Source of the DNA: Candidatus Thioglobus perditus
GTDB lineage: Bacteria > Pseudomonadota > Gammaproteobacteria > PS1 > Pseudothioglobaceae
Direction: 5' to 3'
NCBI GenBank assembly: GCA_002909145.1
Contig: PNQY01000015.1
Location: 1-61,311, forward strand
DNA length: 61,311 nt
Of the stretch, positions 1-61,311 are shown in pieces. A program made the translations under genes and the position numbers. How positions within the stretch are numbered: the stretch's first letter is position 1; each line of letters begins with the position of its first letter. The notes under the pieces were generated by a model. That model searched no databases. It saw only the letters and a program-made list of their open reading frames with translations, and was not told the DNA's origin.

Positions 1-1643
1 CCTCTTGATTTAACTTCTTGTAAGTTAGACTTTAGTTTGTCTAATAGTCCGTCATTAGGCGCAATGGCAATGACTGGCGTATCTTTATCAATCAAGGCAA
101 TAGGACCGTGTTTGAGTTCTCCTGCAGGGTAAGCTTCAGCGTGAATGTAGCTGATTTCTTTAAGTTTGAGCGCACCCTCCATGGCGATAGCATGCATGGT
201 GCCTCGACCTAGGAAAATTGCATTGAACTTATCTTTAAAGGTTTTGGCCAATTCTTTGATTTGATCTTCTTGCTGGAGTGTTTTTTTAATTAGACCTGGT
301 AGGCGGTTAAGTCCGTCGACAATTTTAGCCTCTTGCTCTTTTGATACTTGTTTATGACATCTGCCAATCGCCACGGAGAGTAGTGCTAACGACACCAGCT
401 GAGTAGTAAAGGCTTTGGTGGAAGCGACACCAATCTCAGGGCCTGCATGGGTTAGAAAAGTAAGCTCTGATTCACGCGTGAGTGATGACTCTGCTGAGTT
501 ACAGATGGTAAGTGTGTGAATACTTTTGTCTTTGCTGCGTTTTTTAACTGCTTTAAGTGCTTCCAGTGTATCGGCTGTTTCACCACTTTGCGAGATGGTA
601 ACGAATAGTGTGTTGTCCGGGATAATTGGATTGCGGTAGCGATATTCACTGGCAACTTCAATATGTGTGGGTATTTTGGCGATATCCTCAAGCCAATACT
701 TGGCCACCAATCCAGCATTATAGCTAGTACCACAAGCGATGATTTGAATGTTTTTGGTATTTTTAAAGATGTCTTCAGCATTGTGACCAAAAGCAGATGA
801 TAGTACTGCGTCTTTAGTGACGCGTGATTCTAGCGTATCTTGAATAGCCTGTGGCTGCTCAAAAATCTCTTTAAGCATGTAATGTGCATAGTCACCTTTG
901 GATACTTGCCCACTCTTTAGTTTAGATGTTTTAATTTCTCGTTCTACTTGCTTTCCATCTTTGTCATAAATGGCGACTGAGTCTAGAGTAATATCAGCGA
1001 TATCACCCTCCTCTAAAAAAATGAAGTCTTTAGTAATGTCAAGGAGTGCTATTTGGTCTGAAGCAATGAAGTTGCCTTTCTTGCTGATGCCAATTACTAG
1101 TGGTGATCCGCTTCTGGCAGTAATAATACGCCCTGGATCTTCAGGGGAAACTACGCCAACACCATAAGCACCTTCAAAGGTTTGAATGGCTTTTTGTGTG
1201 GCTTCAAGTAGAGTGTCACTTGTTTCTAATGCTTTATGAATGGCATGAGCAATGACTTCTGTGTCTGTATCTGAGGTGAAGTTGTAGCCTTGTGCTTGTT
1301 GTTCTGACTTTAACTCAAGGAAGTTTTCAATAATACCGTTATGCACTACACTAATGCTGTGATTGCAAATGTGTGGATGAGCATTGCGAGAAGATGGCTC
1401 ACCATGTGTTGCCCAGCGTGTATGTGCAATGCCAATAGTGCCATTAAGTGGTTTTTGTTGGTCGCGAATATTTTGTTCGAGATTAGCAACTTTTCCAACC
1501 GCTCTGGCACGATAAAGCTTATTATCTTCATCCAAAACAACCACGCCAGCAGAGTCGTATCCTCGATACTCTAGACGCTTTAAGCCTTTTACTAAAACAG
1601 GGGTAATGTTATTTTTACAGATACCGCCGACGATTCCGCACAT
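1..1643 (-). CDS. glmS: Glutamine--fructose-6-phosphate aminotransferase (3' end cut by window edge)
   Basis: GlmS makes glucosamine-6-phosphate from fructose-6-phosphate and glutamine in the cytoplasm, the first committed step to UDP-GlcNAc for peptidoglycan and lipid A. Translated from the CAT at 1641-1643, the protein begins MCGIVGG, so the N-terminal nucleophile cysteine (Cys2) of the Ntn glutaminase domain is present, followed by the RGYDSAG and HTRWATHGEP motifs. The C-terminal half shows two SIS sugar-isomerase domains (CGTSYNAG, TISQSGETADT, GRGTMHAIAMEGALKLKE). About 547 residues are visible; the usual length is near 609, so roughly 60 C-terminal residues lie beyond base 1. It is downstream of rfaH on the same strand after a 59-base gap with no hairpin or ribozyme seen. 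The identification is secure; only the end is missing. Confidence 0.97.
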   Translation of the reverse strand, partial: MCGIVGGICKNNITPVLVKGLKRLEYRGYDSAGVVVLDEDNKLYRARAVGKVANLEQNIRDQQKPLNGTIGIAHTRWATHGEPSSRNAHPHICNHSISVVHNGIIENFLELKSEQQAQGYNFTSDTDTEVIAHAIHKALETSDTLLEATQKAIQTFEGAYGVGVVSPEDPGRIITARSGSPLVIGISKKGNFIASDQIALLDITKDFIFLEEGDIADITLDSVAIYDKDGKQVEREIKTSKLKSGQVSKGDYAHYMLKEIFEQPQAIQDTLESRVTKDAVLSSAFGHNAEDIFKNTKNIQIIACGTSYNAGLVAKYWLEDIAKIPTHIEVASEYRYRNPIIPDNTLFVTISQSGETADTLEALKAVKKRSKDKSIHTLTICNSAESSLTRESELTFLTHAGPEIGVASTKAFTTQLVSLALLSVAIGRCHKQVSKEQEAKIVDGLNRLPGLIKKTLQQEDQIKELAKTFKDKFNAIFLGRGTMHAIAMEGALKLKEISYIHAEAYPAGELKHGPIALIDKDTPVIAIAPNDGLLDKLKSNLQEVKSR

Positions 1644-1702
1644 AGGTATTTTAAAGTTGGGATTTAATTGTGATTATAAACTTTGAGAGGCTGGTCATGG
1701 CA

Positions 1703-2176
1703 CTAAACTACAGCAACTTCTTTTTCAGATAATTCCAATTCTTGTTGTTGACCGATTAACTTTAATAAGACGGTGACTCGATCTTGGCTATTGTAATTTT
1801 GGAAGACGGCTTTTTGTCCTTTAAAGACACCAGATTTAATTTCAATGCTATCACCTTTTTGGTGTGAGTAAATATTTATTAATTTCTCAATGGTTTGTTG
1901 CTGGTTAATCTTAATGAGTTTAATAATGTTATTCGGCACAATGGCAAAACTCAGGCCAAATCTAACAAAATTTGCCACTCCTCTGGTTGATCGAATTGGT
2001 GTCCAATTTTGATTTTTATCATCTAGCTGAATAAATAAGTATCTTGGAAATAGTGATACGGTTTTATTTTTGATAATGGCTTTTGGATGAAAGACGTCAA
2101 AATCCTGATTAGAGAGGTTTTGCGACGCAATATCCTCTTGTTGAGGTTTTGTTTGAATTAAATACCATTTTTTCAT
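1703..2176 (-). CDS. rfaH: RfaH-type transcription antitermination protein (NusG family)
   Basis: This 157-residue protein has the NusG N-terminal (NGN) domain: it starts MKKWYLIQTKPQQE and carries FPRYLFIQLD and the RSTRGVANFVRFG segment typical of RfaH. A KOW-like C-terminal part follows (KGDSIEIKSGVFKGQKAVF). RfaH binds paused RNA polymerase at ops sites and suppresses termination in long cell-envelope operons. The length matches the E. coli protein (162 aa) rather than NusG (about 180 aa), and the gene is not beside secE/rplK, so RfaH or another specialised NusG paralogue is the better call. It shares a strand with glmS and is divergent from the toxin-antitoxin pair. No ops-bearing target operon was found in the window. 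Confidence 0.85.
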   Translation of the reverse strand: MKKWYLIQTKPQQEDIASQNLSNQDFDVFHPKAIIKNKTVSLFPRYLFIQLDDKNQNWTPIRSTRGVANFVRFGLSFAIVPNNIIKLIKINQQQTIEKLINIYSHQKGDSIEIKSGVFKGQKAVFQNYNSQDRVTVLLKLIGQQQELELSEKEVAVV

Positions 2177-2313
2177 TGCGGTTCATTCTAAACTATTATT
2201 ATATAACATGTGTGTTTTTTTGCTTTCTAAAGATTTTCCAAAATTTTATTGTTTAGTTTTATCGAATGTGTTAGACTTGTCATACATATATTACAATACA
2301 ATAGGAGTTGAGT

Positions 2314-2523
2314 ATGTTATCTGTAAGACTTAATGAAGAAATGCAATCTAAATTAGATGGGTTGGCAAATGCTACCAAGAGACCGAAGAGTTTTTTTGTA
2401 AAAGAGGCCTTAGAAAATTATTTAGATGACATGGTTGATTATTATGAGGTGCAAAGTAGAACTCAGGATAAAAATCGAAATTTGATTAGCATTGAAGAGT
2501 TAGAAAAAGCACTTAATGTATAA
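2314..2523 (+). CDS. RelB/DinJ-like ribbon-helix-helix antitoxin
   Basis: A 69-residue protein with an N-terminal ribbon-helix-helix DNA-binding motif (LSVRLNEEMQSKLDGLA, then a helix KSFFVKEALENYLDDM) and an acidic tail that should wrap the toxin. The start is placed at ATG 2314 because AGGAG at 2303-2307 is 6 bases upstream; an in-frame TTG at 2308 would abut the ribosome site. The gene overlaps the RelE-like toxin by 8 bases, the standard arrangement of type II modules. Such antitoxins neutralise their partner and usually autorepress the operon. Exact subfamily (RelB or ParD type) cannot be settled by eye. Confidence 0.8.
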   Translation: MLSVRLNEEMQSKLDGLANATKRPKSFFVKEALENYLDDMVDYYEVQSRTQDKNRNLISIEELEKALNV

Positions 2524-2770
2524 ATTATTAATTGATGATAAGGTTGAAAAAGATTTTAGAAAAATTGATAATTTTTGGCAAAAGAAAATACTAATCGCAA
2601 TAAAAACTAAGCTTGTTAGTAATCCTTATATAGGTAAGAAATTAGTTGGAGATTTGTCACCCTATTATCGTTATAGGGTTGGAGACTACAGAGTATTGTA
2701 TGAGGTTATTGACAGCAAGTTGTTAATTGTGGTGGTAAAAATTAAACACAGAAAGAATATATATAAATAA
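2516..2770 (+). CDS. RelE/ParE-family toxin
   Basis: An 84-residue basic protein with the RelE fold signature: N-terminal strand YKLLIDDKVEKDFRKID, a central NPYIGKKLVGDLSPYYRYRVGDYRVLYEV segment and the C-terminal strand IVVVKIKHRKNIY. The RYRVGDYRVLY motif and the terminal H-R-K-x-I-Y are typical of RelE-type ribosome-dependent mRNA interferases, although ParE gyrase poisons share the fold. The start codon lies inside the antitoxin gene, so translation is probably coupled. Its stop codon shares one base with the start of the downstream PHP gene (TAATG), which is unusual because it joins the toxin directly to a housekeeping gene. The call to the superfamily is firm; the target is inferred. 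Confidence 0.82.
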   Translation: MYKLLIDDKVEKDFRKIDNFWQKKILIAIKTKLVSNPYIGKKLVGDLSPYYRYRVGDYRVLYEVIDSKLLIVVVKIKHRKNIYK

Positions 2771-3597
2771 TGATTATAGATCTGCACAATCATTCTTATT
2801 ATTCTGATGGGGTTTTATCACCTAAAGAAGTCGTCTCTTTAGCCAAAGAGCAAGGGTGTGAACTATTTGCATTAACAGATCATGATACAACTGATGGGTT
2901 AGTTGAAGCACAAAAACAAGCCGACAAGATTGATCTAAAATTGATTCACGGTGTTGAGGTGTCAGCAATGTGGAGTAATATGACAGTTCATATTGTAGGT
3001 TTGGGTGTTGATATTGAGAATAAAGCCCTTCAAGCAGGACTTAAAAAGCACCAAGAATTTAGGCAATCACGCACTGAGAAAATGGCACGAGGTTTGGGTG
3101 GAGCTGGCATATTTGGCGCCATGGAAAAGGTAAAAAAAATCGCTAAAACTGATATGATTACGCGTACACATTTTGCTCAGATGTTGATTCAAGAGGGTGT
3201 GTGCAAAGATATGAAGGCTGTTTTTAAGCGCTTTTTAACTGGTAAAAAACCTGGTGGTGTGGGTGGCAAGTGGGCTGAGTATGATGAGGTGATCTCATGG
3301 ATACATAGTGCTGGTGGCAAGGCTATATTGGCACATCCTTTGCGCTACCGCATGACTAATACAAAGGTTAGGCGTCTTTTGAGTCATTTATCGGGCGCGG
3401 GGCTTGATGGGGTTGAAGTGGTTACTGGGTCTAGTAGTGGCGATGAAATTACACTAGTAAGTCAATGGGCGAGGGAATTTGATTTATTAGCCTCTAGTGG
3501 TTCTGATTATCATGGCTGGCCAAATCAAAGAGTGCAAGTTGGGTATTTACAAGATATGCCAACTATTAATGAAACTGTATGGAGAGATTGGTTATGA
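2770..3597 (+). CDS. rnm: PHP-domain phosphoesterase, RNase AM / nucleoside 3',5'-bisphosphatase family
   Basis: A 275-residue PHP-fold metal-dependent phosphatase. The first PHP motif DLHNHSYYSDG is at residues 3-13, followed by the TDHDTTDG motif near residue 36, HGVEVSA near 60, HPLRYR near 192 and the final SDYHG motif near residue 246. E. coli YciV (Rnm/TrpH) removes 5' nucleotides from rRNA precursors and hydrolyses nucleoside 3',5'-bisphosphates. Length and motif order match that family. The gene begins on the last base of the toxin stop codon and overlaps yciO by 4 bases (ATGA), reproducing the conserved yciV-yciO pair. The biochemical role is inferred from family membership. Confidence 0.86.
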   Translation: MIIDLHNHSYYSDGVLSPKEVVSLAKEQGCELFALTDHDTTDGLVEAQKQADKIDLKLIHGVEVSAMWSNMTVHIVGLGVDIENKALQAGLKKHQEFRQSRTEKMARGLGGAGIFGAMEKVKKIAKTDMITRTHFAQMLIQEGVCKDMKAVFKRFLTGKKPGGVGGKWAEYDEVISWIHSAGGKAILAHPLRYRMTNTKVRRLLSHLSGAGLDGVEVVTGSSSGDEITLVSQWAREFDLLASSGSDYHGWPNQRVQVGYLQDMPTINETVWRDWL

Positions 3598-4208
3598 CCA
3601 AGTTAGTCGCAATTCATCCTAAAAATCCACAGCAACGACTGGTTATGCAAGTTGTTGAAGAGCTAAGATCGGGTGGTATTATTGCCTATCCGACTGATTC
3701 GGGCTATGCACTTGGCACAACTTTGGGCAATAAAAATGGGTTGGAGAAAATTAGGAAAATTCGCAGTTTGTCCAAGCGTCATGATTTTACTTTGATGATG
3801 CGTGATTTGTCTCATATTGGTGAATACGCAAAGCTTGATAATAATGCCTTTCGACTACTTAAAAAGATTTTACCTGGTGCTTACACATTTATTTTAGAAG
3901 GTACGCGCGATGTGCCTAAGCGTCTCTTGCATGATAAGAAAAAAACAATAGGTGTTAGGGTGTCGAGTCACAGCGTAGTACAGGCATTGCTTGAAGAGTT
4001 AAATGAGCCACTGATGAGTGTTTCTCTTATACTTGAAGGATATGAGTTTTATGATATTGATGATGTGCGTGATGCAGTCGATAATAAAGTGGATTTAATT
4101 ATTGATGATGGGTATTGCCCTCCTGAGCCAACTACTGTGATCAATTTGTCAGGTAATGGAGTTGAAATCATCCGCCATGGTGCAGGCGATACTTCGTTGT
4201 TAGAATAG
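3594..4208 (+). CDS. yciO: YciO/Sua5 family protein (threonylcarbamoyl-AMP synthase-like)
   Basis: About 204 residues with the YrdC/Sua5 fold. The N-terminus reads MTKLVAIHPKNPQQRL, then GGIIAYPTDSGYALG, closely following E. coli YciO; a downstream region contains KRHDFTLMMRDLSHI and GVRVSSHSVVQALLE. Sua5/TsaC enzymes make threonylcarbamoyl-AMP for tRNA t6A37; YciO is a paralogue with weak or uncertain activity. The start at ATG 3594 is chosen over 3579 because it gives the YciO-like N-terminus and an ATGA overlap with rnm. The gene ends just before the alaS promoter. Whether it or a separate tsaC supplies t6A cannot be told from this window. Confidence 0.85.
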   Translation: MTKLVAIHPKNPQQRLVMQVVEELRSGGIIAYPTDSGYALGTTLGNKNGLEKIRKIRSLSKRHDFTLMMRDLSHIGEYAKLDNNAFRLLKKILPGAYTFILEGTRDVPKRLLHDKKKTIGVRVSSHSVVQALLEELNEPLMSVSLILEGYEFYDIDDVRDAVDNKVDLIIDDGYCPPEPTTVINLSGNGVEIIRHGAGDTSLLE

Positions 4209-4225
4209 CCACTTCCCTATATAAT
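4197..4225 (+). promoter_or_regulatory. Sigma70-like promoter for alaS
   Basis: TTGTTA at 4197-4202 and TATAAT at 4220-4225 are separated by 17 bases, a near-consensus sigma70 promoter. The -35 element overlaps the last codons of yciO. Transcription would start near 4232, giving a leader of roughly 20 bases before the alaS start codon. Confidence 0.65.
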
Positions 4226-4254
4226 TAGGCTTTTTTATACAAAGCTTTAATTGC

Positions 4255-6852
4255 ATGAAAACTGCACAAATTAGACAAAAGTTCTTAGATTTTTACGAAT
4301 CAAAGGGTCATACCATCGAGCCTAGTTCATCATTAGTTCCGCATAATGACAAAACCCTGCTTTTTGTTAATGCTGGCATGGTACCTTTTAAAGATGTATT
4401 TAGTGGTGTAGAGAAACGCCCATATACTCGCGCAGCCTCTTGTCAGCGCTGTGTTCGCGCAGGTGGCAAGCATAATGATCTTGAAAACGTGGGATATACC
4501 GCGCGCCATCATACATTTTTTGAAATGCTTGGTAATTTTTCTTTTGGTGATTATTTCAAGCGTGAAGCGATTGAATATGCTTGGGAGTTTCTAACTAAAG
4601 AGATTGGCCTGCCAAAAGAAAGGCTTTGGGTTAGTGTATTTGAAGAGGACGATGAGGCGGAAGATATTTGGGTAAATGAAATTGGTTTTCCAAAAAACAG
4701 AATTTCACGCTGTGGTGCAAAGGATAATTTCTGGCAGATGGGTGACACTGGCCCTTGTGGGCCGTCTAGTGAGATTTTTTATGATCATGGTGAGGATGTT
4801 GCTGGTGGCCCGCCAGGGCATGCGGATGAAGATGGTGATCGTTATATCGAGATCTGGAATCTGGTATTTACTCAATATGATAAACAAGAAGACGGATATC
4901 TTAAACCGCTCGATGCTCCATGTGTGGATACTGGTATGGGGCTTGAACGACTAGCTGCTGTTTTACAACATGAAAATAATAATTATGACACAGATGGCTT
5001 TAAAGCATTAACCAAAGCTATTGTTGGGTTAACACCAAAAGAGAACAATATTAAGCAAGACAATGCCTCAGTACGAGTTATTGCTGATCATATTCGTTCA
5101 ACTGCCTTTATGATTGCCGATGGGGTAATTCCGTCAAACGAAGGGCGCGGCTACGTTTTGCGCCGCATTATTCGTCGTGCGATTCGTCATGGCCATAAGA
5201 TTGGTATTGATAAGGTGTTTTTCTATCGTTTGGCGCCAGTTCTAGCGCTGGAATTTAAGGATGCTTATCCAGAATTAAAGCAATCATTGGCAAATGTTGA
5301 AAAAGTATTAAAGCGCGAAGAAGAGCGTTTTGCGCAAACACTAGATCAAGGTATGGGTATTTTAGAAGAGGCCATTGCTAATTTAGAAGGTAGTGAGATT
5401 GACGGTGAAACAGTATTTAAACTGTACGATACTTACGGCTTTCCAGTTGATTTAACTGCAGATGTTGTACGTGAGCGTGAGCTTACAATTGATATGCCAG
5501 GTTTTGAAGCAGAGATGACCAAACAGCGTGATAGAGCACGCTCAGCAGGTGATTTTAAAACCACACAGAAAAGTGTTGATATTAGTGAAGTTACTGAATT
5601 TTTAGGATACGAGCAATTAGAAAATAGCTCATCTGTCCAGGCACTCATTAAAGATGGTGAGCTGGTTGATTCTATTGAGGCAGGCGATCAAGCTGTTGTG
5701 GTTCTGGAGCAGTCTAGTTTTTATGGTGAATCAGGTGGTCAGGTTGGCGATAGTGGCACATTAAGCAATAATACTGTTGAATTTGATGTTGCTAATACAC
5801 AAAAACAAAAGTCTGGCGCATTTGAACATCACGGGATGTTATCACGCGGAATAATTAAAACAGGCGACGTGTTAGAGGCTCAGGTAGATGCTGGTAGGCG
5901 TAAGCGTATTGCGCGAAATCACTCGGCAACACACTTACTGCATGCAGCCCTTCGCAATGTATTGGGTGAAACAGTTACTCAAAAAGGCTCGCTTGTTGAT
6001 GGTGACAAACTGCGTTTTGATTTTTCACACGATGAAGTTATTGAGAAGATTGATCTTGATAAAATTGAAGCAATGGTTAATCATCGCATATTGGACAATT
6101 CAATTGTTCATACTGATGTGACTGATATAGAAACTGCTAAAAAGAAAGGCGCTATGGCACTTTTTGGTGAAAAATATGGTGATACAGTTCGTGTTCTTAG
6201 TATGGGTAAGAATGATTTTTCAGTAGAGTTATGTGGTGGCACACATGTCAATCAACTTGGTGATATTGGCTTGTTTAGAATTGTATCAGAAGGTGGTATT
6301 GCCGCAGGTGTGCGCCGTATTGAGGCAATGACAGGCTATGATGCTTATCAATTTGATAAGCAAACTGAAGATAGCTTGAGTGCTATTGCACAGATGACTA
6401 AGTCAAATAATGCACAAGCTGTCGAAAAAGTAGCGCAATTAATCAAACAGCAAAAAGAACTAGAAAAACAAATCTCCACTTTTCAAAAGCAATTAGCAAG
6501 TAGTCAAGGTGATGATATTGCAGCTCAAGCGGTTGATGTAAATGGTGTTAAATTATTATCAACAGTTGTAAATGGTGTAAGTGGTAAAGATCTGCGTGAT
6601 ATTGCAGACAAGCTCAAAGATAAATTAGGCTCCGCTGTGGTGGTATTGGCTGCTGTTAGTGGTGATAAAGTGGCACTTGTTGCTGGCGTGACTAAAGATC
6701 TAACTGATAAGTATCAAGCTGGTAAGATTTTGAACCATGTGGCCCAACAGGTTGGTGGTAAAGGTGGCGGTCGACCGGATATGGCGCAGGGTGGCGGAAC
6801 TCAAGTAGAGAATATAGACTCTGCTTTAGACTCAGTTAAGGATTTAATTTAG
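4255..6852 (+). CDS. alaS: Alanyl-tRNA synthetase
   Basis: An 865-residue class II synthetase that charges tRNA-Ala. Residues 1 to about 450 hold the aminoacylation core ([40 protein letters not shown], and DTGMGLERL at motif 3). The editing domain near residue 560 has the zinc-type [12 protein letters not shown] motif and a later CGGTHV. The C-terminal C-Ala domain ends with a [15 protein letters not shown] segment. Length is normal (E. coli 876). It has its own promoter and is followed by a strong hairpin terminator, so it is probably monocistronic. Confidence 0.98.
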
Positions 6853-6857
6853 ACAAT

Positions 6858-6884
6858 AAAAAACCCTCAATAAGAGGGTTTTTT
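6858..6884. terminator. Bidirectional rho-independent terminator between alaS and the DsrC-like gene
   Basis: An 11-bp perfect stem, AAAAAACCCTC (6858-6868) with GAGGGTTTTTT (6874-6884), encloses a 5-base AATAA loop and is followed by ATTTTT. The A-rich left arm gives a T-tract on the other strand, so it can end alaS and the convergent gene at 6902. Confidence 0.9.
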
Positions 6885-6901
6885 ATTTTTATAAATGTGA
6901 C

Positions 6902-7192
6902 TTATACACATCCAGTAGGTTGTGGCATGCCGCCATACTTAGTAATGGGCTTCATAGGTCCTGTTAGCCACTCCTTAAAAAGAATCTTTTTATCAATACC
7001 AACTACCTTTGCAAAAGTTCGGATCGGTGGCACCGCTGAGTTCTCAGCAAAGTATTCCCTTGCTGCAAGGATCTGACTAACTTGTGAATCAGTTAAAGCA
7101 ATATCATCCTCAGTTGCCATTTTATGCATAATTTCTTCAGTCCAAATTGATGGGTCTACCAAGTAGCCATTTCCTGTTCTATCCAATGTCAT
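6902..7192 (-). CDS. DsrC/TusE-family sulfur carrier paralogue with a single C-terminal cysteine
   Basis: A 96-residue DsrC/TusE-family protein. The family pattern is clear: G-Y-L-V-D-P, W-T-E-E near residue 17, A-x-E-D-D-I, and the C-terminal arm GGMPQPTGCV with the penultimate cysteine (Cys95). In catalytic DsrC a second cysteine stands 11 residues upstream and forms the trisulfide or disulfide; here that position is Thr84. This is the TusE-like state, in which one cysteine accepts persulfide for tRNA 2-thiouridine synthesis, or of regulatory DsrC homologues. The true two-cysteine dsrC is in the dsr operon at 33297. The gene is divergent from prmA and sits under a perfect FNR-type dyad. Family is secure; the precise role (TusE versus other) is open. 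Confidence 0.88.
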   Translation of the reverse strand: MTLDRTGNGYLVDPSIWTEEIMHKMATEDDIALTDSQVSQILAAREYFAENSAVPPIRTFAKVVGIDKKILFKEWLTGPMKPITKYGGMPQPTGCV

Positions 7193-7235
7193 TTTTTAAT
7201 ACCCTAGTAATTTAATTGGTTATATTATATATTAA

Positions 7236-7249
7236 TTGATTTAAATCAA
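7236..7249. promoter_or_regulatory. FNR/ANR-type binding site
   Basis: TTGATTTAAATCAA is a perfect match to the FNR consensus TTGAT-N4-ATCAA. Its centre (7242.5) is about 41 bases upstream of a possible start near 7201 for the DsrC-like gene (-10 TAAATT read on minus at 7214-7209). It is also about 71 bases upstream of a possible start for prmA (-10 TATACA at 7302-7307). Either spacing suits FNR-type activation. The match is seen directly; regulation is inferred. Confidence 0.6.
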
Positions 7250-7361
7250 GTTTTTTTAATACACATTATTATTTTGTGGAAATTGCAAAATACATACGCG
7301 CTATACAAAAAATAAATTGAAACAAGGCTTTTGTTGTTATGCAATGTATAATTTAAGCCTT

Positions 7362-8240
7362 ATGGACTGGATGCAGATTACACTTAACACCTCTAAGGAT
7401 CAGGCTGATTTTGTTAGTGAAATACTAATGGGGCTAGGTAGTAGTTCGATAACTTTTAGCGATACACATGACGATGCAATTTTTGAGCCTCCTGTAGGAG
7501 AAACTCCACTTTGGCAGAACACAACTATTACTGCTTTGTTTGATTTAGATGTTGATCAGAATCATGTACAAGATATGTTGTTGCAGATTTGTAATATTAA
7601 TAACACAAGTTTTGAGTTGTTAAAAGATCGAACCTGGGAAGATGAATGTAAGAAGGATTTTCATCCTATGCAATTTGGCAAGCGCATATGGATTTGCCCC
7701 TCATGGGAGGACTTATCTAAATTGCCAAAAGATGCTGTTGTAATTGATATGGATCCTGGATTGGCATTTGGCACCGGAACCCATCAGACTACTGATTTGT
7801 GTTTACAATATTTGGATGAAAAACCTCCCATTGATAAGAGTGTAATTGATTATGGATCAGGCACAGGAATATTAGCAATTGCAGCGGTGAAGCTTGGTGC
7901 TAGTAGTGCAATTGCTATAGATAATGACCCGCAAGCAGTTGTTGCTACATTAAATAATATTAAAAACAATAAAGTTGATGACAAAATCTGCGCTCTACAT
8001 ACTGATGAGGAAGGTAAGTTGGATAAGGTGGACTTACTAATTGCTAATATTTTAGCTAATCCTTTGATCGGTCTTTGTGAGCATTTTTCTGGACTAGTTA
8101 AGACTGGTGGAAAAATTGCATTATCAGGAATTTTGCAAGATCAGTTAGATATGGTTATAAATACATATAGTGAGTATTTTGATAATTTAACAATAATACA
8201 AAAAGATGATTGGTGTCGAATTGATGGGACAAGAAAATAA
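7362..8240 (+). CDS. prmA: Ribosomal protein L11 methyltransferase
   Basis: PrmA trimethylates ribosomal protein L11. The start at ATG 7362 gives MDWMQITLNTS and a length of 292 residues, almost the same as E. coli PrmA (293); the longer reading frame from 7317 adds an unrelated N-terminus. Family marks include THDDAIFEP near residue 36, the DPGLAFGTGTHQTT motif near residue 135 and the SAM-binding VIDYGSGTGILAIAA segment, followed by NILANPLI. The gene lies 3 bases before the PP-loop gene and is divergent from the DsrC-like gene. Confidence 0.95.
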   Translation: MDWMQITLNTSKDQADFVSEILMGLGSSSITFSDTHDDAIFEPPVGETPLWQNTTITALFDLDVDQNHVQDMLLQICNINNTSFELLKDRTWEDECKKDFHPMQFGKRIWICPSWEDLSKLPKDAVVIDMDPGLAFGTGTHQTTDLCLQYLDEKPPIDKSVIDYGSGTGILAIAAVKLGASSAIAIDNDPQAVVATLNNIKNNKVDDKICALHTDEEGKLDKVDLLIANILANPLIGLCEHFSGLVKTGGKIALSGILQDQLDMVINTYSEYFDNLTIIQKDDWCRIDGTRK

Positions 8241-8243
8241 ATA

Positions 8244-9287
8244 ATGAGCAAACAAATTAAAGCAGTATCTCTAATATCAGGGGGGTTAGATTCTTTACTA
8301 AGCACTAAGTTAATGCTTGAGCAGGGTATTCATGTAGAGGGTATCAATTTTTTTACTGGTTTTTGTGTAGAAGGGCATACACACGCTATTCGTAAGCAAA
8401 AAAGTGATAAACAAAAGCGTAATAATGCGTTATGGGTTGCAGAACAGCTTGGCATTAAGCTGCACATTATTGATGTGATTGAAGAGTATCGAGATGTGCT
8501 ACTTAACCCTAAACATGGCTATGGTAAAAATATGAACCCTTGCCTTGATTGTAAAAGCTTTATGGTTAAAAAAGCTAAACAATGGGCTGAAGAAAATGAT
8601 TTTGATTTTATTATTACTGGCGAGGTTATAGGGCAAAGACCAATGTCCCAGCGTAAAGATACTATGCCAGTTGTGCAAGCTGAATCTGGTGCGGATGATT
8701 TGTTATTACGTCCGTTATGCGCACAACATTTGCCTGAAACTAAAGCAGAGCATGAGGGCTGGGTGGATCGTGAAAAGTTGCTTGGTTTTTCAGGGCGAAC
8801 ACGCAAGCCACAGATGGCTTTGGCCAAAAAGTATGGTTTTAAAGATTATGCAACTCCAGCAGGGGGGTGTTGTTTTTTAACTGATAAACAGTATTCCGAT
8901 AAATTAGTTGATATGTGGCAAGCTCGTGGAAGTCGTGAGTATCAACTCGATGACTTGATGATGTTGAAAGTGGGGCGACATATTCGTCCAAATAATCGAT
9001 TTAAACTCATTGTTGCGCGTGAAGAGGGTGAAGTTAAATTTCTAGAGGGTTATCGAAATCAATATTTTAATTTATATCCAGTTAGTTGTAATGGGCCATT
9101 GGCACTTATTGATGGCGAGCCAACTCAAGACGATCTACATTTGGCTGCTAGGGTGCTAGCCAGATATTCTCAAGGAAGAGAAGATGATTCGGTTGATGTT
9201 GAAATAAATCTGAATAATGGTGTTATGCAAAAATTATCAGTAGCGCCATTTAAAAATGATGAAATTGACAAGTCTTGGCTTGTCTAG
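8244..9287 (+). CDS. PP-loop ATPase with NFACT-R-like C-terminal domain (tRNA thiolation-type enzyme)
   Basis: A 347-residue protein of the ThiI/MnmA-related PP-loop class. The ATP pyrophosphatase loop SGGLDS is at residues 12-17. A NPCLDC motif near residue 92 and a GGCC motif near residue 207 supply candidate catalytic or metal-binding cysteines, and ITGEVIGQRPMSQR is a conserved family segment. From about residue 230 the sequence (DLMMLKVGRHIRPNNRFKLIVAREE) resembles the NFACT-R domain found fused to such ATPases in proteins often annotated as thiouridylase-like. PP-loop enzymes adenylate a substrate carbonyl so that persulfide sulfur can be inserted. The setting next to a TusE-like protein, thiS and a CxxC metallochaperone agrees with sulfur-transfer chemistry. 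The substrate is unknown. Confidence 0.75.
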   Translation: MSKQIKAVSLISGGLDSLLSTKLMLEQGIHVEGINFFTGFCVEGHTHAIRKQKSDKQKRNNALWVAEQLGIKLHIIDVIEEYRDVLLNPKHGYGKNMNPCLDCKSFMVKKAKQWAEENDFDFIITGEVIGQRPMSQRKDTMPVVQAESGADDLLLRPLCAQHLPETKAEHEGWVDREKLLGFSGRTRKPQMALAKKYGFKDYATPAGGCCFLTDKQYSDKLVDMWQARGSREYQLDDLMMLKVGRHIRPNNRFKLIVAREEGEVKFLEGYRNQYFNLYPVSCNGPLALIDGEPTQDDLHLAARVLARYSQGREDDSVDVEINLNNGVMQKLSVAPFKNDEIDKSWLV

Positions 9288-9484
9288 CCACCACCAACCG
9301 CTTTAATAATCTCTATCTTGTCACCTGAGTTTAAAGTAAATTCAGTATGCTTTGATTTTGGGATAATAGCTTCATTAACCTCTAATGCAATACGCTGATC
9401 TTGGTAGCCTAGTTGAGTAATTAAATCAGCAGCATTTGAGTTGTTATTAACCTCTAACTCTTTACCGTTAACAATTAGATTCAT
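9284..9484 (-). CDS. thiS: Sulfur carrier protein ThiS
   Basis: A 66-residue ubiquitin-fold protein starting MNLIVNGKELEV and ending with the diglycine-type tail KAVGGG that is thiocarboxylated during thiamine thiazole synthesis. The start at ATG 9484 gives the standard ThiS N-terminus and overlaps the upstream gene by 4 bases (ATGA). Its last bases overlap the convergent PP-loop gene by 4 bases. thiG and thiF are not in the window. A MoaD-type role is less likely given the short length and sequence. Confidence 0.85.
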   Translation of the reverse strand: MNLIVNGKELEVNNNSNAADLITQLGYQDQRIALEVNEAIIPKSKHTEFTLNSGDKIEIIKAVGGG

Positions 9485-9750
9485 TGGTCCATTTTTCCAA
9501 TAGCGCAAGATACAAATGACTTGGCCTTTGCTTTAGCCGAATCAAATCCGTGTACCGAGTCTATTTCAGGGTAGCCAATATCTAACAATACTTTGGCTAA
9601 CTCCTCTCTTCTAGAGTTATCTAAATCAATAGTTATAACACCTTTCTCAATATTGACATTAATATCTTCAGTGTTAAAGGTAGAAGATAGTTTTTTGGTG
9701 ATTGATCCTGCACAGCCGCTACATTTAATATTTTCAACAGTAATATTCAT
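9481..9750 (-). CDS. Heavy-metal-associated (HMA) domain protein
   Basis: An 89-residue protein. Residues 1-65 form an HMA fold with KCSGCAGSITKKL (CxxC near residues 10-13), typical of CopZ/MerP-like copper or zinc chaperones. A C-terminal extension of about 25 residues holds a further cysteine (Cys82). It overlaps thiS by 4 bases and must be co-translated with it, which is unusual for a simple copper chaperone. The metal and partner are not evident. Confidence 0.75.
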   Translation of the reverse strand: MNITVENIKCSGCAGSITKKLSSTFNTEDINVNIEKGVITIDLDNSRREELAKVLLDIGYPEIDSVHGFDSAKAKAKSFVSCAIGKMDQ

Positions 9751-9866
9751 AGGATTTATTTAGTTAATTTTATATCTATATTATATCATTATGATTTGGC
9801 TATTTGAGCATCAGCTTAAGTAGCAAGTATGGTAAAATTTTCGAAGTTTTTATATGGGAGTATTTT

Positions 9867-10985
9867 GTGTCACAAGTCGCCTTATTAGCATTAGAAGATG
9901 GCCAGGTTTTTTATGGAAAATCTATTGGCGCTAGTGGAGATACTCTAGGTGAGGTTGTTTTTAATACTTCCATGACTGGCTATCAAGAAATTCTAACTGA
10001 CCCCTCTTATACACAGCAAATTGTTGCATTAACTTACCCACATATTGGTAATACTGGCACTAACCCAGTTGACCAAGAGTCTGACAAGGTTTATGCATCG
10101 GGTTTAATTATTCGCGACCTGCCTTTATTGCATAGTAGTTGGCGCAATGAAATGCCATTAGATGAGTATTTATCGTCAAATAATATTGTTGCAATTAGTG
10201 ATATTGACACACGTGCACTTACTCGTCATTTGCGTAAGCAGGGCTCGCTTAAGGGTTGTATTGTAGCAGGTGATAATGTCAATGAGGCAGATGCAGTTGC
10301 AAAAGCACAATCATTTGCAGGTCTTAAAAATATGGATTTAGCAAAAGTTGTATCTACTGCCGAGCAGTATGAATTTAACAAGGGCTCTTATTCTTTGGAG
10401 AGTAATGAGTTTGGTGGGCTTGATGCTAGGTTTAAAGTTGTAGTTTATGATTATGGAGTTAAGAAAAATATTTTAAGAATGCTGGTTGATCGTGGTTGTG
10501 ATTTAACTGTAGTTAATGCACAAACTTCAGTTCAGGATGTGCTTGATATGAGTCCTGATGGTGTATTTCTATCCAACGGTCCTGGCGATCCTGAGCCTTG
10601 TGATTATGCTATTGAGAGTATTCAAACATTACTAGAAAAAGATATGCCGTTATTTGGTATTTGTCTAGGGCACCAATTGCTATCTTTGGCATCTGGGGCT
10701 AAGACTGAAAAGATGAAATTTGGTCATCATGGTGCTAATCATCCAGTACAAGACTTGGAGTCTAAACAGGTAATGATTACTTCACAAAATCATGGTTTTG
10801 CTGTGGCAGAAAGTGATATGCCAAATAGTCTTGAGATTACACATCGTTCATTATTTGACGGATCTATTCAAGGGGTTAAAGTTGTTGGTAAAAAAGCATT
10901 TAGCTTTCAAGGGCACCCCGAAGCTTCGCCGGGCCCACATGATGTGAGTGGATTGTTTGATACATTTATACAGGAGATGAGCTAA
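9867..10985 (+). CDS. carA: Carbamoyl-phosphate synthase small (glutaminase) subunit
   Basis: CarA releases ammonia from glutamine and channels it to CarB for carbamoyl phosphate, feeding pyrimidine and arginine synthesis. The start is taken as GTG 9867, with GGGAG at 9856-9860, which gives the family N-terminus [11 protein letters not shown] and 372 residues; the longer frame adds an unmatched 21-residue leader. The N-terminal domain shows [19 protein letters not shown]. The class I glutaminase shows GICLGHQL with the catalytic cysteine and [11 protein letters not shown] with the catalytic histidine and glutamate. It shares a base with mlaA (TAATG). Confidence 0.96.
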
Positions 10986-11680
10986 TGAAGAAAATATTAG
11001 TTGGTTTTTTACTATTAACGCTTGGTTTTTTTACAGTGGCAGAAGAAGTGGATCCTGATCCTTTTGAGAATGTTAATAGATCTATTTATGATTTTAATGA
11101 GGCTATTGATGACAATGTGTTAGAGCCTGTATCTAGAGCTTATAAAGATCATGTTCCAGAGATTGCACAGGGTGGAGTAAGTAATTTTTTTGGTAATTTG
11201 CGTGATGTAACTACCTTGGCAAATCAAATATTGCAGTTTAAACCTATAGAAAGTGTCGAGACATTTGGACGTATTTTGGTGAATTCTACTATTGGTCTTG
11301 GTGGTTTGCTTGATGTCGCATCTGAGATGAGTCTTACTACTGAAGATGAAGATTTTGGACAGACTATGGCAGTATGGGGTGTTGAAGAAGGTCCTTATGT
11401 TATGTTGCCATTGTTAGGCCCATCAACTGTAAGAGATGGTGTTGGTACATATGTTGATTTAACTTCTGATGCTAACTTGGTTAAAGACATGGACGATGTT
11501 GGTTTCTTAAGCGCAAGCGCAATAAACATTATTGATAAGCGTGTAGAGTTATTGCCAGCTACTGACTTACTAGACAAGTCAGACGATTCTTATATTTCAA
11601 TGCGTTCATCTTATCTACAAAAAAGAGAGTTTGATATCTTTGATGGCAATCCGCCAGTTGAAGAAGACGATTTTTTCTAA
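10985..11680 (+). CDS. mlaA: MlaA-family outer-membrane phospholipid transport protein
   Basis: A 231-residue MlaA/VacJ protein. After a hydrophobic signal segment (residues 1 to about 18) come DPFENVNRSIYDFNEAID, VSNFFGNLRDV and EDFGQTMAVWGVEEGPYVMLPLLGPSTVRDGVG, all family hallmarks. MlaA sits in the outer membrane and removes misplaced phospholipids from the outer leaflet for return by the Mla system. No lipobox cysteine is visible in the signal region, whereas the E. coli protein is a lipoprotein, so this one may be a type I-cleaved or otherwise anchored variant. It is placed inside the carA-carB pair, and no other mla genes are nearby. Confidence 0.9.
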   Translation: MKKILVGFLLLTLGFFTVAEEVDPDPFENVNRSIYDFNEAIDDNVLEPVSRAYKDHVPEIAQGGVSNFFGNLRDVTTLANQILQFKPIESVETFGRILVNSTIGLGGLLDVASEMSLTTEDEDFGQTMAVWGVEEGPYVMLPLLGPSTVRDGVGTYVDLTSDANLVKDMDDVGFLSASAINIIDKRVELLPATDLLDKSDDSYISMRSSYLQKREFDIFDGNPPVEEDDFF

Positions 11681-11700
11681 ATAAATATTAATAGAGAATA

Positions 11701-14700
11701 ATGCCAAAAAGACAAGACCTCAAAAGCATCTTAATTATTGGAGCCGGCCCTATTGTAATTGGCCAGGCGTGTGAGTTTGACTATTCTGGAGCTCAAGCTT
11801 GTAAAGCTTTGCGTGAAGAAGGCTATAGAGTAATTTTAGTAAACTCTAATCCAGCAACAATTATGACTGATCCGCAAATGGCAGATAGTACATATATTGA
11901 GCCAATTGAATGGCGTACGGTTGAAAAAATCATTGAGGTTGAGAAGCCTGATGCATTACTACCTACTATGGGTGGTCAAACAGCGCTCAACTGCGCTCTA
12001 GATTTAGAGCGTCACGGAGTTTTAGAAAAACACGTCGTTGAGATGATTGGCGCTAGAAAAGAAGCAATTGATAAGGCTGAAGATCGTGACTTGTTCCGTG
12101 AGGCAATGCTTAAGATTGGCTTAGATATGCCAAAAGCTGCTGTGGCACACACTTTAGAAGATGCACATAAAATTCAAGAAGAGGTTGGCTTTCCAACAGT
12201 TATTCGTCCATCGTTTACTATGGGTGGATCAGGTGGCGGTATTGCCTACAACAAGGAAGAATTTGTTGAAATTTGTGAGCGTGGTTTAGACCTTTCACCA
12301 ACTAATGAATTACTGGTTGAAGAATCAATTCTAGGCTGGAAAGAGTTTGAAATGGAAGTGGTGCGTGACACTAAAGACAACTGCATCATTATTTGTTCAA
12401 TTGAGAACTTTGACCCAATGGGTATTCACACAGGCGACTCAATTACAGTTGCACCTGCACAAACCCTTACAGATAAAGAATATCAAGTAATGCGTAACGC
12501 TTCTTTGGCTGTTTTGCGTGAAATTGGTGTAGATACAGGTGGATCGAATGTGCAGTTTGCACTGAATCCTGAAGATGGTCGTCTAACTATTATTGAGATG
12601 AATCCGCGTGTATCACGTTCAAGTGCCCTTGCTTCAAAAGCAACTGGATTTCCAATTGCTAAAGTGGCTGCAAAACTAGCAGTTGGCTATACATTAGATG
12701 AGCTTGATAATGATATTACTGGTGGTAAAACTCCAGCTTCATTTGAGCCTAGCATTGATTATGTAGTTACCAAAATTCCAAGATTTGCTTTTGAAAAATT
12801 CCCTAAAGCGGATGATCGTCTAACTACTCAAATGAAGTCAGTGGGCGAGGTTATGGCTATGGGTTCAACATTCCAAGAGTCATTGCAAAAAGCACTTAGA
12901 GGACTAGAGACTGATAAAGTTGGTTTAGACCCAATTGTTGATTTGAACGCTGATGATGCTCGTAATAAGATAAGATCTGAGTGTATTTCAGCACGTGGTG
13001 AACGCATTTTTTATCTTGCCGATGCATTTAGATTAGGAATGAGTCTTGATGAGGTGTTTGACTTGTCTAAAGTTGATCCATGGTTCTTGGCGCAAATTGA
13101 AGATATTATTTCAACTGAAATGCAAATTAACGGTTTAAATGTTGCTGATATTGATGCTGGGGAAATGTTTAGCTTGAAGCGTAAAGGTTTTTCTGATGCG
13201 CGTCTAGCAGATCTCTTATGTTGTAGTGAGTCATCAGTACGTGAGCGTCGTAAGGCGTTAAATATTAAACCAGTATTTAAGCGTGTTGATAGTTGTGCTG
13301 CTGAGTTTGATACTCAAACCGCATATTTATACTCAACTTATCAACTTGAGTGTGAAGCTCAACCTACTGATAACAAAAAAATCATGATTTTAGGTGGCGG
13401 CCCAAATCGTATCGGTCAAGGTATTGAATTTGATTATTGTTGTGTGCATGCTTCTTTAGCTTTGCGCGAAGACGGTTATGAAACTATCATGGTGAACTGT
13501 AATCCAGAAACTGTTTCAACAGATTACGATATTTCAGATCGCTTATATTTTGAGCCGTTAACATTGGAAGATGTTTTGTCGGTAATTGATGTTGAAAATC
13601 CAGATGGAATTATTGTTCATTATGGCGGTCAAACCCCTCTTAAACTAGCTGAGGCACTTGAGAAAAGTGGTGCAAAAATTATTGGCACTAGCCCAGATGC
13701 AATCGACCTAGCAGAAGATAGAGAGCGTTTTTCAAAAATGCTACAAGATTTAGACTTAAAGCAGCCATTAAATGGCACTGCTAGATCGTTGGAACAGGCA
13801 CAAGATATTGCTGATGCAATTGGCTTTCCACTTGTGGTTAGACCTTCATATGTATTGGGTGGTCGCGCAATGGAGATTGTATATGACAAAGAAAGTCTTG
13901 ATCATTACATGCATACTGCTGTACAAGTGTCGAACGATTCCCCAGTATTATTAGATTCATTTCTTGATCATGCGATCGAGGTGGATATTGATGCTATCTG
14001 CGATGGTGAAGATGTAGTTATTGGCGGCGTAATGCAACATATTGAGCAGGCTGGTATTCACTCAGGAGATTCTGCTTGTTCGTTGCCACCTTATTCACTT
14101 GATGCTGAAGTAGTTGATCAAATGCGCAATCAAGTAATTGCTATGGCAAAAGAGCTAAATGTAGTTGGTTTGATGAATACACAATTAGCTTACCAAGATG
14201 GTGAGATTTATATTATTGAGGTTAATCCTAGGGCATCACGCACTGTACCATTTGTATCAAAAGCTATTGGCGCTCCACTTGCAAATATTGCATCTCTAGT
14301 TATGTCAGGCAAGACACTTAAAGAATTAAATTTTACTAAAGAAGTTGTTCCAGATCATTACAGTGTTAAAGAGGCAGTATTTCCTTTTAATAAGTTCTTA
14401 GGAGTGGATCCGATCCTAGGCCCTGAAATGCGCTCAACTGGTGAAGTGATGGGTATTGGCGATGATTTCGCCTCGGCCTTTGATAAGGCACAACTTGCAG
14501 CGGGTGATCGTGCGCCAGAAAGTGGCAAAGTGTTTATTAGTCTTAGAAAACTAGATCGTGATGACTTGGTTGAACTTGGGAGTAAGCTTGCTCAGCAAGG
14601 TTTTGATCTTGTTGCTACACGAAGCAACAGAGATATGTTGCTTGAAGCTGGACTTGAATGTGAGGTTGTTAATAAGGTATCTGAAGGATCACCACATATT

Positions 14701-14910
14701 GTTGATATGATTAAAAATGATGATATTGATTTGATTATTAACTCAACAGAAGACACTCAAGGTGTGGAAGATGCAGCGGCTATCCGCTGTCAGGCATTGG
14801 TACACAAGGTTCCATTTACTACTACTGTGGCAGCTGCATTTGCTATGATTGATGGCTTGCAAACTCATGAAGAAATCACCGTGAGAACGGTTCAGTCACT
14901 AAATAGCTAG
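11701..14910 (+). CDS. carB: Carbamoyl-phosphate synthase large subunit
   Basis: A 1069-residue protein with the two homologous ATP-grasp halves of CarB. The first half shows [20 protein letters not shown] and [12 protein letters not shown]; the second repeats them as [18 protein letters not shown] and [14 protein letters not shown]. Conserved [20 protein letters not shown] and [20 protein letters not shown] segments lie in each half. The C-terminal allosteric MGS-like domain ends near residue 1069. Length is normal (E. coli 1073). It is downstream of mlaA and 11 bases before greA, forming a carA-mlaA-carB-greA run. Confidence 0.98.
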
Positions 14911-14921
14911 AGATTTAGATT

Positions 14922-15398
14922 ATGGATAATATCCCAATGACTGTTGTAGGTAGTAAAGCTTTAGAGGTTGAGCTACTTAACCTTAAAGATGTTGAGCGCC
15001 CACGAATTGTAGAAGAAATAGCTACTGCTCGTGCACACGGCGACCTTAAAGAAAATGCAGAATATCATGCTGCTAAAGAAGAACAAGGGTTTATTGAAGG
15101 TCGTATTAAGGAAGTCGAGTCTAAATTATCACGTATGCAAGTGATAGATGTAACTAAGCTCAATCAAGATGGCCGTTGTGTTTTTGGCACTACCATTACC
15201 CTGATGAATATTGAAGATGATAGTGAAATTACCTATCAAATTGTTGGCGAAGATGAGGCTGACATTGATAAAAATAAAATTTCATGCCATTCACCTATTG
15301 CCAGCGCTTTAATGGGCAATGAAGAAGGTGACGAGGTTACTGTTAAAGCTCCTAAGGGTGATATTGTTTACGAAATACTCGAAGTTGAATATATCTAG
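14922..15398 (+). CDS. greA: Transcription elongation factor GreA
   Basis: GreA rescues backtracked RNA polymerase by stimulating transcript cleavage. The 158-residue protein starts [15 protein letters not shown], includes the coiled-coil tip segment [22 protein letters not shown] with the acidic residues that enter the polymerase channel, and ends [15 protein letters not shown]. Length equals the E. coli protein. The next gene starts 6 bases after its stop. A second, decayed copy of the last 40 or so codons lies at 19852-19972, beyond the four-gene cassette. Confidence 0.97.
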
Positions 15399-15404
15399 AT
15401 TACT

Positions 15405-17378
15405 ATGAGAAATTTGTGGATTGATGCTGATGCTAAAGAATTTAAAGATGATTTGGCACTGAGAGTATACACTTCACGCCTACTTGGCCAAGACTCTTCT
15501 TTGGTGTTGCACGGTGGCGGCAATACTTCAGTCAAAATTACCCAGACTAACATAGTAGGTGAACAAGAAGAAATTCTTTATGTAAAAGGTAGCGGCTGGG
15601 ATTTAATCTCAATTGAAGAAGCTGGATTTTCACCAGTGCGTATTGAGCACATGTTGAGGTTAGCCAAACTAGACAAGCTCTCTGATCCACAAATGGTAAA
15701 TGAGTTAAAAACTCAACTTACCAATTCATCAGCTCCAGCACCATCAGTTGAAACAATATTACACGCAATTTTGCCGTTTAAGTATGTTGATCATACGCAT
15801 GCAGACGCCGTAGTAACTATAACTAATACTGATAATGGTATAGATAAAATTCGTGAAATCTATGGTGACAAGGTTGTTGTTGTGCCATATGTTATGCCGG
15901 GTTTTGATTTGGCAAAAGATGTAGATAGGATATTCTCAGAGCATGCTACAGATAAAACTGAGGGCATGGTGCTACTTAATCATGGTATTTTTTCTTTTGG
16001 TAATAGCGCTAAAGAAGCCTATGATCGAATGATTGATTTAGTGGGTTTAGCAGAAAAATACTTAATTGATCAAAATGCTTGGGAATTAAACCAACCATTG
16101 GGAGGTGTAGAGTTCAATCCAGTTCGTTATGAAATTGCACAATTAAGAAGTAATATCTCAAAAGTTGTTGACTCTCCAATGTTATTTAGTTTAACCAATA
16201 GCAAAAATGGTATTGACTTTGCCAATAGAGGTGATGTTGAAAGTATTGCAACTAGAGGGCCAGTAACCCCAGACCACGTAATACGCACTAAACGCATACC
16301 AATGATTGGCCGTGATGTTAATAAATATACAGAAGCATACAAATCATATTTTGATACGCATGAGCCCAATGCTAAAGATCGAAAAACTATGTTGGATCCA
16401 GCTCCACGAGTGGTTTTAGATGAAGAGTTTGGTCTTTGTGCAGTAGGCAGAAATATGAGTGAAGTTGGTATTATTGCTGATTTGTATGAACATACAATGC
16501 AGTGCATACTTCGAGCTGAAAAACTTGGCGGATGGAGAGCATTGCCGGCAAGTGATATTTTTGATCTTGAATATTGGGATCTTGAGCAAGCAAAATTACA
16601 AAAAAGTGGCAATACTCCAGAGTTTCAAGGTGAGGTGGTATTAATCACTGGTGCTGCATCTGGCATCGGTAAAGCATGCGTAGAGTCTTTCCTTAATCGT
16701 GGTTGTGCGGTTATAGGTGTTGATTTAAATAAAAATATAAAGTGCACTTCGGGTAGCAATAATTACCTAGGTTTGGTTGCTGATATAACTGATGAAAGTG
16801 CACTTAAAGACATACTAGAAACAGGAGTGCGTCATTTTGGTGGCGTGGATATGGTGGTGCTTAATGCTGGCATTTTCCCAGGAGGTAAAAAGGTTGCTGA
16901 ATTAGATACAGATGAATGGCGCAAGGTTTTTGCAGTTAATCTTGATGCGAATTTAGCATTACTTCGTGAAGTGCACCCACTATTAAAACTTGCACCTAAT
17001 AAAGGTCGTGTGGTTATTATTGGCTCTAAAAATGTGCCAGCACCAGGTCCTGGTGCAGCATCTTATTCAGCCTCTAAAGCAGCGCTTAATCAGTTAATGC
17101 GTGTACTGGCTATGGAGTGGGGTAGTGATGGTATTAGGCTTAATACACTTCATCCTAATGCAGTATTTGATACTGGAATTTGGACAGAAGAAGTGCTGGA
17201 GTCAAGAGCAAAACATTATGGTCTAAGTGTAGAAGAATACAAAACTAATAACATTCTAGGGGTTGAGGTAAATAGTTGCGATGTAGCGGAATTGGCAGCA
17301 CAAATGTGCAGTTCTTTATTTGCTAAAACTACTGCAGCACAGGTTGCAGTTGATGGCGGTAACGACCGAGTAATATAA
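15405..17378 (+). CDS. Bifunctional class II aldolase / short-chain dehydrogenase
   Basis: A 657-residue fusion of the RhaD/YuxG type. Residues 1 to about 400 are a class II aldolase/adducin domain: LHGGGNTSVKI binds phosphate, and zinc ligands are offered by DHTHADA and NHGIFSFG. From about residue 410 an SDR Rossmann domain begins (VVLITGAASGIGKA, GxxxGxG), with NAG near 500 and the catalytic SYSASKAALNQ (YxxxK). Characterised relatives split rhamnulose-1-phosphate to DHAP and lactaldehyde and oxidise or reduce the aldehyde. Here the neighbours are mtnP, apt and mtnA, not rhamnose genes, so the likely substrate is 5-methylthioribulose-1-phosphate (or 5-deoxyribulose-1-phosphate), with the SDR acting on the released aldehyde. 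The domains are seen; the substrate is inferred from context. Confidence 0.85.
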   Translation: MRNLWIDADAKEFKDDLALRVYTSRLLGQDSSLVLHGGGNTSVKITQTNIVGEQEEILYVKGSGWDLISIEEAGFSPVRIEHMLRLAKLDKLSDPQMVNELKTQLTNSSAPAPSVETILHAILPFKYVDHTHADAVVTITNTDNGIDKIREIYGDKVVVVPYVMPGFDLAKDVDRIFSEHATDKTEGMVLLNHGIFSFGNSAKEAYDRMIDLVGLAEKYLIDQNAWELNQPLGGVEFNPVRYEIAQLRSNISKVVDSPMLFSLTNSKNGIDFANRGDVESIATRGPVTPDHVIRTKRIPMIGRDVNKYTEAYKSYFDTHEPNAKDRKTMLDPAPRVVLDEEFGLCAVGRNMSEVGIIADLYEHTMQCILRAEKLGGWRALPASDIFDLEYWDLEQAKLQKSGNTPEFQGEVVLITGAASGIGKACVESFLNRGCAVIGVDLNKNIKCTSGSNNYLGLVADITDESALKDILETGVRHFGGVDMVVLNAGIFPGGKKVAELDTDEWRKVFAVNLDANLALLREVHPLLKLAPNKGRVVIIGSKNVPAPGPGAASYSASKAALNQLMRVLAMEWGSDGIRLNTLHPNAVFDTGIWTEEVLESRAKHYGLSVEEYKTNNILGVEVNSCDVAELAAQMCSSLFAKTTAAQVAVDGGNDRVI

Positions 17379-17393
17379 TTTAGCAGGAGAATT

Positions 17394-18269
17394 ATGAGCA
17401 ATAAATCAGTACTTGGAATTATTGGCGGTAGTGGAGTTTATGATATTGATGGGCTAAGCAATACTCGCTGGAAAAAAGTTGAGTCAGCATTTGGCGAGCC
17501 TTCTGATGAGTTGCTATTTGGTGAGCTGGATGGGCAGCAAATGGTATTTTTACCAAGACATGGGCGTGGTCACAGAATTCCACCGTCAGAGATTAACTTT
17601 AGAGCAAATATTGATGCACTAAAAAGAGCTGGAGTTACTGACGTTATATCAGTGAGTGCAGTTGGCTCTTTAAAAGCAAAACTTAAGCCAGGAACATTTG
17701 TTATTGTTGACCAGTTTATTGATAGAACTTTTGCTCGAAATAAAAGTTTTTTCTCTACTGGGCTTGTAGCGCACGTATCTATGGCACATCCAGTTTGTAA
17801 TCGATTAGGTGAGCATCTAGAATTAGCAGCTAAGAATAGCAATATTGAAGTTGTACGTGGTGGTACATATTTAGTTATGGAAGGACCACAGTTTTCATCA
17901 GTTGCAGAGTCTGAGCTTTATCGCTCTTGGGGTTGTGATGTAATTGGTATGACTAATATGCCTGAGGCTAAACTCGCTAGAGAGGCAGAGATGTGCTACG
18001 CTACAGTAGCTATGGTAACTGATTATGATTGCTGGCACGATGATCACGACAACGTTACAGTAGATGCCATTATTAAAGTTCTACTTGCTAATGCCGATAA
18101 TGCCAGATCATTAGTTAAAAATGTTGCAACATCAGTTGACACAGACACTCATAGTGCGGCTTGTAGTTGTAAGTCTAGTCTGGATAATGCAATTATTACC
18201 GCACCAGATGCTAGAGATAAAAATATGTTAGATAAATTATCAGCAGTTGCTGGACGAGTATTGGATTAA
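17394..18269 (+). CDS. mtnP: S-methyl-5'-thioadenosine phosphorylase
   Basis: A 291-residue PNP/MTAP family phosphorylase that converts methylthioadenosine plus phosphate to adenine and 5-methylthioribose-1-phosphate. It starts with the family motif GIIGGSGVYDIDG, then FLPRHGRGHRIPPSEINFRANI, YLVMEGPQFSSVAES and IGMTNMPEAKLAREAEMCYA. The TDYDCWHDD segment is typical of MTAP-type enzymes. AGGAGA lies at a normal distance before ATG 17394. The products feed the flanking genes: adenine to apt and the sugar phosphate to mtnA. Some family members also accept 5'-deoxyadenosine or inosine derivatives, so specificity is not proven. Confidence 0.92.
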   Translation: MSNKSVLGIIGGSGVYDIDGLSNTRWKKVESAFGEPSDELLFGELDGQQMVFLPRHGRGHRIPPSEINFRANIDALKRAGVTDVISVSAVGSLKAKLKPGTFVIVDQFIDRTFARNKSFFSTGLVAHVSMAHPVCNRLGEHLELAAKNSNIEVVRGGTYLVMEGPQFSSVAESELYRSWGCDVIGMTNMPEAKLAREAEMCYATVAMVTDYDCWHDDHDNVTVDAIIKVLLANADNARSLVKNVATSVDTDTHSAACSCKSSLDNAIITAPDARDKNMLDKLSAVAGRVLD

Positions 18270-18282
18270 TAAGGAGAAATTT

Positions 18283-18810
18283 ATGCCAATTAAATCACGT
18301 ATTAGAACTATTAAACATTATCCAAAAGAGGGAATTATGTTTAGGGATTTCACTACACTTTTGCAAGATCCAGTGGGTTTTCGTATTTCTGTTGATGAGT
18401 TGGCTAACCGCTATAAGGATGTTAAGATTGACAAAGTAGTTGGTATTGAATCTCGTGGATTTATTATGGGTGGTGCGTTGGCATATTTATTGGGTGTGGG
18501 TTTTGTGCCAATTCGTAAACAAGGAAAATTACCTTCTGAGACTATTAGTCAGGATTATGAACTGGAGTACGGTATAGATAGAATCGAAATTCATGTTGAT
18601 GCAATTAACCCAGGTGAAAAAGTACTTATTGTTGATGATCTTATTGCTACCGGAGGTACTGCAGAGGCTGCAGTTAAACTTGTACAGGAAATGAGTGGTG
18701 AGGTTGTAGAATGCTGCTTTGTAATTGATCTGCCCGATATTGGTGGCAGAGCCAGATTAGAAGCAATGGGTCAAAAAGTATTTGCACAATGTGAGTTTGA
18801 AGGTGAGTAA
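18283..18810 (+). CDS. apt: Adenine phosphoribosyltransferase
   Basis: A 175-residue type I phosphoribosyltransferase that returns adenine to AMP using PRPP. It shows HYPKEGIMFRDFTTLL near the N-terminus, VGIESRGFIMGGALAYLLG, IRKQGKLP, and the PRPP-binding loop VLIVDDLIATGGTAEAA. ATG 18283 is chosen because AAGGAG (18271-18276) precedes it; the longer frame would overlap mtnP. Placed between mtnP and mtnA, it recycles the adenine that MtnP frees. Confidence 0.94.
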   Translation: MPIKSRIRTIKHYPKEGIMFRDFTTLLQDPVGFRISVDELANRYKDVKIDKVVGIESRGFIMGGALAYLLGVGFVPIRKQGKLPSETISQDYELEYGIDRIEIHVDAINPGEKVLIVDDLIATGGTAEAAVKLVQEMSGEVVECCFVIDLPDIGGRARLEAMGQKVFAQCEFEGE

Positions 18811-19840
18811 TAATATCGAAACATTAAGGTGGAACAACGATCATTTTGAAATGATCGATCAGCGTATATTGCCTGCTGAGTTTAAATATATATCCTACAC
18901 CAGTGCATCAGCAGTAGCAGACGGCATTCGTGATATGGTGGTACGCGGAGCTCCAGCTATTGGCTGTGCAGCGGCTTATGGTGTTGCCCTTGCAGCACTT
19001 GAGCTGTGCAGTAAAAATAGTGATGAATTCACCCAAGGTATGGAAGAGGCTTTTGAAGTATTAGCGCAATCTAGACCGACCGCAGTTAACCTATTCTGGG
19101 CGATTGATAGAATGCGTAAGCTAATGCGGAACTCTAAAGGAACCTCTGCAGAGATTGCAAATATTCTGCTTGAAGAAGCACATAAAGTCAAAAAAGAAGA
19201 TATTGAGATTAATCGAAAAATGGGCAGTAATGGTGCAGAATTACTTAATGATGGTGCACGTGTACTTACACATTGTAATGCTGGGGCTCTTGCAACTGCA
19301 GGACACGGTACAGCGTTGGGGGTGTTTAGATCTGCAGTTGAAGTTGGCAAGAAAGTCTCAGTTATAGCTGATGAAACTCGTCCATTTTTACAAGGTGCAC
19401 GCTTAACAGCATGGGAGATGGTGCAAGAGAGTATTCCTGTTACTTTAATATCTGACAATATGTCAGGGCATTTAATGAGCCACGGTGAAATTGATGCTGT
19501 TGTGGTTGGTACTGATAGGGTTGCTGGCAATGGTGATGTTGCTAATAAAATTGGAACCTATATGGTTGCAGTTCTTGCTAAACGTCATAATATTCCTTTT
19601 TATGTGGCCTGCCCTTTATCAACTATTGATAGATCTATTACTAGTGGCAAATACATTCCTATTGAAGAGCGTCCTATTGAAGAGGTAACCGGATACCGTG
19701 ATTGTCAGTGGGCAGCTGAGGGTATTGAAGTGCGTAATCCAGCATTTGACGTAACTCCTGCAGAGTTGGTGACAGGGTTGATTACTGAAAAAGGTGTAGT
19801 GCTTAATCCTACTACTGAGAAAATCAATAAATTATTCTAA
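18803..19840 (+). CDS. mtnA: S-methyl-5-thioribose-1-phosphate isomerase
   Basis: A 345-residue member of the eIF2B-related isomerase family that converts methylthioribose-1-phosphate to methylthioribulose-1-phosphate. Motifs: MVVRGAPAIGCAAAYG, AVNLFWAIDRM, LTHCNAGALATAGHGTALG with the catalytic cysteine, DETRPFLQGARLTAWE, and the catalytic aspartate region VVVGTDRVAGNGDVANKIGT. GTG 18803 is preferred as start, giving VSNNIETLRW and an 8-base overlap with apt; GTG 18791 is an alternative. No mtnB, mtnC, mtnD or mtnK follows, so the product most plausibly goes to the aldolase at the head of this cassette. Confidence 0.93.
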   Translation: MSNNIETLRWNNDHFEMIDQRILPAEFKYISYTSASAVADGIRDMVVRGAPAIGCAAAYGVALAALELCSKNSDEFTQGMEEAFEVLAQSRPTAVNLFWAIDRMRKLMRNSKGTSAEIANILLEEAHKVKKEDIEINRKMGSNGAELLNDGARVLTHCNAGALATAGHGTALGVFRSAVEVGKKVSVIADETRPFLQGARLTAWEMVQESIPVTLISDNMSGHLMSHGEIDAVVVGTDRVAGNGDVANKIGTYMVAVLAKRHNIPFYVACPLSTIDRSITSGKYIPIEERPIEEVTGYRDCQWAAEGIEVRNPAFDVTPAELVTGLITEKGVVLNPTTEKINKLF

Positions 19841-19851
19841 CCTTTGTTTGA

Positions 19852-19972
19852 ATTTTTTGCATTACTAATTATATTTTTAGCGTTTTTATAGGTAATGAAG
19901 AAGGTGAAAAAATTACAGCAAAAACCTAAAGGCAAAATTGTTTATGAAACTTTAACAATTAAATATCTGTAA
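19852..19972 (+). pseudogene. Decayed greA 3'-end fragment
   Basis: This stretch matches the last 40 or so codons of the intact greA 4.5 kb upstream. Read with one frame correction it gives GNEEGEKITAK then PKGKIVYETLTIKYL and a stop, against [27 protein letters not shown] in GreA: 16 of the last 27 residues agree. A 2-base deletion near 19924 breaks the frame and there is no start or N-terminal half. Further upstream, 19862-19890 still resembles greA at the nucleotide level (for example TTAGCG against CCAGCG in register), becoming unclear before about 19852. It lies in the same orientation as greA, immediately after mtnA. The homology is visible; the origin is inferred. Confidence 0.8.
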
Positions 19973-19978
19973 TTTTTT

Positions 19979-20674
19979 CTAAGGAATTCTGATTTGTTCA
20001 ATTTGTTGCGTTAATAAATCTAAAAAACTTTGTTTCCTTTCCTCATTAAAGCGACTAATAGGACCAGAAATGGTTAGCGCACCAATAAATTGACCACTTT
20101 CAGATAAAATTGGCTTAGAAATAGCGAATAAAGCTGCATTGTGTTCATTAATCGAAAGATAGTAACCTTTGTCACGAATATTTTTAAAAAATCCGCTTTT
20201 ATCTTGCATGCGTCGACCATAGGCTAGAATAACTCTGCCAGAAGCGCCTCGATTAAGCTCTAGTTGGGTTCCAACATCAATATTGTGTCTAATCATGTCA
20301 TGAGAGTGCGCGCGATATAAGCATATTCTGTCATTATCCTGTTGGATAAAAAATGAAGAAGTTTCATTGCATACATCTCTAATATGGTCAACCACGGGGC
20401 TAATCTGAGTCAATTGATTTGTCTTTTGATAAATAGCGCTTAAAGACAATGGAGTTGTTCCAATACAGTAATTCTTATTCGCTGTTCTAATAACGTACCC
20501 GTATTCTGATAAAGTTTGCAAGATTCGGTAAGTAGTTGATGCGTTAAAACCAACTTGATCACAAATTTCTTTTAGGCTTAAAGAAGGTTTCTCCATAGTA
20601 AAAATAGATAGAATGAGTAGAGTTTTCTCGATTGCCGTTACTTTTTTTTCCGTATTATCTATTTTTATTGACAT
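19979..20674 (-). CDS. IclR-family transcriptional regulator
   Basis: A 231-residue regulator (ATG 20674; an in-frame ATG at 20704 would add 10 residues, and neither has a strong ribosome site). The N-terminal winged helix reads TAIEKTLLILSIF, SLKEICDQVGFNASTTYRILQTLSEYGYV. The C-terminal effector domain shows RGASGRVILAYG and ALFAISKPILSESGQFIGALTISGP. It is divergent from aceA with a repeat-rich AT tract between, the arrangement expected of a regulator of the glyoxylate operon, as IclR is in E. coli. The ligand and sign of control are not known. Confidence 0.88.
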   Translation of the reverse strand: MSIKIDNTEKKVTAIEKTLLILSIFTMEKPSLSLKEICDQVGFNASTTYRILQTLSEYGYVIRTANKNYCIGTTPLSLSAIYQKTNQLTQISPVVDHIRDVCNETSSFFIQQDNDRICLYRAHSHDMIRHNIDVGTQLELNRGASGRVILAYGRRMQDKSGFFKNIRDKGYYLSINEHNAALFAISKPILSESGQFIGALTISGPISRFNEERKQSFLDLLTQQIEQIRIP

Positions 20675-20689
20675 AATTTTTTTTCGTAT

Positions 20690-20795
20690 TATGGAATTTA
20701 ACATTATGTTACGGAATTATATTTTCATATGACAATATAATTACATAAATAGGTATATTATTTCATATAGTGAAGTTATTATATTATATAGTGAA
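20690..20795. promoter_or_regulatory. Repeat-rich operator region between the iclR-type gene and aceA
   Basis: Two ATATAGTGAA copies (20765-20774 and 20786-20795) are 21 bp apart, two helical turns. The first forms a TTTCA-TATAG-TGAAG dyad. Two GGAATT copies (20693 and 20713) are 20 bp apart. These spacings suit a multimeric IclR-type regulator. No clear -35/-10 pair was identified. The repeats are seen; their function is inferred. Confidence 0.4.
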
Positions 20796-20874
20796 AAAAA
20801 TATAAAAAACTAGTATTATGATTTATACCAAGTAAGTAAAGTAATTAATTAATATCCATATAAGGAGAAATACA

Positions 20875-22179
20875 ATGAATAGACAGGAACAAATTCAAGC
20901 ACTAGAAAAAGATTGGGCAGAAAACCCACGTTGGGCAAATGTAAAGCGTGACTACAGCGCAGAAGATGTGGTACGTTTACGTGGCTCTATCCAGCCGGAT
21001 AATACCCTTGCTCGCCAAGGTGCTGAAAAGTTGTGGGACCGTGTTAACGGTTCAGCAAAAAAAGGCTATGTAAATGCATTTGGTGCAATTAGTGCTGGTC
21101 AAGCGATGCAGCAGGCTAAGGCAGGCTTAGAGGCGGTTTACTTATCAGGTTGGCAGGTAGCTGCAGATGGTAATACTTCTGAGACTATGTATCCAGACCA
21201 GTCATTGTATGCTTATGATTCGGTTCCAACGATGGTTCGTCGTATTAATAACACTTTCAAGCGTGCTGATGAAATCCAGTGGGCTCGTGATATTAATCCT
21301 GAGGATGAGGAATTTATTGACTACTTCTTACCAATTGTTGCTGATGCGGAAGCTGGATTTGGCGGCGTGCTAAATGCATTCGAACTAATGAAGAATATGA
21401 TTTCCGCAGGTGCGGCAGGTGTTCACTTTGAAGATCAATTGGCTGCTGTTAAAAAGTGTGGTCATATGGGTGGTAAAGTATTAGTCCCAACTTCTGAGGC
21501 AGTTCAAAAATTATCTGCTGCGCGTCTAGCGGCAGATGTTATGGGTACTCCTACTATCGTACTAGCGCGTACTGATGCTGAAGCAGCGAATTTATTAACT
21601 TCAGATGTTGATGAAAATGATAAGCCGTTTTGTACAGGTGAGCGTACGCCTGAAGGCTTCTACCGTGTTAAGAATGGTCTTGAGCAGTCTATTAGCCGTG
21701 GCGTTGCTTACGCACCGTATGCTGATTTGGTATGGTGTGAGACTGGTAAGCCGGACATTGGTTTTGCACGTGAATTCGCACAGGCCGTTTTAGCTGAAAA
21801 TCCAGGACAACTATTATCATACAACTGTTCGCCTTCATTTAATTGGAAAGCTAATTTGACAGATTCTCAGATTGCAACATTCCAAGAAGATCTATCTGAT
21901 TTAGGCTATAAGTATCAGTTTATTACTTTGGCTGGTATTCATGTCAACTGGTACAACACATTCCAGTTTGCTCATTCGTATGCACAGGGAGAAGGTATGA
22001 AGCATTACTCTGAAATGGTTCAGCAGCCTGAATTTGAAGCACGTGACAAAGGATACACTTTTGTATCTCACCAGCAAGAAGTTGGTGCGGGTTACTTTGA
22101 TGACGTAACTACCGTTATCCAGGGTGGTGCATCTTCAGTGACTGCATTGACTGGGTCGACTGAGGAAGAGCAATTCTAA
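20875..22179 (+). CDS. aceA: Isocitrate lyase
   Basis: A 434-residue enzyme splitting isocitrate into glyoxylate and succinate, the entry of the glyoxylate bypass. The catalytic KKCGHMGGK motif has its cysteine at residue 195, as in E. coli AceA. Other marks are [31 protein letters not shown] and [14 protein letters not shown] at 20862-20867 precedes ATG 20875. It leads an operon with aceK, an RraA-like gene and glcB; a hairpin follows it before aceK. Confidence 0.98.
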
Positions 22180-22203
22180 ATCTTGATGTTCTTTTGTAAA
22201 GAT

Positions 22204-22233
22204 AGTTGGTTTATACTATGACATAGACCAACT
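22204..22233 (+). promoter_or_regulatory. Intergenic stem-loop between aceA and aceK
   Basis: AGTTGGTTTAT (22204-22214) pairs with ATAGACCAACT (22223-22233) over 11 bp with one G-U pair and an 8-base loop. No T-tract follows, so it is more likely an mRNA-stabilising or partial-attenuating hairpin than a terminator. It would favour aceA over aceK expression. Confidence 0.6.
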
Positions 22234-22248
22234 AATTTATGAAGCTAT

Positions 22249-24006
22249 ATGATGGAAACGAGTATGCATCCAAGCGGTCTCCCTGAGTCTACTTCCAAAA
22301 AAATATTGGCGGGTTTTGATAAGCATTACCGTGCTTTTCAGCAGGCCTCTGTGCAAGCTAAATCTCGATTTGATCGTCGCGAATGGCAACAATTGTTTGA
22401 TGATTACAAGGCGCGTCTTTATTTTTATGATAAGCAAGTTAAGAGATTCTGTATTGATCTTAAAAAAGAATTAAATACTGATATGTTTGATGAGGAGGTT
22501 TGGATTAATACCAAACGTGCTTATATCAATCTAACGTCAAATTACAAACAACCAGAGCTAGCTGAAACGTTTTATAACTCAGTATTTTGTCTATTGTTTG
22601 ACAAGCGTTTTTACAATAATAATTTTATCTTTGTTAAGCCGTCCATATCAACCACATTTATTGATATGGATGATCCAGTCATCGACAGTCATTATATTAA
22701 AACTCATAAGTTAGAGCAAACACTGCAAGGGGTTTTTACTAAGTTAAGTTTTATAACACCTTATCAAGATTTGGAGCGCGATGTTCTACGCTTAAAAGAG
22801 CAATTTGTTAAGCAGTTAGATTTATCGGAAGACGAAAACTTTGAATTGCAACTGGCTAAAGGTACTTTTTTCAGAAGTAAGGCCGCCTATATTGTGGGCA
22901 AGGTTGTTTTAAAAAATAACCAAGTTCGCCCAGTTTTAATCGCCTTGTTAAATGATAAAGAAACTGGAATATATGTTGATGCGCTTTTGACTGATGTTGA
23001 TAATATTTCGGTTGTTTTCAGTTTTTCTAGATCTTATTTCTTTGTCGATACTGACTACCCTGCAGCGGTTGTTGATTTTTTAAAAGCCATTCTTCCAGGT
23101 AAAACTAAGGCGGAGCTTTATAGCTCTATTGGGCTGCATAAGCATGGAAAAACTTTGTTGTACCGAAGGTTTTTGAAATATTCACGTAGCACCGGTGAAA
23201 GGCTTGTTATCGCCCCAGGCATTAAAGGTATGGTGATGACGGTTTTTACATTTCCTATGTTTCCATATGTATTTAAGGTGATTAATGATAACTTTGCTCC
23301 TCCAAAAACTGTAACTAAACAGCAGGTTAAAGATAAGTATTTTTTCGTGAAGAATCATCATAAAGTAGGTCGTTTAGCTGATACATGGGAATTTTCTAAT
23401 GTCGCATTTCCAATTCAAGATCTAGATGAAGAGTTGATTGATGAGTTAAAAAACAAAGTAGGGTCAAGTATTACTATTGAGGGCGATTTGTTGATCATCA
23501 AACATTTGTATATGGAAAATAAAATGATTCCACTTGATTTGTATATTAAAGATACGCACAATAAAGACGATCTCAGGCATATTATTAAAGACTATGGTCG
23601 AGCAATTGATGAGTTGATTAATGCCGATATCTTCCCAGGTGATATGCTTACTAAGAACTTTGGTGTCACCCGTCAAAATCGAGTTGTATTTTATGATTAT
23701 GATGAGATTACCACTATGGATCGGCCTGTATTTAGAAAGATTCCAAATGCCAGATATGAGGAAGATGAGATGGCTGTTGATCCTTGGTATTACGTAGGAC
23801 CAAACGATGTCTTTCCAGAAGAATTTAAGTTTTTTATGTTTAGTCAGAATGATAGTAAGGAGATCTTTTCCAAAAGATTTGGAAAATTATTGAGCGCTGA
23901 TTATTGGAATTCTGTGCAAGATAATATTAAACAAGGCAATATTAATGATTATTATCCTTATCGGCAGCGATATCGGATGTCACAAATCTATTCACAACCG
24001 GCTTAA
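22249..24006 (+). CDS. aceK: Isocitrate dehydrogenase kinase/phosphatase
   Basis: A 585-residue AceK, the bifunctional enzyme that phosphorylates and reactivates isocitrate dehydrogenase to steer isocitrate into the glyoxylate bypass. Family features: ILAGFDKHYRAFQ near the N-terminus, KHGKTLLYRRFLKY, the ATP-loop region APGIKGMVMTVFTFPMFPYVFKVI near residue 325, and the catalytic-type FYDYDEITTM near residue 480. Length is normal (E. coli 578). ATG 22249 or 22252 could start it; the ribosome site is weak, consistent with low expression relative to aceA. Confidence 0.95.
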   Translation: MMETSMHPSGLPESTSKKILAGFDKHYRAFQQASVQAKSRFDRREWQQLFDDYKARLYFYDKQVKRFCIDLKKELNTDMFDEEVWINTKRAYINLTSNYKQPELAETFYNSVFCLLFDKRFYNNNFIFVKPSISTTFIDMDDPVIDSHYIKTHKLEQTLQGVFTKLSFITPYQDLERDVLRLKEQFVKQLDLSEDENFELQLAKGTFFRSKAAYIVGKVVLKNNQVRPVLIALLNDKETGIYVDALLTDVDNISVVFSFSRSYFFVDTDYPAAVVDFLKAILPGKTKAELYSSIGLHKHGKTLLYRRFLKYSRSTGERLVIAPGIKGMVMTVFTFPMFPYVFKVINDNFAPPKTVTKQQVKDKYFFVKNHHKVGRLADTWEFSNVAFPIQDLDEELIDELKNKVGSSITIEGDLLIIKHLYMENKMIPLDLYIKDTHNKDDLRHIIKDYGRAIDELINADIFPGDMLTKNFGVTRQNRVVFYDYDEITTMDRPVFRKIPNARYEEDEMAVDPWYYVGPNDVFPEEFKFFMFSQNDSKEIFSKRFGKLLSADYWNSVQDNIKQGNINDYYPYRQRYRMSQIYSQPA

Positions 24007-24011
24007 TTCTT

Positions 24012-24485
24012 ATGCAAAAAACCAGTGATATATCAGATCAACTACACCCTAATGTACAGTACGTAGAGCCAACTTATAGCTGTTATGGGGCTAAGATGGA
24101 TTTTTTTGGTGCCATTTATACAATTAAGTGTTTCGAAGATAATTCTCTTGTTAGGGAGGTTCTTGATACAGATGGTCAAGGCCAAGTTTTAGTGGTGGAT
24201 GCTGGAGGTTCAAAGCGTTGCGCTATGTTGGGGGATCAGTTAGCCGCCAAAGCGGTTAAGAATAATTGGTCTGGTGTTATTATTTATGGCCTGATCAGGG
24301 ATTCTGAGATGATTAATAAAATGCCGATCGGTGTGCGTGCATTAGGGACGCACCCATTAAAAAGTATTAAGAAAGGTTTGGGAGAGATTGGTCTTACTTT
24401 ATGTTTTTCCGGAGTAAGTTTTATCCCTGGAGATTATTTATATGCCGATCAAGATGGCATTATTATTGTTAAGGAGTTAGTGTGA
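24012..24485 (+). CDS. rraA: RraA-like protein (RraA / HMG-CHA aldolase superfamily)
   Basis: A 157-residue RraA-fold protein with GGSKRCAMLGDQLA, GVIIYGLIRDSEMI (the conserved Arg-Asp pair) and the PIGVRALGTHPLKS segment. E. coli RraA inhibits RNase E; homologous aldolases cleave 4-hydroxy-4-methyl-2-oxoglutarate and decarboxylate oxaloacetate using the same Arg and Asp. Size and sequence are close to E. coli RraA (161 aa). It lies 5 bases after aceK and shares a base with glcB (TGATG), so it is translated within the glyoxylate operon. Both an RNase E regulator and an oxaloacetate-type decarboxylase remain possible. Confidence 0.82.
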   Translation: MQKTSDISDQLHPNVQYVEPTYSCYGAKMDFFGAIYTIKCFEDNSLVREVLDTDGQGQVLVVDAGGSKRCAMLGDQLAAKAVKNNWSGVIIYGLIRDSEMINKMPIGVRALGTHPLKSIKKGLGEIGLTLCFSGVSFIPGDYLYADQDGIIIVKELV

Positions 24486-26602
24486 TGTTAGTGGACGAGT
24501 ATCAAAATATAGCGGGTTTTCAAGTTAATCGCAGTCTATACCAGTTTATAGAGCAAGAGGTTTCCCCGGGTTTGAATATTAAGGCGGATGAGTTTTTTCC
24601 TAAATTATTAACCATTGTTTCCGAGCTAGCACAACAGAACCAAGATTTATTATTGCAACGTGACAAAATGCAATCTCAAATTGATCAATGGCATCAAAAT
24701 AATGCGGGGGCATTTGATTTAAATACTTATAAAAAACTTTTACAAGATATTGGTTATTTATTACCTAAGCCGGCTCCATTTGAACTCGAATTAGATCAAG
24801 TTGATGATGAGATTGCCAGTATTGCAGGACCTCAATTAGTGGTGCCTATTTCTAGTGCACGATTCGCCCTTAATGCTATTAATGCACGCTGGGGAAGTTT
24901 GTATGATGCCTTGTATGGTAGTGATGTTATCGATGGAGAGATTAAAGGTCCTGAGCGCGCTGCTAAAGTAATTGATTGGACAAATGCGTTTTTAGATGAG
25001 GCTGTGCCGTTAGCGAACGGATCTTACGCCCAAGTTGTTGCAATTAACACGCAATCAGTGCCGATATTTACATTAGAAAACGGCAGTACAACACAGCTAA
25101 AAAATCCACGAAGCTTTGTAGGTAGCACTGATCAAAGTGTTTTGATCAAGCATCATAATCTTCACTTTGAACTCGTGATTAACCCGGAAACTCAAGGTAT
25201 TCAAGACGTTATTTTGGAGTCGGCGCTAACAACTATTATTGATTTTGAAGATTCAGTTGCTACGGTCGGCAGTGAAGAAAAAATTAATGCGTATCGTAAT
25301 TTTTTAGGATTAATGAAGCGTAATTTAGAAATTAAGTTTGATAAAGGTGAAAAATCAATAGTTAGAAAAATTAATTCAGACAAGCACTTTGTCAATGCCA
25401 AAGGTGAGTCTGGCACTTTATCAGGCAGCAGCTTGATGCTGGTGCGCAATGTTGGTCATCACATGCTAACAGATCTAATCAAAAGCCCAGATAATCAAGA
25501 AATACCAGAGGGTATTTTAGATGCCATGGTGACAACACTGATTGCTTTGCATGATATTAAAAACTTAGGGGTTAATTCAAAAAAAGGCAGCATATATATT
25601 GTTAAGCCAAAGATGCACGGCCCTGATGAAGTGGCATTTAGTGTTAAGTTATTTGAAAAAGTTGAGCAAGCTCTTGGACTTAAGGCCAATACAATTAAAA
25701 TCGGCATTATGGATGAAGAACGCCGAACCAGTGTTAATTTGGCGGCATGTATTAAAGTTGCAGTCAAGCGAGTTATTTTTATTAATACTGGATTTTTAGA
25801 TAGAACAGGAGATGAGATACACACCAGTATGCACGCAGGTGTTATGTTACCCAAGAGTCAAATTAAGAATCAGCCGTGGATTAAAGCCTATGAGGTGCTG
25901 AATGTTAAAGTTGGCCTTGATTGTGGCATGTATAAAAATGCACAAATTGGCAAAGGTATGTGGGCACAACCTGATCAAATGAATGAAATGCTTGAAAGTA
26001 AACTTGCCCATTTAGAGGCGGGTGCTAATTGTGCTTGGGTGCCTTCGCCGACTGCTGCTACTCTGCATGCAACACATTATCATCGATTTGATGTTTTCTC
26101 AAAGCAACAACAACTAATGCAAACACCTGTTAAGGCTGATGAGCAAGATTTACTACTTGCACCAATACTAGACCCTGGTACTACTTTGAGTGCAGATGAG
26201 ATTAAGACAGAGCTTGATAATAATGCTCAAAGTATTTTGGGCTATGTCGTGCGCTGGATTGACCAAGGTGTGGGCTGTTCAAAAGTAATGGATATAAATC
26301 AAGTTGGTCTGATGGAAGATAGAGCGACTCTCCGAATTTCTAGTCAGCATATGGCTAATTGGCTACATCATAAAATTTGCAGTAAGGAGCAAATAGAGCA
26401 AGTGTTTAAAGAAATGGCACTTGTTGTGGATGAACAAAATAAACATGACCCGTTGTATCAAAATATGGCACCAAGTTACGATACGGTAGCATTTCAAGCG
26501 GCATTATCTTTAGTTTACAGGGGTGTGAACGAGCCGAATGGTTACACAGAGCCAACCTTAACAGAATATCGACAAAAGAGACTGGCTGAGTTGTCAATAT
26601 AG
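24485..26602 (+). CDS. glcB: Malate synthase G
   Basis: A 705-residue malate synthase of the G isoform, condensing glyoxylate with acetyl-CoA to malate. Length and motifs match GlcB: TTIIDFEDSVATVGSEEKINAYRNFLGLMK near residue 260, VKPKMHGPDEVAF, GIMDEERRTSVNLAACI, and HAGVMLPKSQIKNQPWIKAYE. The start is taken at ATG 24485, which shares a base with the rraA stop codon; GTG 24482 is the alternative. Together with aceA it closes the bypass. It is convergent with xerD with only 19 bases between and no obvious terminator. Confidence 0.97.
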   Translation: MLVDEYQNIAGFQVNRSLYQFIEQEVSPGLNIKADEFFPKLLTIVSELAQQNQDLLLQRDKMQSQIDQWHQNNAGAFDLNTYKKLLQDIGYLLPKPAPFELELDQVDDEIASIAGPQLVVPISSARFALNAINARWGSLYDALYGSDVIDGEIKGPERAAKVIDWTNAFLDEAVPLANGSYAQVVAINTQSVPIFTLENGSTTQLKNPRSFVGSTDQSVLIKHHNLHFELVINPETQGIQDVILESALTTIIDFEDSVATVGSEEKINAYRNFLGLMKRNLEIKFDKGEKSIVRKINSDKHFVNAKGESGTLSGSSLMLVRNVGHHMLTDLIKSPDNQEIPEGILDAMVTTLIALHDIKNLGVNSKKGSIYIVKPKMHGPDEVAFSVKLFEKVEQALGLKANTIKIGIMDEERRTSVNLAACIKVAVKRVIFINTGFLDRTGDEIHTSMHAGVMLPKSQIKNQPWIKAYEVLNVKVGLDCGMYKNAQIGKGMWAQPDQMNEMLESKLAHLEAGANCAWVPSPTAATLHATHYHRFDVFSKQQQLMQTPVKADEQDLLLAPILDPGTTLSADEIKTELDNNAQSILGYVVRWIDQGVGCSKVMDINQVGLMEDRATLRISSQHMANWLHHKICSKEQIEQVFKEMALVVDEQNKHDPLYQNMAPSYDTVAFQAALSLVYRGVNEPNGYTEPTLTEYRQKRLAELSI

Positions 26603-26621
26603 ATATTATTAATTAGTAGGC

Positions 26622-27503
26622 CTATCCTCTAGGGTGGTGTTTACTGTGTTGTGATTTAAGTTGTGTGTTTTGTATGTGTGTATAGATCTGTGTGGTAGAG
26701 ATATCACTATGCCCAAGCATTAGTTGCACACTACGAAGATCAGCTCCTTGCTGCACCAGGTGCGTGGCAAAGGCATGACGCAATGTGTGTGGTGAGAGTG
26801 GTTTATCAATTCCAGCTTTTGTTGCATAAGCTTTGATGATGTAGAAGAAATTTTGCCTACTCATGCTTGTTCCACGGTTGGTTAAGAAATAACCATCAGT
26901 TTGTTTACTTTTAAGTAAATATGGCCGTGCATTTTTTTCGTATCTAGATAAATAATCCATAGCTATCTCACCCATTGGTAAAACCCTCTCCTTATTACCT
27001 TTACCGTGAATGCGAATGTATTCTTCATTGATGTTAATATTATGATAATTAAGGTTAATAAGTTCTGATACACGTAGTCCACAGGAGTACAAAAGTTCAA
27101 GCATAGCGCGATCACGCATACCAAATATAGTTTTTTTATCTGGAGAGTCTAGTAGTTTTTCAACTTCTGATATATTTAAAAAAACTGGCAATTTTTGTCG
27201 CTGTTTTGGATGATGTAGTTTGGCTGTGGGGTTTTTATCAATAAGTTTGGAATTGACTAAGTATTGATAGAAAATACGCAAACAGGTGAGTATTCTTGCT
27301 TGTGTAGAGCTACTTATGGATTTTGACTGTCGGTATTCAAAGTAGTTGTTGATATTTGTTTCATCAATATTTAGTAATGACTTTTCTAGCCAATTAGAGA
27401 ATAAATTTAAATCTGATTTGTAGGCACTGAGTGTATTTTTACTAGCTCCAGATGAAAGCCAGTAGTTATCTAGAAACTGATCGATTATTTTTGAATTATC
27501 CAC
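26622..27503 (-). CDS. xerD: Tyrosine recombinase XerD
   Basis: A 293-residue tyrosine recombinase that acts at dif with XerC to resolve chromosome dimers. The SAM-like N-terminal domain (FLDNYWLSSGASKNTLSAYKSDL) is followed by the catalytic domain with LYSCGLRVSELINL (catalytic Arg), HTLRHAFATHLVQQGADLRSVQLMLGHSDISTTQIYTHI (His-xx-Arg, second His and nucleophile Tyr). It starts at GTG 27503. Sequence and length favour XerD over XerC or a phage integrase. It is downstream of the rplS terminator. Confidence 0.9.
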   Translation of the reverse strand: MDNSKIIDQFLDNYWLSSGASKNTLSAYKSDLNLFSNWLEKSLLNIDETNINNYFEYRQSKSISSSTQARILTCLRIFYQYLVNSKLIDKNPTAKLHHPKQRQKLPVFLNISEVEKLLDSPDKKTIFGMRDRAMLELLYSCGLRVSELINLNYHNININEEYIRIHGKGNKERVLPMGEIAMDYLSRYEKNARPYLLKSKQTDGYFLTNRGTSMSRQNFFYIIKAYATKAGIDKPLSPHTLRHAFATHLVQQGADLRSVQLMLGHSDISTTQIYTHIQNTQLKSQHSKHHPRG

Positions 27504-27532
27504 GTCTTAGATTATTACATAATTTCACGCAT

Positions 27533-27561
27533 AAAAAATGCCGGTAAAAACCGGCATTTTT
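27533..27561 (-). terminator. Rho-independent terminator after rplS
   Basis: AAAAATGCCGG (27534-27544) and CCGGCATTTTT (27551-27561) form an 11-bp stem with a 6-base loop. Read on minus it is followed by a T-run, ending the rplS transcript before xerD. Confidence 0.9.
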
Positions 27562-27577
27562 AATAAAAACTAAAAGC

Positions 27578-27931
27578 TTATTTTTTAAGCTGAAGTTTTT
27601 CTTTAATTCTAGCAGCTTTACCAGTAAGGCCGCGAAGATAGTATAATTTAGCTTGGCGAACTTTACCATGACGCTTAACTTTAACCGAATCAATTATTTT
27701 TGAGTGAGTTTGAAAAACTCTTTCAACGCCTTCACCATGTGAAATTTTTCTAACAGTAAATGCAGAACCGATACCACGGTTTTTCTTAGCGATAACTACA
27801 CCTTCGAATGCTTGTAATCTTTCACGATTACCTTCACGTACTTTAACTTGTACAACAACCGTATCACCAGGTGCAAATGCAGGAATATCGCTTCTTAGTT
27901 GTTCGTTCTCAATTTGGTCAATTAAATTCAT
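27578..27931 (-). CDS. rplS: 50S ribosomal protein L19
   Basis: A 117-residue L19 located at the 30S-50S interface. It has [54 protein letters not shown] and [18 protein letters not shown], all standard. Length is normal. It stands alone here; rpsP, rimM and trmD, its usual upstream partners, are not in the window. A strong terminator follows. Confidence 0.98.
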
Positions 27932-28109
27932 GAGAAATTATCCTTAATTAAATTTAAGCAAAAAGAGCAATTATACAGTCAAACTAACTGGCAAACAAGA
28001 CAAGAATTTTATATATTTTTATTATCTATATGCGGGCAATAATATTACAAGAGTTTCATTGGCTAATATGGCATAATTATTGGTTTTATATTTAAGTAGT
28101 TTGATAGAG

Positions 28110-29549
28110 ATGGGAAAAGTAACTGGCTTTAAAGAATTTGATAGAAAGACTGAGGATTATCGCCCAGTTGATTTACGTATTAAAGATTATGGTGAAATTT
28201 TTACCGGTACTCATGATGAGGATCATCTGCAGGTGCAGGGTGCTAGATGCATGGATTGTGGAGTGCCATTTTGTCAGTCAGATGATGGTTGTCCAGTCAA
28301 CAACTTAATTCCAGAATGGAATGATTTGGTTTACAACAATAAATGGCAAAAAGCACTAGTACGCTTATTAGAGACTAATAATTTTCCTGAATTTACTGGC
28401 AGAGTTTGCCCGGCTCCATGTGAAGGAGCGTGTGTATTGGGCATGAATAATCCCGCAGTTACTATAAAAAACATTGAGCAGGCTATTGTTGATAAGGGTT
28501 TTGCTGAAGGCTGGATTAAACCAAATGTAGTTGAGTATCGCACTGGTAAAAAAGTAGCAATTATTGGTTCTGGCCCTGCAGGGCTTGCTGCAGCTGATGA
28601 ACTTAATAAGTTAGGTCATAATGCGACTGTATTTGAGCGTGATGATCGTATTGGCGGCTTGTTAATGTATGGCATACCAAATATGAAGCTTGGTAAAGAT
28701 GTAGTTGAACGTAGAGTTAATTTGCTTAGAGATTCTGGCGTTGAGTTTATTACTAATGTAAATGTTGGCAAGGATATTACTACCAAAACATTGCAAAAAG
28801 ATTTTGACGCTATTGTATTTACCACTGGCGCAGGTAAAGCCCGTGATTTACCAGTTGAAAACCGTGATGCAAAAGGTGTGCATTTAGCAATGGAATATTT
28901 AGCAAAAAACACTAAAACTTTATTAGATACTGGGCATGCTGATGATTCAGATTTATCTGCTAAAGGTAAAGATGTGATTGTAATTGGTGGTGGAGATACT
29001 GGTACAGACTGTATTGGTACGGCATTACGTCAAGGTGCAAAATCAATTGTTAATTTTGAACTAATGGGTAAGCCTCCAGTTGAAAGAACAGAAGATAACC
29101 CGTGGCCACTATGGCCACTTATTTATCGAGTAGATTATGGGCATGCTGAGGCGGCTCAAGTATTTGGCGATGATCCAAGGCAATATCACTTAATGACTAA
29201 ATCATTTATAAAAGATGATAGTGGTAATGTGACCGGACTAGAAACTATCAATGTTGGTTTTACTGATGGCAAGCTAACAGAGGTAGCTGGAAGTAAAAAG
29301 ACCTGGGATGCACAATTAGTATTGTTATCAATGGGTTTTGTTTCCCCTGAACATTATTTGAGTGATGATGCAAATATTGAGCTTGATGAACGTGATAACT
29401 ATAAAGCAGAGTACGGTAAATATACAACATCACAAGCAGGCATATTCACTGCAGGAGATTGCCGCCGTGGACAGTCATTAGTAGTATGGGCAATTAATGA
29501 AGGTCGTGGCGTGGCTCAGAAGATTGATCAATACCTAACTAATCAATAG
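28110..29549 (+). CDS. gltD: Glutamate synthase small subunit / GltD-type NADPH oxidoreductase
   Basis: A 479-residue GltD. The start at ATG 28110 gives [13 protein letters not shown], the usual N-terminus. Cysteines in [19 protein letters not shown] and [12 protein letters not shown] bind two [4Fe-4S] clusters. [21 protein letters not shown] binds FAD and [21 protein letters not shown] binds NADPH; the C-terminal [21 protein letters not shown] is also standard. GltD passes electrons from NADPH to GltB for glutamate formation. gltB is not adjacent (the other side is rplS, divergent), so it either lies elsewhere or this copy serves another partner. It directly precedes the dsr operon on the same strand. 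Confidence 0.9.
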
Positions 29550-29605
29550 TTTTTAAAACTAAAATCTTATAAAAAACTCTTTTTATACCCCCTAAGGGAT
29601 ATTAG

Positions 29606-29634
29606 AAAATACCACTAATAAACCGTGGTATTTT
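29606..29634 (+). terminator. Hairpin terminator after gltD
   Basis: AAAATACCAC (29606-29615) pairs with GTGGTATTTT (29625-29634) over 10 bp with a 9-base loop. The T-run is short (TTTTG), so termination may be incomplete and gltD could read into dsr. Confidence 0.6.
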
Positions 29635-29646
29635 GTCGCACTTTAG

Positions 29647-29691
29647 TATAATTTGTTTCGTTCACATCTTCACATCAATAGTGATATGAAG
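29647..29691 (+). promoter_or_regulatory. dsr operon promoter -10 and leader dyad
   Basis: TATAAT at 29647-29652 is a perfect -10 element, but no good -35 lies 16-18 bases upstream, suggesting activator dependence. Downstream, CTTCACATCA (29668-29677) and TGATATGAAG (29682-29691) form a 10-bp dyad with one mismatch and a 4-base ATAG centre. It would fall in the mRNA leader or act as a protein site. GGAG at about 29709-29712 precedes the dsrA ATG. Confidence 0.5.
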
Positions 29692-29718
29692 ATTTATTAA
29701 ATATACTGGAGAGATAAA

Positions 29719-31020
29719 ATGGCAGAGTTATATAACACTCCCAACCTCGATGAGTTGGAAAAAGGTCCATGGCCTTCATTTGTAACAGGTCTTAAGAAGC
29801 TGGCAACTGATAACCATGCTGGCGCTGAGATGGTGCGTGACGTACTAGGTACACTAGAAACATCATATGTAACTAAAAAAGGTTACTGGAAAGGTGGTAC
29901 AGTTGGTGTAATTGGTTATGGTGGCGGTATCATTCCTCGCTTTAACGAATTAAAGGACGAAAACGGCGATTATAAATTCCCTGCATCAGGTGAGTTTCAT
30001 ACATTACGTATTATGCCACCAGCGGGTAATCACTACACTTCACAGCTTTTGCGTGATATGTGTGATATGTTTGTAGACAACGGTGGTTCTGGTCTTATTG
30101 CATTACATGGTCAATCTGGCGACATTATGTTGCAAGGTGCAACTGAAGAAACTACACAAACTATTTTCAACACATTCAATGATTATGGTTTTGACTTAGG
30201 TGGTGCCGGTCCTGCGGTACGTACTGGTATGTCTTGTGTTGGTGCAGCACGTTGTGAAATGTCAAACACTAATGAACAAGCTATCATGAGAACAATGGTT
30301 AATGCATTCCTTGATGATATGCACCGTCCAGCTCTACCTTACAAAATGAAGTTTAAAGTATCAGGTTGTGCAAATGATTGTATGAACTCTATTCAACGTG
30401 CTGACTTCTCAATAATTGGTACTTGGAGAGACGATATTAAAGTTAACCAAGATGCATGGAAGAAGATGGTTGCAGATAAAGGTCGTGCTTACGTAGTTGA
30501 CAATATTACATCTCGTTGCCCAACTAATGCAATGACACTTAATGATGATGACTCAATTGCAATTGACAACTCTAACTGTGTTAAATGTATGCATTGTTTA
30601 AATGCAACATCTCCACTTACTCATAAGTACATTGATGACGTGTCTGAAGGTGCAATCTTGGCTACTGGTGATGATAAAGGCGTAACTATCTCTATTGGTG
30701 GTAAGCGTACACTTAAGATTGGTGATTTATTTGGTACTACTATCATCCCTTTCATGAAGATTGACAATGAAGATGATCTTGAAGAGCTTGAAGATTTAGG
30801 TGGTGAAGTTATTGACTTCTTCGCTGAAAATGCATTAGAGCACGAAAGAACTGGTGAGATGATCGAGCGTATCGGTATTGCTAACTTCCTTGAAGGTATT
30901 GGTGTAGAAATTGATCCAAATATGATCAACTCTACTCGTACTTCACCTTATGTTCGTATGGACAAGTGGGAAGAAGAGTCAATCAAATGGTTTGATAGAA
31001 AAGCCGAGGCTAACGCGTAA
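29719..31020 (+). CDS. dsrA: Reverse dissimilatory sulfite reductase alpha subunit
   Basis: A 433-residue DsrA. With DsrB it forms the cytoplasmic siroheme enzyme that, in sulfur oxidisers, produces sulfite from DsrC-bound sulfur. The siroheme/[4Fe-4S] cysteines appear as CVGAARC (Cx5C) and CANDC (Cx3C) around residues 175-220. The inserted ferredoxin domain contributes CPTNAM and CVKCMHC near residues 267-293. Length is slightly above that of other DsrA proteins (about 417-437). The reverse type is inferred from the operon content (dsrEFH and dsrL present, dsrD absent). Confidence 0.97.
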   Translation: MAELYNTPNLDELEKGPWPSFVTGLKKLATDNHAGAEMVRDVLGTLETSYVTKKGYWKGGTVGVIGYGGGIIPRFNELKDENGDYKFPASGEFHTLRIMPPAGNHYTSQLLRDMCDMFVDNGGSGLIALHGQSGDIMLQGATEETTQTIFNTFNDYGFDLGGAGPAVRTGMSCVGAARCEMSNTNEQAIMRTMVNAFLDDMHRPALPYKMKFKVSGCANDCMNSIQRADFSIIGTWRDDIKVNQDAWKKMVADKGRAYVVDNITSRCPTNAMTLNDDDSIAIDNSNCVKCMHCLNATSPLTHKYIDDVSEGAILATGDDKGVTISIGGKRTLKIGDLFGTTIIPFMKIDNEDDLEELEDLGGEVIDFFAENALEHERTGEMIERIGIANFLEGIGVEIDPNMINSTRTSPYVRMDKWEEESIKWFDRKAEANA

Positions 31021-31067
31021 TTTAGCGCTTTTATTTAATTAAGAATTAGAAATCAGGAGAAAATATT

Positions 31068-32141
31068 ATGGCTGAAGCACCAAGAATGCCAATCGAATCT
31101 GGAGTTCCAGATCCTATCCAATACATGCACCCAACTATGCGCCGTAACTACGGCCAATGGGCATATCACGATCGTCCACGTCCAGGCGTATTACACCATA
31201 CTTCAAAAAATAATGAAGATATTTGGACTGTTCGTTGTGGTACACAGCGTCAAATGGATGTTTACACAATTAAGAAATTAGCTGATATTGCTGATGAATT
31301 TGCTGATGGCTATATTCGCTTTACTATGCGCTCAAATGTTGAGTACATGGTGGCTGATGAAGCTAAAGTTGAGCCTTTAATTAATGCACTAACTGAGGCT
31401 GGATTCCCTGTTGGTGGTACTGGCCCATCAGTAACAATGATTTCACATACTCAAGGTTGGTTACACTGTGATATTCCAGGTACTGATGCATCAGGCGTGG
31501 TTAAATCATTAATGGATGAGTTGCATGAAGAGTTCACGAGAGAGGAAATGCCTAACCGTGTACACATGACTACATCTTGTTGTTCTATTAACTGTGGTGG
31601 TCAAGGCGATATCGCACTTAACATTCAACATACTAAGCCACCTAAGATTAACCACGATTTAGTATCAATGGTTTGTGAGCGCCCAACAGTTGTTGCTCGT
31701 TGTCCAGTTGCTGCGATTCGTCCTGCAATGGTTAACGGTAAACCTACATTGGAAATTGATGAGAAGAAATGTATCTGTTGTGGTGCATGTTTCCCTCCAT
31801 GTCCTCCAATGCAGATTAACGATCCTGCACATTCAAATATTGCTATTTGGATTGGTGGTAAGAACTCAAATGCGAGATCTAAACCTTCTTTCCATAAGTT
31901 AGTTGCTTCTAACGTTCCTAACAACCCGCCAAGATGGCCGGAAGCTGGTGCAATTGTTAAGAAGATTCTATCTGTTTATAAAGAAGATGCTCGTGACTGG
32001 GAAAGAGTTGGTGAGTGGGTTGAGCGTATTGGCTGGCCAGCATTCTTTGAAAAGACTGGATTACCGTTTACTAAATTCCACATCAATGATTGGAAAGGTT
32101 CTCGTCACCAGTTGAATGCATCTGCACACATTCGTTTCTAA
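31068..32141 (+). CDS. dsrB: Reverse dissimilatory sulfite reductase beta subunit
   Basis: A 357-residue DsrB, the partner of DsrA that carries the catalytically active siroheme. It shows HPTMRRNYGQWAYHDRPRPG, SCCSINCGGQGD, VVARCPVAAIRP and the ferredoxin motif CICCGACFPPCPPMQ. GGAG precedes ATG 31068. Gene order and spacing to dsrA (47 bases) are conserved. Codon choice is regular, with many CGT and GGT codons, as expected of a highly expressed gene. Confidence 0.97.
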   Translation: MAEAPRMPIESGVPDPIQYMHPTMRRNYGQWAYHDRPRPGVLHHTSKNNEDIWTVRCGTQRQMDVYTIKKLADIADEFADGYIRFTMRSNVEYMVADEAKVEPLINALTEAGFPVGGTGPSVTMISHTQGWLHCDIPGTDASGVVKSLMDELHEEFTREEMPNRVHMTTSCCSINCGGQGDIALNIQHTKPPKINHDLVSMVCERPTVVARCPVAAIRPAMVNGKPTLEIDEKKCICCGACFPPCPPMQINDPAHSNIAIWIGGKNSNARSKPSFHKLVASNVPNNPPRWPEAGAIVKKILSVYKEDARDWERVGEWVERIGWPAFFEKTGLPFTKFHINDWKGSRHQLNASAHIRF

Positions 32142-32153
32142 AGATTAGTTATT

Positions 32154-32555
32154 ATGAAGATTTCTATTCAAATTAACGAAGGGCCGTATCAGCACCAAGC
32201 GTCTGATACGGCGTATCAATTTGCTAAAGCAGCGATTGAAAAAGGTCATGAGATTTTTCGTGTATTTTTCTACCACGACGGCGTAAACAACGCATCACGT
32301 TTTACGGTTCCGCCACAAGACGATCGTAACGTTGTTAACCAGTGGGCTGACTTAGATATTAAAGATGCTGAAGGCAATCCTGAATTAGTGGTTTGTGTGG
32401 CTGCTGCGCTTCGTCGTGGTATGTTAGATGAATCTGAAGCTTCTAAGAATGGTGTTGATATGAATAATATCCACCCAGCTTTCCGTATCTCAGGATTAGG
32501 ACAGCTGATCGAAGCTGGTATTCAATCTGATCGTTTAGTAGTATTTGGAGATTAA
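32154..32555 (+). CDS. dsrE: Sulfurtransferase subunit DsrE
   Basis: A 133-residue DsrE. The conserved persulfide-carrying cysteine is in LVVCVAAALRRGM (Cys81). DsrE, DsrF and DsrH form an alpha2beta2gamma2 complex that passes sulfur to DsrC. It lies 12 bases after dsrB and 1 base before the dsrF start. Confidence 0.95.
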   Translation: MKISIQINEGPYQHQASDTAYQFAKAAIEKGHEIFRVFFYHDGVNNASRFTVPPQDDRNVVNQWADLDIKDAEGNPELVVCVAAALRRGMLDESEASKNGVDMNNIHPAFRISGLGQLIEAGIQSDRLVVFGD

Positions 32556-32556
32556 T

Positions 32557-32961
32557 ATGAGTACTAAGAAATTTATGTATTTAAATCGCCGATCTTCATT
32601 TGGCACAGTTTATGCGCTAGAGTCGTTAGAAGTAGTTCTTATTGCTGCAGCATTTGAGCAAGATGTATCGTTAGCTTTTATTGATGATGGTGTTTATCAA
32701 ATTGTAGAAGGTCAAAATACTGATGGTATTGGCATGAAAAACTTCTCTAAAACTTATCATGCTTTAGGTGATTACGAGATTAATAAGCTTTATGTATCGG
32801 CAGAATCTTTAGAAGAAAGAGGCTTAACTGAAGAAGATCTTATGCCTTTAGTATATGAAGATGAAGATGATGATTGGGAAGAAAAACCAAGTGTCAAAAT
32901 TGTATCCAATGCTGAACTTTCAAAAATTATGTCTGAACAAGACGTATGTTTAAGTTTCTAA
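32557..32961 (+). CDS. dsrF: Sulfurtransferase subunit DsrF
   Basis: A 134-residue DsrF with KKFMYLNRRSSFGTVYALESLEV and a C-terminal EQDVCLSF. ATG 32557 is chosen because GGAG at 32547-32550 is correctly spaced; a frame opening at 32545 adds only 4 residues. It has no essential catalytic cysteine in studied homologues and is structural in DsrEFH. Confidence 0.94.
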   Translation: MSTKKFMYLNRRSSFGTVYALESLEVVLIAAAFEQDVSLAFIDDGVYQIVEGQNTDGIGMKNFSKTYHALGDYEINKLYVSAESLEERGLTEEDLMPLVYEDEDDDWEEKPSVKIVSNAELSKIMSEQDVCLSF

Positions 32962-32973
32962 GGGAGAAAAGAT

Positions 32974-33270
32974 ATGTTACATACAGTAAACAAGTCATCT
33001 TTCGAGCGAAATTCACTACAGTCTTGCCTTAATACTATAGATGACACAAGTGTTATCTTATTAATTGAAGACGGTGTTATTTCCGCTGCGAAAAACAACA
33101 ACTCATCAATGATTGCTGATCTTGCCACTCAAGGCAGAGTTTATGCACTTAAAGGTGACGTTGAAGCGAGAGGAATTTCTTCAAAGCTTGCTGATAATAT
33201 CAAATTAGTTGATTATGCAGGTTTTGTGGATTTAGTTGTTGAACATGGAACTGCGGTTTCTTGGGTTTAA
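32974..33270 (+). CDS. dsrH: Sulfurtransferase subunit DsrH
   Basis: A 98-residue DsrH/TusB-like protein starting MLHTVNKSSFERNSLQSCL, with the conserved cysteine at residue 18, then IEDGVISA and the C-terminal AVSW. GGGAGA precedes the start. It completes the DsrEFH complex and lies immediately before dsrC. Confidence 0.94.
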   Translation: MLHTVNKSSFERNSLQSCLNTIDDTSVILLIEDGVISAAKNNNSSMIADLATQGRVYALKGDVEARGISSKLADNIKLVDYAGFVDLVVEHGTAVSWV

Positions 33271-33296
33271 CGTAATTTATATATAGGAGTAAAACT

Positions 33297-33620
33297 ATGG
33301 CTGATATTTTAGGCGCAGAAGTAGATGAAGAAGGTTTCTTGGTAGATCTTAAAGATTGGACTAAAGAAATTGCAGAACAAATGGCAAAAGATGATGATAT
33401 TGAGTTAACAGAAGAGCATTGGGATGTTATTGATTTCTTACGTGAGTATTTTGAAGAGTACCAAATTGCACCAGCAGTACGTGTACTGACTAAAGCAATC
33501 GCTAAGAGAATGGGTAAAGATAAAGGTAATTCAAAGTATCTTTACTCTTTATTTCCATATGGTCCTGGTAAGCAAGGTTGTCGTTTCGCCGGCCTTCCAA
33601 AACCAACTGGTTGTATCTAA
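33297..33620 (+). CDS. dsrC: DsrC, sulfur-carrier substrate protein
   Basis: A 107-residue true DsrC. Both redox cysteines of the C-terminal arm are present, in GCRFAGLPKPTGCI at residues 95 and 106 (11 apart). The arm enters DsrAB, and the two cysteines form the trisulfide intermediate that DsrMK processes. The sequence also has the family TEEHWDVIDFLREYFEEY helix and KYLYSLFPYGPGKQG. GGAG precedes ATG 33297. A hairpin terminator follows. Compare the single-cysteine paralogue at 6902-7192. Confidence 0.97.
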   Translation: MADILGAEVDEEGFLVDLKDWTKEIAEQMAKDDDIELTEEHWDVIDFLREYFEEYQIAPAVRVLTKAIAKRMGKDKGNSKYLYSLFPYGPGKQGCRFAGLPKPTGCI

Positions 33621-33633
33621 ATAGATACAATTT

Positions 33634-33664
33634 AAAAAAACACCTGCCTCGGTGGGTGTTTTTT
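33634..33664 (+). terminator. Internal hairpin between dsrC and dsrM
   Basis: An A-run followed by CACCTGC-CTCG-GTGGGTG (33641-33658) and TTTTTT makes a 7-bp GC-containing stem extended by A-T pairs, a typical rho-independent terminator shape. Inside an operon it probably allows partial readthrough, lowering membrane-complex expression relative to dsrABEFHC. Confidence 0.75.
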
Positions 33665-33695
33665 ATATTTTTAATACATTTAGTTTGAGAGCAAT

Positions 33696-34469
33696 ATGTC
33701 TGCAATAAGCATTTTTTTTACCGCTTTATTTTATATTTCATTAATTGTATTCCTAGTTGGAATGGCAAGAAAAATCTATCAATTTTGGATTACGCCAGCT
33801 CCACTTAAAATTCCTACTGCGCCAACCCAATTGACACAAACTGGCGTGGTTATGCGTATGGCTCGCGAAGTAGCCTTATTTGAAAGTTTATTTAAATCTA
33901 ATAAATGGATCTGGTTATTTGGCTGGTTATTCCATATTGGTTTATTATTAGTATTGCTTAGGCACTTACGTTATTTTTGGCCTGGAGACCTTCCTGAGAT
34001 TTTTTTACTTATGCAACCGTTTAAATACGCTGCATTTGCTATGGTTATTGGCTTGGGTGGTTTATTAGCACGTCGTATCTTCGTACAACGTATTCGTTAT
34101 ATTTCTGCTCCAAGTGACTATATGATGCTACTTATGTTGCTTATTATTGGTATTAGTGGCGCAGTTATGACATTTACTCAAAATCATACTGATGTTCTTA
34201 TGGTTAAAGAGTTTGCTTCTGGTTTAATCACATTTGACTGGTCTAATTTACCAACTGAGACTCATTTTTTAGTACACATATTATTGGTATTTGTACTTAT
34301 GGCAATTTTCCCAATTTCGAAATTATTGCACGTACCGGGTGTATTTTTTAGCCCAACTCGTAATCAGGTTGATGATGCACGTAAGAAGCGCCATATATCA
34401 CCTTGGGCTCTACAACAAGAGCAAGAACATACAGTAAGATTAGAACAAACATTAGGTAAGGACGAATAA
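33696..34469 (+). CDS. dsrM: DsrM, membrane cytochrome b subunit
   Basis: A 257-residue integral membrane protein of the NarI/cytochrome b type, with about five hydrophobic helices (near residues 3-25, 70-92, 108-126, 142-162 and 196-215). Candidate heme-ligand histidines are in LFHIGLL, LLRHLRYF and FLVHILLV. DsrMKJOP links the quinone pool and periplasmic redox carriers to cytoplasmic DsrC. It overlaps nothing and ends 1 base before dsrK. Confidence 0.94.
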   Translation: MSAISIFFTALFYISLIVFLVGMARKIYQFWITPAPLKIPTAPTQLTQTGVVMRMAREVALFESLFKSNKWIWLFGWLFHIGLLLVLLRHLRYFWPGDLPEIFLLMQPFKYAAFAMVIGLGGLLARRIFVQRIRYISAPSDYMMLLMLLIIGISGAVMTFTQNHTDVLMVKEFASGLITFDWSNLPTETHFLVHILLVFVLMAIFPISKLLHVPGVFFSPTRNQVDDARKKRHISPWALQQEQEHTVRLEQTLGKDE

Positions 34470-34470
34470 T

Positions 34471-36051
34471 ATGGCTGCTAAAGAATTTGACATCCCTGAA
34501 TTACCAACTTATATTGAAATCCCTGAATTAAAAGAAGGGGTAATGGATGGTGAAGGCCCATTTAAATCTTCTGAAGAGTTTCAGGAGCCACTTGGTTTTC
34601 CTGGTGAAAAAATAGATAATTGGCAAGAGGTTGCTATTGCAAAAATGGGCGAACTTAAGTCCAAGTATCGTTCTGTACAAGTATTTTTAGACTCTTGTGT
34701 GAAGTGTGGTGCATGTACTGATAAATGTCATTACTTTTTGGGCTCATCTGATCCAAAAAATATGCCAGTTGCACGTCAAGATTTGTTCCGTAGTGTATAC
34801 CGTCGCCACTTTACTTTTGCAGGTAAATATTTCCCTAAATTAGTAGGAGCAAAAGAGTTAGATGATGATATGCTTGATGATTGGTATAACTACTTCCATC
34901 AGTGTTCGCAATGTCGTCGTTGTTCAGTATTTTGTCCATACGGTATTGATACAGCAGAGATTTCTATGGCTGCACGTGAAGTACTGGATGCGGTTGGACT
35001 TGGTCAAAAATATTGTAATCAGATTTTAGGCAAGGCGCTTACAGTTGGTAACAACCTTGGTCTACCTGAGCCAGCTTTAAAAGATACACTGCTTGATCTT
35101 GAAGAAGAGATCGAAGAAGAGACCGGTGTTGCTGTTAAGTACCCGCTAGATGTAAAAGGCGCTGAAATATTACTTATTACCCCTTCAGCAGACTTTTTTG
35201 CTGAACCGCATATTGATGGTCTAATTGGTTACGGTAAGGTTTTTCATCAAGATGGTGTAAGCTGGACTATGAGTTCATATGCATCTGAGGGTGCAAACTT
35301 TGGTATGTTTATTGGGTCATACGATGTAATGCGTAAAGCTGCATTACGTATTCGTAAAGCCGCACTTGATCTTGAAGTATCACGTGTAATGGTTGGTGAG
35401 TGTGGACATGCTTGGCGTGTTGCATATAGCTTCTGGAATACTTTATCTGGAGTTGGTGCTGGTGCAGCCGATGAGTTCGGTCAAAAACTACAAGATCAGC
35501 TAGATCATCGCTATCCACAGCCACAACATATTATTGAATACACTTATGATTTAATTCAAAAAGGTGAGTTAGAATTTAACAAATCTGAGAATGACGATCG
35601 TACTGTAACTTTCCATGATTCTTGTAATGTTGCTCGTGCAACTAATATGGGCGGAATTTCTGGCGGACAGTTCATTCTTCCACGTGAAGTAATTAAAGCT
35701 GTTTGTAATAATTACGTTGATATGGAGCGTTCAACTATTAAAGAATCTACATTCTGTTGTGGCGGCGGTGGCGGTCTATTAACAGATGACTTAATGGAGA
35801 TTCGTGTTAAAGGTGCCATGCCAAGAATGCAAGCGCTTAAAGAAGTAGAAAAAACTGACGGTGTAGATACATTAGCTGCAATTTGTGCAATTTGTAAGTC
35901 ACAGTTCTCTAAGGTGCTACCTAAATTTGATTTTGATCCGTACATGATTGTGAGTGTTCACCAGTTGGTGAGTGATGCAATTGTTATGGATAAACCACAA
36001 ACTGATGATTCTGATGCGGCAGACGATGCTGAAGAAGAAACAACTGAATAA
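34471..36051 (+). CDS. dsrK: DsrK, HdrD-like iron-sulfur subunit
   Basis: A 526-residue protein related to heterodisulfide reductase HdrD. Two [4Fe-4S] motifs, CVKCGACTDKCH and CSQCRRCSVFCPYG, lie in the N-terminal half. The C-terminal half carries CCG-type motifs, including HDSCNVARA and FCCGGGGGLL, expected to bind the special catalytic cluster that acts on the DsrC trisulfide or disulfide. An acidic tail of about 20 residues closes the protein. It sits between dsrM and dsrL as usual. Confidence 0.96.
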   Translation: MAAKEFDIPELPTYIEIPELKEGVMDGEGPFKSSEEFQEPLGFPGEKIDNWQEVAIAKMGELKSKYRSVQVFLDSCVKCGACTDKCHYFLGSSDPKNMPVARQDLFRSVYRRHFTFAGKYFPKLVGAKELDDDMLDDWYNYFHQCSQCRRCSVFCPYGIDTAEISMAAREVLDAVGLGQKYCNQILGKALTVGNNLGLPEPALKDTLLDLEEEIEEETGVAVKYPLDVKGAEILLITPSADFFAEPHIDGLIGYGKVFHQDGVSWTMSSYASEGANFGMFIGSYDVMRKAALRIRKAALDLEVSRVMVGECGHAWRVAYSFWNTLSGVGAGAADEFGQKLQDQLDHRYPQPQHIIEYTYDLIQKGELEFNKSENDDRTVTFHDSCNVARATNMGGISGGQFILPREVIKAVCNNYVDMERSTIKESTFCCGGGGGLLTDDLMEIRVKGAMPRMQALKEVEKTDGVDTLAAICAICKSQFSKVLPKFDFDPYMIVSVHQLVSDAIVMDKPQTDDSDAADDAEEETTE

Positions 36052-36068
36052 AAATAAGGAGACTTGAA

Positions 36069-38033
36069 ATGCAAAAGAACCCGTACGGCGTACCAACTAG
36101 AGGTGAAAACCATACTTTTAGACTTTACACTGATGATGGAGATGATCAGAAAAATGTTCCGTGGAGCCAAAAGATTTTCCAAGAAGATACTTCACACAAG
36201 TGCCCTACATACATAACTCAAACTCCTCCTTGTCAAGGTTCATGCCCTTCTGGACACAATATTCGTGGCTGGTTAGATATTGTTCGTGGTATGGAGAAGC
36301 CAAGTGGTGATATGTCTTGGCAAGAATATGCATTCAAGAGTGCTACAGACTCTAATCCGTTCCCATCAATAATGGGTCGTGTATGTCCAGCACCTTGTGA
36401 AGATGGATGTAACCGTAATGAAGTTGAGGATACGGTTGGTATTAATGCTGTTGAGCAGTTTATTGGTGACAATGCGAAAGCTGAAGGTTATACATTTGAA
36501 ATTAATGCTGCAGATACTGGCAAAAAAGTTGCCATTATTGGTGGTGGTCCAGGTGGTTTGGCGGCAGCTTTAAAGCTTCGTCGTCAAGGCCATGCAGTTA
36601 CAGTTTTTGAAAAATACGACCAGTTAGGTGGAATGATGATGTATGGTATTCCTGGCTATCGTGTTCCGCGTGATATTCTTGCGCACGAAATTGATCGCAT
36701 TATTGCAACTGGTGTTGAAACTAGAATGAATACCAAAGTTGGTGTTGATGTTACAATTGAGGATTTAGAAAAAGAGTTTGATTCAGTACTATTTGCTATT
36801 GGTGCAATGAGTGGACGTACATTACCTGTTGAAGGTGGTGATGCACAAAACTGTGTATCTGGTGTTGCATTCCTTGAAGCTTACAATCAGGGTAGATTAC
36901 AACACATTACTGGTAAAGTGATTTGTATTGGTGGTGGTGATACTTCTATTGACGTAGTATCAGTTGCTCGTCGTTTAGGTAATATTGATAATGCTGCAGA
37001 TAAGGATCGTCCTGAGCGTATTATATTTAACGATACTGCACATGACGTGGTTGATACTTCTAAGCGCTTAGGTGCAGATGTATTGCTTACAACACGTTCT
37101 ACAATTGAAAATATGCCTGCAGCACAGGAAGAAATTGATGATGCAACACGTGAAGGTGTTGATATTCAAGGCCAGTTAAGCCCAGTTGAGGTAGTGACAA
37201 ATGCCGATGGTCGTGCTACAGCTTTGCGTTATGTTCGTCTAGAAGAAGATGGCTCTACTCCAATTGAAGGCTCTGAATTTGATATTGAGTGTGAATTAAT
37301 TGTTTCTGCTATTGGTCAAAGTGTTGATGGAGAAGGTATTGATGATTCATTCTTTAATGATCATGGCTTTATTGATGCTGATAAAAACTACCAAATTCCT
37401 AACAAGCCTGGTTTCTTTGTATGTGGTGATGTAGTTCGCCCACACTTATTGACTACTGCTATTGGTCAAGCATCTATCGTTGCTGAAAGTATTGGTGATT
37501 ACCTAGCTGGTAATAATCAGCATGCTCGTCCTAAGGTTGACGTTAACTATTTTGATTTAGCGGAAAAATTAGATGAATGGGATCTTTCTCCTACAGAATA
37601 TGAAAAAGGCGGAAACCCCGCTTCAGACACTGCAACTGCTGATTTTGCAATTCACAACTATGATGATCGTGCATTTGCTTCAATCATTCCGCACACTGAA
37701 TTATTCTTAGGTCATTTCGATCATGAAGATCGTAACCAACGTAGTCACAAAGTTGTTGATGTAGATAATGTTCTTGGTAACTTTGATGAGCGTTTAGTTG
37801 GATATTCTGAGGAAGAGGCGCAGAAAGAAGCTGATCGTTGTATGTCATGTGGTTTATGTTTTGAGTGTGACAACTGTGTAATGTACTGTCCACAAGATGC
37901 AGTATTCAGAGTTAAGAAAGACCAGGCAACACTAGGCAGATATGTTGATACCGACTACTCTAAGTGTGTTGGTTGTCACATTTGTGCTGATGTATGTCCA
38001 ACAGGCTACATTCAAATGGGTCTTGGTGAGTAA
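36069..38033 (+). CDS. dsrL: DsrL, NAD(P)H:acceptor oxidoreductase
   Basis: A 654-residue iron-sulfur flavoprotein with a GltD-like core. The N-terminus has CQGSCPSGHNIRGW and [22 protein letters not shown] and NAD(P)H sites are VAIIGGGPGGLAAALKLRRQG and VICIGGGDTSIDVVSVARRLG. The C-terminal ferredoxin domain has CMSCGLCFECDNCVMYCP and CVGCHICADVCPTGYI. In sulfur oxidisers DsrL couples with DsrAB and transfers the electrons from sulfur oxidation to NAD(P)+. AAGGAGA precedes ATG 36069. Its presence supports oxidative operation of the locus. Confidence 0.96.
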   Translation: MQKNPYGVPTRGENHTFRLYTDDGDDQKNVPWSQKIFQEDTSHKCPTYITQTPPCQGSCPSGHNIRGWLDIVRGMEKPSGDMSWQEYAFKSATDSNPFPSIMGRVCPAPCEDGCNRNEVEDTVGINAVEQFIGDNAKAEGYTFEINAADTGKKVAIIGGGPGGLAAALKLRRQGHAVTVFEKYDQLGGMMMYGIPGYRVPRDILAHEIDRIIATGVETRMNTKVGVDVTIEDLEKEFDSVLFAIGAMSGRTLPVEGGDAQNCVSGVAFLEAYNQGRLQHITGKVICIGGGDTSIDVVSVARRLGNIDNAADKDRPERIIFNDTAHDVVDTSKRLGADVLLTTRSTIENMPAAQEEIDDATREGVDIQGQLSPVEVVTNADGRATALRYVRLEEDGSTPIEGSEFDIECELIVSAIGQSVDGEGIDDSFFNDHGFIDADKNYQIPNKPGFFVCGDVVRPHLLTTAIGQASIVAESIGDYLAGNNQHARPKVDVNYFDLAEKLDEWDLSPTEYEKGGNPASDTATADFAIHNYDDRAFASIIPHTELFLGHFDHEDRNQRSHKVVDVDNVLGNFDERLVGYSEEEAQKEADRCMSCGLCFECDNCVMYCPQDAVFRVKKDQATLGRYVDTDYSKCVGCHICADVCPTGYIQMGLGE

Positions 38034-38058
38034 TTAAGTTTAATTAAAGAGAGTGGTT

Positions 38059-38442
38059 ATGAGTCGTTTATTGGTCGTTTTTATAAGTTTGCTTATTGGC
38101 AGTATATCTGTACATGCCGATAGTCACATTAATATTGGTGATAGAGCGCAAGAGCTTAAAGATGAGGGCAAGAGTAAGGATATTCATCCTGATTTAAGAG
38201 AAATCAGAATAATGCATCCTGAATTTTTACAGCATAAGCGTGATGAAACTCTTAGACAAGGTGTTCGTACTAAGCGAAATTCGCTGAAGGCATGTGTTAA
38301 TTGTCATAGTGCTGCAGATACAAATGATGAGTATGTGCCAATTGATCAGCATGGTCAATTTTGCTCAACTTGTCACCAAAAAGTTGGAACAAGTGTAGAT
38401 TGTTTCTCTTGTCATCGTACTACACCAAAAGAGGATTTGTAA
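38059..38442 (+). CDS. dsrJ: DsrJ, periplasmic triheme cytochrome c
   Basis: A 127-residue secreted cytochrome with an N-terminal signal (LLVVFISLLIGSISVHA) and three heme c motifs, CVNCH, CSTCH and CFSCH. DsrJ is the periplasmic heme subunit of DsrMKJOP. ATG 38059 follows a GAGAG ribosome site; the upstream GTG 38053 would be too close to it. The stop codon shares a base with the dsrO start (TAATG). Confidence 0.95.
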   Translation: MSRLLVVFISLLIGSISVHADSHINIGDRAQELKDEGKSKDIHPDLREIRIMHPEFLQHKRDETLRQGVRTKRNSLKACVNCHSAADTNDEYVPIDQHGQFCSTCHQKVGTSVDCFSCHRTTPKEDL

Positions 38443-39173
38443 TGAGCAAAAATTTAAATCGTCGCGACTTTATTAAAACTACAACTGCAACAACTGCAGG
38501 TGTTGCAACTATTGCTAGTGGCATTACTTTAACAACATTCGTTAATGCAAATGAATCTCCAGTTACTGATGAAAAACGCTGGGGTATGTTGATTGACACC
38601 AATAAGCTAACTGAAGCTGATATTGATGAAATGGTAAATGCTTGTCAAGAAGAACAAGGATGGGGTGGTGAGACACACTCAACTGGTGATCAAAAACCTA
38701 GATGGATTAAAAAATTAAAAGTTCAAGATAAAACCACTAAGAAAATAACCTCTCTGCCACTTATGTGCCAGCATTGTGAAAAGCCACCTTGTGTTGATGT
38801 TTGTCCTACTAATGCTTCGATGAAGCGTGAAGACGGTATTGTTTTAGTTGATAGACATCTTTGTATTGGCTGTCGTTATTGTATGATGGCTTGTCCATAC
38901 GATGCTCGTTCATTTGCACATGAAACAATTACTGATCAGAAGGAACATATGCCGCGTGGCAAGGGCACAGTTGAAGCTTGCACTATGTGTGTTCACAGAG
39001 TAGACAAGGGTGAGTCGCCAGCTTGTGCTGAAGCGGTCGATTCTGATGCAGTTATTTTTGGTGATTTATACGATGCAAATAGTAAAATTAATCAAACATT
39101 AAAGAAAATTCAATCTAGTCAAATCAGAGCAGATTTAAATCTGAATACTGGTGTACGTTACAGTGGAATTTAA
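38442..39173 (+). CDS. dsrO: DsrO, periplasmic ferredoxin-like subunit
   Basis: A 243-residue protein with a twin-arginine signal (NRRDFIKTTTATTAGVATIASG) and four clusters of cysteines: CQHCEKPPCVDVCPTNA, CIGCRYCMMACPYDAR and CTMCVHRVD among them. It is an NrfC/PsrB-type [4Fe-4S] protein passing electrons between DsrJ and DsrP. The start at ATG 38442 places the RR motif at residues 7-8; the longer frame lies inside dsrJ. Confidence 0.95.
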   Translation: MSKNLNRRDFIKTTTATTAGVATIASGITLTTFVNANESPVTDEKRWGMLIDTNKLTEADIDEMVNACQEEQGWGGETHSTGDQKPRWIKKLKVQDKTTKKITSLPLMCQHCEKPPCVDVCPTNASMKREDGIVLVDRHLCIGCRYCMMACPYDARSFAHETITDQKEHMPRGKGTVEACTMCVHRVDKGESPACAEAVDSDAVIFGDLYDANSKINQTLKKIQSSQIRADLNLNTGVRYSGI

Positions 39174-39184
39174 CAAATAAGAAT

Positions 39185-40381
39185 ATGAGCGCAATAAGAT
39201 ATTTACAAACAGAAGGTCGTAGTTTTGGTTTTTATGCACTAGTTGCAGGATTAGGTGTTTTAATTCTAGCGGCGCTTGGCGGTGTTTACTATATGGAACA
39301 CAATGGGCACTGGGTTAGTGGCATGAGTAATCGTATTGTTTGGGGTATGCCTCACGTATTTGCATTATTTTTAATTGTGGCTGCATCTGGAGCGCTTAAT
39401 GTAGCTTCAATTTCATCAGTGTTTAATAAGAAGGCGTATAAACCGTTGTCACGTCTATCAGGACTGGTAGCGTTAGCATTGCTTGCTGGCGGTTTAACAG
39501 TGTTAGTGCTTGATCTAGGACGACCTGATCGATTAATTATTGCCATGACTTCTTATAACTTTAAGTCAATTTTTGCTTGGAATATTATTCTTTATAACGG
39601 CTTCTTTGTAATTGTTGCCGTGTACCTATGGATGATGTTTGAGCGTCGTATGAATAAGTTTAGCCATAAAGCTGGTTTAGCAGCATTTACTTGGCGCTTG
39701 ATTCTTACCACTGGTACTGGATCTATCTTTGGATTCTTAGTATCACGTCAGGCTTATGATGCGGTAATTATGGCACCAATGTTTGTGATTATGTCATTTG
39801 CATTTGGCTTGGCTTTCTTTGTATTGGTTCTTATGGCTAGTTACAAGTGGACTGAGCGTCAGTTGGGCGATGCAATTGTTGATCGTTTAAGTAACTTATT
39901 GGGTGTTTTTGTTGCAGCCGTTATTTATTTTGTAGCTGTATATCACTTGGGCAACTTATATCTAGCTGAGAATACTGGTGTTGAAAACTTTATTTTGTTT
40001 GACGGCGGTATTTATACTCAACTATTTTGGTATGGACAAATTATTTTAGGTGGATTGATACCTATGGCGCTTATTTATCATCCAGCAACTAAAGGCAATC
40101 GCTCAATGCTTGGACTAGCCTCTGTGCTTATTATTATTGGCGGAATTATTCAGTTGTACGTTATTATTATTGGCGGACAGGCTTATCCAATGGAAATGTT
40201 CCCTGGTAAAGAGATTCTTGAAGGGTATGGCGGTATTGCTCAATACACTCCATCATTGCCTGAAACTGTTTTGGGTGTTAGTGGTATAGCTGTAGCAGTA
40301 ATTGCTATCACTTTTGCAGTTAAGTTGTTACCATTCTTACCTGAGTCTTTGGCTGACACAAATCATAAAGATTGTAAATAG
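39185..40381 (+). CDS. dsrP: DsrP, NrfD-like membrane subunit
   Basis: A 398-residue polytopic protein with about ten hydrophobic helices, of the NrfD/PsrC family that exchanges electrons with quinones. Recognisable segments are WGMPHVFALFLIVAASGALNVAS and LVLDLGRPDRLIIAM near residues 50-120. It completes the DsrMKJOP membrane complex. Confidence 0.94.
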   Translation: MSAIRYLQTEGRSFGFYALVAGLGVLILAALGGVYYMEHNGHWVSGMSNRIVWGMPHVFALFLIVAASGALNVASISSVFNKKAYKPLSRLSGLVALALLAGGLTVLVLDLGRPDRLIIAMTSYNFKSIFAWNIILYNGFFVIVAVYLWMMFERRMNKFSHKAGLAAFTWRLILTTGTGSIFGFLVSRQAYDAVIMAPMFVIMSFAFGLAFFVLVLMASYKWTERQLGDAIVDRLSNLLGVFVAAVIYFVAVYHLGNLYLAENTGVENFILFDGGIYTQLFWYGQIILGGLIPMALIYHPATKGNRSMLGLASVLIIIGGIIQLYVIIIGGQAYPMEMFPGKEILEGYGGIAQYTPSLPETVLGVSGIAVAVIAITFAVKLLPFLPESLADTNHKDCK

Positions 40382-40409
40382 GTAACAACAAGGTTACTAT
40401 AGAGGCATT

Positions 40410-41774
40410 ATGCCCTCATCAATTTATATTTCCGCCGCACACAAATCCTCTGGCAAGACAGTTGTTAGTTTGGGGTTGTGTGCTGCACTTAAACAACAAC
40501 CTTTAAAAGTACAGTCTTTTAAAAAAGGCCCAGATTATATTGATCCAATTTGGCTATCTCAAGCTAGTGGTAACCCTTGTTACAACCTAGATTTTTATAA
40601 TATGACAAATAATGAAATTCTGCAGTTATATGCACAATATTCATCCTCTAGTGATATATCAATAATTGAGGGTAACAAAGGTTTGTTTGATGGTGTAAAT
40701 GTAACTGGTGGTGATGCTAATGCTGATTTGGCTAAATTACTAGACATTCCTGTTTTATTGGTTGTGGATGCATCGGGAATAACAAGAGGAGTTGCTCCTT
40801 TAGTTAGTGGGTATCAAGCGTTTGATAAGGATCTTAATATTGCTGGAGTTATTCTTAACAAGGTGGCAGGTGATAGACATGAATCTAAACTTATTCAAGC
40901 TATTGAACACTATACAGATATACCAGTAATGGGGTCAATACGTAGATCTAAAGACTTAATTATTGATGAGCGTCACTTAGGTCTTGTTCCAGCTAACGAA
41001 ACTCCAGAATCTAAAACTTTCATTGATATTGCAGCCAGGCAGATTTCAGATCAGGTTGATTTAAATAAGATTATTGGTATTAATCAACATTCTGCAAAAC
41101 AAACAAAATTAAGCCCCGGTGTTAAAGATAATAATTTAAGTGTAGCTATAGCAAAAGACTCAGCGTTTGGTTTTTACTATCAAGATGATCTTGATAAGTT
41201 TATTCAGCTTGGTGTTGAGATTAAATATTTCAACGCTTTAGAGGACGACTCTCTACCAGATGTGGATGCTTTATTCATTGGCGGTGGCTTTCCAGAGATG
41301 AAACTTAAAGAACTTAGTGTGAATAAAAGTTTATTAGCAGATGTTAAGGCAAAAATAGAATCTGGCATGCCAAGTTATGCAGAATGTGGCGGGTTGATGT
41401 ATTTGAGCAATAGTATTACTCAAAGCGACAATACTTACTCAATGGCTGGAGTTATTGATGCTGATGCGGTAATGAATAAAAAACCAATTGGCAGGGGTTA
41501 TGTGCAATTAGAGCCAACTGAAAAACACCCTTGGAATAATGTATCTAATTGTATTTATGCACATGAGTTTCATTACTCCAAATTAGAGAACCTAGACTCT
41601 AATACCCAGTATGTATTCAAGGTTTTGCGTGGCGTGGGTGTGGATAATATGCAAGACGGAATTTTGATTCATAATTTGGTTGCTACATACACACACTTGC
41701 GTAATGTTGCAGGCAATCAATGGGTTGAGCAATTTGTAAACTTTATTAAAACAACAAAAGATAAATCATCATGA
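40410..41774 (+). CDS. dsrN: DsrN, siroheme amidase (cobyrinate a,c-diamide synthase family)
   Basis: A 454-residue CbiA-like glutamine amidotransferase. The N-terminal ATPase begins YISAAHKSSGKTVVSLGL (P-loop) and has FKKGPDYIDPIWL and EGNKGLFDG. The C-terminal class I glutaminase shows FIGGGFPEM and the catalytic cysteine in YAECGGLMYL. DsrN is thought to amidate siroheme to the siro(heme)amide of DsrAB. The start region can fold as GGCA-TTA-TGCC over the initiation codon. It overlaps dsrR by 4 bases (ATGA). Confidence 0.93.
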   Translation: MPSSIYISAAHKSSGKTVVSLGLCAALKQQPLKVQSFKKGPDYIDPIWLSQASGNPCYNLDFYNMTNNEILQLYAQYSSSSDISIIEGNKGLFDGVNVTGGDANADLAKLLDIPVLLVVDASGITRGVAPLVSGYQAFDKDLNIAGVILNKVAGDRHESKLIQAIEHYTDIPVMGSIRRSKDLIIDERHLGLVPANETPESKTFIDIAARQISDQVDLNKIIGINQHSAKQTKLSPGVKDNNLSVAIAKDSAFGFYYQDDLDKFIQLGVEIKYFNALEDDSLPDVDALFIGGGFPEMKLKELSVNKSLLADVKAKIESGMPSYAECGGLMYLSNSITQSDNTYSMAGVIDADAVMNKKPIGRGYVQLEPTEKHPWNNVSNCIYAHEFHYSKLENLDSNTQYVFKVLRGVGVDNMQDGILIHNLVATYTHLRNVAGNQWVEQFVNFIKTTKDKSS

Positions 41775-42103
41775 TTACAATTACCAAAAAAGCTGCTGAA
41801 GAGATTTCTCTTTCAATGAATAATCCAGAGACTCAAGGTTTATTAATTCGTTTTGCAGTTGATGAAACTGACGATGGCTTTCAGTACCTAATGGGTTTTG
41901 ATGATCTTAATGATGGAGATATTCATTTAAAGTCTAATGGTGTTGAATATGTACTTGCTTATGCACAAAAAGCTTTGCTTGAGGGTATGGTGGTTGATTT
42001 TGATCAAATTGAAGCTGGTGAAGAATATAGCTTTGTATTTATGAATCCAAATGATCCAAGTTATGAGCCGCCTGAAGAGGGTCATGCGCCGAGTAAATCA
42101 TAA
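41771..42103 (+). CDS. dsrR: DsrR, IscA-like protein without cluster cysteines
   Basis: A 110-residue A-type carrier-like (HesB/IscA fold) protein: MITITKKAAEEISLSM, then GLLIRFAVDETDDGFQYLMGFDD. It contains no cysteine at all, whereas IscA has three. This absence is characteristic of DsrR, which is reported to act in post-transcriptional control of dsr genes rather than in cluster transfer. It is the last dsr gene here; no dsrS follows. Confidence 0.9.
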   Translation: MITITKKAAEEISLSMNNPETQGLLIRFAVDETDDGFQYLMGFDDLNDGDIHLKSNGVEYVLAYAQKALLEGMVVDFDQIEAGEEYSFVFMNPNDPSYEPPEEGHAPSKS

Positions 42104-42173
42104 CTCGAGATAGAAAAATAGAAATTAATTAAAAACCTTGTTATAAAGCTAGAAAACACTACAAATACTTATT

Positions 42174-42198
42174 AAAAACATCCTATTTGGAGGCTTTT
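42174..42198. terminator. Possible bidirectional terminator between dsrR and the amidase gene
   Basis: AAAAACATCC (42174-42183) pairs with GGAGGCTTTT (42189-42198) with one mismatch and a 5-base loop. It has A/T-rich outer arms for both directions and lies in the only gap (148 bases) between two convergent operons. Nothing else was recognised in that gap. Confidence 0.45.
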
Positions 42199-42251
42199 AT
42201 TTGGTTTTAATGATCTTTTGTACAGGAAATTTAACAAATAATTGAAACAGG

Positions 42252-43382
42252 CTATTCATAGTAGTTAAGAATGCCTTTATAAATTGCATTGGCAATTTTG
42301 TTTTGTTCTTTGATATTGTTGAGTCGTTTTTCCTCTTTTGGGTTTGATATAAATGCAGTTTCAACTAATACCGATGGAATGGCAGGAGTCTTGAGTACGA
42401 CAAAACCTGCTTTTTGTGGTTTTTTCTTATGCAGGTACCCAATTTTATCCATTTGTTTTAAGATTTTATTTCCAAGTTTTTGGCTTTGAGTATCACGATC
42501 TTTTCGAGAAAAATCCCAAAGAATCTTATTTAAATATTTATCATTTTTACCAAGTTGTTCTTCGACGCCGAACTGGTCTGCCATATTTTGAGACCTCTCT
42601 AAGCGTTGTGCAAACTTAGTGGAGCCTCCACGTACTGACAAAGTATATACCGATGCGCCTTTTGCGCTTTTACTTTTAACTGAGTCGGCATGAATAGAGA
42701 TAAATAGTGAAGCATTATTAGCTTGTGCAATTCTGATGCGTTTGGCAAGACCTACGTAGTAGTCACCCTTTCTAGTGAGAATGGCTTTCATGCCTTTGGT
42801 TTGATTGATTTTCCTGGCTAACTTCTTAGCAATTTTTAAAGTAATATTTTTTTCTTTTGATTTTTTATAGCCAATTGCTCCCGGATCTTCGCCACCATGT
42901 CCTGGGTCAATCAAGATAATTTTTTTGCTAGTTTTTATATCTGTTGGTTTTTTGGTTTTTTTCTTTATAGGTTTACTTTTAACTGCCTTGGATTTATTAT
43001 CATATAGGTCAAGTACCAATCTATGGTGTTTATATTTGTTATTTGGTTTTAGTGTGTAACTTTTAATCAAGTAGTCATCAAAGGTTTTAAAGAAAAAACG
43101 CATAGTATTTTTATCACGCTTAACGCGAGTCTTCTTAATGCGCTGGTCTTTATAGAACAGCTTTTTAAATGTCTTGTTTAGTAGCTTTGCATTTTTTACA
43201 CTTAGAGTTACTTGCGTTTTGTCTTGTTTAATTGAAAATCTAACACTTTGTTCGGTATCAATAACAATTCTGGTGCGCTCAGGCGAGGTCCAAAATCTAA
43301 AATCATATAGTGTGGTTTTGCTATCTGCGTAAGATGTATTTAAGAAAAATATACTAATTAATAATACTATTAATTTATGCAT
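42252..43382 (-). CDS. amiC: N-acetylmuramoyl-L-alanine amidase
   Basis: A 376-residue periplasmic zinc amidase. A signal peptide (KLIVLLISIFFLNTSYA) is followed by an AMIN domain (residues 25-130) and a basic linker (KSKPIKKKTKKPT). The catalytic Amidase_3 domain has IDPGHGGEDPGA, then SIHADS, and ends with VLVETAFISNPKEE containing the glutamate ligand. Such enzymes cleave septal peptidoglycan for daughter-cell separation. It overlaps tsaE by 13 bases, the same pairing as tsaE-amiB in E. coli, so amiB would be an equally fair symbol. Confidence 0.9.
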   Translation of the reverse strand: MHKLIVLLISIFFLNTSYADSKTTLYDFRFWTSPERTRIVIDTEQSVRFSIKQDKTQVTLSVKNAKLLNKTFKKLFYKDQRIKKTRVKRDKNTMRFFFKTFDDYLIKSYTLKPNNKYKHHRLVLDLYDNKSKAVKSKPIKKKTKKPTDIKTSKKIILIDPGHGGEDPGAIGYKKSKEKNITLKIAKKLARKINQTKGMKAILTRKGDYYVGLAKRIRIAQANNASLFISIHADSVKSKSAKGASVYTLSVRGGSTKFAQRLERSQNMADQFGVEEQLGKNDKYLNKILWDFSRKDRDTQSQKLGNKILKQMDKIGYLHKKKPQKAGFVVLKTPAIPSVLVETAFISNPKEEKRLNNIKEQNKIANAIYKGILNYYE

Positions 43383-43837
43383 TGCAGAAGTTGTTTGCCA
43401 GTCGGACTTTCAGATGTGATATTAATTTCTCTAGTGTTATTATTGCCAGAAATTTTTATAACCATATCTGCTGTGGAAATCATACCTTTGCCTAGCTCGG
43501 CCCATTCAATTAGTTGAATGTGCCCTGGCTGTAGGTATTCACGGATACCTATGTATTCTAACTCCTCAGGATCAGACAGTCTATAGCAGTCAAAATGGTG
43601 AATGTTTATACTCGTATTTTGATAGCTTTCTACCAAAGAATAGGTTGGGCTCTTAACCTTGTCAAAGCCAAAGTATTGAATAAAACTTCTGGCCATAGTG
43701 GTTTTTCCAGCACCAAGATCTCCATCTAGGTAAATGACAACTGAATTATTTATAGAAGCACAACATTTGGCTAATTTTTGAGCAAATATTTTCGTTTCAC
43801 TTTCTGAGTTTAAATTTAGTTTCAAAATAATTGCCAC
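43370..43837 (-). CDS. tsaE: tRNA threonylcarbamoyladenosine biosynthesis ATPase
   Basis: A 155-residue P-loop protein with Walker A GDLGAGKTT, KSPTYSLVESY and HFDCYRL, ending with the LIEWAE motif. TsaE powers the TsaBDE complex that installs t6A37. It starts at GTG 43837 inside the end of the cation-exchanger gene (16-base overlap) and overlaps the amidase gene downstream. Confidence 0.94.
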   Translation of the reverse strand: MAIILKLNLNSESETKIFAQKLAKCCASINNSVVIYLDGDLGAGKTTMARSFIQYFGFDKVKSPTYSLVESYQNTSINIHHFDCYRLSDPEELEYIGIREYLQPGHIQLIEWAELGKGMISTADMVIKISGNNNTREINITSESPTGKQLLQCIN

Positions 43838-44775
43838 ATATAAAAACCAAACACGATAACCAATATAAAGCCCTCAGAGCGATTGATAATGTGTTTTTTA
43901 CTAAATTTGTATGAAACCAAAAATAACAAAACTGTAAGTAGTAGCATAATTGGATAATCTCTACTAATTACCTCAGTTGGCACGTCACTTGGGTGAATAA
44001 GTCCAGGAATCGCCAATACTGCAATAGTATTAAATAGATTTGAACCGATTACGTTACCAACTACCATTTCATATTGTTTTTTCAAAACACTGGTGATAGA
44101 AACTGCTAGCTCTGGCAGGCTAGTTCCTAGTGCAACTACAGTTAAGCCTATTATTAAATCAGAAACTCCGAAAAATTGCGCAACATTGATACCACCCCAA
44201 ACTACTAATTTGGCGCTAGATACCAACACCACAAGACCAATAAATAACATCACCCAGGTTTTAGTAGTTTGGCTCTTGTCAACAGTATGCTCAAGATTAT
44301 CAAACTCATGGTGTTTTTTGGTTTTAGCCTCTTTAATTGTATAGCCAAGAAATAAGGCTAACAATGTAGATAGAATTATTCCGTCAATAAAATCAAGGCG
44401 CTGATCATACAACAATAGTCCGGCACAAATAGTGGCTACCATTAAAAATATCCACTCTTTTTTTAGAATATCTTTATGCACTTCAATTGGCATAATCATC
44501 GCACTAATGCCAAGAACTAGAGCTATATTGAAGATATTTGAGCCAATGGCATTACCAATACTCAATCCTGTATTGCCATCCACAGCTGCTAATCCAGATA
44601 CAAGCATTTCTGGGGCTGAGGTTCCGAATCCAAATATAATAAGCCCAATAATTAGCGGAGATACTTTAAAAATATTTGCAATTTTTGCACCATTTTCAGT
44701 GAATTCATCAGCACTCCAAATTAATAATGCAAATCCTGATATTAATGCAACAATTGGTAGTAGAATGTCATTCAT
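43822..44775 (-). CDS. Calcium/sodium antiporter (CaCA family, YrbG-like)
   Basis: A 317-residue membrane protein with ten or so hydrophobic segments and the two inverted alpha repeats of the Na+/Ca2+ exchanger family: FGFGTSAPEMLVSG with GNAIGSNIFNIALVLG, and VALGTSLPELAVSI with GNVIGSNLFNTIAVL. These acidic-centred repeats form the ion sites. It leads a minus-strand operon with tsaE and the amidase. The transported ion is inferred from the family. Confidence 0.9.
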   Translation of the reverse strand: MNDILLPIVALISGFALLIWSADEFTENGAKIANIFKVSPLIIGLIIFGFGTSAPEMLVSGLAAVDGNTGLSIGNAIGSNIFNIALVLGISAMIMPIEVHKDILKKEWIFLMVATICAGLLLYDQRLDFIDGIILSTLLALFLGYTIKEAKTKKHHEFDNLEHTVDKSQTTKTWVMLFIGLVVLVSSAKLVVWGGINVAQFFGVSDLIIGLTVVALGTSLPELAVSITSVLKKQYEMVVGNVIGSNLFNTIAVLAIPGLIHPSDVPTEVISRDYPIMLLLTVLLFLVSYKFSKKHIINRSEGFILVIVFGFYMWQLF

Positions 44776-44826
44776 ATTTATAAAGTGTATAAACTTGCTG
44801 CTTATTATAAAGGGATATAGAATTAG

Positions 44827-45420
44827 ATGAGTGAAACAAAATTCTTAATTGGCCATAGCGGGCTAGACATGCAGGATGATTTTTACCCTGATGATTTGCC
44901 ACAAGAGTGGCGTTTTGATTATTACTCAACAATGTTTAAATCACTATCCTTACCGATTGATACAGATGAGGATTTGGATCAAATATTTGAGGAGTTAGAG
45001 GACTTTGAAGATGAGTTTGAATTAGTTGTATCTATTGAGCAAGAACAACTATTAGATGAAAATGAATTAAATAAATTACTTAAAATTGTGTCTGATTACA
45101 AAGACCAATTTACTTTATTTTGTGAGATTGATAAGCAGCCTAATAGCAAGATTATGAATGCCTTACAGGGGTATCAATTATGCTTTCAGTCATATGAAGA
45201 GCTTAAATTTGATTTAAAAAATAAAAAATCTGTATCAAATCAGTTGTATTTTAATAATTTGCCAGTTTTTTATTCTTCTGTTGCCTGGGATGATAAGCAA
45301 ATCAAGTCTTACCTGGAAGAGGCATCTGGTATCAACACTAGAACAGTGCTGATATGCAAATATGCAGAAAGTGAAACTCTAAATAAAATACGTATTATTG
45401 CTGAATTGCTAGGTTTTTAA
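44827..45420 (+). CDS. Unknown protein, weakly DUF72-like
   Basis: A 197-residue acidic protein, not confidently recognised. Its N-terminus, FLIGHSGLDMQDDFYPDDLP then EWRFDYYSTMFKSLSLP, resembles the start of DUF72 (YecE) proteins. The later part is shorter than usual and ends VLICKYAESETLNKIRIIAELLGF. There is no signal peptide or membrane segment. It lies 13 bases before hemD and is divergent from the cation-exchanger operon, so it is likely co-transcribed with hemD. Function is unknown. Confidence 0.55.
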   Translation: MSETKFLIGHSGLDMQDDFYPDDLPQEWRFDYYSTMFKSLSLPIDTDEDLDQIFEELEDFEDEFELVVSIEQEQLLDENELNKLLKIVSDYKDQFTLFCEIDKQPNSKIMNALQGYQLCFQSYEELKFDLKNKKSVSNQLYFNNLPVFYSSVAWDDKQIKSYLEEASGINTRTVLICKYAESETLNKIRIIAELLGF

Positions 45421-45433
45421 TAGGAGACCTGGG

Positions 45434-46165
45434 TTGAATGTATTATTAACTAGACCCCTGGCCCAGGTTAAGACCCTGGAAGATTTAGTTAGTAGCTCTG
45501 GACATAATCCAATAATATTCCCAACTTTGGAAGTTATAGCTGTAGATGCTAAAATACAAAGGCAAAATTATGATGCCATTATCTTTATTAGTGCCAATGC
45601 GGTCGATTATGGCATAGATCTATTAAAGAGCATTGATTATAAAAATGCAAAGATTTTTGCAGTTGGGGGTGCTACTGCAAAAAGACTAACTGATAAGGGC
45701 ATTAGTGTTGACGGCTTTCCTAAAAATAAAGCTTCCAGTGAAGAGTTATTGGCAATGGATAATGTGTCACAACTATCGGCAAGTAATATTTTAATTTTTA
45801 GGGGTGTGGGCGGCAGAGAAACCCTTAAAAACGGGTTAATTAGTCGTGGAAATATTGTTGAATATGCGGAAGTTTATGAGCGTGTTCAAAGTCCAATATT
45901 GCCACTACATAAGGACTCAATTAACAATTTATTGTCTAGCGATGATGGGGTTATTACTATTACTAGTATCGACAGTATGAGTGCTATGCTGTCAATTGTT
46001 GAGCAAATAAACACTAATTATATTGATGTTTTGAAACAATACCCAATGATAGTTATTAGTGAGAGAATTAAGCACTATGTGAATTCCATTGGATTCGACA
46101 ATGTCAAGGTTACATCAAAAACTAATGATAACGGTATTGCGCAAAGCCTAAAATCAATTTATTAG
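45434..46165 (+). CDS. hemD: Uroporphyrinogen-III synthase
   Basis: A 243-residue HemD that cyclises hydroxymethylbilane to uroporphyrinogen III, the precursor of heme and of the siroheme needed by DsrAB. It begins MNVLLTRPLAQVKTL and shows FISANAVDYGI, FAVGGATAKRL, IFRGVGGRETL and ITSIDSMSAML. The start is TTG 45434, supported by TAGGAGA at 45421-45427; no in-frame ATG is close. Family sequences are very divergent, but these motifs suffice. Confidence 0.88.
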   Translation: MNVLLTRPLAQVKTLEDLVSSSGHNPIIFPTLEVIAVDAKIQRQNYDAIIFISANAVDYGIDLLKSIDYKNAKIFAVGGATAKRLTDKGISVDGFPKNKASSEELLAMDNVSQLSASNILIFRGVGGRETLKNGLISRGNIVEYAEVYERVQSPILPLHKDSINNLLSSDDGVITITSIDSMSAMLSIVEQINTNYIDVLKQYPMIVISERIKHYVNSIGFDNVKVTSKTNDNGIAQSLKSIY

Positions 46166-46180
46166 TGGGTATTAATACAC

Positions 46181-46216
46181 TTGACAAAGCAGTAGAATCC
46201 AGTTAATTTATTAACT
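46181..46216 (+). promoter_or_regulatory. Consensus promoter with palindrome over the -10
   Basis: TTGACA (46181-46186) and TAATTT (46204-46209) are 17 bases apart. The -10 is embedded in a perfect palindrome, AGTTAAT-TT-ATTAACT (46201-46216), a likely repressor site. It serves the HTH gene that follows. Confidence 0.6.
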
Positions 46217-46239
46217 ATATCTAATTTGTGGGGGTAATG

Positions 46240-46677
46240 ATGATAAAGTTAAGCGTTTCCCAGGCGGCTCGTATACTGGGAATTAGTCGTTTTGATATTC
46301 AAAATCAAATAAACAATGGGAAGCTACAAACACATGAGGGTTATGTTACAACTGATAGTTTGAGGTTAGCTTATCCAAACTTATGTTGCGATTCTGAACA
46401 AGATGAGCGTCTGGCCAAAATGCAACAAATTAAAAACAACGCTATGTTTAAGGATTACTCCAAAGGTGCTGTTCGCAATGAGAATGAAAAAGTGTTATTA
46501 GGCATTATCTCCTCACTTAAGACTGGCCTTAGTCAGGAGAAAATTAAGAATCAACACTATGAAATGGTTTTTGCTGAATTAGGTGAGCGTTTGGATGAGA
46601 TGGAAAGGTGTTGCCATTCTCAAGATAAAAAACCATTAAAAAAACTACAAAGCTGGGTAAATCAACAAACCCATTAA
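46240..46677 (+). CDS. Small HTH (MerR/excisionase-like) protein of unknown role
   Basis: A 145-residue protein. Residues 1-45 form a MerR/excisionase-type winged helix (LSVSQAARILGISRFDIQNQINNGKLQTHEGYVTTDSL). A cysteine pair NLCC, a charged middle and a helical C-terminus (QHYEMVFAELGERLDEMERCCH) with a second cysteine pair follow. ATG 46240 is preferred (5 bases after a G-run at 46230-46234); ATG 46237 or GTG 46228 are possible. It could be a regulator, perhaps of itself through the upstream palindrome. The two Cys-Cys pairs might sense metal or redox state. Convergent with metF, 4 bases apart. Confidence 0.6.
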   Translation: MIKLSVSQAARILGISRFDIQNQINNGKLQTHEGYVTTDSLRLAYPNLCCDSEQDERLAKMQQIKNNAMFKDYSKGAVRNENEKVLLGIISSLKTGLSQEKIKNQHYEMVFAELGERLDEMERCCHSQDKKPLKKLQSWVNQQTH

Positions 46678-46681
46678 GGGT

Positions 46682-47503
46682 TTATTTTAGATTTTTAGCG
46701 AGCTGTAATGAGGGGTTGGCTTTATTCATTGAGTAAAAGTGAAAACTGTCTACACCTTGACTTTTTAGTTGATCACAAAGACTATTGACCACGTCCAAGC
46801 CAAAGGCGCGAAGTGATTCCATATCATCATCAAATGACCTTAGTCGAGTTTCAATCCATCTAGGGACTTCAGCACCACACATATTTGAGAAACGAAGTAA
46901 TTGTGTGTAGTTAGTAATTGGCATAATGCCTGGTGTAATTGGAATCTCTACACCATGTTTTTGCACGTCATCTACAAACTTAAAGTAGGCGTCAGCATTA
47001 TAGAAATATTGAGTAATAGCACCATCAGCCCCGGCGTTTACTTTGTTAACAAAGTGTTTAATGTCTTGCTGAATATTTTTAGATTGAGGATGCATTTCTG
47101 GATATGCTGCAACCTCAATATGGAAGTGGTCATTGTATTCTGATTTGATAAATTCAACTAATTCATTAGCATAATGAAAATCACCAATATCACGCACACC
47201 AGATGGTATATCGCCTCTTAAAGTTATAATGCGATTGATTCCAGCAGATTTGTATTGGTTAAGCAGTTGGATTATTTTTTCTTTTTCTGAGCCAATACAA
47301 GAAAGATGTGGAGCTGCAGGAATATCATCATTCTTTTGGATATCAAGCACAGTTTCCAGTGTTGCATCTTGAGTAGAGCCGCCAGCACCAAAAGTTGTTG
47401 AAAAGTATTCTGGATTTATGACGCTTAATTCTTTGCGTACTTGTGCGAGATTTTTTTTACCTTCTTGCGTCCTTGGAGGGAAAAATTCAAAACTTAGTTT
47501 CAT
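46682..47503 (-). CDS. metF: Methylenetetrahydrofolate reductase
   Basis: A 273-residue flavoprotein that reduces 5,10-methylene-THF to 5-methyl-THF for methionine synthesis. It starts MKLSFEFFPPRTQEGKKNL and shows TFGAGGST, ITLRGDIPSG and ITQYFYNADAYFKFVDD, with PGIMPITNYTQL. Length is slightly below E. coli MetF (296). It is divergent from infA. No SAM riboswitch was recognised in the 138-base gap. Confidence 0.95.
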   Translation of the reverse strand: MKLSFEFFPPRTQEGKKNLAQVRKELSVINPEYFSTTFGAGGSTQDATLETVLDIQKNDDIPAAPHLSCIGSEKEKIIQLLNQYKSAGINRIITLRGDIPSGVRDIGDFHYANELVEFIKSEYNDHFHIEVAAYPEMHPQSKNIQQDIKHFVNKVNAGADGAITQYFYNADAYFKFVDDVQKHGVEIPITPGIMPITNYTQLLRFSNMCGAEVPRWIETRLRSFDDDMESLRAFGLDVVNSLCDQLKSQGVDSFHFYSMNKANPSLQLAKNLK

Positions 47504-47585
47504 CTTCGTTTGGCATTAACTCAAAATACGCTAATTATAGCTTATTTCAATAATGGTAGAGCTTTTCCCTTTTCTTGTATAGGGG

Positions 47586-47614
47586 TTTACAATCGGGGGT
47601 AAAATGGCGATAAT
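47586..47614 (+). promoter_or_regulatory. Promoter for infA
   Basis: TTTACA (47586-47591) and GATAAT (47609-47614) are separated by 17 bases, about 30 bases before infA. Confidence 0.55.
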
Positions 47615-47641
47615 TTACTTATTTAAGAGTTGTAATTACAT

Positions 47642-47860
47642 ATGTCAAAAAGCGATTATATTGAGTTAGAGGGTGTTGTTAAAGAAAAACTACCCAACAC
47701 TACTTTTACGGTTGAATTAGAAAATGGTCATAGTGTGTTGGCACATATTTCTGGAAAGATCCGTAAGCATTACATTCGTATTTTGCCAGGTGATAAGGTA
47801 ACAGTAGAAATGACTCCTTATGATTTAACCAAAGGTAGAATTACTTTTAGACATAAATGA
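47642..47860 (+). CDS. infA: Translation initiation factor IF-1
   Basis: A 72-residue OB-fold protein with [56 protein letters not shown] and the final GRITFRHK. Length is exactly that of E. coli IF-1. It has its own promoter and is not within a ribosomal-protein operon. A GATAAT-T-ATTATC palindrome begins at 47861 just after its stop. Confidence 0.97.
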
Positions 47861-47901
47861 GATAATTATTATCGATGTAGTGGTGGATTTATTAAAGTAA
47901 A

Positions 47902-47936
47902 AATATCTTGTGCACTGCACAAGATATTGATATAAA
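47902..47936 (+). promoter_or_regulatory. Palindrome-promoter upstream of tRNA-Leu/oadGAB
   Basis: A 27-bp perfect palindrome (47902-47928; 13-bp arms, central C; core TTGTGCACTGCACAA). Its left core supplies a -35 TTGTGC (47908-47913), followed after 17 bases by -10 TATAAA (47931-47936). A dimeric repressor bound here would block the promoter. The same unit recurs at 51403. Confidence 0.65.
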
Positions 47937-48006
47937 ATATAAGCTTTGATAATTCTACAACTTTAAGATAAGGCAGATAATTATGACACAAGTAAAAATA
48001 ATTATT

Positions 48007-48091
48007 GCCGATGTGGTGGAATTGGTAGACACGCCGGATTCAAAATCCGGTTCCTTCGGGAGTGACGGTTCGACCCCGTCCATCGGTACCA
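48007..48091 (+). tRNA. leuX-type: tRNA-Leu (anticodon CAA)
   Basis: An 85-base class II tRNA. The acceptor arms GCCGATG (48007-48013) and CATCGGT (48081-48087) pair, followed by discriminator A and an encoded CCA (48089-48091). The anticodon arm CCGGA-TTCAAAA-TCCGG places CAA at 48041-48043, reading UUG. A long variable arm (TTCCTTCGGGAGT region) and the GGTTCGACCCC T-arm identify leucine. It lies 25 bases before oadG and downstream of the palindrome-promoter. Confidence 0.96.
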
Positions 48092-48116
48092 AATTGATTT
48101 GAGATAAAAAAATAAT

Positions 48117-48368
48117 ATGGAAAAAGTAGACCTTATAGAACAAGCATTAAATCTAACCTCATTTGGTATGGGCTTTGTGTTTTTGTTTTTAACTTTGTTG
48201 GTTTTTGTGACTAAGTTAATGTCTATTATTATTAGAAAAATTAAAATAACAGGCCATGTTGAAGAACAAGAGACTCAACATAATAACAACAAAAGCTTAT
48301 ACGATGAGTTGGATGAAGAGACTAAATTCGTTATTGAGCAAGCTATCAAGATGCATAGAGGGGCATAA
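48117..48368 (+). CDS. oadG: Oxaloacetate decarboxylase gamma subunit
   Basis: An 83-residue protein with one N-terminal membrane helix ([20 protein letters not shown]) and a charged cytoplasmic tail, ending [19 protein letters not shown]. This is the OadG/sodium-pump decarboxylase gamma type that assembles alpha and beta subunits. The ribosome site is weak. It is 5 bases before oadA. Confidence 0.88.
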
Positions 48369-48373
48369 GGGTA

Positions 48374-50197
48374 ATGCGAAAATTTTTTAAAAATATGACA
48401 AAAAAATCTGATAATTCAGAAGGTAAAAAGGTAGAAATTACTGAGCTTGTCTTTAGAGATGCTCATCAATCACTGCTTGCAACACGTATGCGTATTGACG
48501 ATATGCTCCCAATTGCTGATAAGCTAGATAAGATTGGCTATTGGTCTATGGAGAGCTGGGGTGGAGCTACATTCGACTCTTGTATTCGTTATCTTGGTGA
48601 AGATCCTTGGGATAGAATTCGTGAAATCAAAAAAGTTATGCCTAATACTCCTCAGCAAATGTTGCTTAGAGGTCAAAATTTATTAGGATATCGACACTAT
48701 AGTGATGATGTGGTGCGTAAATTCGTAGATCGTTGTGCAGAGAATGGAGTTGGAGTTTTTCGTATTTTTGATGCGATGAATGATATTCGTAACCTTAAAA
48801 CTGCAACTGATCAAGCGGTTAAGGCTGGTCAGCATGCTCAAGGTACGATGTCTTATACAGTAAGCCCAGTACACAATACTCAAACATGGTTAGATATGGC
48901 TAGGGAGATTGAAGACATGGGTGCACATTCATTGTGTATTAAGGATATGGCTGGATTATTACAGCCATACGTTGCCTATGACTTAGTTAAAGAGCTTAAG
49001 GCTGCTATAGATATTCCAATTCAATTACATGCTCACGCAACAACTGGTCTTTCTACAGCAAGTATTGTTAAAGCGGTTGAGGCTGGTATTGATCGTGTTG
49101 ATACGGCAATCGGATCAATGAGTATGACTTATGGCCATTCAGCGACTAACTCAGTAGTATCTATTTTAGAAAACAGTCCTAGAAAAACTGGTCTAGATTT
49201 AGAAAAATTAGAAGAAATTGATGCTTACTTTAGACCTATACGTTGTAAGTATGCTCAATTTGAAGGCTCACTCAAAGGTGTGGATTCAAGAATATTACTT
49301 TCTCAAGTTCCAGGTGGCATGTTGACCAACATGGAAAACCAATTACGTGAGCAAAATGCAGCAGATAAGATGGATGAGGTTCTAGCCGAGATACCTCGTG
49401 TACGTAAAGATTTAGGCTATATTCCATTAGTCACTCCAACTTCACAAATTGTTGGTACACAGTCTGTACTTAATGTACTTACTGGAGAGCGTTACAAGAC
49501 AGTTACTAAGGAATCTGCTGGCGTACTTAAGGGTGAATATGGAGCAACTCCGGCGCCAGTTGATAATGCATTACAAGTTAAAGTGTTAGATGGATCTGAA
49601 CCTATAACTTGCAGACCTGCTGACAATATAGCTCCAGAGATGCATATTCTTGAGCAAGAGTTTGACACTATTGTTGCTGAAAAAGGCATCACTTTGGCTG
49701 ATAATAAGATTGATGACTTAATGATTTATGCCTTATTCCCGCAAGTTGGTGTGTCATTTTTAGAAAATCGTAACAACCCTGATTTCTTTGAGCCGGTTCC
49801 ACAAGGGTGTGACAGGCCTGATAGTGGAGAAGGCAGTACTTACACAGTTTCATTTAATGGTAGTTCTTACACAGTTGAGGTTTCAGCTGGTGGAGATATA
49901 ACTTCAATGCAAGCAGCTTCTGATAAAGCAGAGCCTCCAGCTCCAGTAGAAAAAGAAATTGTAGCTGAAGCTCCAGCTACTGGTGGTGAGGATATTGGCG
50001 CACCATTATCTGGAAATATCTGGAAGGTTATGGTTGAACCAAATCAAAAGATTGCAGAGGGTGACGTTCTAGTTGTTCTTGAAGCTATGAAAATGGAAAC
50101 AGAAATTAAAGCAGCAAGAGATGGTGTAGTTACTAACATCAGTGTAAAAGAAGGAGATTCTGTCTCTGTTGGGCAAGCTTTATTGACACTTGCATAA
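48374..50197 (+). CDS. oadA: Oxaloacetate decarboxylase alpha subunit (biotin carrier)
   Basis: A 607-residue carboxyltransferase. The TIM-barrel domain begins [19 protein letters not shown] and has [11 protein letters not shown] and [13 protein letters not shown], with the HAHATTGLS metal-site segment. A Pro/Ala-rich linker near residues 510-540 leads to a biotinyl domain with the lysine in [11 protein letters not shown]. It transfers CO2 from oxaloacetate to biotin for release by OadB. With oadG and oadB it pumps sodium; a pyruvate-carboxylase-B role is less likely because the pump subunits are present. Confidence 0.95.
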
Positions 50198-50214
50198 TTA
50201 CATAGAATTTTAAT

Positions 50215-51345
50215 ATGGAACAATTAAATACACTTTGGGTTAACACTGGTCTGTACCAAATATCACCAGGTCAAGCATTAATGCTATTGGTTGGTATGTT
50301 ATTACTTTATTTGGCTATTGTTAAAAACTTTGAGCCATTATTACTACTACCTATTGGTTTTGGTGCAATCTTAGCTAATATACCAGGTGCTGGAATAGCA
50401 GAAGGTAATGGCATACTGCATATATTCTATGTGGTTGGTATTGAATCTGGCGCTTTTCCTTTGATTATTTTTATGGGTGTTGGTGCGTTAACAGATTTTG
50501 GCCCATTATTAGCAAATCCTAAGACTTTGTTACTAGGTGCTGCGGCACAATTTGGTATTTTTGCCACACTACTTGGAGCAATTGGATTGACCGCTGTTGG
50601 TGTATTTGACTTTAGTCTTACTGATGCAGCAGCAATTGGTATTATTGGTGGCGCAGACGGACCAACCAGTATTTATGTAGCTTCCAAGTTAGCGCCAGAT
50701 TTACTTGGTGCGATTGCTGTAGCTTCTTATTCTTATATGGCTCTTGTTCCGCTTATTCAGCCACCAATTATGCGTGCACTAACTACTGAGAAAGAGCGTC
50801 AAATTGAAATGGTACAACTTAGAGAAGTTTCAGCAAGAGAGAAAATTATTTTTCCAATTATGTTGTTGGTATTGGTTGCACTATTACTGCCAGATGCGGC
50901 TCCACTATTAGGTATGTTTGCTTTTGGTAATCTTATGAAAGAATCTGGTGTAGTTGATCGCCTTAGTGATACTACACAAAATGCACTAATTAATATTGTT
51001 ACAATATTTTTAGGTCTTGCGGTTGGCTCGAAACTAATGGCTGATAAGTTCTTACAAATTGACACCTTAGGTATTTTATTATTAGGTATGGTGGCTTTCG
51101 CAATTGGTACGGCTTGCGGCTTAATAATGGCAAAAATTATGAATATATTTAGTAAGCATAAAATTAATCCATTGATTGGATCTGCTGGTGTTTCTGCAGT
51201 GCCAATGGCAGCCAGAGTATCTAACAAGGTTGGGCTAGAATCAAACCCACATAACTTCTTGTTAATGCATGCAATGGGTCCAAATGTTGCTGGTGTTATA
51301 GGATCGGCGATAGCAGCGGGCATTATGATCCAATTCTTAGGATAA
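50215..51345 (+). CDS. oadB: Oxaloacetate decarboxylase beta subunit (sodium pump)
   Basis: A 376-residue polytopic protein of the sodium-ion-translocating decarboxylase beta family. Marks include [28 protein letters not shown], the conserved [17 protein letters not shown] with its essential aspartate, and [19 protein letters not shown]. It decarboxylates carboxybiotin and exports Na+. It starts 18 bases after oadA with a poor ribosome site. Confidence 0.95.
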
Positions 51346-51402
51346 TATCTTGTCTTTTACGGATTCAAATACTCTTTATTACACTTATACGTTAAAATTA
51401 AA

Positions 51403-51437
51403 AATATATTGTGCACTGCACAATATATTCATATAAA
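51403..51437 (+). promoter_or_regulatory. Second palindrome-promoter, upstream of panD
   Basis: A 27-bp perfect palindrome (51403-51429) with the identical TTGTGCACTGCACAA core as at 47902. The flanking arm base pair is changed from C/G to A/T on both sides, keeping symmetry. -35 TTGTGC (51409-51414), 17-base spacer, -10 TATAAA (51432-51437). The panD start codon is about 44 bases downstream. Confidence 0.65.
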
Positions 51438-51480
51438 ATACAAACTAAGAACATATACAAAAAGTATTAAAATATTAAAA

Positions 51481-51849
51481 ATGCAAAGAACTTTCTTAAA
51501 AGCTAAATTACATCGAGTTACTACTACCGCTAGTGAGGTGGATTATGAGGGCTCGTGTGAGATTGATGGCGTACTGTTAGATACTGCTGGTATAGGTACA
51601 TTTGAGCAGATTCAGATATACAACATAAATAACGGCAATAGATTTACTACTTACACAATCCGTGGCAAGGATAATTCTGGGGTTATTTCAGTAAATGGCG
51701 CCGCAGCACATAAAGCTGACGTTGGTGATTTGTTAATTATTGCTGCTTATGCTGACTACGATGAAAAAGAGTTAGAAAGCTATTCGCCAATGCTTTGCTA
51801 TGTGGATGAAAATAATACTATAGTTAGAACTGATTCTAACATTCGTTAA
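51481..51849 (+). CDS. panD: Aspartate 1-decarboxylase
   Basis: A 122-residue pyruvoyl enzyme making beta-alanine for pantothenate and CoA. It starts [13 protein letters not shown]; the self-cleavage site Gly24-Ser25 is in YEGSCEID, and [20 protein letters not shown] is conserved. ATG 51481 matches the family N-terminus; the longer frame upstream runs through the palindrome-promoter. Its end overlaps the convergent lolD by 14 bases. It stands apart from panB and panC. Confidence 0.94.
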
Positions 51850-52513
51850 GCTTCCCGCCTTCCATAACTAAAACTCTTTGCATTTTTTTTGCAATTTTCT
51901 CATCGTGGGTGACAACTACAAGAGCTGAGTTCTTATTATGATTCAGCTTAATCATTAAATCTAATACATCAATAGCATTTTTAGCATCTAAGTTCCCAGT
52001 TGGTTCATCTGCTAGTAAACAAATAGGGTTGGTTATAAGCGCTCTAGCTATAGCAACTCTTTGACGCTCTCCACCTGATAATTGTGCTGGCAAGTGATCA
52101 ATTCTTTGACTAAGGCCAATACTATCCAATATCTCGACCGATTTTTGCATTGACTCTGTCTTGCTATAGCCTTGTATTAAAAGTGGCATAGCTACATTAT
52201 CAAGTGCGGTAAAGTCTTTTAACAGGTGATGAAATTGATATACAAATCCTAGGTTTTTTGATCTAATTTCTGTAGTTTTATTTTCATTTAGCTCAGTAAT
52301 ATCTATATTGTTGATAAGCACTTCTCCTTTATCAGGCGTACTCATACCTCCAATCAAGTTTAATAGTGTTGATTTACCACAGCCAGATTGCCCTAAAATG
52401 GCAACTGATTCCCCTTGGTCTATAATCAGGTCTAAATCCTGCAATACTGGAGTTATTAGTCCATTGTCGTTGTAACTATAGCTAACATTGTTAAGTTTGA
52501 TAATGCTATTCAT
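51836..52513 (-). CDS. lolD: Lipoprotein-releasing ABC transporter ATPase LolD
   Basis: A 225-residue ABC ATPase: Walker [10 protein letters not shown], signature [15 protein letters not shown], Walker [12 protein letters not shown], and the switch [28 protein letters not shown] is typical of LolD. It powers detachment of lipoproteins from the inner membrane. It overlaps the permease gene by 8 bases. Confidence 0.93.
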
Positions 52514-53741
52514 AATTCAACACCTTGGCAATTTCAACTTTACCAGCACGCCTAGCTGGATAAATAGCGGCAGCTAATACCAATATAAAAGCACCTATTG
52601 CTACTTTTGCAATATCTAGAATGTGTATTTCAGAAGGAAAGCGATTTATATAAAACACATCTTTTGGGAAGAACTGAAAGCCTAGTATTGATTCAATAAT
52701 GCTAACAATAGTTTCAATATTAAGAGATAGTGCAACCCCTAGTATTAGACCGATGCTAATACCAATTAAACCAATGGTCAATCCTTGATAGAAAAATATT
52801 TTAACAATACGCTTTGGGGTCATACCTAGAGTTTTTAAAATGGCTATATCGGCTCTTTTATCAGTAACAACCATTATCATCATTGATACAATATTAAATG
52901 CCGCCACAGCAATAATTAATGACAGTACTATGCCAATCATTTGTTTTTCAAGATTTAGCGCTTTAATAAAGTTGGATTTTTGCTTGGTCCAGTCAACTCC
53001 ATAATATTTATTGCCATCGATACTATTTGCTACTTCGTTAACAATATCTTTAGCCTGGAACAGGTCATTAACTTTAAGTCTAATTCCAGAGACTTTATTG
53101 TGCATTGAATATAGTTTTTGCGCTTGGTTTATATGAATAAAAGCCAGAGTGTTATCATATTCATTAATACCCGCATCAAATACACCACCCACAGTAAAAC
53201 GCTTAAATCTTGGCTGAATTCCAATAATGCCGGAAGATACATTTGGGGTTAGTAAGGTAATCTTATCACCAACATTTGCTCCTAGTTGTAGCGCCAGACC
53301 AGAACCAATAAGGATGTTGTTCTTAGTTAAAGATGCCTCTCCATGTTTAATTTTATTAAGCAGGATAGATGTTTGTTTTTCTAAATCTACATCAACACCT
53401 CTAATACTAATCCCTTGCGCCTTACCGTTGATACTTATAAGAGCATAGCGCTCAATGTATGGAGAAGAATTAATAACATCTGGGTGTTTATTTATTTCAA
53501 CTTGAAGATCTTGCCAGTTGGTTACTGATCCAGAATATTCGGTAATATATGCGTGTGAAATAGCATTAAGGACCCTATCTCTTAACTCCTTATGAAAGCC
53601 GTTCATAACCGAAAGTACAGTAACAAGTGTCATTACTCCAAGAATAAGCCCCACCATTGACACACCAGAAATAAAGGAAACAAAGCCTTTTTTACGATTA
53701 GAACGTAAATACTGACTAGAAATATTAAATTCGATGCTCAT
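52506..53741 (-). CDS. lolC: Lipoprotein-releasing ABC transporter permease (LolC/LolE family)
   Basis: A 411-residue FtsX-like permease. One N-terminal helix (GFVSFISGVSMVGLILGVMTLVTVLSVMNGFHKELRDR), a large periplasmic domain and three C-terminal helices beginning IVLSLIIAVAAFNIVSMMIMVV, with DIAILKTLGMTPKRIVKIFFYQG. Only one permease gene accompanies lolD, so the transporter may be a homodimer of the LolF type or have a second subunit elsewhere. Confidence 0.9.
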   Translation of the reverse strand: MSIEFNISSQYLRSNRKKGFVSFISGVSMVGLILGVMTLVTVLSVMNGFHKELRDRVLNAISHAYITEYSGSVTNWQDLQVEINKHPDVINSSPYIERYALISINGKAQGISIRGVDVDLEKQTSILLNKIKHGEASLTKNNILIGSGLALQLGANVGDKITLLTPNVSSGIIGIQPRFKRFTVGGVFDAGINEYDNTLAFIHINQAQKLYSMHNKVSGIRLKVNDLFQAKDIVNEVANSIDGNKYYGVDWTKQKSNFIKALNLEKQMIGIVLSLIIAVAAFNIVSMMIMVVTDKRADIAILKTLGMTPKRIVKIFFYQGLTIGLIGISIGLILGVALSLNIETIVSIIESILGFQFFPKDVFYINRFPSEIHILDIAKVAIGAFILVLAAAIYPARRAGKVEIAKVLNYE

Positions 53742-53799
53742 AGTGCTGATATTTTGTCATAATTAGCACTGTTATAAGCAGTTAAATCAAAGGGGGAGT

Positions 53800-54228
53800 A
53801 TGACTGAATTGGCACTTAAAAATAAGATAGACAGGCTTGGTGATTTTCTAATTGAGACCTTTCATATAGTTGGTTTGTTCGCCATTGGCGGAACCATTGT
53901 TTGGTCAGCAGTAAGCGAATACATAGTTATTATGCAACATGAGTCTGGCTTTGCGTCACTAAAGGATATTTTGCTTTTATTTATCTATTTAGAGCTTGGG
54001 GCTATGACTGGTATTTATTTTAAAACTCATAAAATGCCAGTAATTTTCTTGATATTTATTGCCATAACAGCGATTACAAGATTTATGGTGATTGATATGA
54101 AGTCCTTAGTATCTAATGATAAATTCAATTTATTGATTATGGTTGTTTCCATTCTTGTATTGTCTATTTCTGCTGGAGTGTTAAGATTTACAGAGAAAAA
54201 ATATGAAAATGAAGAAGGGTATTTTTAA
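53800..54228 (+). CDS. PsiE-like membrane protein
   Basis: A 142-residue protein with four predicted helices (about residues 20-42, 56-72, 78-96 and 108-128) and the DILLLFIYLELGAMTGIYF and ITAITRFMVID segments typical of the phosphate-starvation-inducible PsiE family. GGGGGAG precedes ATG 53800. The function of PsiE is not known. It leads directly into lpxK after 10 bases. Confidence 0.8.
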   Translation: MTELALKNKIDRLGDFLIETFHIVGLFAIGGTIVWSAVSEYIVIMQHESGFASLKDILLLFIYLELGAMTGIYFKTHKMPVIFLIFIAITAITRFMVIDMKSLVSNDKFNLLIMVVSILVLSISAGVLRFTEKKYENEEGYF

Positions 54229-54238
54229 ACAATAGAGT

Positions 54239-55186
54239 ATGGATTTAAATAACAAGAGGTTTATTAATTATTTGTTGTTGCCAGTATCTATTGTGTTTTA
54301 TTTACTGTCCAACCTTAGAAGGCTGCTTTATAAGATAAACCTTATTCCTGTACAAAAATTTAGTGTTCCAGTTATTGTGGTTGGCAATATTACTGTTGGA
54401 GGTACTGGAAAAACCCCGATAGTAATAAGCTTGACAAAATACTTTGAGCGCCAAGGTAAAAAGGCCGGAGTAGTATCGCGTGGATATAGCGGTTCGCATA
54501 ATCTAGGCAGTTTGTTTGTAGATAAAAATACTGATCCAAGCATATCTGGCGATGAGCCACTGTTGATTTCTATAGAGTCAAACTCTCCGGTAGTGGTTAA
54601 CAAAAATAGAGCTCAAGCAGTTAAAGATTTAATCAATAACTACAGCGTTGATTTGGTTATTAGTGATGATGGTCTTCAGCACTACTCAATGGCTAGAGAT
54701 GTAGAAATTGCTGTTATTGATGGGCGACGACGTTTTGGCAATGGATTTTTCTTGCCATCCGGTCCGCTTAGAGAATCAATATCAAGACTAAAAACTGTTG
54801 ATTTTATAATCAACAATGGCGCATTAAATCCCGGAGAATTCTCTTGTGAATTAATAGCGAAAGAATTTGTAAATATTAAAACTGGTGAAAGAGTGCCCGT
54901 TGATTTTTTTCAGGGTAAGTATTGTCACGGAGTTGCTGGTATTGGCTATCCACAGCGATTTTTTGATACATTAATAGATTTAAATATTAAGCTAGAGCCT
55001 CATAAGTTTGCAGATCATTTCGCATACAAAGAGTCTGATTTAGAATTTGATGATAATCATCCAATTCTTATGACCTCTAAGGATTGTGTAAAATGTAGGC
55101 AGTTCGCTAATAATCAGATGTGGTATTTACAAGTTGAGGCTGATTTAGGCGCTGATTTTTTAAATAAATTAAATGCAAAATTATGA
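54239..55186 (+). CDS. lpxK: Tetraacyldisaccharide 4'-kinase
   Basis: A 315-residue inner-membrane kinase that phosphorylates the lipid A precursor at 4'. After an N-terminal hydrophobic segment it has [22 protein letters not shown] (P-loop), [30 protein letters not shown] and FLPSGPLRE. It overlaps ycaR by 4 bases, as in the conserved lpxK-ycaR-kdsB order; msbA is not present. Confidence 0.95.
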
Positions 55187-55350
55187 TCGACGAATCTCTA
55201 CTAAAATTATTAGTGTGCCCTAAGAGCAAAGCACCACTTAAACAAGTTGGTAATGAGCTTATTTGTGAAGTTAGTGGTCTGGCCTATCCAATTGATGATG
55301 GAATTCCAGTATTACTGGTTGAGGAAGCTCGCAAGCTAGAGGCAAAGTAA
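55183..55350 (+). CDS. ycaR: Trm112-family small protein YcaR
   Basis: A 55-residue protein found by reading the gap between lpxK and kdsB. It begins [19 protein letters not shown] and continues [21 protein letters not shown], the Trm112/UPF0434 pattern. It overlaps lpxK (ATGA) and kdsB (TAATG). Only part of the usual zinc-knuckle cysteines are present. Role unknown. Confidence 0.9.
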
Positions 55351-56084
55351 TGGATTTTTCCGTTATTATTCCTGCTAGGTATGCATCTAGCAGATTACCA
55401 GGAAAATTAATAAAAGATATTCATGGTAAGCCATTAATACAACATACTTATGAAAACGCCATTAATAGCGGGGCGTCTAATGTAATTATTGCAACTGATG
55501 ATAAGCGTATTGAACAGTTAGCAAATAATTTTTGTGCCAACACTTGCATGACAAGCTCAAAGCATAACTCTGGAACATCTAGAATTGCCCAGGTTATACA
55601 AGAACTAGAAATTGACGATGATGAGATTATTGTTAATGTTCAAGGTGATGAGCCAATGCTTAGTCCTAATGTAATTGAACAGGTGGCAAATAATTTATCC
55701 AGTAGTAATATGCAAATGTCAACTTTATGTGAGAAAGTTGCAGGTAAAAGTCAGTATCTTGACCCTAATTGCGTTAAAGTCGTTTTTGATAGGTTTGGTA
55801 AGGCCCTATATTTTTCTCGCTCACCTATACCTGCATTTAGGGAACCCGAAGATTTTGATATTGATCTATGTTTTAAGCATATTGGTATATATGCGTATAG
55901 AGCCGGGTTTATAAAAAAATATTTAAATATGGATAGCTCAAGATATGAGCAAGTAGAAAGATTAGAGCAATTAACAGTGCTGAATGAGGGTTTTGATATC
56001 CATATTGATACAGCATGTGCGCCAACTGGTTATGGTGTTGACACTCAGGATGATCTAGACAAAGTAAGAGAGGCATTAAAATGA
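55350..56084 (+). CDS. kdsB: CMP-KDO synthetase
   Basis: A 244-residue cytidylyltransferase activating KDO for lipopolysaccharide core. Motifs: [40 protein letters not shown] and [13 protein letters not shown], then [16 protein letters not shown]. Length is normal (E. coli 248). It overlaps both neighbours. Confidence 0.97.
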
Positions 56085-56914
56085 GCATTATTGATGGCAA
56101 GCAAATAGCTAAAGACTTAAGACAAAGCATTAAGTCTCAAGTTGATAATCTTAATAGAGCTCCAGGCTTAGCGGTAATACTTGTAGGAGATGATCCAGCC
56201 TCTGCTGTATATGTACGCAATAAGGACAATGCCTGTAAGGAGGTTGGGTTTTACTCAGAAAAGATCGACAAGCCTGCAGATATCACCCAAGAAGAATTAC
56301 TATCTGAGATTAAAAGGTTAAATACTGATGATAGAATCGATGGTATTTTGGTGCAACTTCCACTGCCAAATCATTTAGATACAAATCTAGTTATTGAGAC
56401 AATCTCCCCAGAAAAAGATGTAGATGGCTTTCATAGTGAAAATATTGGCAAGCTAATGCAAAATAAGCCATATTTGCGCCCCTGTACACCAAAAGGGGTT
56501 ATGACTATGCTGGCAACAATAGGTGTTGATATAGTTGGTAAAGACTGTGTCGTGGTGGGCGCATCAAACATTGTTGGACGCCCAATGGCTATGGAGTTGT
56601 TGAATGCTGGCGCTACAGTTACTATTTGTCATAGTAGAACACAAGACCTACCTGGAAAGCTAAAACTAGCTGACATCGTGGTTGTTGCAGTTGGTATTCC
56701 GCAGATGATCAAAGGTGAGTGGATAAAAGATGGAGCTATTGTTATTGATGTGGGTATTAATAGGCTTGATAGTGGAAAATTAGTTGGTGATGTTGATTTT
56801 GAATCTACTAAAGATATTGCATCTTGGATTACTCCAGTGCCAGGAGGTGTTGGACCTATGACTATTGCTACGCTATTAGAAAATACATTAAGTTCTTGTA
56901 AGGAAAAAATATGA
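56081..56914 (+). CDS. folD: Methylenetetrahydrofolate dehydrogenase/cyclohydrolase
   Basis: A 277-residue bifunctional folate enzyme. It shows [21 protein letters not shown] with the catalytic tyrosine and lysine region, [37 protein letters not shown] and the terminal [18 protein letters not shown]. It interconverts methylene-, methenyl- and formyl-THF. It overlaps kdsB and the glutaredoxin gene by 4 bases each. Confidence 0.97.
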
Positions 56915-57288
56915 AATTATTATTAAAAGCTTTTAGAAATGGACTAGGGGCTTTAATTGCACTTATTAGCTGGTTAATTCCGGTTAGTAAGGTTAAAAGA
57001 GACGACCAGCAGCAACAAAAAGTTGATGAAAAAACCAAGAATATAGAGTTGTATCAATTTTTTGCTTGTCCTTTTTGTATTAAAGCTAGAAGAACAATTA
57101 GAAGGTTAAATTTAAAAATAACCACTAGAAATGCACAACCTCAGGACTCTACATATAGAGCTGAAATGTTAAAAGATGCTGGCAAGGTGCAAGTTCCATG
57201 CTTAAAAATAACCAGTGGTGACGAGGTGGAGTGGTTGTTTGAATCTGATGATATTGCTAATTACTTAGAAAAGAATTTTGGCGGGTAA
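56911..57288 (+). CDS. Membrane-anchored glutaredoxin-like protein
   Basis: A 125-residue protein with an N-terminal hydrophobic segment ([14 protein letters not shown]) and a glutaredoxin domain from about residue 46: [17 protein letters not shown] holds the CPFC active site, and VQVPCLKI is the cis-proline loop. The ending [13 protein letters not shown] is typical. A glutathione- or thioredoxin-type thiol exchange at the membrane is likely; substrate unknown. It overlaps folD by 4 bases and shares one base with the next gene. Confidence 0.85.
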
Positions 57289-57626
57289 TGCTATATATTG
57301 AGGGTGGAACAAAGTCTCAACAAAAACTATCTAAAGAACTGTATGCTTTCTTTTCACAAGAGATGCAAATAAAAAAACCAATTGATGTCGACCTTAGAAT
57401 TCAAGATATTGAAGACGCACAAGCCTGGACTGACCATGAAGGTGATGGTAAGTTTTATATAGACATTGAAAAAGACCTAAATACTGATCAATTCATTACT
57501 GCTTTTTTTCATGAAATGGTTCATGTAATTCAGCATCTACGCAATAAGCCTATTAGTGAAAAAGAGGCCTATAAATTAGAGTCCAAGTTTGCTGACAAAT
57601 TTATACTATTGCGCGACAATGGATAA
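57288..57626 (+). CDS. Small zincin-like protein (HExxH)
   Basis: A 112-residue protein with FFHEMVHVIQH near residue 78, an HExxH zinc-protease motif followed by further His, and a downstream glutamate-containing helix EKEAYKLESKFADKF that could give the third ligand. It lacks a signal peptide. The size is minimal for a metallopeptidase; SprT-like or phage-type peptidases are possible relatives. Not otherwise recognised. It sits between the glutaredoxin and lysE-type genes, overlapping both. Confidence 0.65.
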   Translation: MLYIEGGTKSQQKLSKELYAFFSQEMQIKKPIDVDLRIQDIEDAQAWTDHEGDGKFYIDIEKDLNTDQFITAFFHEMVHVIQHLRNKPISEKEAYKLESKFADKFILLRDNG

Positions 57627-58212
57627 TTTAATATCAATTTTCTTGTTTTCTGTGGTTATGACTATTACTCCTGGTCCTAACAATATTATGATTCTTTCCT
57701 CTGGATTGAACTTCGGTATTCGACGCTCTATTCCGCATTTATTTGGTATTGCGGTAGGCTTTCCAGTTATGCTTGTAGCTGTAGGCCTTGGGCTTGATTC
57801 TGTAATTGCTAAATTTCCATATATGCATAATGTTATTAAAACTCTAGGTATTGCTTATCTATTGTATCTAGCTTATAAGATGTTTATTACTAAAAAGCAA
57901 AAGCAAGTTGAACAACAGTCTAAGCCTCTTAGCTTTGTACAGGCGGTATTGTTTCAATGGGTTAACCCTAAGGCTTGGGTGATGATTTTTAGTGGTATCG
58001 GTGTATTTACTTCAAGCGCTGATATTCAAACAACAACCCTTGTATTGGCATTAAGCTTTTTTATTGCAATTTTTCCGTGTAATGGCTCTTGGCTGTTTTT
58101 AGGCTTTCAGATGAAAAAAATAATTAAAACAGACCTGCACTATAAGATATTTAATCGAACTATGGCAGTAATATTATTGGCATCAGTGTTGCCAAGTGCA
58201 CTTAATATTTAA
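57619..58212 (+). CDS. LysE/RhtB-family exporter
   Basis: A 197-residue membrane protein with about six hydrophobic helices and the family motifs MTITPGPNNIMILSSGLNFG and FQWVNPKAWVM. Such proteins export amino acids or small metabolites. ATG 57619 is used because it gives the standard N-terminus; it overlaps the zincin gene by 8 bases. The substrate is unknown. Confidence 0.88.
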   Translation: MDNLISIFLFSVVMTITPGPNNIMILSSGLNFGIRRSIPHLFGIAVGFPVMLVAVGLGLDSVIAKFPYMHNVIKTLGIAYLLYLAYKMFITKKQKQVEQQSKPLSFVQAVLFQWVNPKAWVMIFSGIGVFTSSADIQTTTLVLALSFFIAIFPCNGSWLFLGFQMKKIIKTDLHYKIFNRTMAVILLASVLPSALNI

Positions 58213-58518
58213 TTAAAGATTCTTAATGTCAAACTTAACAGGATTGGCTTGGATTATTTTTGGCACAAATATAACATTACCATAGAGTGAATAGCCATTT
58301 TTGCTGGCAACATCGTTAATAGGCAAGTTCATTTCTTTGCCCTGGTCATTAATAACCAACATACCGTTATCAAGTTTAATATATTCAACTTTGCCGCCAA
58401 TAAAGGTCTCTAATTCATCCACGCTAAATGACTCGTTGTCATCAATTGGCTTGATGTTAATTGGATCACCAGTAGGGTGATAAAGAAGGGATGAAGGCCA
58501 ATTATATTGTTCTGACAT
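58213..58518 (-). CDS. DUF3846-like small protein
   Basis: A 101-residue protein. The segment ELETFIGGKVEYIKLDNGMLVINDQGKEMNLPIND, then YGNVIFVP, resembles DUF3846 proteins, which are common on phages and plasmids and have no assigned function. It is convergent with the lysE-type gene with no gap and precedes purK by 27 bases on its own strand (upstream to downstream: purE, purK, this gene). Confidence 0.55.
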   Translation of the reverse strand: MSEQYNWPSSLLYHPTGDPINIKPIDDNESFSVDELETFIGGKVEYIKLDNGMLVINDQGKEMNLPINDVASKNGYSLYGNVIFVPKIIQANPVKFDIKNL

Positions 58519-58545
58519 AGTGTTAATTCTGGTGCTGAGTCGCTA

Positions 58546-59634
58546 TTATGGTAAAAAATCCTGTAGTTTGTTAATACTATTGTATAGTTCTTCTGCAGAA
58601 CTTGCGGTAATATTAATATGACCCAATTTTCTATCTGTACGCTCCTGCTTGTCGTACAAGTGTAGGTGTGTATTTGGCATATTAAGAACAATATCAGTTG
58701 GACCTATCTTCCCAATAATATTTACCATAGCGCTGAATTCATTAGTAGGGGTTGTGTCTCCTAGTGGCATGCCGCTAATAGCACGAATATGATTTTCAAA
58801 CTGTGAAGTGTTGGCGCCTTCAATACTCCAATGTCCAGAATTGTGTACGCGTGGAGCCATTTCATTTACTACAAGACCGCTATCTGTTTCAAACAGCTCG
58901 ATAGTTAATACACCTACATGGTTCATTTCATCTAGTAAGGTTTGCATGTAATGTTCAGCAGTTTTTTGCACTTCTGGATCAATCTCTTGAGCTGGTGCAA
59001 TGGTAAGTCTTAATATTCCATCATGGTGAATATTTTCAACAAGTGGATAGTATTTGTGATCATTATCAATGCCACGTACTGCAATAAGTGAAAGCTCACG
59101 CTTAAAGTCTACAAAGCCCTCAAGGATTGACTCAACCCCGTTCATATTTTCCCAAGCATCATCTATCTGGCTAGCATCTTTCATTAAAAATTGACCCTTG
59201 CCATCATATCCATCTGTGGCAGTTTTTAAAATTGCGGGCAAGCTAATTTTCTCTACAGCATCTATTAAATCTTGTCTAGAATTTACCATTTGGTAAGGTG
59301 CACAAGGAATGTTCAATTGGTCAAATAATGTCTTTTCACGGCCTCGATGTTGAGTTGTGAATAAAGATTTTTCACCCGGATAAACAGGAGTGTTTTTATT
59401 AATCTCTCTGACAATTTCTACATCAGTATTTTCACTTTCATAGGTAATAACATCGGCAAACTCAATTAGGTGTTTGATATTATCAGCGTCATCTTCAAGT
59501 GCAAACATATGGCCTAGTAATGACGATGGCTCATCGTTAGAATTACCAGAGAACCCGAATTTGTGATTTAGTGGATATCCAGAAATAGCCAGCATTCTGC
59601 CTAACTGACCTGCGCCAAGTATACCTATCTTCAT
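58546..59634 (-). CDS. purK: N5-carboxyaminoimidazole ribonucleotide synthase
   Basis: A 362-residue ATP-grasp enzyme of purine synthesis. It begins MKIGILGAGQLGRMLAISGYPL and has LKTATDGYDGKGQ, ELFETDSGLVVNEMAPRVHNSGHW and HLYDKQERTDRKLGHI. It makes N5-CAIR from AIR, ATP and bicarbonate for PurE. It starts 3 bases after the purE stop. Confidence 0.96.
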   Translation of the reverse strand: MKIGILGAGQLGRMLAISGYPLNHKFGFSGNSNDEPSSLLGHMFALEDDADNIKHLIEFADVITYESENTDVEIVREINKNTPVYPGEKSLFTTQHRGREKTLFDQLNIPCAPYQMVNSRQDLIDAVEKISLPAILKTATDGYDGKGQFLMKDASQIDDAWENMNGVESILEGFVDFKRELSLIAVRGIDNDHKYYPLVENIHHDGILRLTIAPAQEIDPEVQKTAEHYMQTLLDEMNHVGVLTIELFETDSGLVVNEMAPRVHNSGHWSIEGANTSQFENHIRAISGMPLGDTTPTNEFSAMVNIIGKIGPTDIVLNMPNTHLHLYDKQERTDRKLGHINITASSAEELYNSINKLQDFLP

Positions 59635-59637
59635 AAT

Positions 59638-60126
59638 TTATAAGCCAGGATTAGGATTGTCTAAAACGTCTTGTGTTTGTTTTGCTCTAAAGGCAGCTAC
59701 TTTAGCTCGAACCTCTGCATTTTCGTTGGCTACAATTTGTGATGCTAGAATACCAGCATTTTTTGCACCAGCTTCACCAATAGCTAGCGTCCCAACTGGA
59801 ATACCGCCTGGCATTTGTGCAATGGATAAAAGTGAGTCTTGACCGCTAAGTGCGCGTGATTGAACAGGAACTCCAAGAACAGGAACAATAGTCTTTGCAG
59901 CTACCATACCTGGCAAGTGCGCTGCACCGCCGGCTCCGGCTATAATAACTTTAAGTCCACGCTCACTAGCGCTAGATGCATATTCAAACATAAGATCAGG
60001 GGTGCGATGTGCAGAAACCACTTTAACCTCGTGATCTACGCCAAACTCCTCTAACATTTCTACTGCATTCTTCATAGTTGGCCAATCAGATTTTGACCCC
60101 ATAATAACACCGACTAACGCACTCAT
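59638..60126 (-). CDS. purE: N5-carboxyaminoimidazole ribonucleotide mutase
   Basis: A 162-residue class I Pur[50 protein letters not shown] and [27 protein letters not shown]. It rearranges N5-CAIR to CAIR. It is immediately upstream of purK in the standard order. Confidence 0.97.
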
Positions 60127-60158
60127 AATTACCTTCTACAAAGATTAATATGTATAAA

Positions 60159-60767
60159 TTATACTTTGTTTGTGCTCTTGGGGTTAAATACTAGCAAGTA
60201 TAGCCACGCACCCAATCCTGAAAGAAGCACATCTTTCTCAGCATCCCAAATATCCCCTTGAGAGCCTAAGAATGTATTGCTAGTTTGTGATTCTTGTTCA
60301 TAAATTATGGCGTACCACCATTCTACTATTTCATAACTAGCACCAATTCCTATAAATAGAAACACCAATACAAATACTTCAGTTTTGTAGTTTGCAAATC
60401 TTAATGTTTTAATAAGAACTTCTTTAAATGGCAATATGATTAAAAACCCAAAAGCAAAGTGAACTAATCTATCGTAATGATTGCGTTGCCAATCAAACAG
60501 GTCTGCCATCCAGAATCCAAATGGCACTTCAGCATAAGTATAGTGCGCACCAATGGTCTGTAATATGCAAAATATAAATATCAAATAGTATGAAGTGTTG
60601 CTGAATTTGAAGCGTTTGTATGTAGTGAGTAGGTAGTATATACAAACAAATAAGATTAAATTTTCAGCAACCCAAATATCGCGATAAAGTGGACTTATAG
60701 CAAGAAGTACCCAAAAAATAGAAAATACACCCAATAGTTTTGGTGCAATTGATTTGCTATTGATCAT
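60159..60767 (-). CDS. DUF2238/YjdF-family membrane protein
   Basis: A 202-residue protein with about six helices and the DUF2238 marks HYTYAEVPFGFWMADLFDWQRNHYDRLVHFAFGF, GASYEIVEWW, and the acidic GSQGDIWDAEKDVLLSGLGA near the end. The function is unknown. It overlaps bioH by 4 bases (ATGA). Confidence 0.85.
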   Translation of the reverse strand: MINSKSIAPKLLGVFSIFWVLLAISPLYRDIWVAENLILFVCIYYLLTTYKRFKFSNTSYYLIFIFCILQTIGAHYTYAEVPFGFWMADLFDWQRNHYDRLVHFAFGFLIILPFKEVLIKTLRFANYKTEVFVLVFLFIGIGASYEIVEWWYAIIYEQESQTSNTFLGSQGDIWDAEKDVLLSGLGAWLYLLVFNPKSTNKV

Positions 60768-61311
60768 AATTCAAAGTTATCATCTAAAAATGGCAGGTGT
60801 CCAGTATTTAAAATTTGAGTTTTTGTATGGTTTTTATCATACCAGTTGCTAATTTTTTGCGGAACAAGTGTGTCATAATTACCTAGAAAAACTTTTATAG
60901 GGACGGTTAGATTTTTAAATTCTTTGGTTAGATCGCTAGTTAATAATATTTCCAAACCCTGGTTAAGTGCTTGTGCGGTTGCTGGGTATTTTTCTATAGA
61001 TTTATTTAAGGATTTTAGCTGGGATTTGTCTTTAGTTTGTAAGCTAATGAAGCGCTTCAGGCCTTTGGATAGATTAATCTGTAGAGTGTCTGCAAACTGC
61101 TGAAAGTTGTCTTTATTGATTCCAAACTCCCAATTTTCATTGTTTACAAAGTTCGGTGTTGATGCAAGTAGTATTAGCTCAGATATTGGTATTTTATTAG
61201 CGATATTTATCGCCAACAAACCACCAAGTGACCAACCTAATAAAATTGGATTTTCTGGTAATATTCTGATAATTTCATCACACCAATTGTCAATTCCATT
61301 GTCAGTGTTGT
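60764..61311 (-). CDS. bioH: BioH-like carboxylesterase (5' end cut by window edge)
   Basis: The C-terminal 180 or so residues of an alpha/beta hydrolase; the frame is open to the window edge. ILLGWSLGGLLAINIANKIP holds the nucleophile serine, SELILLASTPNF follows, and GNYDTLVP (aspartate) and LNTGHLPFLDD (histidine) complete the triad. This pattern is that of BioH, which releases pimeloyl-ACP for biotin synthesis. bioC is not downstream. Biotin demand is consistent with the oad operon in this window. Confidence 0.82.
   Translation of the reverse strand, partial: NTDNGIDNWCDEIIRILPENPILLGWSLGGLLAINIANKIPISELILLASTPNFVNNENWEFGINKDNFQQFADTLQINLSKGLKRFISLQTKDKSQLKSLNKSIEKYPATAQALNQGLEILLTSDLTKEFKNLTVPIKVFLGNYDTLVPQKISNWYDKNHTKTQILNTGHLPFLDDNFEL

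Follow-up and report, generated by a model that had tools for sequence, protein, structure and literature searches.

The window, i.e. the whole 61,311-nt stretch of Candidatus Thioglobus perditus DNA analysed here, carries a dyad of the Crp/Fnr family at positions 7236-7249 (no strand assigned), the perfect palindrome TTGATTTAAATCAA, which was characterized by motif scan, shuffles and comparison with relatives. The dyad lies inside a 169-nt gap between two divergent genes, a DsrC-family open reading frame on the minus strand (6902-7192) and prmA, encoding the ribosomal protein L11 methyltransferase, on the plus strand (7362-8240, ATG at 7362). Both the exact match to the FNR/ANR consensus and the position in the divergent gap had been claimed in an earlier note, and both held true, as the site is a perfect TTGATN4ATCAA and fits the operator pattern TTGAT/C-N4-A/GTCAA. 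Only one other perfect match to TTGATN4ATCAA occurs in the window, and this second site (41994) is intragenic. The same note had seen no comparable site before the dsr operon; in agreement with this, no TTGAYN4RTCAA site with 0 or 1 mismatch was found between 26303 and 37371, the stretch that contains dsrA (29719), dsrB (31068) and dsrC (33297-33620).

The DsrC-family gene at 6902-7192, the presumed target of the dyad, encodes a protein of 96 aa that was assigned by family models and by its cysteine pattern, and that matches TIGR03342 and PF04358 above the curated cut-offs. Orthologues (at least 61% identity) are present in 44 of the 83 family genomes, two of them being cut by contig ends, one down to 23 residues. 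In all 42 complete orthologues the penultimate cysteine (CysA) is kept and CysB is a threonine, in contrast to the dsr-operon DsrC of the window, which has both C-terminal cysteines, so that the protein does not have the two-cysteine pattern of dissimilatory DsrC. According to the available text of PMC3397948, members of the TusE/DsrC/DsvC family outside the two-cysteine DsrC type possess CysA only, with CysB replaced by A, S or T, and it is this pattern of a TusE-type sulfur carrier that the 96-aa protein displays. Its score against the TusE equivalog model NF008562 was 33.2 bits, below the cut-off of 191. In the window prmA is followed by a gene (8244-9287) whose ThiI/MnmA-like product contains an NFACT-R_2 domain and is a possible sulfur-relay partner; in most loci compared, this gene lies close to the DsrC-like one.

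When the 120 nt preceding the DsrC-like start codon were scanned in all 44 genomes, allowing up to one mismatch to TTGAYN4RTCAA, a dyad was detected 47-50 nt from the start codon in our own genome and in 8 of the 12 genomes of the nearest genus (g9). Seven of these nine dyads are perfect, those of G067 and G068 contain one mismatch, and a dyad within one mismatch is absent from all 31 promoters scanned in other genera. G065 shows two mismatches at the dyad place, a level that 12 of the 31 promoters of other genera also reach somewhere. Conservation is concentrated in the arms of the dyad, where departures from the majority amount to 0.25 per position as compared to 2.0 in the N4 core (nine sequences, i.e. 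our own genome and eight of g9, with G065 included and G068, identical to G067 here, left out). The dyad is lost in G063, G066 and G071, although the flanks and a downstream TATAAT are intact, which fits a dyad that overlays a working promoter. In a tree computed from PrmA, the DsrC-like protein and AlaS (22 genomes, rooted among other genera), our own genome stands next to g9, with a support of 0.997 for the two together and 0.982 for g9. On this reading, one gain of the dyad before the split and one loss in the clade of G063, G066 and G071 explain the pattern. In genera g5, g8 and g10 the DsrC-like gene is preceded not by the dyad promoter but by another conserved promoter block, TATAAAAACCAAG...AGGTAA...TATAAT, which carries an inverted ACC/GGT repeat.

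The TATAAT (7224-7229, minus strand), which we predict to be the -10 box of the DsrC-like gene, is separated from the dyad by 6 nt in our own genome and from the corresponding position by 5 nt in the promoters of the 12 g9 genomes, and it is identical in all 13 aligned promoters. On the same side, nothing better than 4-of-6 hexamers is found 20-24 nt from the dyad, namely TTAAAT/TAAATT at 20-21 nt, while the best -10 on the prmA side is TATTAT at 17 nt; a sigma-70-type -35/-10 pair was not found in the region by a consensus promoter scan. In class II activated promoters the site is centered at about -41.5 and the -10 box follows about 22 nt downstream, a spacing that neither the TATAAT nor the TATTAT has, and the earlier suggestion of plausible activator spacings for either gene was consequently not confirmed. 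In the part of PMC3688515 available, the site is centered within 4 nt of -41.5 in 19 of the 23 E. coli promoters that FNR activates and whose start is known, and at FNR-repressed promoters the site may be anywhere from upstream of the -35 element to the start site. The dyad studied here thus resembles the E. coli FNR operators (TTGATN4ATCAA) in its exact consensus, and the repressed ones in that their positions vary, but differs from most activated promoters in abutting the TATAAT. Since this is not an activator spacing, repression appears likelier than activation, and the predicted overlap of the dyad with the core promoter of the DsrC-like gene, with the TATAAT 5-6 nt downstream, fits such a role. 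Similarly close spacings occur elsewhere in our own genome, upstream of coxB (-10 at 7 nt) and of a D-2-hydroxyacid-dehydrogenase gene (6 nt). A coxB match was obtained in 8 of 13 genomes searched, the coxB-like genes of the 7 relatives being 47-56% identical (that of G065 is a fragment); no perfect upstream dyad was found in these seven, and two (G067 and G063) have a dyad with one mismatch. We therefore rejected coxB as a conserved case of repressor geometry, and it backs the geometry in our own genome only.

Activation of the DsrC-like gene by a regulator of the Crp/Fnr family in the class II manner, through the weak -10 TTAAAT/TAAATT 20-21 nt downstream, is a possibility that this hexamer leaves, even if we consider it unlikely. 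It draws on the preference of E. coli FNR for -41.5, on the block AATTAAATTACTA, which the majority of the 13 aligned promoters retain, and on a c-type cytochrome gene beside a DNR-like gene that has TTAAAT at 22 nt from its dyad (plus TATAGT at 17). Likewise, as far as the accessible portion of PMC10224306 describes them, tusE and tusBCD of Actinobacillus are preceded by predicted Fnr sites and are up-regulated in biofilm. However, the downstream hexamer matches in 4 of 6 positions at best and is TGAATT in G072, a leader of only about 13 nt would, in our reading, give scant room for a ribosome site, and it is the TATAAT that is invariant across the 13 promoters. Repression from a site within the core promoter, then, appears the better account of the geometry.

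The wider distribution of the motif shows that the dyads of our own genome form a regulon of the FNR/DNR type. This could not be concluded from raw numbers. There are 40 TTGAYN4RTCAA sites in our own genome as compared to 14 for a reversed-pattern control, but the motif exceeds its control in all 83 family genomes, including the six without any PF13545 match (G069, G070, G074, G075, G078 and G081), and the genome-wide count was therefore rejected as regulon evidence in favor of the split between coding and noncoding sites and the phasing of -10 boxes. Noncoding dyads account for 29 of 40 sites in our own genome and for 21 of 51 in G061, which has regulators, as opposed to 2 of 35 in G070, where PF13545 finds no match. 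Beside the noncoding dyads are narG, nosZ, hemN, nrdD, a radical-SAM gene adjoining ubiU, a gene with an SCP2 domain (ubiT by eye) and all four regulator genes described below; further neighbors, identified by eye, are narK, norC, sqr and atpI. Several of these neighbors are truncated where the locus ends and owe their names to partial matches. In a hand-picked list of 39 oriented upstream dyads of our own genome, 8 are followed at exactly 22 nt by a -10 box (5 of 6 positions matched, A2 and T6 included). This is the class II position of FNR activators; the mean at other offsets was 0.78, and a value of 8 was not attained in any of 20,000 circular-shift replicates. When the count was automated, it came to 7 of 39 in our own genome, 5 of 29 in G061 (plus 4 at 21 nt) and 0 of 3 in G070. 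The genome motif scan that had been proposed as a check thus revealed a regulon with class II phasing, and the geometry at the DsrC-like gene is off this phase. The dyad can be regarded as an ordinary member of the regulon with an unusual geometry, which is probably repressive.

Four Crp/Fnr-family proteins of our own genome score above the PF13545 cut-off (L015-L018), so that the FNR-family regulator that the earlier note had asked for is present; a fifth match is below the cut-off and is ParB by eye. A TTGAC-type dyad is located upstream of each of the four genes. L017 and L018 are DNR-like proteins, a label that is our own since no NCBIfam model scored above cut-off for either. In L015 a NIT domain (nitrate/nitrite sensing; PF08376 at 3.3e-29) is fused to the Crp/Fnr regulator; its gene (contig C16 of our own genome, G000, about 45.8-47.3 kb) is divergent from a gene that is narK-like by eye, with a TTGAC-type dyad between the two. 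L016 obtained its best scores with the FnrL and Fnr models, below their cut-offs, and has the N-terminal cysteines of an FNR-like protein. The roles of the recognition-helix residues, including the glutamate, are known from work on FNR. Three of the four proteins have an E-x2-S-R recognition helix, whereas L016 is without the glutamate that the DNR-like proteins have. Our survey of regulators comprised at least 48 distinct proteins among the matches listed for our own genome and its relatives (duplicates removed). All 29 DNR-like or NIT-type proteins among them combine the E-x2-S-R helix with a C-terminal C-x2-C-x7-C-x7-C motif, 16 proteins of the L016 type among the matches listed have TKVH(V/I)(S/N)R in the recognition helix, and 3 fit neither type. 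Because of the E-x2-S-R helix, whose glutamate the L016 type lacks, the DNR-like proteins would be the likelier binders of TTGA half-sites, and it is one of them rather than L016 that we infer to recognize the dyad, unlike in E. coli, where these operators are those of FNR itself. The designation of the site as FNR-type stands with regard to the presence of FNR-family regulators, while DNR-like is the better reading. The C-terminal motif recalls the Fe-S ligands at the C-terminus of Bacillus Fnr but differs from them; for Bacillus Fnr, the available text of PMC3520743 provides a precedent of C-terminal cysteine ligands. In several genomes of genus g5 (L112, L113, L117, L122 and L123) DNR-like genes are present as broken remnants, mostly with internal stops.

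Conservation in relatives had been named as a further check, and the dyad is retained, with at most one mismatch, in 8 of the 12 genomes of the nearest genus. A DNR-like gene (at least 55% identity) is present in six g9 genomes, five of which keep the dyad within one mismatch, the sixth being G065 with two mismatches, and three of the six g9 genomes without such a gene also keep it; with 12 genomes and a single loss clade, these numbers are too few for statistics. The three g9 genomes that have lost the dyad contain no match to the DNR-like protein above 28% identity, and because they form one clade, the losses of dyad and regulator perhaps represent one event. Among the genomes that keep the dyad, G068 (66% complete) has no PF13545 match above cut-off, and G069 (92% complete) and G070 (98% complete) have no PF13545 match. 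In other genera, G043, G047 and G076 possess both a DNR-like and a DsrC-like gene and no dyad. Alternatively, the dyad could be the operator of another regulator whose site looks alike, or be left over from recent common descent where the Crp/Fnr genes have disappeared, to which we give a similarly low probability as to class II activation. G070 speaks for it, as the perfect arms with an altered core are retained here in a genome without a PF13545 match and constitute one of its only two noncoding sites, and the geometry unlike that of the class II set points in the same direction. On the other hand, the regulator may have been lost at any time on the G070 branch, and G062, a close sister of G069, retains the regulator. 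The geometry and the G070 exception are the points of interest of this locus.

That the dyad is a match by chance, or that it serves fortuitously as a -35 element (TTGAT/TTGAC), is very unlikely. The gap is AT-rich (21% G+C), the motif excess described above occurs in every family genome whatever its regulators, and TTGAC looks like a -35 element, but only 3 of 20,000 dinucleotide shuffles of the 169-nt gap yielded TTGATN4ATCAA, both arms are conserved across the clade, and a -35 role would leave the right arm unexplained and places the TATAAT, by our counting, at a distance of 13-14 nt, which is too short. Control of prmA, judged from family models and relatives' loci, is more improbable still. 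In the window this gene is divergent and only 169 nt away from the DsrC-like gene, and a TATTAT is found 17 nt from the dyad. In the eight g9 loci holding both genes, however, the two are 450-623 bp apart, and in the five g9 loci read a small co-oriented open reading frame separates them, while the distance between the dyad and the start of the DsrC-like gene remains 47-50 nt; in addition, none of the 31 promoters of other genera, many of which have prmA next door, has a dyad. Thus, of the two targets proposed in the earlier note, the sulfur-carrier paralogue is the likelier and prmA an unlikely one.

Taken together, the sequence comparisons lead us to propose, with moderate confidence, that the dyad is an operator belonging to the anaerobic and denitrification regulon, that it is bound by a regulator of the Crp/Fnr family, most probably a DNR-like one, and that it acts on the TusE-type DsrC paralogue rather than on prmA. 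Given that the dyad overlaps the predicted core promoter instead of being at -41.5, the bound regulator would most likely exclude RNA polymerase, so that less of the DsrC paralogue would be expressed when oxygen is low or nitric oxide is present. Its expression may, as the earlier note suggested, differ from that of true DsrC. In low-oxygen seas, SUP05/Thioglobus bacteria link the oxidation of sulfur to the reduction of nitrate, and no literature joining SUP05, FNR and Thioglobus was found in the single literature collection searched. If the proposal is true, one sulfur-carrier paralogue is tied to an oxygen/nitrogen-oxide switch, and a testable list of regulon genes is at hand. A comparable arrangement is described in the available text on FnrL and DnrD/E/F of Dinoroseobacter shibae (DNR/NNR-type denitrifier regulons), which likewise has several Crp/Fnr regulators; the dyads precede regulator, denitrification and heme genes there, and these regulons involve both activation and repression (PMC5398030). 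The candidates in our own genome differ from these regulators in their C-terminal C-x2-C-x7-C-x7-C motif and, in one case, in the fusion to a NIT domain. A more detailed scenario, which we offer only tentatively and think rather doubtful as a whole, is that as denitrification starts the TusE-type carrier of the SUP05 clade would be repressed by a DNR-like regulator that carries a C-terminal four-cysteine (possibly Fe-S) motif, the sulfur-relay pool thereby being remodelled opposite to the genes of nitrogen-oxide respiration, and that a second regulator may have taken over the operator in G070.

A second DsrC-family gene of our own genome, located 3' of narGHJI (L001:1784-2119; relatives in L206-L218), is preceded by a dyad with a -10 box at 22 nt. 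A switch between paralogues involving this gene was set aside, since the dyad is scarce there in relatives, a perfect one being found only in L217 (G043), at -202, and one with a single mismatch only in L207 (G057), among the 13 of 18 relatives' stretches fetched that contain the gene. The protein, with the tail ACKVSGMKRPRGWSTG in our own genome, has kept CysB and lost CysA, as have all 13 of these narG-side relatives.
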